From a bacterium (GTDB lineage Bacteria > Hydrothermota > Hydrothermia > UBA1063): DNA of 33,243 nucleotides. The DNA lies in the NCBI GenBank assembly GCA_030019025.1, contig JASEFR010000023.1:1-33243 (forward strand), in the 5' to 3' direction. A model generated the notes under the pieces. That model did no database searches and was not told the DNA's origin. It worked only from the letters and a program-made list of their open reading frames with translations. Shown here in pieces: positions 1 through 33,243 of the stretch. Both the position numbers and the translations under genes were made by a program. Position 1 is the stretch's first letter. The number at the start of each line of letters is the position of its first letter.

Positions 1-11
1 AGGAGGTTGAG

Positions 12-869
12 ATGTCAGTAAGAGATTTCTTTATTAAACTTAGCAAACTGGAAAGAAAATACATTTACCTTGTGGTTTTAATTGGTTTAATTATTCCACT
101 AATTTTTCCGCCCAATTTCCCGCAAAAAATGTCTCCACAAGTTAGGAGAGTTTTTGAGTACATTGACACCCTTCCTAAGGGTTCTTACGTGATTCTTTCT
201 GCTGATTATGACCCATCCGTTGCACCGGAAGTGCATCCGATGTACAAAGCTGTTGTAAAACACTGTATCTTGAAGGGGATTATACCTATTGGGATGACAT
301 TAATTATTCAGGGAGCGGGTTTGGCTGTCGATGCATTCACAGAAGCAGAAGAGATATTAGGTGCCCGTAGAGATACCGATTACGTGTTTCTGGGATACCA
401 GGCAGGTATATCATCAGTAGTTTTAGGATTAGGGGAAGATATAAAAAGTGTGTATAAGACCGACTATTTTGGGACCAAAACAGAGGAAATTTATGCGCTT
501 AAGCCTGTAAAAAACTACAAAGACATTGCTTTAGTCATCAGCTTTAGTGGATCTTCTATTCCCACCACTTGGGCAGTATATGCATATACCAAATATGGTG
601 TCAAAGTAGCAGCAGCAGTCACGGGTGTTAGTGCAGGCGATTTCTACCCATACATACAAGCCGGACAATTTATAGGTATGCTGGCAGGGATGAAGGCTGC
701 AGCTGAATACGAACACGCCGTTAATCAAATTTTGAAGGAAAGGAATGTAGGAAAACCATCTACTGATGCAATTAGAAGGATGGATGCGAACTCTATTGGT
801 CAATTGCTCATTATTTTGTTCATAATAATTGGTAATATTGGGTACTTTTTATCAAGAAGGAGGAAGTAA
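12..869 (+). CDS. Uncharacterised double-anchored membrane protein
   Basis: This is a 285-residue protein whose function I do not recognise. A perfect Shine-Dalgarno sequence (AGGAGG) occupies the first bases of the window and fixes the ATG. There is one hydrophobic segment near each end (about residues 18-34 and 262-279). The N-terminus before the first segment is lysine-rich and the C-terminus is LSRRRK, so by the positive-inside rule both tails are cytoplasmic and the roughly 225-residue middle faces outward. The middle carries patterned motifs (SADYDPS, PEVHPM, DYVFLGYQAG, DYFGT, AGMKAAAEYE). I recall similar unannotated proteins from other deep-branching bacteria, but I cannot name the family or an activity. 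It is followed one base later by a multi-pass membrane protein with its own Shine-Dalgarno, so the two are co-transcribed, and the operon probably starts upstream of the window. Confidence 0.85.
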   Translation: MSVRDFFIKLSKLERKYIYLVVLIGLIIPLIFPPNFPQKMSPQVRRVFEYIDTLPKGSYVILSADYDPSVAPEVHPMYKAVVKHCILKGIIPIGMTLIIQGAGLAVDAFTEAEEILGARRDTDYVFLGYQAGISSVVLGLGEDIKSVYKTDYFGTKTEEIYALKPVKNYKDIALVISFSGSSIPTTWAVYAYTKYGVKVAAAVTGVSAGDFYPYIQAGQFIGMLAGMKAAAEYEHAVNQILKERNVGKPSTDAIRRMDANSIGQLLIILFIIIGNIGYFLSRRRK

Positions 870-870
870 T

Positions 871-1503
871 ATGCATATTTCAACAAATATTTGGATTTGG
901 ATACAGGCTTTTCTTACTTTAGCCATTTTTACTTTTTTATACAAAGATAACCCGCTCTTCAGAATGGCAGAGCACTTATTCGTAGGGCTTGCTACCGGAT
1001 ACGGGCTTGTTGTGGTTTACAATAATTCCTTTTACCCTAACGTGTGGGTACCCCTGTTTCAGGAGAAGCAGCTTATATTTATAATTCCTTTCGTTCTTGG
1101 TCTCATGTACCTGACTTCGGCCTTTCCAAAAATTTCCTTTATGATAAGATGGCCCATGGCTGTACTTTTAGGTATTGGATCGGGTTTGAGTATTCCTTTA
1201 ATCATCCAGACATACATTATAGAACAAAGCAAGAGCTCAATTTTGAGACCTCCTTACCCTGACCTAATACACTGGATCAATGCCTTGATTCTGTTTGTCG
1301 GAGTAATCTCAGTACTTGTGTATTTCTATTTCTCCATTCCCCATGATAGACCGGGCGTTAAGCAAATTTCCAAAGTTGGTTTATTTTTATTGATGCTTGG
1401 GTTCGGGGCCTCCTTCGGGTATACTGTAATGGCAAGATTTTCACTGCTTGTCGGAAGGCTCGATTTTCTATTAAACCAGTGGCTTGGAATTAGACCATTT
1501 TAG
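871..1503 (+). CDS. Uncharacterised multi-pass membrane protein
   Basis: This is a 210-residue integral membrane protein with about six hydrophobic segments (roughly residues 5-25, 33-53, 66-84, 92-114, 135-157 and 166-188). I recognise no enzyme motif. The ATG at 871 is preferred over a TTG at 829 because AGGAGG lies just upstream (about 859-864), inside the end of the previous gene, whose stop is at 867-869. The one-base gap and embedded Shine-Dalgarno make translational coupling with the upstream gene likely, and the two products probably act together in the inner membrane. The 3' end overlaps the convergent YitT-family gene by four bases. It could be a transporter subunit or a structural partner of the upstream protein; the sequence does not decide. 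Confidence 0.85.
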   Translation: MHISTNIWIWIQAFLTLAIFTFLYKDNPLFRMAEHLFVGLATGYGLVVVYNNSFYPNVWVPLFQEKQLIFIIPFVLGLMYLTSAFPKISFMIRWPMAVLLGIGSGLSIPLIIQTYIIEQSKSSILRPPYPDLIHWINALILFVGVISVLVYFYFSIPHDRPGVKQISKVGLFLLMLGFGASFGYTVMARFSLLVGRLDFLLNQWLGIRPF

Positions 1504-2390
1504 AATGAACTGGAAATTCTTTTAAAGCCTTTCCCGAGGACCTCACGGACATGAGTTATTGTAATAAAGGCCGTGGGGTCCTCTTCTTTTACGATTTCCT
1601 TGAGTTTGACTATTTCACGGGGTGATTTCAGAATAACCCACAGTGCAAATCGCTCTTCACCAGTGTAACCACCAATTGCTTTGATGAGAGTTACGCCTCG
1701 ACCTATTTCCTTAAGTATTCTTTCTTTAATAGTATCATACTTTGCTGTTATTATAAAAGCCTGGAACGAGGTTGTAATTCCTTCAAGGACATAGTCAATT
1801 GTATTTGTGTTAATAATCACTGCTAACAATGAATACATTCCTATGATCTTTCCGAAAAAGATCCCAGCAAATAGAGTTATAGTGAAATCTATCACCAGAA
1901 GGGCCTTTCCCATGTCAATATTACTATACTTTTTTATGATCATAGCCACAATATCGGTTCCGCCCGTAGAGGCATCCCTTGATACAACAAGAGCGATTCC
2001 AAATCCTGTTAATAGATTTCCAAAGATTGTTGCTATCACGAGGTCATTAATGTATAGGGACTTCGGTAATACGTATTCCAGCACATCAATGAATACACTA
2101 AGTATTACCGAAGCATAAATACTTTTCAGTCCAAATTCGCTTCCTAAGAGAATAAAAGCAATGATAAAGAGCATAGCATTGATAACAAGCATTGTTAAAC
2201 CAATTGGAAAGCGGAAAAGATGATAAAAAATAACGCCAACACCAGATACACCACCAGCGGCTATTTTGTTGGGTGCAAGGAAAAGTACAATTCCAATTGC
2301 AGTAATTAGAGTCCCCAGGGTAATGACGAGAAAATCTGCCCAGTTTATTTTCAAGAATAATTTTTTATTCCACTCTCTCAAGTTTCGCAT
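1500..2390 (-). CDS. YitT family membrane protein with DUF2179 domain
   Basis: This 296-residue protein fits the YitT family in order and length: an N-terminal membrane part (about residues 15-205) with five or six hydrophobic helices, and a C-terminal soluble domain of the DUF2179 type (about 215-285). Diagnostic stretches are AAGGVSGVGVI in the first half, STGGTDIV in the second repeat and the GVTLIKAIGGYTGEE segment opening the C-terminal domain. Members are uncharacterised; transport of a small molecule has been proposed but not shown. I chose the ATG at 2390, preceded by GGTG; a TTG at 2396 is also in frame. The 5' end overlaps the end of pcrA by 26 bases, so it is the last gene of the M6-pfkA-fba-pcrA run. 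The coding sequence holds a large inverted repeat at 2061-2113. Confidence 0.88.
   Translation of the reverse strand: MRNLREWNKKLFLKINWADFLVITLGTLITAIGIVLFLAPNKIAAGGVSGVGVIFYHLFRFPIGLTMLVINAMLFIIAFILLGSEFGLKSIYASVILSVFIDVLEYVLPKSLYINDLVIATIFGNLLTGFGIALVVSRDASTGGTDIVAMIIKKYSNIDMGKALLVIDFTITLFAGIFFGKIIGMYSLLAVIINTNTIDYVLEGITTSFQAFIITAKYDTIKERILKEIGRGVTLIKAIGGYTGEERFALWVILKSPREIVKLKEIVKEEDPTAFITITHVREVLGKGFKRISSSF
2061..2113. repeat. Bulged inverted repeat inside the YitT gene
   Basis: CTTCGGTAATAC at 2061-2072 is repeated exactly in inverse at 2102-2113 (GTATTACCGAAG). Immediately inside, GTATTC (2073-2078) pairs with GAATAC (2091-2096). The result is an 18-bp stem with a five-base bulge on one side (2097-2101) and a 12-base loop (2079-2090). 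It lies in the middle of the coding sequence, so it is not a terminator of a known gene end. The function is unknown; it may be coincidence in coding DNA, an mRNA structure or a DNA-level site. Confidence 0.7.
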
Positions 2391-4443
2391 ATTCAAGCAC
2401 CAACGTTTTTAAACCCGCTTTAAAGAAGTTAACCTTTATTTTGTCCTCGTAAACTTCGACAACCTTTCCCATACCAAAAATCTGGTGATGGACTAAATCA
2501 CCAGGCTCAAATTCACCTCTCTTTTTTTCTTTAAAATGGTACTTCTCAATAACAGTTTCTACCTCTGATTTTCCTACAAAATCCACTACATCCTCAGGTA
2601 ATTCGTATATAAACCGGGAGGGTTCAAGATATCCTCTTCGCAAGTACCTTGACTTGGCATAAGTTATATAGACTTTTTCCTTTGCTCTTGTTAATGCAAC
2701 GTGAAAAAGCCTTCTCTCTTCTTCAAGTTCAACAGGGTTATCTTTGGATCGGAAGTGGGGAAAGATTGACTCCTCGAGGCCTGTAATTATAACAATGGGA
2801 AACTCCAATCCTTTAGCATTATGTACCGTCATCAAAGTAACAAAATCCGGTGACGCGTTGTATTCGTCAATGTCAGAGCGCAGTGAAACCATAAGCACAT
2901 AATCGGTCAAGGTTCTGGCATTTTCCTCAGAAAATTTTCTTATTTCCCCGATTAACTCCTTGACGTTTTCTATCTTTTCTTGTGCTTTTTCTGGATCATT
3001 GGACCTTAATATATAATCATAATAGCGAATCTCGTCTACTAAGAAGGAAACCATTTCATAAGCGCTAAGTTCTGTGACTTTGGACATCAAAGTCTCAATC
3101 AAGACGAGAAAATTATCCAGCGCACCGTGGATTCTCGGGTTTAGATCCAGTTCTCTATGAGCCTTTATGACTTCGAAGAGTGGTAAATCCAGTTCCCTCG
3201 CCCTTTCTTTTAAAACTCTCAGAGTTTCTTGACCAATTCCGCGGGGTGGTATGTTAATTATCCTTTCTAATGAAACACTATCTTTCGGATTAACAAGAAA
3301 TTTTAAGTAGCTGAGAATATCTTTTATCTCTTTTCTTTCGTAAAACTTAATCCCGCCCACGATCTTATAAGTGATCCCACTTCTTTGGAGGGCGGATTCC
3401 AATGCTCTTGACTGAGCGTTAATCCGGTAAAGAATGAGAAAATCACCAAGGGGGCGTTTCAAAGATTTAATTATCTCTACAACTCTTTCCGCTTCCTCGT
3501 CTTCATCCTCAGTTTCCATAACAACAAGATTTTCACCTTCAGGGTTTAGCGTCCAAAGATTTTTTCCAATACGGTATCTGTTGTTCCTTATTACTGAAGA
3601 TGCAGCATATAAAATTTTTTGAGTGCTTCTGTAGTTTTGCTCCAGTTTAATGACTTTACAATCAGGAAAATCTTTTTCAAAATTGAGAATGTTTTGAATA
3701 TCTGCTCCTCTGAAAGAGTATATAGACTGATCCTCGTCTCCAACTACAAAGACGTTTCGATGGATGTGAGAGAGGGCCTTTATAAGTAAATATTGCTCGT
3801 GGTTTGTATCCTGATATTCGTCTACAAGAATGTGTTTGAATTTAGTAGAGTAGTATTCAAGGACTTCAGGAAATTCATTGAAAATACTTAAAGGCAGAAT
3901 CAAAAGGTCGTCGAAATCGAGAGCGTTGTATTCCCTTAGCTTTCTGGTATAATGTTTATAAACGGTGAGAAAGAATTGATCTTCTGTTATCAATAGTCCT
4001 GTTTTGTAACGTGAAATTTTTTCCACAAGACTTTCGAGTTTTGAACTCTCCTCGCCTATATCCCCTAATATTTCTTTTAAAACTTTCTTTTGGTCATCCC
4101 TATCTAAAATTGTGAAATATCGTGTATAAGTTCCAAGTTTTTCTATTTCTTGCCTTAAAATACGAGCACAAAGGGAGTGAAAGGTTCCGATCCAGAGATC
4201 TCTGATGTCTGCACCTATTAGGTTTCTGATCCTCTCTTTCATTTCGTCAGCAGCTTTGTTTGTAAAAGTTGCAACAAAGATCCTATGAGGCGGAATTTTT
4301 TTAATTCCAATTAAGTAGGCAACTCTGTGTGTTAAAACTCTCGTTTTACCTGAACCGGCACCCGCAATAACAAGAACAGGACCACCTTCAATTGTTACAG
4401 CTTCTCTCTGCCTTTCATTTAATCCATTAAGTAGTTGATCCAT
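2365..4443 (-). CDS. pcrA: UvrD/Rep/PcrA-family ATP-dependent DNA helicase
   Basis: This 692-residue superfamily 1A helicase unwinds DNA 3' to 5' in nucleotide excision repair, mismatch repair and replication restart. The Q-motif glutamine is Q12. Walker A is AGAGSGKT at residues 27-34 and motif II is DEYQD at 208-212. The motif III region GDEDQSIYSFRGAD follows, and motif VI is the VALTRAKEKVYITYA stretch near residue 600. The last 45-50 residues (from about FEPGDLVHHQIFGMGKV) form the Tudor-like domain that in PcrA/UvrD binds RNA polymerase, which favours PcrA/UvrD over Rep. The start lacks a strong Shine-Dalgarno and follows fba by six bases, so translational coupling is likely. It is the fourth gene of a five-gene run headed by a protease and two glycolytic enzymes. 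Its repair partner uvrB lies about 5 kb away in a divergent operon. Confidence 0.96.
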   Translation of the reverse strand: MDQLLNGLNERQREAVTIEGGPVLVIAGAGSGKTRVLTHRVAYLIGIKKIPPHRIFVATFTNKAADEMKERIRNLIGADIRDLWIGTFHSLCARILRQEIEKLGTYTRYFTILDRDDQKKVLKEILGDIGEESSKLESLVEKISRYKTGLLITEDQFFLTVYKHYTRKLREYNALDFDDLLILPLSIFNEFPEVLEYYSTKFKHILVDEYQDTNHEQYLLIKALSHIHRNVFVVGDEDQSIYSFRGADIQNILNFEKDFPDCKVIKLEQNYRSTQKILYAASSVIRNNRYRIGKNLWTLNPEGENLVVMETEDEDEEAERVVEIIKSLKRPLGDFLILYRINAQSRALESALQRSGITYKIVGGIKFYERKEIKDILSYLKFLVNPKDSVSLERIINIPPRGIGQETLRVLKERARELDLPLFEVIKAHRELDLNPRIHGALDNFLVLIETLMSKVTELSAYEMVSFLVDEIRYYDYILRSNDPEKAQEKIENVKELIGEIRKFSEENARTLTDYVLMVSLRSDIDEYNASPDFVTLMTVHNAKGLEFPIVIITGLEESIFPHFRSKDNPVELEEERRLFHVALTRAKEKVYITYAKSRYLRRGYLEPSRFIYELPEDVVDFVGKSEVETVIEKYHFKEKKRGEFEPGDLVHHQIFGMGKVVEVYEDKIKVNFFKAGLKTLVLEYAKLERVE

Positions 4444-4449
4444 GGAAGA

Positions 4450-5367
4450 TTAAGCCTTGCCTTGCGAGCCAAATAATCTGATTTTTTCTTTTACCTTTTC
4501 TTTAACCCTCAATTTGGCTTCTTTTAAATGTGTCCTTGGATCTATATCGGAAGGATTTTCCCTGACTTTTTTCATAAATCCAATAAGGTAGCTGATTCTT
4601 AAATCGGTATCTATGTTTATTTTTCTTATACCTGCTGAAATTGCATTCTTAATTTCTGAATCCGGCACACCTTTCGCTCCCGAAAGCCTAAAACCGAGAG
4701 AATTGGCTTCATTAACCATATCCTCTGACACACCCGAAGCACCGTGCAAAACCAGCGGAATACCCACCAGTTCTTTAATTTTTTTGATTCTTTCAATGTC
4801 AAGTTTTGGTTCACCCTTAAACTTATAGGCACCATGAGAAGTACCACAGGCGATCGCAAGGGCGTCGCAATTTGTGAGTTCAACAAATTTAAGGGCCTCA
4901 TTAGGTTCGGTATAGATTGCTGTTAAACTTTCAACCTCTTCTTCTTTACCCATTAATCTTCCCAGTTCTGCTTCGACGGTGATGTTTAATGGTCTTGCTA
5001 CCCTTATCACCTCCTGAGTTATCCTCACATTTTCTTCAAAGGGCTTATCAGAGACATCAATCATGATGGATGTAAAGCCATGTCTTATAGCAAGCATAAT
5101 TTTTTGAAAATCCTTGCCATGGTCAAGGTGTAAGGCGAAAGGAATCTTATACTTTTTAACACCTGCACTCACAATGGCTTCAATAAATTCAATTCCTGCA
5201 TATTTGATCGCACCTTCAGAAACAGCAATAATAACAGGAGAATTTTCTTCTTCGGCAGCTTCCATAATTGCCTGGAAAAATTCCAAGTTGTTGATATTGA
5301 AAGCCCCTACAGCATAATTTCCCTTATCTGCTTCTGTAAGGAGATCTTTCATAGGTAAAAGCGGCAT
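4450..5367 (-). CDS. fba: Class II fructose-1,6-bisphosphate aldolase
   Basis: This 305-residue zinc-dependent aldolase splits fructose 1,6-bisphosphate into dihydroxyacetone phosphate and glyceraldehyde 3-phosphate, and catalyses the reverse. The class II signature HLDHGKD is at residues 80-86, with H83 the expected zinc ligand; further histidine ligands lie in CGTSHGAYKF and LVLHGASG. The NIDTDLR stretch near the C-terminus is the usual phosphate/cation-binding segment. The length is typical of the family. The ATG follows GGGAGG, and the gene begins one base after the pfkA stop, so the enzyme that makes the substrate and the enzyme that cleaves it are translated from one message. pcrA follows six bases downstream. 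The related tagatose-bisphosphate aldolases look similar, but the pfkA neighbour makes a glycolytic role much more likely. Confidence 0.95.
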   Translation of the reverse strand: MPLLPMKDLLTEADKGNYAVGAFNINNLEFFQAIMEAAEEENSPVIIAVSEGAIKYAGIEFIEAIVSAGVKKYKIPFALHLDHGKDFQKIMLAIRHGFTSIMIDVSDKPFEENVRITQEVIRVARPLNITVEAELGRLMGKEEEVESLTAIYTEPNEALKFVELTNCDALAIACGTSHGAYKFKGEPKLDIERIKKIKELVGIPLVLHGASGVSEDMVNEANSLGFRLSGAKGVPDSEIKNAISAGIRKINIDTDLRISYLIGFMKKVRENPSDIDPRTHLKEAKLRVKEKVKEKIRLFGSQGKA

Positions 5368-5368
5368 T

Positions 5369-6343
5369 TTAATCCTCCCACTTTATAGTATCCATCATTT
5401 TTAAAAGTGATGCCTCAAGGGTCTTTTTATGAGAAACAACTTCCTCGAGCGGGACTTCAGTAATGAGACTCTCTTTTTTCGCAATCATTACCCCAAATTT
5501 TTCTTTTTTGATAAGTTCGATAGCATGGCTTGCGAATTCCAGGGCAAGTCTTCTATCGCGAAATGTGGGGGACCCGCCCCTTTGAAGATGCCCCAAAACC
5601 GTGACTCTCAATTCATATTTTATGCCTTTTTTCTCGAGTAATTCCTTAACTTTATATCCAGAACTATAGCCTTCAGCAACGATTATAATAGAATTGGATC
5701 TTCCCTCTATAAATCTTTGATTCAACCTCTTTACAACTTCGTCGATGTCAGTTTTATACTCGGGTATGAAACAGGCCTCTGCACCGGTAGATACCGAAGC
5801 ATTGAGGGCTAAATATCCTGATGTATGTCCCATGACTTCTATTATGAAGGCTCTATCAAGAGAAGAGGCTGTGTCCTTTATAATGTCAATGGACTTGACG
5901 ATAGTATTTAGCGCTGTATCTGCACCGAGAGTTTCATCGGTTCCATAGATATCATTGTCGATAGAAGCAGGAATGCCTAAGACCTTTACACCCATTTGAC
6001 TAAGGGCATGTGCACCGTGCATGGAACCATCACCACCGATAACGACGATTGCGTCCAATCCCATCTCTTCCAAATTCATCACCGCAATCTTTTGAATTTC
6101 TTTTTTCACAAAATCAGGATACCTCGATGTACCAAGAATGGTCCCACCTCTCTGGATTATTCCACCCGCATCCCTCTTGGAAAGCTTTTTATAATTTTTC
6201 TCGATTAAACCCTTATAACCTTTGTAAATCCCAAAGACTTCGTAATGCTCGTCAATTAGCCCCTTCATCAAAAATCTGAGACATGCATTCATGCCGGGGG
6301 CGTCACCCCCTGCGGTTACTAAACCGACTTTTTTTATAGCCAT
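5369..6343 (-). CDS. pfkA: 6-phosphofructokinase, ATP-type by GGDGS
   Basis: This 324-residue group A phosphofructokinase phosphorylates fructose 6-phosphate at C1. The nucleotide loop TAGGDAPGMNA is at residues 10-20. GGDGS at 103-107 has glycine where PPi-dependent enzymes usually carry aspartate, which points to ATP. The catalytic loop reads PASIDND at 125-131, with D129 as the expected base. The two residues before it are Ala-Ser instead of the Gly-Thr of Escherichia coli PfkA (Gly124-Thr125) or the Lys-Thr of PPi enzymes, so donor choice rests mainly on the first motif. VMGHTSGY and LGHLQRGGSP are the sugar-phosphate and subunit-interface segments. The start has AAGGGGTGA about six bases upstream, overlapping the stop of the M6 protease gene. 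fba follows after one base. Confidence 0.94.
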   Translation of the reverse strand: MAIKKVGLVTAGGDAPGMNACLRFLMKGLIDEHYEVFGIYKGYKGLIEKNYKKLSKRDAGGIIQRGGTILGTSRYPDFVKKEIQKIAVMNLEEMGLDAIVVIGGDGSMHGAHALSQMGVKVLGIPASIDNDIYGTDETLGADTALNTIVKSIDIIKDTASSLDRAFIIEVMGHTSGYLALNASVSTGAEACFIPEYKTDIDEVVKRLNQRFIEGRSNSIIIVAEGYSSGYKVKELLEKKGIKYELRVTVLGHLQRGGSPTFRDRRLALEFASHAIELIKKEKFGVMIAKKESLITEVPLEEVVSHKKTLEASLLKMMDTIKWED

Positions 6344-6349
6344 TTTATT

Positions 6350-9300
6350 TCACCCCTTTTTGCCTACAATAAATCTTACTCTTTTAACTATAGCCTTACC
6401 ATCAATTTTAAAAACCGCTTTTAAAGTATAAATATCGGTCCCCAGATCACCCACAAAAATGGGCTTTTCCTCTACCACCCCGCCATTAAAATCGAAACTC
6501 GCTTCTCTTATTTTCTTTCCAGAAAAATCGTAGAGGGTAATATTTAGTTTTCCCCCTTTCTGCACCTTAAAGCGGAAGGTTAGGTATGGTGTAAATACAG
6601 GATTGGGATAAACATACGCAAGAGAAACAAGTTCCTCCTGTGAAGGAACTGCGTCAGAAATTTTTGATAAGACTTCGAAGGGATTGTGTGCCGAAGAATA
6701 GCCGAAGTGTCTCCACGCACTTCGCAAAGTTGGGAGCGGGAAGGCATAAATATAGCCATCTGAGGTAATGTATATGAGTTCCAGTATGTCATCTTTATTA
6801 ATATCTTCTAAGAATGGATTAGAATTGAGCCCCTTTGAAACGGGATAATAATTCATTGAATCACGTTGCAAATAGCCGTAAACATGTATTCCCCTATCTG
6901 TTGGCAGAATAATTTCTTCAAAGCCATCTCCATCCAGATCTGCAAGTAAAGGTTGAAATGTTCTTGTTGTATCAATACTTTTGGGAAATTTACTAATTGG
7001 TGCAAGTTCTTTACTCACTGCAACGAGATATCCTTTGCTTACATAAACGATGTCCTCGTTTCCATCCGCATCTAAGTCGCCTATTGCAATTCCATTCAAA
7101 GGATATTCGGCAAACCTGCGTTTATTTAAAACTTCGCCCATTTCATTACAAACTTTTAATTCGCCGAGCCCGCTTACTGAGATTATCCTGTAGTCTCCAC
7201 TTGTGGAATCATAAATAAGTACTGGTGAACATGCTGATGGGATTAAGTTGAAAGAATCAACCTCATAGGTTTCAAACCTGTCTGTCAGGATTAAAAGTCT
7301 TCCATCGTAAGATTGATAAAACAGGAGAAAGCCGTTTGTTGCTGGCACATTTAGTGCAGGAGCACCGGTATTTAAGACAAACAGAATATCTCCGCTGGAT
7401 CTAAGAAGGTAGTATTTGTTGTCCAATAGCCCAACTCCCAAAACCTTTTGGCCGCTGAATTCAAATATGGATGGCACACTCACTATCTCTTCAGGCATGG
7501 TCTTGCTAAATACGATGTCAGGCTTACCATCGTCGTTGGAATCTTTTGTTGTATAAAGAATTATTTTCCTATTGTTTAATGCACAGAGAAAGTCCAAATT
7601 CCCGTCATCATTAGCATCTTCAATGGCAGGTTCTTTAATGAAACGTTCATCTTTTAAAGTATCGGTCAAGATCACAAAGCCCTGGTAGCTTACAATAGAA
7701 ACCAATCCAAAAGAATCAATAATAGTTGTATCTAAGGTTGAAAGGTCAACTGATTTTCTGTAAATGTTCTGTAAAGCGACAAGCAAAGTATCCTTTCCTT
7801 CCAGAAAGCTTTCGTATGGTTCATCAATAATCATCCGTGATGAATTGGAATCAACGACACTGTATCCTATTCTTATCGGAAAAGGTGAAAGGGTATTTTC
7901 AAGTCTCACTTTAAACTTCATCTCGTAGCCTTTTTGAGAAATATCAAAAATTTCAATGTAAGTTTTGTTACCCTGGTTGTCAACGGAGGATGGCAATGTT
8001 GTTGAGGATATTGCAGTGTTGTTTCCTTCAAAGTAGAGATCATACGGACTACCAAACCAGCAATAAGAGTATGGTGTGAAATCCCAGTTAAAGCGCTGAA
8101 AATCCTGAACATGGTCAGCTTCAAGAATATAGACGCCCATGGGCCTTACAGCATTGACAGTATTGGTTGGGTAGTTCCTCCAAAGGATATCATCATCTGC
8201 GTGGAATACCAGTAGCCCATCTCCGGGAAGAAGATAATCATTTTCGCCTCTAAAATCCACAACCACACCATTGCTCCATCGTCCGGAAACTCTTATGGTG
8301 TCCCCGCAATTCTCAAAGTCGTTCGACTCAATATTGGTTGCTAAATTTTGCACCAAGAAATACTCTTTTGAATTTATTGGAATTTTTACAATCCTGGGTT
8401 TTGAAAAGGGATCTTCCAGAAAATTACCATGAACATAATAAAGACCTGATGAAGTTTTCTCCATTACAAAGGAATCTGCGGGAATCTGAAGAGGGAAAAG
8501 GCTTACTTCCTGAAATACCTGCCCAGGTTTTACCGTAATGACAACATTTCCATCAAGGAAACCTTCTCCATAAATGACTCTCAAAATAAAATCCATAAAT
8601 ATTCTTTCCCATGCATTAGGAAAAGGAGGGATAATCCCTGACGGAACGCCTTCGGCTTCGAGATATGGGCCTGTTGTCATTATACCAAACGCACCGATGC
8701 CAGCACCCCTTCCGTAGGTATCGTAAAGGTCAGGCAATAAAAACAGATTGTGTCCGCTTTCGTGGAAAAGTGTTCCCTGTAATTTAACTTCGAGCCCATC
8801 TTGAGACATGGTTTCCGGCAAAATGCAGGCGTCGTACAAGGTATCTCTTCCGTTATTTAATACGAGATAGCTTCTTCCCAAGTAATATTCAAGTGCTCCC
8901 GGTGGTATTGTGACTGCCGCAAGATCGTAAGGGGTATCCCCGATCCAGTCCGTCTGCCATGCAGACCCAGCATGAAAGATTATATATCTCACCCAAATGC
9001 CTTCAAGGTAATCTTTAATACCATTTCCATCAAGGTCTTCGAAAGAAATTGTTGGATCCTCGTCCGCTGATCTAAAGGCATCCCTTAAAAATGTTACAAG
9101 ACCAAGCTCCATTTGGGTTGTATCACCATAATATGCAATGGGATGGGGTACCTTATATGCGGGCAAACCCGAATCAGGTTTTACAATCCACTCAAGCCTC
9201 ACTTTACCAAAGGTCGCAGCGTAAACATAGGATGCAAGAGCCCTCATCTGATTGTTAAAGTAGGTCCAGTCATGGGGAGGGTCATAGTAAGGATTGTAAT

Positions 9301-9652
9301 ATGGCCTACCATTACAATCCAAGCCAATTATAGGATTCTCTTCATTTGGGGTTTCCCGAAAAAGGCCGTTTCCTGTGGTTCTCGGATCATCTGGAATTTC
9401 TTCTTCAAACTCAACCCTCAGGGCAAGAACCCTAATTACAATTTGCTGTTTATCTTTGAGATTTTTAGAAAAATTCTTTACTTTTTGGAGCCCAGGATGA
9501 AATTCAGGATTTGTCAATCTAAACCTTGAAAAAACACTCTGAACCACCGCCTCTTTTTGATAAAAGTCTCTTAAGAGTCTTTGTTCTCTGTAAGGTTCGT
9601 AAATTTTATGCGGCATAAACCAATAGTTCGCTAAAAGAAACAATAACAACAT
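6350..9652 (-). CDS. Secreted M6-family metalloprotease with FG-GAP-like repeats and Por/T9SS-like C-terminal domain
   Basis: This is a large exported protease of about 1100 residues. A short hydrophobic N-terminus (MLLLFLLANYW) probably serves as a signal peptide. The zinc motif HESGHNLFLLPDLYD starts near residue 297 and matches immune-inhibitor-A/M6 peptidases. There is one extra residue between the second His and the Asp, compared with the common HExxHxxGxxD spacing. Around residues 860-1000 are FG-GAP/VCBS-like repeats (GDLDADGNEDIV, ADLDGDGFEEI, EDINKDDILELI), typical of beta-propellers. The last 85 residues start with VYPNP and have the Ig-like pattern of type IX (Por) secretion C-terminal sorting domains. 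I prefer the ATG at 9652, behind AGGGGGAG, because the promoter predicts a transcript starting near 9667, about at the GTG of 9668-9670. Six bases separate it from pfkA, an odd pairing of exported protease and glycolysis. Confidence 0.9.
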   Translation of the reverse strand: MLLLFLLANYWFMPHKIYEPYREQRLLRDFYQKEAVVQSVFSRFRLTNPEFHPGLQKVKNFSKNLKDKQQIVIRVLALRVEFEEEIPDDPRTTGNGLFRETPNEENPIIGLDCNGRPYYNPYYDPPHDWTYFNNQMRALASYVYAATFGKVRLEWIVKPDSGLPAYKVPHPIAYYGDTTQMELGLVTFLRDAFRSADEDPTISFEDLDGNGIKDYLEGIWVRYIIFHAGSAWQTDWIGDTPYDLAAVTIPPGALEYYLGRSYLVLNNGRDTLYDACILPETMSQDGLEVKLQGTLFHESGHNLFLLPDLYDTYGRGAGIGAFGIMTTGPYLEAEGVPSGIIPPFPNAWERIFMDFILRVIYGEGFLDGNVVITVKPGQVFQEVSLFPLQIPADSFVMEKTSSGLYYVHGNFLEDPFSKPRIVKIPINSKEYFLVQNLATNIESNDFENCGDTIRVSGRWSNGVVVDFRGENDYLLPGDGLLVFHADDDILWRNYPTNTVNAVRPMGVYILEADHVQDFQRFNWDFTPYSYCWFGSPYDLYFEGNNTAISSTTLPSSVDNQGNKTYIEIFDISQKGYEMKFKVRLENTLSPFPIRIGYSVVDSNSSRMIIDEPYESFLEGKDTLLVALQNIYRKSVDLSTLDTTIIDSFGLVSIVSYQGFVILTDTLKDERFIKEPAIEDANDDGNLDFLCALNNRKIILYTTKDSNDDGKPDIVFSKTMPEEIVSVPSIFEFSGQKVLGVGLLDNKYYLLRSSGDILFVLNTGAPALNVPATNGFLLFYQSYDGRLLILTDRFETYEVDSFNLIPSACSPVLIYDSTSGDYRIISVSGLGELKVCNEMGEVLNKRRFAEYPLNGIAIGDLDADGNEDIVYVSKGYLVAVSKELAPISKFPKSIDTTRTFQPLLADLDGDGFEEIILPTDRGIHVYGYLQRDSMNYYPVSKGLNSNPFLEDINKDDILELIYITSDGYIYAFPLPTLRSAWRHFGYSSAHNPFEVLSKISDAVPSQEELVSLAYVYPNPVFTPYLTFRFKVQKGGKLNITLYDFSGKKIREASFDFNGGVVEEKPIFVGDLGTDIYTLKAVFKIDGKAIVKRVRFIVGKKG

Positions 9653-9673
9653 TAACTCCCCCTTTTGCACTTA

Positions 9674-9701
9674 ATTTTAACCCACACTGTCTGTAATTCA
9701 A
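9674..9701 (-). promoter_or_regulatory. Promoter for the M6 protease-pfkA-fba-pcrA-yitT run
   Basis: Read on the minus strand, the -35 box TTGAAT (9696-9701) and -10 box TAAAAT (9674-9679) are 16 bases apart. A start about seven bases after the -10 box falls near 9667, leaving a leader of about 15 bases that contains AGGGGGAG before the ATG at 9652. It is back to back with the uvrB promoter. Confidence 0.6.
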
Positions 9702-9714
9702 AACTTTAAAACCA

Positions 9715-9743
9715 TTGATTTTTAGCGAAAAAAACCTTAAAAT
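9715..9743 (+). promoter_or_regulatory. uvrB promoter, probably leaderless
   Basis: The -35 box TTGATT (9715-9720) and -10 box TAAAAT (9738-9743) are separated by 17 bases. Only six bases lie between the -10 box and the uvrB ATG at 9750, so the expected transcription start coincides with the start codon. No Shine-Dalgarno is present. I see no obvious LexA-type palindrome in the 97-base divergent gap. Confidence 0.65.
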
Positions 9744-9749
9744 TTTAAT

Positions 9750-11792
9750 ATGGCGAAATTTGAACTCGTTACTGACCTCATTCCAAAGGGAGATCAACCT
9801 AAAGCAATTAGAGAAATAGTTGAAAATTTTAGGCAGGGTGCAAAATATCAGGTTTTGCTGGGAGTAACAGGGTCAGGCAAGACTTTTACAATGGCTCATG
9901 TTATAAAAGAACTTGGATTGCCAACACTTGTTATTTCCCATAACAAGACATTGGCAGCCCAATTGTTTGGAGAGCTCAAGAGTTTATTCCCCCACAATGC
10001 TGTTGAGTATTTTATTTCCTACTACGACTACTATCTACCAGAAGCATACGTTCCCGAAACCGATACTTATATTGAAAAAGAAGCGGATATTAATGAAGAT
10101 ATTGAAAGGCTGAGGCTTGGAACTACCTCTTCACTCCTTTCCCGGGATGATGTAATCGTTGTAGCAAGTGTTTCGGCAATTTACGGACTTGGTGATCCAG
10201 AGGATGTGCTTGAACTCTATTTAGCCCTTGAAAGGGGCCAGCAAGTTGGCGTAAAAAACCTAATTGAAAGATTGGTAGACCTCCAGTATACACGGAACGA
10301 TGTTGACCTAAAAAGAGGAAACTTTAGAGTAAGAGGCGGGAGAATAGATGTTGTTCCCGCGTACGAAGATTACATTATAAGAATTGAAGTGCCAGATAAA
10401 ACTGTCGAGTCTATCAAAATTGTAGATTTATTAACCAACAAGGTTATGGAAGTTAAGGATAAGGTTGTGATTTATCCTGCAGGGCACTGGGTAACAACAA
10501 AAAGCAAACTGGAAAGAGCTATAGAATCTATAAAGCAGGAGCTTGAGGAAAGGCTTGAGGAACTCTACAGACAGGGAAAAATTCTGGAAGCGCATCGCCT
10601 CGAACGAAGAACAAAATTTGACTTGGAAATGTTAAGAGAAGTAGGGTATTGTCCTGGAATAGAAAACTATTCCAGACACCTATCTGGAGGGAAACCTGGT
10701 GAAAGGCCATTTTGCCTCATCGACTACTTCCCGGACGAGTACTTAACAATAATAGATGAATCTCATGTAACAATCCCTCAACTTATGGCGATGTACAACG
10801 GTGACAGATCCAGAAAAGAAACCCTTGTAGAGTATGGTTTCCGCTTACCAAGTGCTCTTGATAATAGACCCCTTAAATTTGAGGAGATTGAAGAACTTTG
10901 GGATAAGGTGCTTTTTGTCTCCGCAACTCCCGCCGAGTATGAAATAAAGAAATCCAACGGGATAGTAGTAGAACAGATAATAAGACCCACCGGCCTTGTA
11001 GACCCCGAGATAATAGTCAAACCATCTTCCAATCAGGTCGAAGATATGATTGAGGAAATAAGAAACGTTGTTGAAAGGGGAGAGAGAGTTCTGATTTCTA
11101 CAATAACAAAAAGAACTGCAGAGGATCTTGCGGAATACCTAACCACGTTGGGATTCAGGGTGAAATATCTCCATTCGGAAATTGACGCATTGGAGAGGGT
11201 AGAAATTATCAGAGGCCTTAGACTGGGAGAGTTTGATGTGCTCGTTGGCGTGAACCTTTTGAGAGAGGGACTTGATCTACCAGAGGTATCTCTCGTTCTT
11301 ATAACCGATGCAGATAAAACCGGTTTTTTAAGATCAGAAACTGCATTGATCCAGATGGCTGGAAGAGCTGCAAGGAATGCCTGCGGCAGGGTCATTCTTT
11401 ACGCTGATGTTATTACGGAGGCAATGGAAAGGGCTATAAGAGAGACGAACCGCCGAAGAGAAATTCAAATGGAATATAACCGTGAACACAACATAGTTCC
11501 TCAAACCATCAGGAAAACCCCAGAAGAAATTTTAAGAACAACGATCGTTGCGGATGAAAGGATAATAAAGAAAAGTGATGAGGTTGACATTGAGAAAGAG
11601 GTAGCCGAATTAAAATCTATGTTTACTATATACGAGGTCATAGAAGAACTGGAAAGACGTATGTTCAAGGCTGCCAGTTTGTTGGACTTTGAAAAGGCTG
11701 CAAAATATAGAGATACAATAAAAAAGATAAAAAGTGAGTTAGAGAAAAAGGAGAAGAAAATTGCAAAAGTATCGAAAAAGAGAATTAAATAG
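9750..11792 (+). CDS. uvrB: Excinuclease ABC subunit B
   Basis: This 680-residue protein is UvrB, the damage-verifying helicase-like subunit of nucleotide excision repair, which is loaded by UvrA and recruits UvrC. Walker A GVTGSGKT is at residues 38-45. The beta-hairpin that clamps the damaged strand is the tyrosine-rich YYDYYLPEAYVP segment with DTYIEKEADIN after it (about residues 91-115). The DEAD-like box is IIDESH near residue 334. Helicase motifs V and VI are VGVNLLREGLDLPEV and QMAGRAARN. The C-terminal UVR motif that contacts UvrC is about 632-668. The length and domain order are normal. The ATG has no Shine-Dalgarno and sits six bases after a -10 box, so a leaderless transcript is likely. 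The ricT-like gene starts 32 bases before its stop. Confidence 0.97.
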   Translation: MAKFELVTDLIPKGDQPKAIREIVENFRQGAKYQVLLGVTGSGKTFTMAHVIKELGLPTLVISHNKTLAAQLFGELKSLFPHNAVEYFISYYDYYLPEAYVPETDTYIEKEADINEDIERLRLGTTSSLLSRDDVIVVASVSAIYGLGDPEDVLELYLALERGQQVGVKNLIERLVDLQYTRNDVDLKRGNFRVRGGRIDVVPAYEDYIIRIEVPDKTVESIKIVDLLTNKVMEVKDKVVIYPAGHWVTTKSKLERAIESIKQELEERLEELYRQGKILEAHRLERRTKFDLEMLREVGYCPGIENYSRHLSGGKPGERPFCLIDYFPDEYLTIIDESHVTIPQLMAMYNGDRSRKETLVEYGFRLPSALDNRPLKFEEIEELWDKVLFVSATPAEYEIKKSNGIVVEQIIRPTGLVDPEIIVKPSSNQVEDMIEEIRNVVERGERVLISTITKRTAEDLAEYLTTLGFRVKYLHSEIDALERVEIIRGLRLGEFDVLVGVNLLREGLDLPEVSLVLITDADKTGFLRSETALIQMAGRAARNACGRVILYADVITEAMERAIRETNRRREIQMEYNREHNIVPQTIRKTPEEILRTTIVADERIIKKSDEVDIEKEVAELKSMFTIYEVIEELERRMFKAASLLDFEKAAKYRDTIKKIKSELEKKEKKIAKVSKKRIK

Positions 11793-12576
11793 TTCAATAG
11801 AAATTTCAATAGTTGGAGGCGGGTTTGACGTGGTGGGTTTGCCGTACCATGTTGACTTCTCCCCCGGAAGTTACATCTTTTTGAAGTACCCAGAAATAGA
11901 GGAAGAACTCCTCGTTAAAGTAAGAGGATTTTCAAAAAAAGTTGCAGGAAAAATTCTCGATCGATTCAGAATCGCCGGAAATGATGAGGTCATTGCAACG
12001 ATGAAAAAAATAACAAAGGGATTCCTTTTTGAAAACAACCTTCGAGACGTCAAAATCGTTAAAGAGGATTTCGACATAGGAAAGGGGATTATTAGTTTTA
12101 AGTTTACTGCTGAGAGAAAGCTCAAACTTGACAAGATAGCAGCGGCACTATCGAAAATTTTACATGTTCGTGTTGAGTTTCAGCAAATTGGTGCCCGTGA
12201 TTTGGCTAGAATTAAAGGCGGTGTAGGTATTTGTGGGTTCGAAATATGTTGTAGAAGATTTCTTAATATGCTCCCTTCCGTGACTCTTGAAACTGCCAAG
12301 GAACAATTTATTTTTGCCTCTCCCGATAGAATTTCTGGTATATGCGGAAGGTTGAGATGTTGTTTGAGGTATGAACTCGAATACTATAGAGATCTCAAAT
12401 CCCAGTTTCCTGAAATTGGAAGTGTCATTGAAACCGATAAAGGCCCTGGTAGAGTTACGGAAATTAACTATTTGACAAAAAGAATAAAACTTCAATTTGG
12501 TGACGGGACAGAGGAGGAGATGGATTGGAACCCAGTGGGAGTTGAAACCGTTGAGGGGGAAGAAGATGAAGTTTAG
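11761..12576 (+). CDS. PSP1-domain protein, RicT/YaaT family
   Basis: This 271-residue protein matches the PSP1 C-terminal domain family, whose Bacillus subtilis member RicT (YaaT) works with RicA and RicF in an iron-sulfur complex affecting RNA maturation and development. The core IGARDLARIKGGVGICG with following CCRRF, and ISGICGRLRCCLRYE further on, retain paired-cysteine motifs (GICGFEICC and ICGRLRCC) of the kind that ligate clusters in RicT. The TTG at 11761 is the likely start: AGGAG lies seven bases upstream, within the end of uvrB, giving a 32-base overlap and translational coupling. It overlaps the next gene by 11 bases. I see no RicA or RicF partner here, so its function in this organism is open, and the uvrB linkage is not explained by known biology. 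Confidence 0.88.
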   Translation: MQKYRKRELNSSIEISIVGGGFDVVGLPYHVDFSPGSYIFLKYPEIEEELLVKVRGFSKKVAGKILDRFRIAGNDEVIATMKKITKGFLFENNLRDVKIVKEDFDIGKGIISFKFTAERKLKLDKIAAALSKILHVRVEFQQIGARDLARIKGGVGICGFEICCRRFLNMLPSVTLETAKEQFIFASPDRISGICGRLRCCLRYELEYYRDLKSQFPEIGSVIETDKGPGRVTEINYLTKRIKLQFGDGTEEEMDWNPVGVETVEGEEDEV

Positions 12577-12922
12577 AGAAACGTTTAAGAAATTCTTCAA
12601 AAGTAAAGTGGGGAAAGCTCTCCTTACCATTATTTTGACGGGAATATTCCTTCTTGTTTATTCGATTGTTGCAATCGTGTTTGCCGATCGTATAATTCTT
12701 GAGAAATATGTAGGCTCCAGGAAAACTACTGAAGTACCTTATTTGTCGGGCCTTAAGGTTGAAGAATGTGCAATGATACTAAATGAAAAAAAGCTCAAAT
12801 GGAATGTAGTAGGCTCAGGAAAATATGTATGGAAAACTGAACCCCCGGCTGGAATGCTTGTTAAAGAGGGAAGAATAATTCACTTATATCTCAGCGATAA
12901 CCCTCGCGGAGTAACTCCTTAA
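12566..12922 (+). CDS. Small membrane-anchored PASTA-domain protein
   Basis: This is a 118-residue protein. The basic N-terminus (KFRETFKKFFKSK) and a single hydrophobic helix (about residues 18-41) suggest a cytoplasmic tail with the rest outside the membrane. The extracytoplasmic part contains one PASTA domain at about residues 54-108 (VPYLSGLKVEEC, then EPPAGMLVKEG and IHLYLS). PASTA domains bind peptidoglycan fragments or beta-lactams in Ser/Thr kinases and penicillin-binding proteins. Here the domain stands alone, without kinase or transpeptidase. The ATG at 12566 follows GAGGGGGA and overlaps the ricT-like stop by 11 bases; an upstream GTG at 12497 lies inside that gene and is unlikely. 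Its 3' end overlaps the convergent kdsA by 32 bases. A cell-wall sensing or anchoring role is inference. Confidence 0.85.
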   Translation: MKFRETFKKFFKSKVGKALLTIILTGIFLLVYSIVAIVFADRIILEKYVGSRKTTEVPYLSGLKVEECAMILNEKKLKWNVVGSGKYVWKTEPPAGMLVKEGRIIHLYLSDNPRGVTP

Positions 12923-13736
12923 TTATTTCATCTATACGCTTAACTTGTACGAGAAGGGGCTCGAGCTCGTCAAGGGGAAGCATACTGGAAGCATCGGAGA
13001 GAGCATTCTTTGGCTCTGGATGAGTTTCTACAAATAGACCGTCTATACCTACAGAAACTCCTGCTCGTGCGAGGGGGAAAATAAATTCGGGATTACCACC
13101 TCGAGGATCCTTTGACGGTATACCATAAACCCTCACAGTGTGGGTTACGTCAAAGATAACAGGGTAACCCGTATCCCTCATGATCTTTAGTGAACGCATA
13201 TCTACAATGAGATTATGGTAACCAAAGAAGGTTCCTCTTTCCGTCAGTAGAATTTTTGTGTTGCCTGTACTTTCAATCTTTTTTACGACATTTTTTATAT
13301 CCTGTGGCGCAAGAAATTGCCCTTTCTTGACATTGATCACCTTTCCAGTCCTTGCTATCTCTAAGGTCAACCGGGTCTGCATGCATAAAAAGGCAGGTAT
13401 TTGAATAACATCAAGCACCTGAGCTGCGATTGGAACTTCATCGGGATAATGAACATCGGAAAGTATGGGGACGTTGAACTCTCTTTTCACCTTTTCAAGG
13501 ATTTTTACCCCCTTTTCCACACCAGGACCATAATAGTATTCAACCGACGATCTATTATCCTTAGCGTAAGAAGATTTGAAAATAAAGGGAATCTCTAATT
13601 TTTCCGTGATCTTCTTGATTTTCTCGGCAGTCCTAAGAGTTATGTCCTCACTTTCTATAACACAGGGCCCTGCAATCAAAACAATCGGATTGTTTCCACC
13701 AATTTTAATGTTACCAACTTCTATCACCTTTGTCAT
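12891..13736 (-). CDS. kdsA: 3-deoxy-8-phosphooctulonate synthase (KDO8P synthase), divergent
   Basis: This 281-residue enzyme should condense phosphoenolpyruvate with arabinose 5-phosphate to make Kdo-8-phosphate for lipopolysaccharide. The KDNRSS motif (residues 59-64) with Asn, IQIPAFL, VKKGQFLAP and TERGTFFGYHNL place it with KdsA rather than DAHP synthase. Cys25 in AGPC, with later His, Glu (VETHPEP) and Asp (LSDAS), matches the metal-dependent class typified by Aquifex aeolicus. By hand alignment several usual residues differ: Ala58 for Asp45 of Aquifex, Asp60 for Ala47, Tyr69 for Arg56, Met119 for Arg106 and Arg122 for Asp109. So the sugar-phosphate site may be altered or belong to a subfamily. 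The ATG forms an ATGA junction with the phosphoesterase stop. No other Kdo gene is in the window. Confidence 0.88.
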   Translation of the reverse strand: MTKVIEVGNIKIGGNNPIVLIAGPCVIESEDITLRTAEKIKKITEKLEIPFIFKSSYAKDNRSSVEYYYGPGVEKGVKILEKVKREFNVPILSDVHYPDEVPIAAQVLDVIQIPAFLCMQTRLTLEIARTGKVINVKKGQFLAPQDIKNVVKKIESTGNTKILLTERGTFFGYHNLIVDMRSLKIMRDTGYPVIFDVTHTVRVYGIPSKDPRGGNPEFIFPLARAGVSVGIDGLFVETHPEPKNALSDASSMLPLDELEPLLVQVKRIDEIIKELLREGYR

Positions 13737-14428
13737 TTTGTGACTCCCATTAGTTTGTGAATTATTTCTTCTGGCACCGAATGTCTCTTGTATTCCTTGA
13801 TAATTTTTGAAACATCGTATTCAACACGCTTGATTTCAAAATACCCATTTTCTAAAATCCCATAGGTGGGATACCTATCTTTCCCCCGTGGGAAGCCGAG
13901 ACTACCGGGATTAAAAATGGTAATATTGCCTATTTGCAACTTCCCACTCTGGTGAGTATGTCCGTAAAGTACAATATCTACTAACTTATTGGGCAACATT
14001 TTCTCTTTAATAGTCTCTTGATCTTGGCTAAAAGTAACATAATCTCCAAGTGGATCCTTAGCTGAAGAGTGATAAAGGAGTAGTGATTGCTTGTCAATTA
14101 CTACTTCCTGTGTAAGTGGAAGAGCTTTAAGAAATTCAGCGTTTTCACTTGAAAGATTATACTTGAAATAGTCTCTCACTTTATAGGTAATTTTTTTAAA
14201 CTCTTCAGTTGTTCCGGGGCAGTCCACATCAAAGGCATAACTGTAATCGTGGTTTCCCATAACACAATAATTTGCCTTTTCCCTTACTATGGAAATAACT
14301 TCATCGGGGAAAGGTCCATAATCAACGAGATCCCCGAGGCAAATCATAAGATCATAACTTTCTGACTTTAGAACTTTTTCGAGGGGGAAAATATTCCCGT
14401 GAATATCTGATAGTATCAGTATCCTCAT
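13733..14428 (-). CDS. Calcineurin-like metallophosphoesterase
   Basis: This 231-residue protein of the YfcE/MJ0936-like group uses two metal ions to cleave phosphoesters. The motifs appear in order: SDIHGN with D8 and H10, GDLVDYG with D33, GNHD at residues 58-61, a later histidine (LLLYHSSA) and GHTHQSG near residue 155. The NPGSLGFPRG segment after the last motif is usual for this group. The substrate is unknown; relatives act on phosphodiesters or dinucleotide polyphosphates in vitro. There is no signal peptide, so it is cytoplasmic. It starts one base after the guaA stop and ends in an ATGA overlap with kdsA, so it is translated with both. The linkage to GMP synthesis could hint at a nucleotide substrate, but that is only suggestive. 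Confidence 0.9.
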   Translation of the reverse strand: MRILILSDIHGNIFPLEKVLKSESYDLMICLGDLVDYGPFPDEVISIVREKANYCVMGNHDYSYAFDVDCPGTTEEFKKITYKVRDYFKYNLSSENAEFLKALPLTQEVVIDKQSLLLYHSSAKDPLGDYVTFSQDQETIKEKMLPNKLVDIVLYGHTHQSGKLQIGNITIFNPGSLGFPRGKDRYPTYGILENGYFEIKRVEYDVSKIIKEYKRHSVPEEIIHKLMGVTK

Positions 14429-14429
14429 T

Positions 14430-15968
14430 TTACTCCCACTCTATTGTTGCTGGGGGTTTAGTAGAAATGTCATATACAACCCTGTTTAGTCCATCTACAT
14501 TGTTCAATATGCTCGTAGATATCTCTGCAAGAACCTCGTAAGGCATCCTATACCAGTCCGCTGTCATTCCGTCCACACTAGCAACTGCCCTTATAGCTAT
14601 TACATTCTCATAACTTCTCTTATCGCCCTTAACACCAACAGTTTTAACGGGAAGGAGTACAGGAAATACTTGCCATATTTCATCGTAGAGGCCGTGCTTT
14701 TTTATAATAGATTCCACAATATAATCAGCATCTTGAATTATTTTCACCTTTTCCGGAGAGACCTCACCGATGATCCTGACTGCCATACCCGGGCCTGGAA
14801 AAGGGTGCCTCTTGAGAACCTCATCAGGAACATTTAGAAGCTTCCCAAGTTTTCTCACTTCATCCTTAAAAAGTTCCCTCAGAGGTTCTATCAATTTCAA
14901 ATGTAGCCTTTCAGGTAAGCCCCCTACATTGTGATGGGACTTAATTACCTCAGAAGGCCCAACAACTGAGGTAGACTCAATAACGTCAGGATAAAGAGTC
15001 CCTTGGGCGAGGAACTCAAACTTTATACCAATATTCCTTGCTTCAGACTCAAATACATCGATGAACTTTCTGCCTATTGTTTTTCTCTTTTTCTCAGGAT
15101 CTTCGATGCCTTTAAGGGCATCAAAAAATTGAGAAGAAGCGTCCACGATTCTCAGGTTGGGATTATGTCCAAAATATTTTAAAATTCGTTCCTTTTCACC
15201 TTTTTTAAGCAAGCCCGTATCAACAAAAATGGGGTAGTAATTATTCCCAATAGCTCTGTCAAGAAGGTAGGCAACAACCGATGAATCAACTCCGCCGGAC
15301 AAAGCTAAAAGTACTTTCGAAGAGCCAACCTCTTCACGAATTTCATTTACTTTCTGACTTAAGAAGTCTTCGAGATTCCAGCTACCAGATGTACCGCAAA
15401 TCTTTCTTACGAAATTCCCGAGCAAAGAAAGACCATCCTCAGTATGGGCAACCTCTGGGTGAAATTGAACTCCAAAGATCCGCTTTTCAGGATTTTCAAT
15501 GACAGCAAAAGGTGAGTTATCTGTTGCTCCGCTTACAACAAAACCTTCGGGTAGTTCTCTTACCACGTCCCCGTGGGACATCCATACAGTGCTACCGTCT
15601 CTAACTCCTTTCAGCAAAGCTGAATCTTTTTTCAAAATTTTCAATCTCTGAAACCCATATTCCCTGCTTTCGGCAGGTTCAACTTTACCTCCAAAGAGAT
15701 AAGCAATTACCTGAAGGCCATAGCAAACTCCCAAAACTGGGAGTCCCATATCGAATATTTCTCGAGAGGGTAAGGGGGCATTTCCATCGTATACACTGGA
15801 AGGACCGCCAGAGAGTATGATACCTTTTACATTCTCCCCCAAATCTTCTGGTTTTGTCCAATAGGGTAAAATTTCCGAATATGTCCCAATTTCTCTAACT
15901 CTTCTTGCAATTAACTGAGTATACTGGGAACCAAAGTCAAGAATTACTATCTTTTCTTTCAATACCAC
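14430..15968 (-). CDS. guaA: GMP synthase (glutamine-hydrolysing)
   Basis: This 512-residue two-domain enzyme converts XMP to GMP using ATP and glutamine. The class I glutamine amidotransferase domain (about residues 6-190) has the nucleophile C82 in GVCYGLQ and the His-Glu pair in QFHPEVAHT. The ATP-pyrophosphatase domain follows, with the PP-loop LALSGGVDSSV near residue 222. The C-terminal dimerisation domain ends in the typical STKPPATIEWE. The length matches the family. The start is a GTG at 15968 with AGGGAG just upstream, and it overlaps the end of the PUA-domain gene by 10 bases. The phosphoesterase gene follows after one base, and kdsA after that, all probably transcribed from the promoter at 16413-16441. 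Confidence 0.97.
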   Translation of the reverse strand: MVLKEKIVILDFGSQYTQLIARRVREIGTYSEILPYWTKPEDLGENVKGIILSGGPSSVYDGNAPLPSREIFDMGLPVLGVCYGLQVIAYLFGGKVEPAESREYGFQRLKILKKDSALLKGVRDGSTVWMSHGDVVRELPEGFVVSGATDNSPFAVIENPEKRIFGVQFHPEVAHTEDGLSLLGNFVRKICGTSGSWNLEDFLSQKVNEIREEVGSSKVLLALSGGVDSSVVAYLLDRAIGNNYYPIFVDTGLLKKGEKERILKYFGHNPNLRIVDASSQFFDALKGIEDPEKKRKTIGRKFIDVFESEARNIGIKFEFLAQGTLYPDVIESTSVVGPSEVIKSHHNVGGLPERLHLKLIEPLRELFKDEVRKLGKLLNVPDEVLKRHPFPGPGMAVRIIGEVSPEKVKIIQDADYIVESIIKKHGLYDEIWQVFPVLLPVKTVGVKGDKRSYENVIAIRAVASVDGMTADWYRMPYEVLAEISTSILNNVDGLNRVVYDISTKPPATIEWE

Positions 15969-16375
15969 CTTCTCCCTTTTGGCAACTGGTTTTTAATCTT
16001 CCCGTTTATATAGAGCCCACTACCGAGGTAATCATCACCACACTTAACTATCACTTGCCCGTTTTCTACATTATTGGAATCCAAAAAGAGATCTTTCCCT
16101 TCAAGATAATCCTTAACTTGTTCAGCACTTATTTCCAACACATTTTTGGTCGCATACTTTCCAAAAATTTGAATTCCTGCAGTGGTCAATTTATATCCAT
16201 CACGGTAAATTCTTACGAGTCTGATGCCTCTCCTCGAAAATTTTTTTACACGAAAGGCATAAGCTTCATTGGACATAATCCACAAATCCTTAGCTTTCAC
16301 GAGTTTCCAATTATCGAAAACCTTTTCTGGAATCCCAAACCTATTTTCTATCTCTTTAAGAATTTTTTCAACCAT
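15959..16375 (-). CDS. Stand-alone PUA-like RNA-binding protein of the NOL1/NOP2/fmu type
   Basis: This protein of about 138 residues resembles the C-terminal PUA-like module of NOL1/NOP2/Sun rRNA methyltransferases, but has no methyltransferase domain. The diagnostic run is RLVRIYRDGYKLTTAG, then GKYATKNVLEIS, DYLEGKDL and the terminal GLYINGKIKNQLPKGRRW. I recall free-standing proteins of this shape mainly from archaea (COG3270), where they are predicted to act in ribosome biogenesis. The role here is inferred as RNA binding. I place the start at the ATG of 16375 rather than the TTG at 16441: that TTG is part of the -35 box of this gene's own promoter, and the predicted transcript starts near 16406. 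The ATG has no clear Shine-Dalgarno. The stop overlaps guaA by 10 bases, so it leads the guaA-phosphoesterase-kdsA operon. Confidence 0.8.
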   Translation of the reverse strand: MVEKILKEIENRFGIPEKVFDNWKLVKAKDLWIMSNEAYAFRVKKFSRRGIRLVRIYRDGYKLTTAGIQIFGKYATKNVLEISAEQVKDYLEGKDLFLDSNNVENGQVIVKCGDDYLGSGLYINGKIKNQLPKGRRWY

Positions 16376-16412
16376 CTTGGGTAATACTAATTTTAAGGCA
16401 GTCCACAAGTTT

Positions 16413-16441
16413 ATTCTAATTTCTAAGCTAAAGTTTGACAA
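16413..16441 (-). promoter_or_regulatory. Promoter for the PUA-guaA-phosphoesterase-kdsA operon
   Basis: On the minus strand, -35 TTGTCA (16436-16441) and -10 TAGAAT (16413-16418) are 17 bases apart, each one mismatch from consensus. The expected start is near 16406, about 30 bases before the ATG at 16375. The -35 box shares five bases with the -35 box of the divergent acyl-CoA synthetase promoter. Confidence 0.6.
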
Positions 16442-16463
16442 TCTCAGAGTATCCGTTTAAAAT
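16435..16463 (+). promoter_or_regulatory. Promoter for the acyl-CoA synthetase
   Basis: A consensus -35 TTGACA (16435-16440), a 17-base spacer and -10 TAAAAT (16458-16463) predict a start near 16470, leaving a leader of about 18 bases with AGGAGG before the ATG at 16488. Its -35 box overlaps that of the divergent guaA-operon promoter in the nearly palindromic TTGACAA, so the two promoters probably compete for polymerase. Confidence 0.75.
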
Positions 16464-16475
16464 TCAAGTTTGATA

Positions 16476-16567
16476 GAGGAGGTGAGTATGGCTTTTCCAA
16501 CGTACATTTCGCTCTGGAAATCGAGTAGAGAGTTCCGCAGGGAGGAGGTGAGTATGGTTTTTCCAAC
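16476..16567 (+). repeat. Duplicated translation initiation site (26-bp direct repeat)
   Basis: Bases 16476-16501 and 16542-16567 are identical except for one position (C at 16492, T at 16558). Each copy holds GAGGAGGTGAGT, an ATG and the first codons of a protein starting M-A/V-F-P-T. The offset is 66 bases, exactly 22 codons, so both ATGs (16488 and 16554) are in frame with the acyl-CoA synthetase. The 40 bases between copies do not resemble the 40 bases after the second copy, so this is not a simple tandem duplication of a 66-base unit. Confidence 0.9.
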
Positions 16568-18293
16568 AGTTAGGTCAGGTATTGGATGGTTCACAATTCC
16601 TGAAATGTTTGAAAGGTCACATAGATTGTACAAAGACAAGATGGCCCTCATGATGAGGGAGGGCGAGGAGTGGATTACTTTTACTTATGATGATATGTAT
16701 GACCATGTTACCCGTCTTGCTAAATATCTGAAAGAAGAACTTGGTCTTAAGAAAGGTGATAAAGCTGCAATTATTGGCGACAATTCGCCCTATTGGGCTA
16801 TAACCTATTTTGCTTACCACTGGCTGGGCTTGACTGTTATTCCCGTTGATGCCAGACTTAAACCCCAGGAGATTAAATTTATACTGAAAGATTCAGAGGC
16901 AGTCCTAATAACAGCTCAAGAAAGATTTCTCGAAGACATATTAGAAATTCAGAAAGAAATTCCTACTCTGAAACATATAATTTCTATGCAGCCTAACAAG
17001 TTTAATATTACTTCCCTTAAAGATATTTTCCAGAAAGTGAAGACAGGAACACCGAGAGAAAATGTTGCCTTTGAAGACCTTGCAATAATTCTTTACACAT
17101 CGGGAACCACTGGGATTTCCAAGGGGGTAATGCTTTTACATAAAAATATAATGTCCGACGTTGATTCGCTTTACCAGTGTCTCGAATACGGGCCTGGAGA
17201 CACATTTTTCTCAGTTTTGCCCATCCATCATGTCTATGAACAGACTTGTGGGCTTGTAGTTCCAATAGCAGGTGGTGCTACTATTGCATACGCAAGCTCA
17301 CTCAAATCCAAAGTAATGATAGAAGAGATGCAATACGTTAAACCCACTGCAATGCTTGTTGTACCATTGTTGCTCGAAAAGATCGTGGAGGGAATTTTTA
17401 AGAATGTTGAAAAATCGGGGGTCTTAACGAAAGCGATTTTCAACGGTTTAAGGGGAACCTCAAAAGCCTTTGACACACTTTTGAAAGGGAAAGCCTCAAA
17501 AACGTTATTCAAGAGCATTAGAGCGAAACTTGGAATGGATAACCTTAGATATCTAATATCTGGTGGAGCCGCTCTTCCCAGATGGGTATCAAAAGCGCTT
17601 GAAGAAATGGGCTTTCCTATCCTTCAGGGTTATGGACTCTCAGAAACCTCTCCTGTTATTACGTTGAATCCCATCTGTTGCCCCAAAAATGAAAGTGTTG
17701 GATTACCCGTCCCGTATGCTGAGATCAAAATTCACGAGCCCAATGAAGAAGGTATCGGCGAAATAGCAGTAAAGGGACCGATGGTTATGGCTGGTTATTA
17801 CAAAAACGAAGAAGCCACAAGAGAGGTCTTCACTGAAGATGGATGGTTTCTCACAGGCGACGTGGGTTATATAGATAAAGATGGTTATGTCTATATAACT
17901 GGAAGGAAGAAAAATGTTATTGTAACAGCGGGTGGAAAGAATGTTTTTCCAGAAGAAATAGAAACCGCGCTGTTAAGATCACCATATATTGCAGAAGTTT
18001 TAGTAATTGGAGCCTTCGACCCTGAAACGAAGAAAGAGGAAGTCCATGCCATAGTGTATCCTAATTTCGAGGCAGTTCAGCAATACTTCGAAGAGCAAGG
18101 GATTAAAAATCCAACAGTTGACGACATATACAAACTCATTGATAGAGAAATCGACACCTATTGTAATGACCTTGCAGAATATAAGAGGGTGAAGAAATTT
18201 ACCATCCGAGAAGAAGAATTTCCAAAAACCACTTCGATGAAGATAAAACGTTATCTGTTTCAGCAACAATACAGGGAGACAAAGAAAAAATAG
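16488..18293 (+). CDS. Long-chain acyl-CoA synthetase / AMP-dependent ligase
   Basis: This ANL-superfamily adenylating enzyme is 601 residues from the ATG at 16488, or 579 from the second ATG at 16554. It activates a carboxylic acid, most likely a fatty acid, with ATP and CoA. Motifs in order: the P-loop YTSGTTGISKGVM (about residue 210), YGLSETSPV (A5), GWFLTGDVGYID with GRKKNVIVTAGGKNVFPEE (A7-A8), and the C-terminal FPKTTSMKIKRY, which keeps the lysine but lacks the usual glycine before it. The size fits the FadD15/long-chain group. The N-terminus is unusual because the Shine-Dalgarno and start region is present twice in frame, so two forms differing by 22 residues could be made. No beta-oxidation or lipid-synthesis genes adjoin it; the chain length and substrate are unknown. 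Confidence 0.92.
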   Translation: MAFPTYISLWKSSREFRREEVSMVFPTVRSGIGWFTIPEMFERSHRLYKDKMALMMREGEEWITFTYDDMYDHVTRLAKYLKEELGLKKGDKAAIIGDNSPYWAITYFAYHWLGLTVIPVDARLKPQEIKFILKDSEAVLITAQERFLEDILEIQKEIPTLKHIISMQPNKFNITSLKDIFQKVKTGTPRENVAFEDLAIILYTSGTTGISKGVMLLHKNIMSDVDSLYQCLEYGPGDTFFSVLPIHHVYEQTCGLVVPIAGGATIAYASSLKSKVMIEEMQYVKPTAMLVVPLLLEKIVEGIFKNVEKSGVLTKAIFNGLRGTSKAFDTLLKGKASKTLFKSIRAKLGMDNLRYLISGGAALPRWVSKALEEMGFPILQGYGLSETSPVITLNPICCPKNESVGLPVPYAEIKIHEPNEEGIGEIAVKGPMVMAGYYKNEEATREVFTEDGWFLTGDVGYIDKDGYVYITGRKKNVIVTAGGKNVFPEEIETALLRSPYIAEVLVIGAFDPETKKEEVHAIVYPNFEAVQQYFEEQGIKNPTVDDIYKLIDREIDTYCNDLAEYKRVKKFTIREEEFPKTTSMKIKRYLFQQQYRETKKK

Positions 18294-18380
18294 GATTAGA
18301 CATCCACAACTGTAGGGCTTACCAATTAGAGGATTAGCTAATATTTAACGTATATAAACAGGTTTTAGGTTGTTCTAAAT
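18294..18380. other. Convergent intergenic gap without clear terminator
   Basis: These 87 AT-rich bases lie between the stops of the acyl-CoA synthetase and the HTH regulator. There is a short palindrome, ATTAGCTAAT, but no GC-rich hairpin followed by a T run on either strand. I see no small ORF with a Shine-Dalgarno. Termination here is either Rho-dependent or uses a signal I cannot recognise. Confidence 0.6.
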
Positions 18381-19046
18381 TTAGTTACCTTCGATACTAC
18401 TAATTACGAGTTTTATGTCGTGCAATAGGTGGGCAGGATTTTTGATTGGGAAATGCAATTTCTCTATGATATCTTCAGAAGGCAGATTTTTAATTTTTAA
18501 ACCTGCAAGTCTTTCTCTAAGAAGAGAACTGTCTTCGATCGGATATTTTATACCCTTCGTGCATTTTAGAACCGCATATGCCCATGGTATATCAAGGGCT
18601 TTAGTAATATCCTCAGCGGCCATGCCGTAATAAAGAACTAAAGTCTCAGCATCATTACCATCTTTAACCATTTTGTAAGCGAGCTTTGCGATCCCTCCAG
18701 CAGTGTGGACCTTCATTTCTCTAACTTCTTCCTTCGCAAGATCTTCAAGTTTTTTAATCTTTTCCATAGCAAGGGTAGGATCAGCTCTTAAGATATTCCT
18801 TACCGTGTTCCTCGTAAGTCCAACTCGTCTGGCTATTTCATCTTCTGTTTTTAGATATTCATCTCTCAGGACCACAACGTAAGCAGCTCTTGCCAGACTT
18901 GGAAGCCATGTGAGGGTCCTATACTCTGCCAGTTTGTTTAGCCCTCCAAGGAGGTCTATAGCCTTGAAAAAGACCCGGCTTACCAAATATTCAAGGTCTT
19001 TTTCATTCATTTCTGTTTGTGGTAACCCTGTAATTTCTATAACCAT
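18381..19046 (-). CDS. Predicted HTH regulator paired with KaiC-like ATPase
   Basis: This 221-residue protein carries a helix-turn-helix at about residues 66-88 (EIARRVGLTRNTVRNILRAD) followed by a conserved block KVHTAGGIAKLAYKMVKDG. The pattern matches the family often called probable regulatory domain-containing protein (COG4800 as I recall), found in archaea and thermophilic bacteria beside KaiC-like ATPases. The N-terminal 60 residues, including GGLNKLAEYRTLTWLPSLARAAY, are also conserved in that family. It has no membrane segment. The ATG at 19046 has a full AGGAGGT that overlaps the stop codon of the KaiC-like gene, so the pair is translationally coupled. It probably binds DNA; its target and ligand are unknown. 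The gene ends in a convergent gap with the acyl-CoA synthetase. Confidence 0.85.
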   Translation of the reverse strand: MVIEITGLPQTEMNEKDLEYLVSRVFFKAIDLLGGLNKLAEYRTLTWLPSLARAAYVVVLRDEYLKTEDEIARRVGLTRNTVRNILRADPTLAMEKIKKLEDLAKEEVREMKVHTAGGIAKLAYKMVKDGNDAETLVLYYGMAAEDITKALDIPWAYAVLKCTKGIKYPIEDSSLLRERLAGLKIKNLPSEDIIEKLHFPIKNPAHLLHDIKLVISSIEGN

Positions 19047-19049
19047 GAT

Positions 19050-19925
19050 CTAACCTCCTATTGGCTCACCAATTTTTACAAGACCTGTATCGGTGATTTC
19101 AAGGAAATGAGTTTTTGTATCATGACCAGACATTCTACATCCATCTATTCTGAACAATCTTACAATTTCACCCAATTCTTTTTTATATAATCTCGCCTTA
19201 TAAATCGAATCAATCAATTCTTTAGCCAGAACCATGGTTCCATCTACTATGTGCCCTACCGCATATCCGCCAGCCGCTTCAGCAGTCAATTCTTCATGTC
19301 CGCTTCTTTTTTGGGATACAAATAGAGCAGTCTGATACCACTTTTTCATATAATTATACATCCTCCTGACCACTGCCCGTGCCATCATTTCCTTATTTTC
19401 AAAGAGTCCAGTTATTGAGTCAACTATCGTAAATTTAACTTTATAGGTTTTGATTACATAACTTAGAGTTGCAAGCAACTCAGGTATATTTTCCCTAATC
19501 CGGGTGGAAGAAGCTGCGTCTATCAGAATTATATTATCCTGAAACTCATCAAAATTTAAACCCATTGCTATTGCCCTTAACCTTAGCGAAGCGACCACAA
19601 AATTTGCAGGCGATTCTACAGTAATAAAAGCCACTTTATCGCCTTTACTTGCCCTATACACGGTAAATTGTTCTACCATCAGAGATTTTCCCGTATCCGA
19701 AACCCCCGTAATATTCATCACAGAGTAAGAAGGAATCCCTTCTAAAGATTTCTTCTCGAGGCGATTCTTTACAGATTCCACTATGTAAAATAGGTCATCG
19801 AGCCCTTCAATTCCAGTAGCAACTCCATAGATTTCGGGTGCTTTTTCAAGTGCCTGAGAACCTGTATAAACAGCGGTTAGATCAGGCTCTATTTTTTGCT
19901 GTTCTTCTCTATATTCTTCAGGCAT
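19050..19925 (-). CDS. KaiC-like RecA-superfamily ATPase, single domain
   Basis: This 291-residue single RecA/KaiC-fold ATPase has Walker A GVSDTGKS at residues 74-81. A VES motif (103-105) stands where KaiC has its catalytic glutamate pair, and Walker B is KFTIVDSIT with D169. LFVSQKRSGHEELTAEAAGGYAV follows, and the C-terminus contains IDGCRMSGHDTKTH. That last segment and the FYIVESV region before Walker A are features of the archaeal-type single-domain KaiC relatives, not of cyanobacterial KaiC, which has two domains and KaiA/KaiB partners absent here. So it is probably a signalling or DNA-related ATPase, not a clock component. The ATG has AAGGAGTGAG upstream and is transcribed from its own strong promoter. 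The HTH regulator starts four bases after its stop. Confidence 0.88.
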   Translation of the reverse strand: MPEEYREEQQKIEPDLTAVYTGSQALEKAPEIYGVATGIEGLDDLFYIVESVKNRLEKKSLEGIPSYSVMNITGVSDTGKSLMVEQFTVYRASKGDKVAFITVESPANFVVASLRLRAIAMGLNFDEFQDNIILIDAASSTRIRENIPELLATLSYVIKTYKVKFTIVDSITGLFENKEMMARAVVRRMYNYMKKWYQTALFVSQKRSGHEELTAEAAGGYAVGHIVDGTMVLAKELIDSIYKARLYKKELGEIVRLFRIDGCRMSGHDTKTHFLEITDTGLVKIGEPIGG

Positions 19926-20101
19926 AACTCACTCCTTTATTAAATATTAATCTAGAGTCATCGTAAAATCAAAGGCTTTATTAATCGCACTTTACAAAGT
20001 TGACTTCAAACAGCCTTTAATGTAATTTGGTAAATTCTTAAAATAATACTAAAGCCTATTGCTACCCTGAGTGCTTTTTAAGCATTAAATCATATTTAGA
20101 T
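19926..20101. other. Longest non-coding stretch: KaiC-like gene upstream region
   Basis: This 176-base gap holds the KaiC-like promoter at 19944-19972. Upstream of its -35 box are short inverted motifs: AAAGGCT (from 19971) with AGCCTTT about 40 bases further, and ACTTTACAAAGT (19990-20001). They could be operators or chance in AT-rich DNA. TGCTTTTTAAGCA near 20080 is a weak hairpin just after the ABC operon end, without a following T run on the minus strand. I see no ORF or RNA gene. Confidence 0.5.
19944..19972 (-). promoter_or_regulatory. Promoter for the KaiC-like ATPase/regulator pair
   Basis: On the minus strand, -35 TTGATT (19967-19972), a 17-base spacer and -10 TAATAT (19944-19949) predict a start near 19937. 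That leaves a short leader carrying AAGGAG before the ATG at 19925. Confidence 0.65.
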
Positions 20102-20776
20102 TCAATCCTTTACAATTAATCCGTCTCGAATTCTTATGATTTTTTGAGCCCTTTTGGCTACCTCATAGTCATGGGTTACGACAACAATCGTCCTCCCATC
20201 TTTATGAAGCTCATCAAAGATATTCAGAATCTCCGCAGCAGAGACTGAATCCAAGTTTCCTGTTGGTTCATCGGCAAGGATTATTTTGGGGTCATTGGCC
20301 AAGGCCCTCGCAATAGCTACCCTTTGTCTTTCGCCACCTGAAAGCTCTGTGGGTTTGTGATTAATTCTGTGCCCAATTCCCAACCTCTCCAACAATTTTA
20401 TTGCTTTATCCCTTCTCTCCTTAGGTGATATTTTCGCATAAATCATGGGAAGTTCAACATTTTCAACAGCAGTGAATTTGGGAAGAAGATTGAAATTTTG
20501 AAAAACGAATCCGACCTTTTTTCTCCTTATCTCTGCAAGTTTGTCTTCGTCAAGACTCTGAACCGGAATACCTTCAAAATTATAGATACCAGAGGTTGGA
20601 GTATCAAGACACCCTACGATGTGCATTAAAGTGGACTTACCAGAGCCAGATGGACCCATAATAGAGATGTATTCACCTTCATGGATCTCTAAAGAGATTC
20701 CCCTTAGAACTTCTACTGGGACCTCATCTAAAAAATAGGTTTTTTTGATGTCAATAAGCTCTATTAAAGGTTTCAT
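20102..20776 (-). CDS. ABC transporter ATP-binding protein, MacB/LolD type
   Basis: This 224-residue ATPase energises the export system encoded just upstream. Walker A is GPSGSGKST near residue 42 and the Q-loop is VGFVFQNFNLLP. The ABC signature is LSGGERQRVAIARAL, Walker B is IILADEPTGNLDS and the switch histidine is VVVTHDYE. The GNLDS extension and the length are typical of the MacB/LolD/FtsE class, which works with four-helix permeases having large periplasmic domains. Its ATG overlaps the adaptor stop in a TAATG junction, and it is the last gene of the operon permease-Yip1-TolC-adaptor-ATPase. In Escherichia coli MacB the ATPase and permease are fused; here they are separate genes at opposite ends of the operon. 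The exported substrate is unknown. Confidence 0.95.
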   Translation of the reverse strand: MKPLIELIDIKKTYFLDEVPVEVLRGISLEIHEGEYISIMGPSGSGKSTLMHIVGCLDTPTSGIYNFEGIPVQSLDEDKLAEIRRKKVGFVFQNFNLLPKFTAVENVELPMIYAKISPKERRDKAIKLLERLGIGHRINHKPTELSGGERQRVAIARALANDPKIILADEPTGNLDSVSAAEILNIFDELHKDGRTIVVVTHDYEVAKRAQKIIRIRDGLIVKD

Positions 20777-21942
20777 TATCGGTTCTCAAATCTTTTTGCA
20801 AGTCTTTTACCTTCAAGGGTTTTTCTTTTGAATTCAAATTTCACTTTTTGACCGTCTTTCAAGGTCCTTAAAAGTGTATATGGACCAACTGCAATAGTGT
20901 CACCTTCGGAGATCCCTTCCAAAATTTCTGCTTCATTAAAGGCAATAATTCCAACCTTTACAAAAGTCTTATGAGCTTTTCCATCTTTAATCAAGAAAAG
21001 ATAATCTTCACCTGACTTTTCTTTTCCAAGAGCCTGAACAGGTACCTTTAGAACTGAATCTTTTCTATTTACAATTATCTCGCAAGTAGCGGTCATTCCT
21101 GGATACAAAATACCGCTATCCACAATTGCCACTTCAACAGAATACTGTACTCCACTTTGAGCTGTTGTAGAGGTTCCCTGATAAGGGGCGGCAGATATAG
21201 CCCTCACGATTCCTTTAAAGTTTTTATCAGGATAGGCAGTAACGTAAATATTAGCTGGTTGCCCTTCTCTTACCTTCACAATCTCTGATTCATCCACGTA
21301 AGCGTTAACTTTCATTTTTGAAAGCTCAGCAATTGTCATTATCACAGTAGCAGGATTGTTAACCGTTCCCATTACAACGATTTCACCCGCTTCTTTATTT
21401 AAACTGACTACCTTACCCGTTATTGGAGATGTAATTACAGTCTTACTGAGTTGATACTCAGCATCCTTTAAGGAGTAATAAGTTGATTGATACTGGGCCT
21501 TTAAACTCTCAAGTTGTAACCTGGAATTTTCATAATCTGTCTCAGCAACAAGACCTTTTTCGTAGAGATTCTTAGTTCTTTCAAAATCCTTTTGCGCTTT
21601 GTCAAGCTTATTTTTAAGATCATTTAAGGTCATTTTCAGGCTGTTTACTTTTGCCTCGTAAGATTGCCTGTCTATAAGGCAAAGAGTATCACCTTTTTTT
21701 ACATAATCCCCCAATTTAACGTAAATCTTCTCAATTCTCCCCATTATATCAGATCCGATATCGACCTGTTTCTCAGCTTTGATTTCGCCATCAGCACGAA
21801 CCACTTCCTGAATACGCCCTCGTGTAACAATTTGTGCCTCAAGTAAGGGAACATTTTTGCCAGATTTTGCAACATTCGCACCAACTATGATAGCAAGGAC
21901 TACCGCTATCGCAGTTATGATAGCTATTCTCTTTACCTTCAT
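20776..21942 (-). CDS. MacA/HlyD-family periplasmic adaptor
   Basis: This 388-residue membrane-fusion protein bridges the inner-membrane ABC permease and the TolC-type channel. A single N-terminal hydrophobic helix (about residues 5-24) anchors it with the rest in the periplasm. The first biotinyl-lipoyl half contains GRIEKIYVKLGDYVKKGDTL. A long coiled-coil hairpin (about 95-175, with LKNKLDKAQKDFERTKNLYEKG) leads to the second lipoyl half (SPITGKVVSLNKEAGE). Beta-barrel and membrane-proximal domains finish it (from PANIYVTAYPDKNFKG onward). The order and length match MacA. It starts in an ATGA overlap with the TolC gene and ends in a TAATG overlap with the ATPase gene, which should balance subunit synthesis. 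Confidence 0.95.
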   Translation of the reverse strand: MKVKRIAIITAIAVVLAIIVGANVAKSGKNVPLLEAQIVTRGRIQEVVRADGEIKAEKQVDIGSDIMGRIEKIYVKLGDYVKKGDTLCLIDRQSYEAKVNSLKMTLNDLKNKLDKAQKDFERTKNLYEKGLVAETDYENSRLQLESLKAQYQSTYYSLKDAEYQLSKTVITSPITGKVVSLNKEAGEIVVMGTVNNPATVIMTIAELSKMKVNAYVDESEIVKVREGQPANIYVTAYPDKNFKGIVRAISAAPYQGTSTTAQSGVQYSVEVAIVDSGILYPGMTATCEIIVNRKDSVLKVPVQALGKEKSGEDYLFLIKDGKAHKTFVKVGIIAFNEAEILEGISEGDTIAVGPYTLLRTLKDGQKVKFEFKRKTLEGKRLAKRFENR

Positions 21943-23195
21943 CTCAAAACCTCCATTCCTGTAAGGTATGACAAATTTTCAATGGTTATTAAGTAATTAT
22001 ATTTTGCCTCTATCAAACCCACTTCGCTCTGTAGATAACTGGCTTCAGCATCCATCAACTGTAAAAGGGAGATTATACCTTCTTTATACTGCTGCCTTGC
22101 AAGGGAATAGGCTGCTTCTGCCTGTTCAAGCCTTAACTTTGCCAACTCAAAAGTCTTTACATTGAAAAGAAGATCTTCATAAGCACTTTTGACTTTTGTT
22201 GAGACTTCAAGGATTGTTTTTTTGTATTTGTAAGTATAGGCCCTTTCAAGCTGTGATCTTTGTGCAAGAGCAAAGGGGTAGTTGACTAAGTTTATATAAG
22301 CCTGAATCGTCCATTGTTCTTTCTCACCGTAATCCTGAAGATTTTGGGGTAAATCGTTACCAGAGTAATACCATGTTTTCCCAAAGGAAATCTGTGGAAC
22401 GAAAGAAAGGGAAGTGTATAACAAATTGACTCTACTGGAATGCATGAGAGCAGAATAACTTTTAACTGAGAAGTTGTTCCTTAGAGCATTTTCAAGGTAA
22501 AACTCTTTTTCTCTTATCTGAAATCTTTCCAGCTGTGGTTCATAGTCCTCCAGGATAACGAAAACATTTCCACTAAGTCCGAGCAGAGATTTTAATTGTT
22601 CGAGGCTTTTAAAGTAGGCGTTTTGAGCGCTCAGAAGATTTATCTCAGCATTTTTAATCTCTATTTCACCTTTGAGGGAATCGGTCTTCGATACCATACC
22701 CAGTTTATACCGTTCTACAATGAGTTCATAATAGAGCCTGCTCCGCTCCAAAGCCTTAGTATATGCTTCTACAGTCTTTTTCAATTTTAATGTATTCAAG
22801 TAAACTGTTTTCAAATTTAGCAACAGCTGACGCCTTGCGTCTTCTTGGTTCAGAAAGGTATTTCTGAAATCAAAGTATGACCCGACTGCCTTGAAAAGAT
22901 TGTTGGTAGAAAGCAGAGTAGTACTTAAGGTAAGATTAGAATTATACGGAGGAGATGAAAAGGAAGTAGGTGGATTCTGGTATGTTATTTCATTTTTAGT
23001 TATCAAAAAATCAACACTCCCAATGGCACTTGCGATGTTTCCTACGAAGCCGTAAGCAGACGCGTTTTTGTTAAATTTTATCTCTTTATATGCGGGTGAA
23101 AACTTTTCAGCAATCTGTATGAGGTTTTCATATCTAACAATAACCGTATCTGACTCACTTAGCGAAATTATTAGCGAAATCAAGAAAAGCTTCAT
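21939..23195 (-). CDS. TolC-family outer-membrane efflux protein
   Basis: This 418-residue protein belongs to the OEP/TolC family, forming a trimeric outer-membrane beta-barrel with a periplasmic alpha-tunnel. The N-terminal MKLFLISLIISLS is a short signal peptide. Two repeats of long helices are visible, each with the family pattern of alanine/leucine-rich heptads: YELIVERYKLGMVSKTD in the first half and AYSLARQQYKEGIISLLQLMDAE in the second. The ATG at 23195 has AAGGAGG five bases upstream and forms an ATGA junction with the Yip1-family gene; an earlier in-frame start at 23249 lies inside that gene and is rejected. It completes a MacA-MacB-TolC-like machine within one operon and supports a two-membrane envelope. 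Confidence 0.93.
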   Translation of the reverse strand: MKLFLISLIISLSESDTVIVRYENLIQIAEKFSPAYKEIKFNKNASAYGFVGNIASAIGSVDFLITKNEITYQNPPTSFSSPPYNSNLTLSTTLLSTNNLFKAVGSYFDFRNTFLNQEDARRQLLLNLKTVYLNTLKLKKTVEAYTKALERSRLYYELIVERYKLGMVSKTDSLKGEIEIKNAEINLLSAQNAYFKSLEQLKSLLGLSGNVFVILEDYEPQLERFQIREKEFYLENALRNNFSVKSYSALMHSSRVNLLYTSLSFVPQISFGKTWYYSGNDLPQNLQDYGEKEQWTIQAYINLVNYPFALAQRSQLERAYTYKYKKTILEVSTKVKSAYEDLLFNVKTFELAKLRLEQAEAAYSLARQQYKEGIISLLQLMDAEASYLQSEVGLIEAKYNYLITIENLSYLTGMEVLR

Positions 23196-23845
23196 CTTAT
23201 CCTCCTTACCATTAGTAACGGGTATACAATAAAAATATAGGAAAGCCATAGAATACCAACAATTGTGAAAGCTTGTTCTCTTTTCATTTTGGCGTACTTC
23301 TCAAGACCCAATGCTGCGACTGTCAGGGACCAAAGTGTAAAAAGGTCGATCTGACTGGCAACAGTGGCTAAATAACTGGTCTTGCCGGTGATCAATACAC
23401 CTAAGTCAGTTCTAACCAGAGGATTTCTAATGATTATTGCAACGGGCAATTTAACTAAAGAAGAGAGGGACGATATATAACTGGAGAAAGAGAAAATAGT
23501 AAAGGAATTTGGATATGACAATTCTCCACCAAAAATCGGAACGGCAACGTCATATATTAGTGCAAGTAAGGCAACTTTTAGTGGATACAAAATAAGAATT
23601 GTTACCAGACCGAAGATAATTCGTCTTGGAGAATTTAATATCTTCAACGCATTTAATTTCTGCTCTTCAGGGAGCTCAGAAATACGTTCCATCGCGCTCG
23701 AAAGAATTTCCTGTCTCAAAAGGAGCTGAATTCCAACAAAGAAAAGAAGACTTAACAGGAGCCCCGCAAAAAGGGGAGCCCAGGGCTTTTGCTCCTCTTC
23801 AAAAACTTTATCAGGTTCGTAAATTATCCTTACCAAATTCTTCAT
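23192..23845 (-). CDS. Yip1-domain multi-pass membrane protein
   Basis: This 217-residue integral membrane protein has about five hydrophobic segments (roughly residues 24-42, 75-98, 117-135, 165-180 and 190-212) and resembles the Yip1 domain family (the N-terminal YEPDKVFEEE and the aromatic-rich FTIFSFSSYISSLSSL region are typical). Bacterial Yip1 proteins have no established function. It is placed between the permease and TolC genes, 11 bases after the permease stop and in an ATGA overlap with TolC, so it is made together with the export system and is probably an accessory or assembly factor. The start at 23845 has GGGGATAA upstream as a weak Shine-Dalgarno. Confidence 0.8.
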   Translation of the reverse strand: MKNLVRIIYEPDKVFEEEQKPWAPLFAGLLLSLLFFVGIQLLLRQEILSSAMERISELPEEQKLNALKILNSPRRIIFGLVTILILYPLKVALLALIYDVAVPIFGGELSYPNSFTIFSFSSYISSLSSLVKLPVAIIIRNPLVRTDLGVLITGKTSYLATVASQIDLFTLWSLTVAALGLEKYAKMKREQAFTIVGILWLSYIFIVYPLLMVRRIR

Positions 23846-23856
23846 AATTTATCCCC

Positions 23857-25113
23857 TTATTCGTATCTTAACGCTTCTACAGGGTTAAGCCTTGCTGCCT
23901 TCCTTGCAGGGTAGATACCAAAAAATAATCCCACCGCTGACGAAAAGCCTAACCCCACTATTACACTCCACAAAGGAATGGAAGCTGGAAGTGGAGTGAG
24001 GAAGGAAACTACTTTACCGAAAATGAGACCGAACGCAACTCCAATAAGGCCTCCGATAGTTGTCAGCAAAATGGCTTCTATCAGGAATAGAAGCAGAATA
24101 TCCTTTGGTGTGGCTCCAACTGCCTTTCTCACACCAATTTCTCTCGTTCTTTCAGTCACAGATACAAGCATGATATTCATAATTCCGATACCGCCTACAA
24201 TAAGAGCCATAGAGGCTATTGCGATCATAGCAATAAAAATACCACCCGTTATTTGCTTGTAAGCCGAAATCAATACCTCCGATGTGTTCAGGAAAAAGTT
24301 ATTATCTTCCGTAAACCTTATACCCCTTCTGGCCCTCATAAGGCTTTCAATAGCCTCCATACCTTTTTCAAAAGGAACGTCATCCCTTATTTTGGCAACA
24401 ATTTGAAGACTTCTGAATATTCGGTAAGGTCCGAACCTTCCTCGCACAGGAAAATATTTTAAAACCGTCGTGATTGGGATCAACATAACATCATCCATAT
24501 TTTGCCCAAGGAGTTGTCCTTTTGGCTTCAAGACACCAATTATGGTGAATTTATACCTGTCAATCCAAATTTCCTTACCAATAGGGTCTTCGTCAGGGAA
24601 AAGTCTCTGCTTGATGAAATCACCAATAATCACCGTATTTGTCTTATACAGAATGTCATTCTCAATAAAAGGCCTTCCGGAAGCTAATTCATACCCAGAT
24701 ATTGCTATGTAGTCTGGTTCCACTCCTGAAGGGCTTGCATCAACAGTCTTCTCTTTGTACCTCACCGTAATTGTTCTAACAGGCTGAATCGCTGAAACAA
24801 GCTCAACTTCATCTAAATTCTTGATTGCTTTTGCATCTTCTATGGTTAAATCGGGGGTTTTCATAAGCTTTCGAATTTCCTCCTGGGTTAATCTGCCAGT
24901 GAGAACCCACTTGTACTTTTGAACATATACCGTAGAGGTCCCAAGCCCACCAAGTACCTTGTATACGTATTTATTAATACCGTCAATAACTGAAACCATT
25001 GCGATGACCGTAGAGACTCCCACAATTATTCCGAGAGTTGTGAGTAAAGAACGAAGCTTGTTGCTATTAAAAGTCAACCACGCCGATTTCAATAATTCGA
25101 TAAACCCATTCAT
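23857..25113 (-). CDS. ABC transporter permease, MacB type
   Basis: This 418-residue MacB/FtsX-type permease has one N-terminal transmembrane helix (about residues 20-42) and a large periplasmic domain (about 45-285, the MacB_PCD type with FTIIGVLKPKGQLLG). Three C-terminal helices follow within the FtsX domain (290-405), with the typical VGGIGIMNIMLVSVTERTRE and ending NPVEALRYE. These permeases do not carry substrate through the membrane but drive TolC-linked export by mechanotransmission. The ATG at 25113 has GGAGGTGAA directly upstream; a longer form from 25149 would start before the predicted promoter's transcript. It leads the five-gene operon. The substrate could be a peptide, toxin, lipid or drug; the sequence does not say. 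Confidence 0.95.
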   Translation of the reverse strand: MNGFIELLKSAWLTFNSNKLRSLLTTLGIIVGVSTVIAMVSVIDGINKYVYKVLGGLGTSTVYVQKYKWVLTGRLTQEEIRKLMKTPDLTIEDAKAIKNLDEVELVSAIQPVRTITVRYKEKTVDASPSGVEPDYIAISGYELASGRPFIENDILYKTNTVIIGDFIKQRLFPDEDPIGKEIWIDRYKFTIIGVLKPKGQLLGQNMDDVMLIPITTVLKYFPVRGRFGPYRIFRSLQIVAKIRDDVPFEKGMEAIESLMRARRGIRFTEDNNFFLNTSEVLISAYKQITGGIFIAMIAIASMALIVGGIGIMNIMLVSVTERTREIGVRKAVGATPKDILLLFLIEAILLTTIGGLIGVAFGLIFGKVVSFLTPLPASIPLWSVIVGLGFSSAVGLFFGIYPARKAARLNPVEALRYE

Positions 25114-25137
25114 TTCACCTCCGAATATATTGACGTA

Positions 25138-25143
25138 ATTATA
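25138..25143 (-). promoter_or_regulatory. -10 box of the export operon promoter
   Basis: A consensus TATAAT on the minus strand predicts a start near 25131 and an 18-base leader containing GGAGGTG before the permease ATG at 25113. No good -35 box lies 16-18 bases upstream (TTTTTA at best), so an activator may be needed. Confidence 0.5.
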
Positions 25144-25185
25144 AGCCAATTTGTTCGCATTAAAAACAATTTTAGGATTTTGGTT

Positions 25186-25191
25186 TAAAAT
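25186..25191 (+). promoter_or_regulatory. -10 box of the UPF0282 gene, probably leaderless
   Basis: TAAAAT ends six bases before the ATG at 25198, the same spacing as at uvrB, and no Shine-Dalgarno is present. The -35 region is weak. A transcript starting at the A of the ATG is expected. Confidence 0.5.
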
Positions 25192-25197
25192 TTTTCC

Positions 25198-26046
25198 ATG
25201 GACATCAAAATATTAGCGAGTGAAAGCCTTGGAGTTAGATCGTACTGTACTTATGTTAAGACAGAATCTATAAAGGTTATCATAGACCCTGGGTGTGCAC
25301 TTGGCCCTGATAGATTCAACCTTCCTCCACATAAGCAAGAGGTTGAATCCTTGTGGGAATGCTGGGAAAGAATAAATAAACATTTGAAAGAATGCGATGT
25401 TGCGATTATAACCCACTACCATTACGATCACCACCACTACAGGAATGCAAATCTTTACGAAGGAAAAACTCTTTTATTTAAAGACTTTTCAACTATAAAT
25501 CCAAGACAGAAAAGAAGAGCCGAAAAGTTTTTTGAGGAATTGAAATCCCCAAGGGCAGTGATTGCCGCAGACGGAAGGAGCTTTCGTTTCGGAAAGACGG
25601 AAGTTGAGTTTACCAAGGCACTGCCTCATGGATATGGAAGAGAAGATATCAAGGTAATCGGAGTTTATATCAAAGAAAATGAGGAAAGCATTTTTTACAC
25701 GTCTGACATTTCTGGAGTCTTTGTGGATTCTCTCGTCGATTTTTTAAAAAACAAACAAATTACCACGCTTATTTTTGATGGCTTCCCGCTGTACATAAAA
25801 GGGTCTGTCTTAAAGAACAAATGGTTCTTGGATTCCCTCAAAAAGCTTGATTTCTTAATACGCAAGTGTAATATAAAAAATCTGATTATTGACCATCATT
25901 CGGCCAGAATTCAGGATTGGAAAAAATATTACGAAGAGATTTTAAGTAACAAAAACCTCAGTTTTGTAGGAACAGCCGCTGAATTCCTTAAAATGCAACC
26001 CAAATACTTGGAATCAATGAGAAGAACCCTTTTTACCAAAAAGTAG
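25198..26046 (+). CDS. UPF0282-family metallo-beta-lactamase-fold hydrolase
   Basis: This 282-residue protein resembles the UPF0282 family (COG2248 as I recall), which I know mainly from archaea. The N-terminus ASESLGVRSYCTYV and IDPGCALGPDRFNLPPHKQE match that family closely. The metal-binding motif THYHYDHH is at residues 72-79, followed by ADGRSF, an additional histidine in ALPHGYG, an aspartate in YTSDISG and a C-terminal DHHSAR. This set would bind two metal ions, as in RNA-processing and phosphodiesterase members of the fold, but the UPF0282 substrate is unknown. It has no signal peptide. It has its own probable leaderless promoter, and its last 33 bases overlap the convergent CDP-alcohol transferase gene. 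The archaeal affinity makes horizontal transfer or deep retention worth testing. Confidence 0.88.
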   Translation: MDIKILASESLGVRSYCTYVKTESIKVIIDPGCALGPDRFNLPPHKQEVESLWECWERINKHLKECDVAIITHYHYDHHHYRNANLYEGKTLLFKDFSTINPRQKRRAEKFFEELKSPRAVIAADGRSFRFGKTEVEFTKALPHGYGREDIKVIGVYIKENEESIFYTSDISGVFVDSLVDFLKNKQITTLIFDGFPLYIKGSVLKNKWFLDSLKKLDFLIRKCNIKNLIIDHHSARIQDWKKYYEEILSNKNLSFVGTAAEFLKMQPKYLESMRRTLFTKK

Positions 26047-26559
26047 ATTCTTCCAGCTATTTATAAAATTCTTTATCTGAAATTTAAGGCGTGACCATTT
26101 TAAAATGATAACGAGTATTGTCCATGCCAATACCCGAATAAACCAGCCCTTATCCAGCAGGTAGATGGTCCTAAAACCTAAAAGAATATAAAGAAAGTGA
26201 AATGCCTGGTTAACTTCGAGATTTCTTGATATAAAGACCGCTAAAAAGTTAAATATAAGGACCAATACGAAAAACTTGAATGAGTAAAACCCAAGAGCGT
26301 AACAGTAGAGAAAAATGGTTACATAAAAAGCTGTATCCACCCATCCATCCCATTTCCCCAAATACCCCATTCTTTTGCTTTTGCGGGCAAAAAATCCATC
26401 GAATACATCGGTAAACCAGGCAACGAAAACCATTATCATGAATGTATCAAGAGATGCCTGTTCATTCGGAATAAGGGACAACATAAAGAGTACAACGATA
26501 CCCCTTAAAAGAGTTAAAAAATCTGCAATTTTATAACCAAACTCGTAGAGAAACCTCAT
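26014..26559 (-). CDS. CDP-alcohol phosphatidyltransferase family protein
   Basis: This 181-residue membrane enzyme should transfer a phosphatidyl group from CDP-diacylglycerol (or a similar CDP-alcohol) to an alcohol. The signature is DVFDGFFAR (D51, D54) then LGKWDGWVD (D71, D75). All four aspartates are kept, but only two residues separate the glycine from the third aspartate, where the usual pattern has three. About five hydrophobic helices follow the KIADFLTLLRGIVV start. I chose the ATG at 26559 because a good promoter (TTGATA-17-TAAAAT) ends seven bases upstream; ORF starts at 26580 and 26637 lie before the predicted transcript start. The acceptor is unknown: phosphatidylglycerophosphate synthase is possible but unproven. 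The 3' end overlaps the convergent UPF0282 gene by 33 bases. Confidence 0.85.
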   Translation of the reverse strand: MRFLYEFGYKIADFLTLLRGIVVLFMLSLIPNEQASLDTFMIMVFVAWFTDVFDGFFARKSKRMGYLGKWDGWVDTAFYVTIFLYCYALGFYSFKFFVLVLIFNFLAVFISRNLEVNQAFHFLYILLGFRTIYLLDKGWFIRVLAWTILVIILKWSRLKFQIKNFINSWKNLLFGKKGSSH

Positions 26560-26566
26560 CAGAAAG

Positions 26567-26595
26567 ATTTTAAAACTCATGAGCAGAACTATCAA
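26567..26595 (-). promoter_or_regulatory. Promoter for the CDP-alcohol transferase, probably leaderless
   Basis: On the minus strand, -35 TTGATA (26590-26595), a 17-base spacer and -10 TAAAAT (26567-26572) end seven bases before the ATG at 26559. No Shine-Dalgarno is present. Confidence 0.65.
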
Positions 26596-26621
26596 ACGTT
26601 TTATTTTCCGCAGAGGTGCTT

Positions 26622-26627
26622 TAAAAT
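26622..26627 (+). promoter_or_regulatory. -10 box of the folP operon
   Basis: TAAAAT ends eight bases before the folP ATG at 26636, again without a Shine-Dalgarno, so the leader is at most a few bases. The -35 region is poor (TTTTAT at 17-base spacing). Confidence 0.45.
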
Positions 26628-26635
26628 TAAGAACC

Positions 26636-27457
26636 ATGGCAGATGAGTCTAAAATCGAATTCGGTGATCGTACTTTGATAATGGGTATTTTAAATATTAC
26701 ACCAGATTCTTTCTACGACGGAGGGAAATATAGTCTCACGGATTCAGCCTTGAAGAGGGCAGAAGAAATACTGAAGGAAGGTGCTGACATCATTGATATA
26801 GGGGGAGAGTCTTCACGACCTGGAGCTGACCCTGTTACCTTGCAAGAAGAGTTGGACAGGGTTATTCCCGTGATTGAAAAGTTAAAAGGATTCCCGATAC
26901 CAATATCCATAGATACCTACAAATCCCAAGTAGCTGAAGAGGCGTGTAAGAATGGCGCTTCAATAATCAACGACATTTCTGGACTATCCCAGGATGAAAA
27001 GATGGTTGAGGTGGCGAAGAAATATGGTGCTCACATTGTAATCATGCACATGAAGGGTACCCCTAAGGATATGCAGATCAATCCCACTTACACCAATGTT
27101 ATTGGAGAAATTACGGGATTCCTTCAAAGACAGGCTAATTACGCCATGCAGAGAGGTATTTCCAGTGACAAAATAATAATCGACCCTGGCATAGGTTTTG
27201 GTAAGAAGTTAGAACATAACCTTGAAATTTTAAAAAAAATTGATGAATTTAAAAAAACGGGGTTCCCATTGCTGGTTGGACATTCAAGAAAGTCCATGAT
27301 AGGAATGCTGTTGGGAAATGTTCCACCTGATGAAAGGCTTTATGGGACCCTCGGCGTAAGTGCCTATCTGATACTTAAGGGAGTTAATATTATAAGAGTG
27401 CATGATGTCAAACCTCATTTTGAATTAAGAAAAGTCGTTGAGGCTCTGAAAGGATGA
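26636..27457 (+). CDS. folP: Dihydropteroate synthase
   Basis: This 273-residue TIM-barrel enzyme joins 6-hydroxymethyl-dihydropterin pyrophosphate and p-aminobenzoate in folate synthesis. The family signatures are clear: MGILNITPDSFYDGG near residue 16, DIGGESSRPGA, the IDTYKSQVAEEA strand, DPGIGFGK, GHSRKSMIG and the C-terminal IIRVHDV. The length is typical. The ATG at 26636 is preferred over a farther upstream start at 26579 because the -10 box lies in between and the added residues are basic and not family-like. It leads a four-gene operon in which each gene overlaps the next (lipoprotein, HD hydrolase, exported helical protein). No other folate gene is present in the window. Confidence 0.96.
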   Translation: MADESKIEFGDRTLIMGILNITPDSFYDGGKYSLTDSALKRAEEILKEGADIIDIGGESSRPGADPVTLQEELDRVIPVIEKLKGFPIPISIDTYKSQVAEEACKNGASIINDISGLSQDEKMVEVAKKYGAHIVIMHMKGTPKDMQINPTYTNVIGEITGFLQRQANYAMQRGISSDKIIIDPGIGFGKKLEHNLEILKKIDEFKKTGFPLLVGHSRKSMIGMLLGNVPPDERLYGTLGVSAYLILKGVNIIRVHDVKPHFELRKVVEALKG

Positions 27458-27834
27458 AAAATTTTGCTATATTCCTTTCTACTTTTTTAATTTTGTCAGG
27501 ATGTGATAAATCAAAGGATGAAAGTTATAACAACGCCCTTTTGAGGGTCAAAAGCTTTCTGGCCTTCACAGATTCGGTAACGAAAAGTTCAACTTCCATT
27601 CACCAGCTCCAGTATTATTTGGCTCAATCCAAAGAATCTTTGGAGACAAAAATTATACCTTACCTTGATTCGATCAGCGGAAATCTTAACGAGACTCAGG
27701 CAAAGAATATTAAAACTTTGAAAATCTACTTGGAACTTTATTTAAAGGAATCTAAAAGCACCGAAGATATAAGTAAATTGGAAAAAATGAGAAAAGAAGT
27801 TAAGAAAATTTTGGAGGAGGCAAAGGCAAAATGA
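27454..27834 (+). CDS. Small predicted lipoprotein of unknown function
   Basis: This is a 126-residue protein with a lipoprotein signal: MKNFAIFLSTFLILSGC, with the lipobox LSGC placing the modified cysteine at residue 17. The mature part is about 110 residues, predicted mostly helical, with many Lys, Ser and Glu and no recognisable domain. It starts in an ATGA overlap with folP and ends in an ATGA overlap with the HD-domain gene, so it is part of the same message. The residue after cysteine is Asp, which in Escherichia coli would favour inner-membrane retention; whether that rule holds here is not known. I cannot assign a function. Confidence 0.8.
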   Translation: MKNFAIFLSTFLILSGCDKSKDESYNNALLRVKSFLAFTDSVTKSSTSIHQLQYYLAQSKESLETKIIPYLDSISGNLNETQAKNIKTLKIYLELYLKESKSTEDISKLEKMRKEVKKILEEAKAK

Positions 27835-28388
27835 ATACTATCTCAAGGGAAGAGGCTTTAAAATGGGTTGAGGAACATATAAAAAAAAGAAACCTCATTA
27901 AGCATATGCTTGCTACAGGAGCTTGCATGAAATACCTTGCAAAAAAGTTTAATGAAGATGAGAATCTCTGGGAACTGGCGGGACTCCTCCACGACATAGA
28001 TTACGAGAAGACTTATGATAACCCCGAAAACCACGGTTTTGTCAGCATAGAAATTCTGAAAAACAAAGGACTTGATAACCAGATCATATTTGATGCCATA
28101 TTGGCCCACTGTAGTAAAAAGCCTTTGGAGAAAAACATTGAAAAAGCAATTTATGCAGTTGATCCTACGACGGGATTTATTGTAGCATGTGCTTTGATGC
28201 ATCCTACTAAGTCTTTGGATGGTCTTGATTTGGATTTTATGATGAAAAGATTTAAAGAAAAGAGATTTGCAGCAGGGGCTTCCCGTGAACAAATGAAAAG
28301 CATTGAGACTCTCGGACTATCCCTTGAAGAGTTCTTGGAAATCTGTCTTGAAGCAATGAAATCAATAAAGAACGAATTAGAACTCTAA
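27831..28388 (+). CDS. HD-domain phosphohydrolase
   Basis: This 185-residue cytoplasmic protein has the HD metal-binding pattern: H25, then AGLLHDIDYEKT with H54 and D55, and an aspartate in YAVDPTTG. The last segment and ALMHPTKSLDGL followed by MKRFKEKRFAAG resemble a widespread HDIG subfamily of predicted hydrolases (COG2316 as I recall). Members are expected to hydrolyse nucleotides or other phosphate esters; no substrate is established for this group. It starts with an ATGA overlap after the lipoprotein gene, preceded by GGAGG, and its stop overlaps the next start in a TAATG. Linkage to folP could point to a pterin or nucleotide substrate, but that is guesswork from position. Confidence 0.88.
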   Translation: MNTISREEALKWVEEHIKKRNLIKHMLATGACMKYLAKKFNEDENLWELAGLLHDIDYEKTYDNPENHGFVSIEILKNKGLDNQIIFDAILAHCSKKPLEKNIEKAIYAVDPTTGFIVACALMHPTKSLDGLDLDFMMKRFKEKRFAAGASREQMKSIETLGLSLEEFLEICLEAMKSIKNELEL

Positions 28389-28927
28389 TGTTATATGTAA
28401 TAAGCCTGTTGGTTTTTCTATACACTGAAAGCTTGCGAAATAGTCTTTTAGCTTTTAAGAATTTTGATCTTGAGAAGGGGGATAGCCTGCTAAATGTGGC
28501 CTTCTTTGAATCCGACAGTTTCTTAAAAAATGACATTTTGTTAGTAAAGGAAATAATGGCTCGATATAGAGGCAAAGTGGAGGTAAAAATCCTCGCCGAA
28601 TATTACCTTGGATACTATTTTGCAGACTCCCATAAAAGCGCATTACTGGAAAGTTCTAAGGAGGCTAAAAACGATTTAATAAATTACCTGAAACTTTTAG
28701 ATTGTCTTTCCGTAGAAGGTAAAAGCTTTCGTTTATGTAAAAATTTCCTTGACGCTATGAGCGACACTCTATTAATCTTTCATGGTTCTTTTCTTATGTT
28801 CAAGAAATTCCACAAAACCCAAATCACTGAATGTCTTGAACTTCTAAGTGATCTTATAAAAAAGTACCCCCAGACACCCTATAGTGAAATCGCTTCAGGG
28901 TATCTGAGGACAATCAAGTTCCACTAA
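28388..28927 (+). CDS. Small exported helical protein of unknown function
   Basis: This is a 179-residue protein. The N-terminus MLYVISLLVFLY is hydrophobic and probably a signal peptide or anchor, although the positive n-region is missing. The rest looks mostly helical. The C-terminal LLSDLIKKYPQTPYSEIASGYL resembles a tetratricopeptide-type end such as those in BamD/YbgF-like periplasmic proteins, but I see only this one repeat-like unit, so the assignment is weak. It overlaps the HD-domain stop by one base (TAATG) and ends with a four-base overlap with the convergent symporter gene. It is the last gene of the folP operon. A scaffold or periplasmic interaction role is possible. Confidence 0.75.
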   Translation: MLYVISLLVFLYTESLRNSLLAFKNFDLEKGDSLLNVAFFESDSFLKNDILLVKEIMARYRGKVEVKILAEYYLGYYFADSHKSALLESSKEAKNDLINYLKLLDCLSVEGKSFRLCKNFLDAMSDTLLIFHGSFLMFKKFHKTQITECLELLSDLIKKYPQTPYSEIASGYLRTIKFH

Positions 28928-30354
28928 TCTTTACTCGTTAAAGCCGCAACAAACCAGGCGATAAAAAGGGTGATAAAAAAGATTGGTACCAGATTGTACA
29001 CCTTTATGTAATTTGAAAGGTTTAAGATATTCCATAAATAGGTTAAAAGTGAACCGGAAATTAGTGAAGCCACCACACCCCATTTATTAAACTTCTTGTA
29101 ATGAAGCGCCAGTAAAATAGCGGGTCCAAAAGACGCACCCAATGCACTCCAGGCGTAATCAAGAACATAGCGATAGATAAACTGAACTTTAAGAAGTGCA
29201 AGTACAATCGCGATTAAAGCAATCACAGCAATAATAAGTCTAATGATTATAACCATCTTTTTATCTTCAATCTTAACTCCACGCCTTTCCAAAATCTTCC
29301 TTAAAAGATCATTAACAAAGGCTGTTGCACTGTACATAAGCTGGGAATCAGCCGTAGACATTATAGCTGCAGTGATTGCAGACAGGGCTATGCCAGCAAT
29401 CACTGGATGGGTATACAATCTTATGAAAGTCGGCATTGCCTGTTCAGGATCACCCAAGTTGGGAATTAAAGCTCTTGCTATGATTCCAATCATAACAGAA
29501 CCAAAAAAAGTAATAATTCCCCAGGTAGTTGCAATGAGAGCAGCTTTTTTAGCTTCTTTAACATTTTTAACAGTAATATACCTCACAACATAATGAGGCA
29601 TTCCTATGTATCCAAGTGAAATGCCCAGTTCACCAATGATAAAACCAAGTGCAAAGTGTCCAGTATTATCTATCCATGGATTACCGAGGCCAGAACCATA
29701 AAGTTTTGACGACAGCCCTGAAAATCCACCTGCCTTTATAACCCCAAATATTGGGAGTATTATAAACAAGGCACCCATTAGAAGTCCCTGTAGCAGGTCA
29801 GTCCAACATACCGATGCATAACCACCAAGAAGAACGTAAGCCCCAACAATAACTCCACCTATAATGACTCCAGTTTTATAGGATGCAATGCCCATACTAT
29901 CCATGGTTTTTCCAGAACCTACAAATTGAGCAACTACATAAGAGGTAAAGAAGATAATAATAATAAAGGAAGCAATTCCTCTTATAAGTAAACCCTTGTC
30001 GCCAACTTTATCTGCAAGAAAATCAGACACTGTATATGAACCTAATTCACCTGATTCCTTGCGAAGTTTTTTAACTACTAAGACGGCATTCAAGAAATAA
30101 CCAAAGAGACAACCAAGAGCAGCCCAGAAAGCCCTCATGCCATGGATATAACCATACCCAGAAAGACCAAGCATAACCCATGCACTCTCAGCTGAAGCAG
30201 AGGCAGATATTGCAGTTACAAGAGCACCTAAACTTTTACCTGCAGTGATGAAATCTTCGAACTTTTTTGAAAACTTAAGATCTGCAATGTATCCAATTAC
30301 GATTAGAACTATCAGGTAAAGAATAAAAACTATCAATACTATAAGGTTATTCAT
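28924..30354 (-). CDS. Sodium/solute symporter (SSS family)
   Basis: This 476-residue transporter has about 13 hydrophobic helices and belongs to the sodium:solute symporter family of PutP. SASAESAWVMLGLSGYGY near residue 55 corresponds to the first sodium-site helix. AAIMSTADSQLM near residue 330 carries the Ser-Thr pair that corresponds to Na+ ligands Ser340-Thr341 of PutP, so sodium coupling is expected. The substrate is unknown; proline, other amino acids or organic acids are possible. The ATG at 30354 has AAGGAGGAGG upstream, inside the end of the 35-residue ORF. It is the last gene of the histidine kinase-response regulator-EAL operon, so its expression may respond to that signalling set. 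Confidence 0.93.
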   Translation of the reverse strand: MNNLIVLIVFILYLIVLIVIGYIADLKFSKKFEDFITAGKSLGALVTAISASASAESAWVMLGLSGYGYIHGMRAFWAALGCLFGYFLNAVLVVKKLRKESGELGSYTVSDFLADKVGDKGLLIRGIASFIIIIFFTSYVVAQFVGSGKTMDSMGIASYKTGVIIGGVIVGAYVLLGGYASVCWTDLLQGLLMGALFIILPIFGVIKAGGFSGLSSKLYGSGLGNPWIDNTGHFALGFIIGELGISLGYIGMPHYVVRYITVKNVKEAKKAALIATTWGIITFFGSVMIGIIARALIPNLGDPEQAMPTFIRLYTHPVIAGIALSAITAAIMSTADSQLMYSATAFVNDLLRKILERRGVKIEDKKMVIIIRLIIAVIALIAIVLALLKVQFIYRYVLDYAWSALGASFGPAILLALHYKKFNKWGVVASLISGSLLTYLWNILNLSNYIKVYNLVPIFFITLFIAWFVAALTSKD

Positions 30355-30454
30355 CTGCCTCCTCCTTTAAATAGGATATTAGAATGACGGTCCACATTAT
30401 GAGAGCTGGAAGGAAAAACACGATCAAAAAATTGACAATGTGTTTTGAAACCAT
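30347..30454 (-). CDS. 35-residue membrane ORF coupled to the symporter
   Basis: This ORF of 35 codons starts at the ATG of 30454 with a near-perfect Shine-Dalgarno (AAGGAGGT, five bases before the ATG) and ends with TAA at 30347-30349. The product is a single hydrophobic helix (about residues 8-29, with FLIVFFLPALIMWTVILISYL) and an acidic tail KEEADE. Its last codons overlap the first eight bases of the symporter gene, and the symporter's Shine-Dalgarno is embedded in it. That arrangement, with the strong ribosome-binding site, supports a real gene. Small one-helix accessory proteins are known beside other SSS-family symporters; this one does not match a sequence I remember, so the accessory role is inference. 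The alternative is a leader peptide used only for translational coupling. Confidence 0.7.
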   Translation of the reverse strand: MVSKHIVNFLIVFFLPALIMWTVILISYLKEEADE

Positions 30455-30467
30455 AGAGACCTCCTTT

Positions 30468-31787
30468 TTATCCAAGTTTCAAAGGTCTGCCAAACAAGAA
30501 GCCCTGCATAAACTCAATGCCAAGTTTTACAGCAAACTCGTAATCCTTATTATTTTCTACACCCTCTACTATCAATTTAGAGTTTATTTTCTTAGAAAAA
30601 TCGAAAATTGTTTTCAGTAGCTCCTGTTTTACTGGGTCCTTATGAATATTTTTAAACAACACCCTATCATATTTAATGTAATGCGGACTCAAAGAGGCGA
30701 CCCTTTCAAGAGTTGAATACCCCGTGCCTACATCATCTACTGCTATCTCAAAGCCTATTTGCTTCGCAACTCTCTTTAAAATATCGAAATATGCTTCGTT
30801 TTCTTCGGAATCTAAAGATAAAAACTTCTCAGTCAATTCAATTACAATATAATCAGGTGGAACTTCATAGGCATGGATTTTTTCGAGAAACTCATCACTT
30901 AAAAGTACGGTGAAAGAAGGAGGGGAGAGGTTAATAAAAAGTTTTTTATTGGCAAGTTTTTTACTATTCTTTGAGAAATTGAAAAATACGTCAATGGCGT
31001 TCAAGGCACAAGTTTTTTCTAAATCTTTTAACAAGTTAAAGCTTTCTGCTAAAGTGAACAGAGTCTCGGGTTCATTATATCCTTCACCCAGTGAGCATCT
31101 CGCAAGAGCTTCAAAACCGTAAATTTGCTTATCCTTTAAATTTACTATAGGCTGAAAGACAAAATTAACATCTTTTTGCTCAATTATCCTTAAAAGAGCA
31201 GCCTTTTTATCATAATCTGCTTTTTCCAGCATCTTTCTCGCTTCAAACATCATTTTGTCTAATTCCCTTGCAATTTGCCTTTCACTTCTTAAAGTCGGAG
31301 CAGATTCCAATACTCGCTCTATTATGACAACAAAAGGTTCTGGAATTGCCAATTTTTCCCTGGCAATATAATTGTTTAATCTTCTTTTAATTTCTTCCTC
31401 CAAAAATTTTTTTACATCTTTTAGGAAATCTTTGTTTATTTTAATTTTACCTTTTGTGTCATACAAAACGAGAACTAAAGTCTCTCCCCCAGGTGCTAAA
31501 GAGGCGAGGATATACTCTTTGACCCCAATTTTACCCAAAGACAACTTTATTTTAGAGGAAGATTCATAAAGGATTTGGTCTAAATGTTCAAAAGTTACTA
31601 TTTTTTCTAGTTCTTCACCATTTACTATTGTAATAAGAAGACAGCCGACGGGAATTCTGCGCTCTAACATTTTAACAACATCTTTATAAAATAACTCAAT
31701 TAAAGGTAATCCGTTCACATGATCGTATAATGCACTTTTTAGCTTTAGGTATTCCAATTTTAGATCAACACTTATCCTTGGTTCCAT
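30468..31787 (-). CDS. Degenerate GGDEF plus EAL-domain c-di-GMP phosphodiesterase
   Basis: This 439-residue cytoplasmic protein has a C-terminal EAL domain (about residues 200-436) that keeps the catalytic set: E226-A-L, the ELTE helix, D351-D352 in DDVGTGYST, K372 in YIKYD, E408 in EGVEN and QGFLFGRP. It should linearise cyclic di-GMP. The N-terminal part (about 20-120) looks like a degenerate GGDEF domain: DHVNGLP stands where DxLTGLPNR is usual, and GGETLVLVL where GGDEF is expected, so it should not make c-di-GMP but could bind GTP or regulate the EAL domain. There is no membrane segment. It starts one base after the response-regulator stop, and GAGG lies 12 bases upstream. It is probably co-transcribed with the kinase and regulator and with the symporter. 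Confidence 0.92.
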   Translation of the reverse strand: MEPRISVDLKLEYLKLKSALYDHVNGLPLIELFYKDVVKMLERRIPVGCLLITIVNGEELEKIVTFEHLDQILYESSSKIKLSLGKIGVKEYILASLAPGGETLVLVLYDTKGKIKINKDFLKDVKKFLEEEIKRRLNNYIAREKLAIPEPFVVIIERVLESAPTLRSERQIARELDKMMFEARKMLEKADYDKKAALLRIIEQKDVNFVFQPIVNLKDKQIYGFEALARCSLGEGYNEPETLFTLAESFNLLKDLEKTCALNAIDVFFNFSKNSKKLANKKLFINLSPPSFTVLLSDEFLEKIHAYEVPPDYIVIELTEKFLSLDSEENEAYFDILKRVAKQIGFEIAVDDVGTGYSTLERVASLSPHYIKYDRVLFKNIHKDPVKQELLKTIFDFSKKINSKLIVEGVENNKDYEFAVKLGIEFMQGFLFGRPLKLG

Positions 31788-31788
31788 A

Positions 31789-32157
31789 TCAATTTTTATC
31801 CTCTAAAATTTCATCCACCCGACTTAACAATTCATTTGGCAAAAAAGGCTTTACAATGTAGTCTTTTACACCTTCCTTTAAGCCTATAAGTTTATCTTCG
31901 GCATCAGCCCTCGCTGTTACAATGATTATTGGAATTTTACGGTATCTTTCGTTGCCCCTTGTAAGCCATATGAAGTCCCATCCATCCATTTGAGGCATCA
32001 TAATGTCAAGGATTATAAGATCAATTTTGGTTTTATCAAGTATTGAAAATCCTTCTTTTACGCTTTCAGAAGGATAAACTTCGTATTTATTTTTCAAAAT
32101 ATCTTTTATCAATTCAAGGATGTCAGGTTCGTCATCAATGACCAAAATCTTCTTCAT
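31789..32157 (-). CDS. Single-domain response regulator
   Basis: This 122-residue CheY-like receiver has no output domain. The acidic pocket is D8-D9, the phosphorylation site D51 (LIILDIMMP), and T81 (IVTA) and K103 (VKPF) complete the conserved set, so it should be phosphorylated normally. The ATG at 32157 follows GGAGG by six bases; a longer start at 32202 lies within the kinase gene and adds residues before the conserved beta-1 strand. It overlaps the kinase stop by 23 bases, so it is the cognate receiver of that kinase. With no DNA-binding domain it must act by protein contact, and the EAL protein encoded one base downstream is the obvious candidate partner. Confidence 0.94.
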   Translation of the reverse strand: MKKILVIDDEPDILELIKDILKNKYEVYPSESVKEGFSILDKTKIDLIILDIMMPQMDGWDFIWLTRGNERYRKIPIIIVTARADAEDKLIGLKEGVKDYIVKPFLPNELLSRVDEILEDKN

Positions 32158-33243
32158 TACAAGCCTCCAAAAAAGGTAAGCAGACCTCAAATTTAACTCC
32201 ATTCTCTGTATTTAATGCTCTTACAAATCCTTTATGGAGTTCCACAGCCCTCTTTATTATGTATAATCCCAAACCGAAACCACCTTTTTCCCTTTTAGTG
32301 CCATTATCGACTTGATAAAAGGGTTTAAAGATCTTTTCCAGCTCTGACTCTGGAATTTTCGGACTGGTATTGAATAGACTTATTTTAATATAACTCTTCT
32401 CTCCAATTTGCTCCTCAGAAGTTCTAACCTCTATCAATCCGCCTTCCGGTGTAAATTTTACAGCATTGGAAATCAGGTTCTCTAATATTGAATGAAACTG
32501 TTCCAAATCGGCGCAAACTTTATCTATTTCAAAGTTATAAACCAATCTCAGATTTTTTTTCTGGATTTCACTTTCAAAATTTTCTTTAATCTCTTCAAAG
32601 ACTTTTTTCACATCAATAACTCTTAACTTAATCTGAATATTTTCTATAGCTGCTTTGGAACTTTGTAGAAGCTTTCTCGTCTCATCTTCTAACCTATTTA
32701 GATTTCTTGAAATTATTTCAAGGGCCTTTCTCTGCTCCTCCGACAAATTTCCTATATTTCCAGTAAGTAGAAGTTCAACATAACCCTTACTTGCAGTAAG
32801 GGGTGTTCTTAACTCATGGGAAATTTTGGCCAGTATCTCATCCCGAGCCTTATCTCTCGCCTCAAGCTCTTCAACCATTGCCCTTAAATTATAAATATAG
32901 GTAGTCATTGATTCAAGCATAGAATTTACTGTATCAGAGAGATACATAATTTCATCACCAGATTTAATTGATGATCTTACAGAGTAATTGCCACTTCTCA
33001 CCAGTTCCGCTACTTGTTTTAATCTCTCAATATTTTTTACAAATCGCCCCATTAGGAGATTATCTATCACCAAAGTAACCAAAAACAACAATGAATATAT
33101 AAAAAATCCAAAAATTGCAATAAATCTTCTGAACTGAAATTCTTTTTGTCTTGAAAAAACATAAAGGATACTGTGAATATTGTGGCCGGTCTCATTTATA
33201 ACAGGTACAAGCACGTAATATTCCTTGTTGAACTTCTCAGTGG
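32135..33243 (-). CDS. Sensor histidine kinase, 5' end cut by the window
   Basis: This is a membrane-bound two-component kinase; the frame stays open to the last base, so the N-terminus is missing. What is visible is the end of an extracytoplasmic sensor segment, a transmembrane helix (FIAIFGFFIYSLLFLVTLVI), a HAMP linker (starting RFVKNIERLKQ and containing the SGDEI turn) and a HisKA domain with the phosphorylated histidine in ISHELRTPL. The HATPase follows, with the N box NLISNAVKFTPEGG and G boxes ending GFGLGLYIIKRAV. A GTG at 33212-33214 is in frame but is not the start, because coding continues upstream. The stop overlaps the response regulator. The signal is unknown; the kinase presumably phosphorylates the adjacent receiver. 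Confidence 0.92.
   Translation of the reverse strand, partial: TEKFNKEYYVLVPVINETGHNIHSILYVFSRQKEFQFRRFIAIFGFFIYSLLFLVTLVIDNLLMGRFVKNIERLKQVAELVRSGNYSVRSSIKSGDEIMYLSDTVNSMLESMTTYIYNLRAMVEELEARDKARDEILAKISHELRTPLTASKGYVELLLTGNIGNLSEEQRKALEIISRNLNRLEDETRKLLQSSKAAIENIQIKLRVIDVKKVFEEIKENFESEIQKKNLRLVYNFEIDKVCADLEQFHSILENLISNAVKFTPEGGLIEVRTSEEQIGEKSYIKISLFNTSPKIPESELEKIFKPFYQVDNGTKREKGGFGLGLYIIKRAVELHKGFVRALNTENGVKFEVCLPFLEACNEEDFGH

Follow-up and report, generated by a model that had tools for sequence, protein, structure and literature searches.

A KaiC-like ATPase and its helix-turn-helix partner in Hydrothermota, a candidate regulatory pair associated with reverse gyrase in thermophilic bacteria

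A two-gene locus in a bacterium of the phylum Hydrothermota (class Hydrothermia) raises the question of what a KaiC-like ATPase does beside a putative DNA-binding protein. The locus lies on contig JASEFR010000023.1 of assembly GCA_030019025.1, of which positions 1 to 33,243 were analyzed and are called the window here. Two tandem minus-strand genes, 3 nt apart, encode the KaiC-like ATPase (19050-19925) and then a helix-turn-helix (HTH) protein (18381-19046). The initial annotation described the ATPase gene as overlapping, through its stop codon, the Shine-Dalgarno sequence of the second gene. Read on the minus strand, the junction is ATA GGA GGT TAG ATC ATG: the Shine-Dalgarno AGGAGG of the HTH gene (19054-19059, minus strand) does lie within the final ATPase codons, with the ATPase stop codon between it and the HTH start, but the genes themselves do not overlap. 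The unit holds no other genes, as had been claimed. On the same strand, an ABC-exporter operon begins the upstream flank at a distance of 176 nt; the downstream neighbor, 87 nt away, is a convergent gene for an acyl-CoA ligase. The 1.73 Mb genome has one copy of the ATPase gene. Elsewhere in the window (6350-9670, minus strand) is encoded a 1106-aa protein whose likeness to a T9SS-dependent M6-like inactivated metalloprotease falls below the curated cut-off and which carries a weak type IX sorting tail.

Transcription of both genes from one promoter, also proposed in the initial annotation, is plausible only. The upstream intergenic stretch (19926-20101, minus strand) contains a candidate promoter, TTGATT (19972-19967), 17 nt, TAATAT (19949-19944), which fits 8 of 12 consensus positions, and TTGACT-17-TATTAT occupies the equivalent place in the congener G003; however, a scan for consensus promoters and terminators performed at chance level and gave no site in this stretch.

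The ATPase (291 aa) has a single KaiC-like RecA-fold domain and is a member of NCBIfam TIGR03878 (thermo_KaiC_2), scoring 449.5 bits against a cut-off of 232.2 over model positions 1-258 of 259. Its score against TIGR03877 (thermo_KaiC_1) is 57 bits, below the curated cut-off of 307. Also rejected were the archaellum ATPase ArlH/FlaH (38 bits; curated cut-off 215) and the recombinases RadA and RadB (22 and 27 bits; curated cut-offs 259 and 172). The motifs previously singled out (GVSDTGKS, VDSIT and IDGCRMSGHDTKTH) are all present and largely invariant among 37 homologues. In the Walker A motif GVSDTGKS (aa 74-81; 19683-19706, minus strand), G74, D77, T78, G79 and K80 are invariant, as are D169 and S170 of the Walker B motif FTIVDS (aa 165-170; 19416-19433, minus strand) and E104. 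The C-terminal IDGCRMSGHDTKTH motif (aa 260-273; 19107-19148, minus strand) has the invariant pattern IDGCR..GHD (D261, G262, C263, R264, G267, H268 and D269) and presumably occupies the place of the KMRGSxHD-type motif of KaiC.

The predicted structure of the ATPase (pLDDT 88) matches PH0284 and the KaiC CI domain with TM-scores of 0.80-0.86 by target length. Such a fold would be expected of a KaiC-type clock component; however, the protein has one KaiC domain instead of two in tandem, scores 28 bits against a circ_KaiC cut-off of 546, and is partnered by an HTH protein and not by KaiA or KaiB, which makes a clock function very improbable.

The HTH protein (221 aa) consists of a near_KaiC_dom domain (aa 31-129; 18660-18956, minus strand), which scores 128.3 bits against TIGR03879 (cut-off 65.1), and a C-terminal domain. 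The helix-turn-helix (aa 68-87; 18786-18845, minus strand) is predicted from AlphaFold helices at residues 68-75 and 79-87, Pfam HTH matches being below cut-off. The conserved HTAGGIAKLAYK block reported for this protein is present (aa 114-125; 18672-18707, minus strand), and 42 homologues share H114, A116, G118 and A123 without exception; judged from this conservation, it is a candidate contact surface. The predicted protein is nearly all helical (pLDDT 86, pTM 0.62), and sequence and fold searches of the PDB gave no significant match. There is a weak resemblance to ParB in fold and sequence, all ParB matches being insignificant.

The initial annotation called this pair uncharacterized; both genes are in fact already modeled by TIGR03878 and TIGR03879, with scores far above cut-off. 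Besides scoring above the TIGR03879 cut-off, the HTH protein is encoded next to a KaiC-domain gene, 3 nt downstream of it. The model name, near_KaiC_dom, records this closeness, and pairing with KaiC-domain genes had thus been noticed before.

How far the pairing extends was determined from 108 homologous ATPase loci, six of which end too early to judge. Among the 102 informative loci, the HTH gene lies directly downstream of the ATPase gene in 75, on the same strand further downstream in six (mostly with one gene between) and in reversed order in one; 20 loci have no HTH gene. The claim that the genes form a two-gene module is borne out by this adjacency. Spacing is 30 nt or less in 65 of 74 cases, ten of which overlap. 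Within Hydrothermota, 28 genomes have both genes, one the ATPase only, two the HTH gene only (at a contig end in one of them) and 70 neither, and among 136 Aquificota genomes the ATPase occurs in 114 and the HTH gene in 116. Where the two are unlinked (in Aquificaceae and part of Hydrothermia), the HTH gene is usually elsewhere in the genome. Because of the scores to curated families (449 and 128 bits) and adjacency in 75 of 102 loci, the pair is real and conserved beyond chance.

The surroundings of the pair vary. A KaiC-HTH-DUF505 trio occurs in seven loci from relatives of the class (L002, L012, L014, L015, L020, L023 and L029), DUF505 (PF04458; identity checked on L014) being directly downstream of the HTH gene, and in three of them (L002, L023 and L029) a Clp-like ATPase gene is divergently upstream. 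Between the KaiC and HTH genes there may be an AIM24 gene (L006, L009) or a gene for an SDH-type ClpP-like protease (L008). A gene named from its sequence as SMC-like follows the pair in seven Thermodesulfobacteria loci (L044, L045, L055, L056, L061, L068 and L077). A Nitrospirae metagenome-assembled genome (L098, 9367-10876) has the HTH gene first, overlapping the KaiC start, so that the order is reversed yet coupled. The pair also occurs on a megaplasmid of Thermomicrobium roseum (NC_011961.1, 256639-257918; L236), where the two genes overlap by 4 nt and the HTH protein has 127 aa; this was the only match in a plasmid search, and a phage search gave none.

In certain lineages the next gene encodes reverse gyrase (rgy), a link absent from the initial annotation. 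When neighbors were clustered, rgy came directly behind the HTH gene in loci of the Persephonella type and of Campylobacterota, and overall 18 of 80 named loci have rgy behind the HTH gene on its strand. It was recognized from sequence; TIGR01054 hits at these positions and an alignment with the rgy of the window genome confirm the identification. The gap between the HTH gene and rgy is 52-64 nt in the Persephonella-type loci (n = 5). In each of the 12 Campylobacterota KaiC-HTH-rgy operons measured, the end of the HTH gene and the beginning of rgy share exactly 4 nt; these operons are translationally coupled. Most lineages have SMC, DUF505 or unrelated genes next to the pair, and not rgy.

The two also coincide at the level of genomes. 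Counting genomes above curated cut-offs, the 198 Thermodesulfobacteriota comprise ten with both ATPase and rgy and 188 with neither, the two sets of ten being identical; ATPase and rgy are far apart in these genomes, and linkage does not account for their co-occurrence. Among 200 Campylobacterota, ten have both, none the ATPase only, two rgy only and 188 neither (Fisher p = 3e-15). The corresponding numbers are 22, 7, 6 and 66 in Hydrothermota (p = 4e-11) and 108, 6, 15 and 7 in Aquificota (p = 1e-3). These three p values are uncorrected for relatedness and overstate independence, since genomes of one phylum share ancestry and not all are complete. Within Hydrothermia alone (20, 7, 4 and 9) the association is weak to modest (p = 0.015). 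Some but not all of the genomes that have one of the two and not the other (the ATPase only in seven Hydrothermota and six Aquificota, rgy only in others) are incomplete assemblies. The ATPase is near-exclusive to genomes bearing rgy in these four phyla. One Hydrothermia genome without the KaiC and HTH genes (G014) has degenerate rgy fragments with internal stops (C22:2908-3930), and a joint loss of rgy, KaiC and HTH is possible there.

Where the pair in the window came from can be read from gene trees. In that of the ATPase, the window protein and that of G003 group with Sulfurihydrogenibium yellowstonense, Thermocrinis and one Caldimicrobium (starred support 96), and 25 other Hydrothermota members form a separate group (starred 99). 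The HTH tree has the same grouping (supports 97 and 100), and the agreement of the two trees indicates a shared history. The initial annotation suggested that the genes were perhaps acquired from archaea, and distant relatives do exist in archaeal control genomes; yet both genes nest, with starred support, inside the hot-spring Aquificota group, to which they are 86% and 73% identical, and it is scarcely credible that an archaeal KaiC-regulator pair was recently acquired. In a scan of genome contigs, the best 80 of 309 matches were all bacterial. The history is one of transfer among hot-spring bacteria, and the position of the window genus inside an Aquificota-rich group suggests the direction.

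The rgy of the window genome lies on another contig (C40:1321-4740) and is not in an operon with the pair. Its identity to that of Sulfurihydrogenibium is 70%, whereas no member of its own class that was compared exceeds 61%, and it nests with Sulfurihydrogenibium in the rgy tree (support 100). In a survey of Aquificota likeness over 0.77 Mb sampled from the genome, the ATPase, the HTH protein and rgy had the three top identities (86, 73 and 70%) among 87 places, the median being about 37%, with a query set richer in these three families than in others and favoring them. None of the three genes is present in the congeners G001 and G002. Separate loci with one apparent donor lineage would fit selection for a three-gene set.

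A regulatory ATPase with a DNA-binding partner is the most likely reading of the pair. KaiC-family precedents include partner proteins regulated by nucleotide or phosphorylation state (PMC13286277). The ATPase, probably a RecA-type hexamer, would bind the HTH protein of its operon, and its nucleotide state would set the DNA-binding activity of that protein. The output may be heat-dependent control of rgy and perhaps of a few chromosome-topology genes, with heat or energy state as the putative input; in Nautilia profundicola, rgy is heat-induced over 100-fold (PMC2628731). That the pair is a thermophile-specific, ATP-driven switch acting on a regulator of reverse gyrase or topology genes appears to us about evenly balanced. 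For such control of rgy count the co-occurrence of ATPase and rgy in four phyla, the operons that join them, the Sulfurihydrogenibium-like lineage of all three genes in the window genus, the KaiC-type fold of the ATPase, and the reported heat induction of N. profundicola rgy and of the P. furiosus pair described below. Against it count the genomes with the ATPase and no rgy, or rgy and no ATPase, the distance of the pair from rgy in most lineages, the weak association within Hydrothermia, and an HTH model without a confident structural match.

Reverse gyrase is described as unique among proteins in occurring in every hyperthermophile and in no mesophile (PMC6878951), and as a standard marker of hyperthermophily it would be tracked by any thermophile-specific gene. 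The pair might accordingly be a general thermophily module that serves another heat or energy response and accompanies rgy since both are kept at high temperature. Its separation from rgy in most lineages fits this explanation, as do the DUF505, AIM24, SDH-type protease and Clp-type ATPase genes among its neighbors; the exact ten-for-ten match in Thermodesulfobacteriota, the 4-nt coupled operons in Campylobacterota and the acquisition of pair and rgy from one donor lineage in the window genus do not. We consider it a real possibility, though well short of even. Alternatively, the HTH protein might load or position the RecA-like ATPase on DNA, the complex acting physically with reverse gyrase or SMC and not through transcription. 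The position of SMC downstream in the seven Thermodesulfobacteria loci and of rgy in others, the RecA-type fold and the likeness to ParB point that way, but the ParB matches are all insignificant and the KaiC-family precedents are regulatory, so that a direct chromosome factor is improbable.

Returning to the regulatory reading, its strongest form, in which KaiC-HTH is a dedicated bacterial control unit for reverse gyrase, an ATP-driven thermal or energy gauge that would set positive supercoiling at high temperature and be inherited and exchanged with rgy, is tentative and rather unlikely. If it were true, the signature of bacterial hyperthermophiles would be a three-gene system and not one gene. 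No tie between KaiC and reverse gyrase was found in the literature searched, where one paper names both, in unrelated passages (Makarova et al. 2017 was outside the search). As far as the papers covered go, control of reverse gyrase in bacteria seems to be unexplained, and the pair is a concrete candidate for it, open to genetic and biochemical tests, which gives two curated families of no known function a testable role.

The pair and both families were already known, and what is added is a testable link to reverse gyrase in particular; the locus is ordinary as family membership and informative as a lead. The window ATPase is a full-length member of TIGR03878, with no essential difference from it, and the HTH protein is a member of TIGR03879 that adds a C-terminal domain of about 90 aa, which some relatives (the 127-aa T. 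roseum protein, L022 and L026) lack; neither family has an assigned function. The ATPase has its fold in common with cyanobacterial KaiC and PH0284 (PDB 2dr3), but identity is only about 20-24% and family scores are far below cut-offs. A similar kind of pair, with consecutive gene numbers, is found in the extended Phr heat-shock regulon of Pyrococcus furiosus: heat shock strongly induces the KaiC-domain protein PF1931 and the predicted regulator PF1932, which have Phr motifs and are predicted Phr targets (PMC10746257). The likeness to the window pair is one of description, and PF1931/PF1932 could be members of a sister family, for example TIGR03877. KaiC-like ATPases have also been proposed as hubs of archaeal signal transduction (Makarova et al. 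2017, mBio e01959-17, as cited in PMC13286277); in that proposal, as far as it is represented there, KaiC ATPases control partner regulators, as the window ATPase may control its HTH protein.
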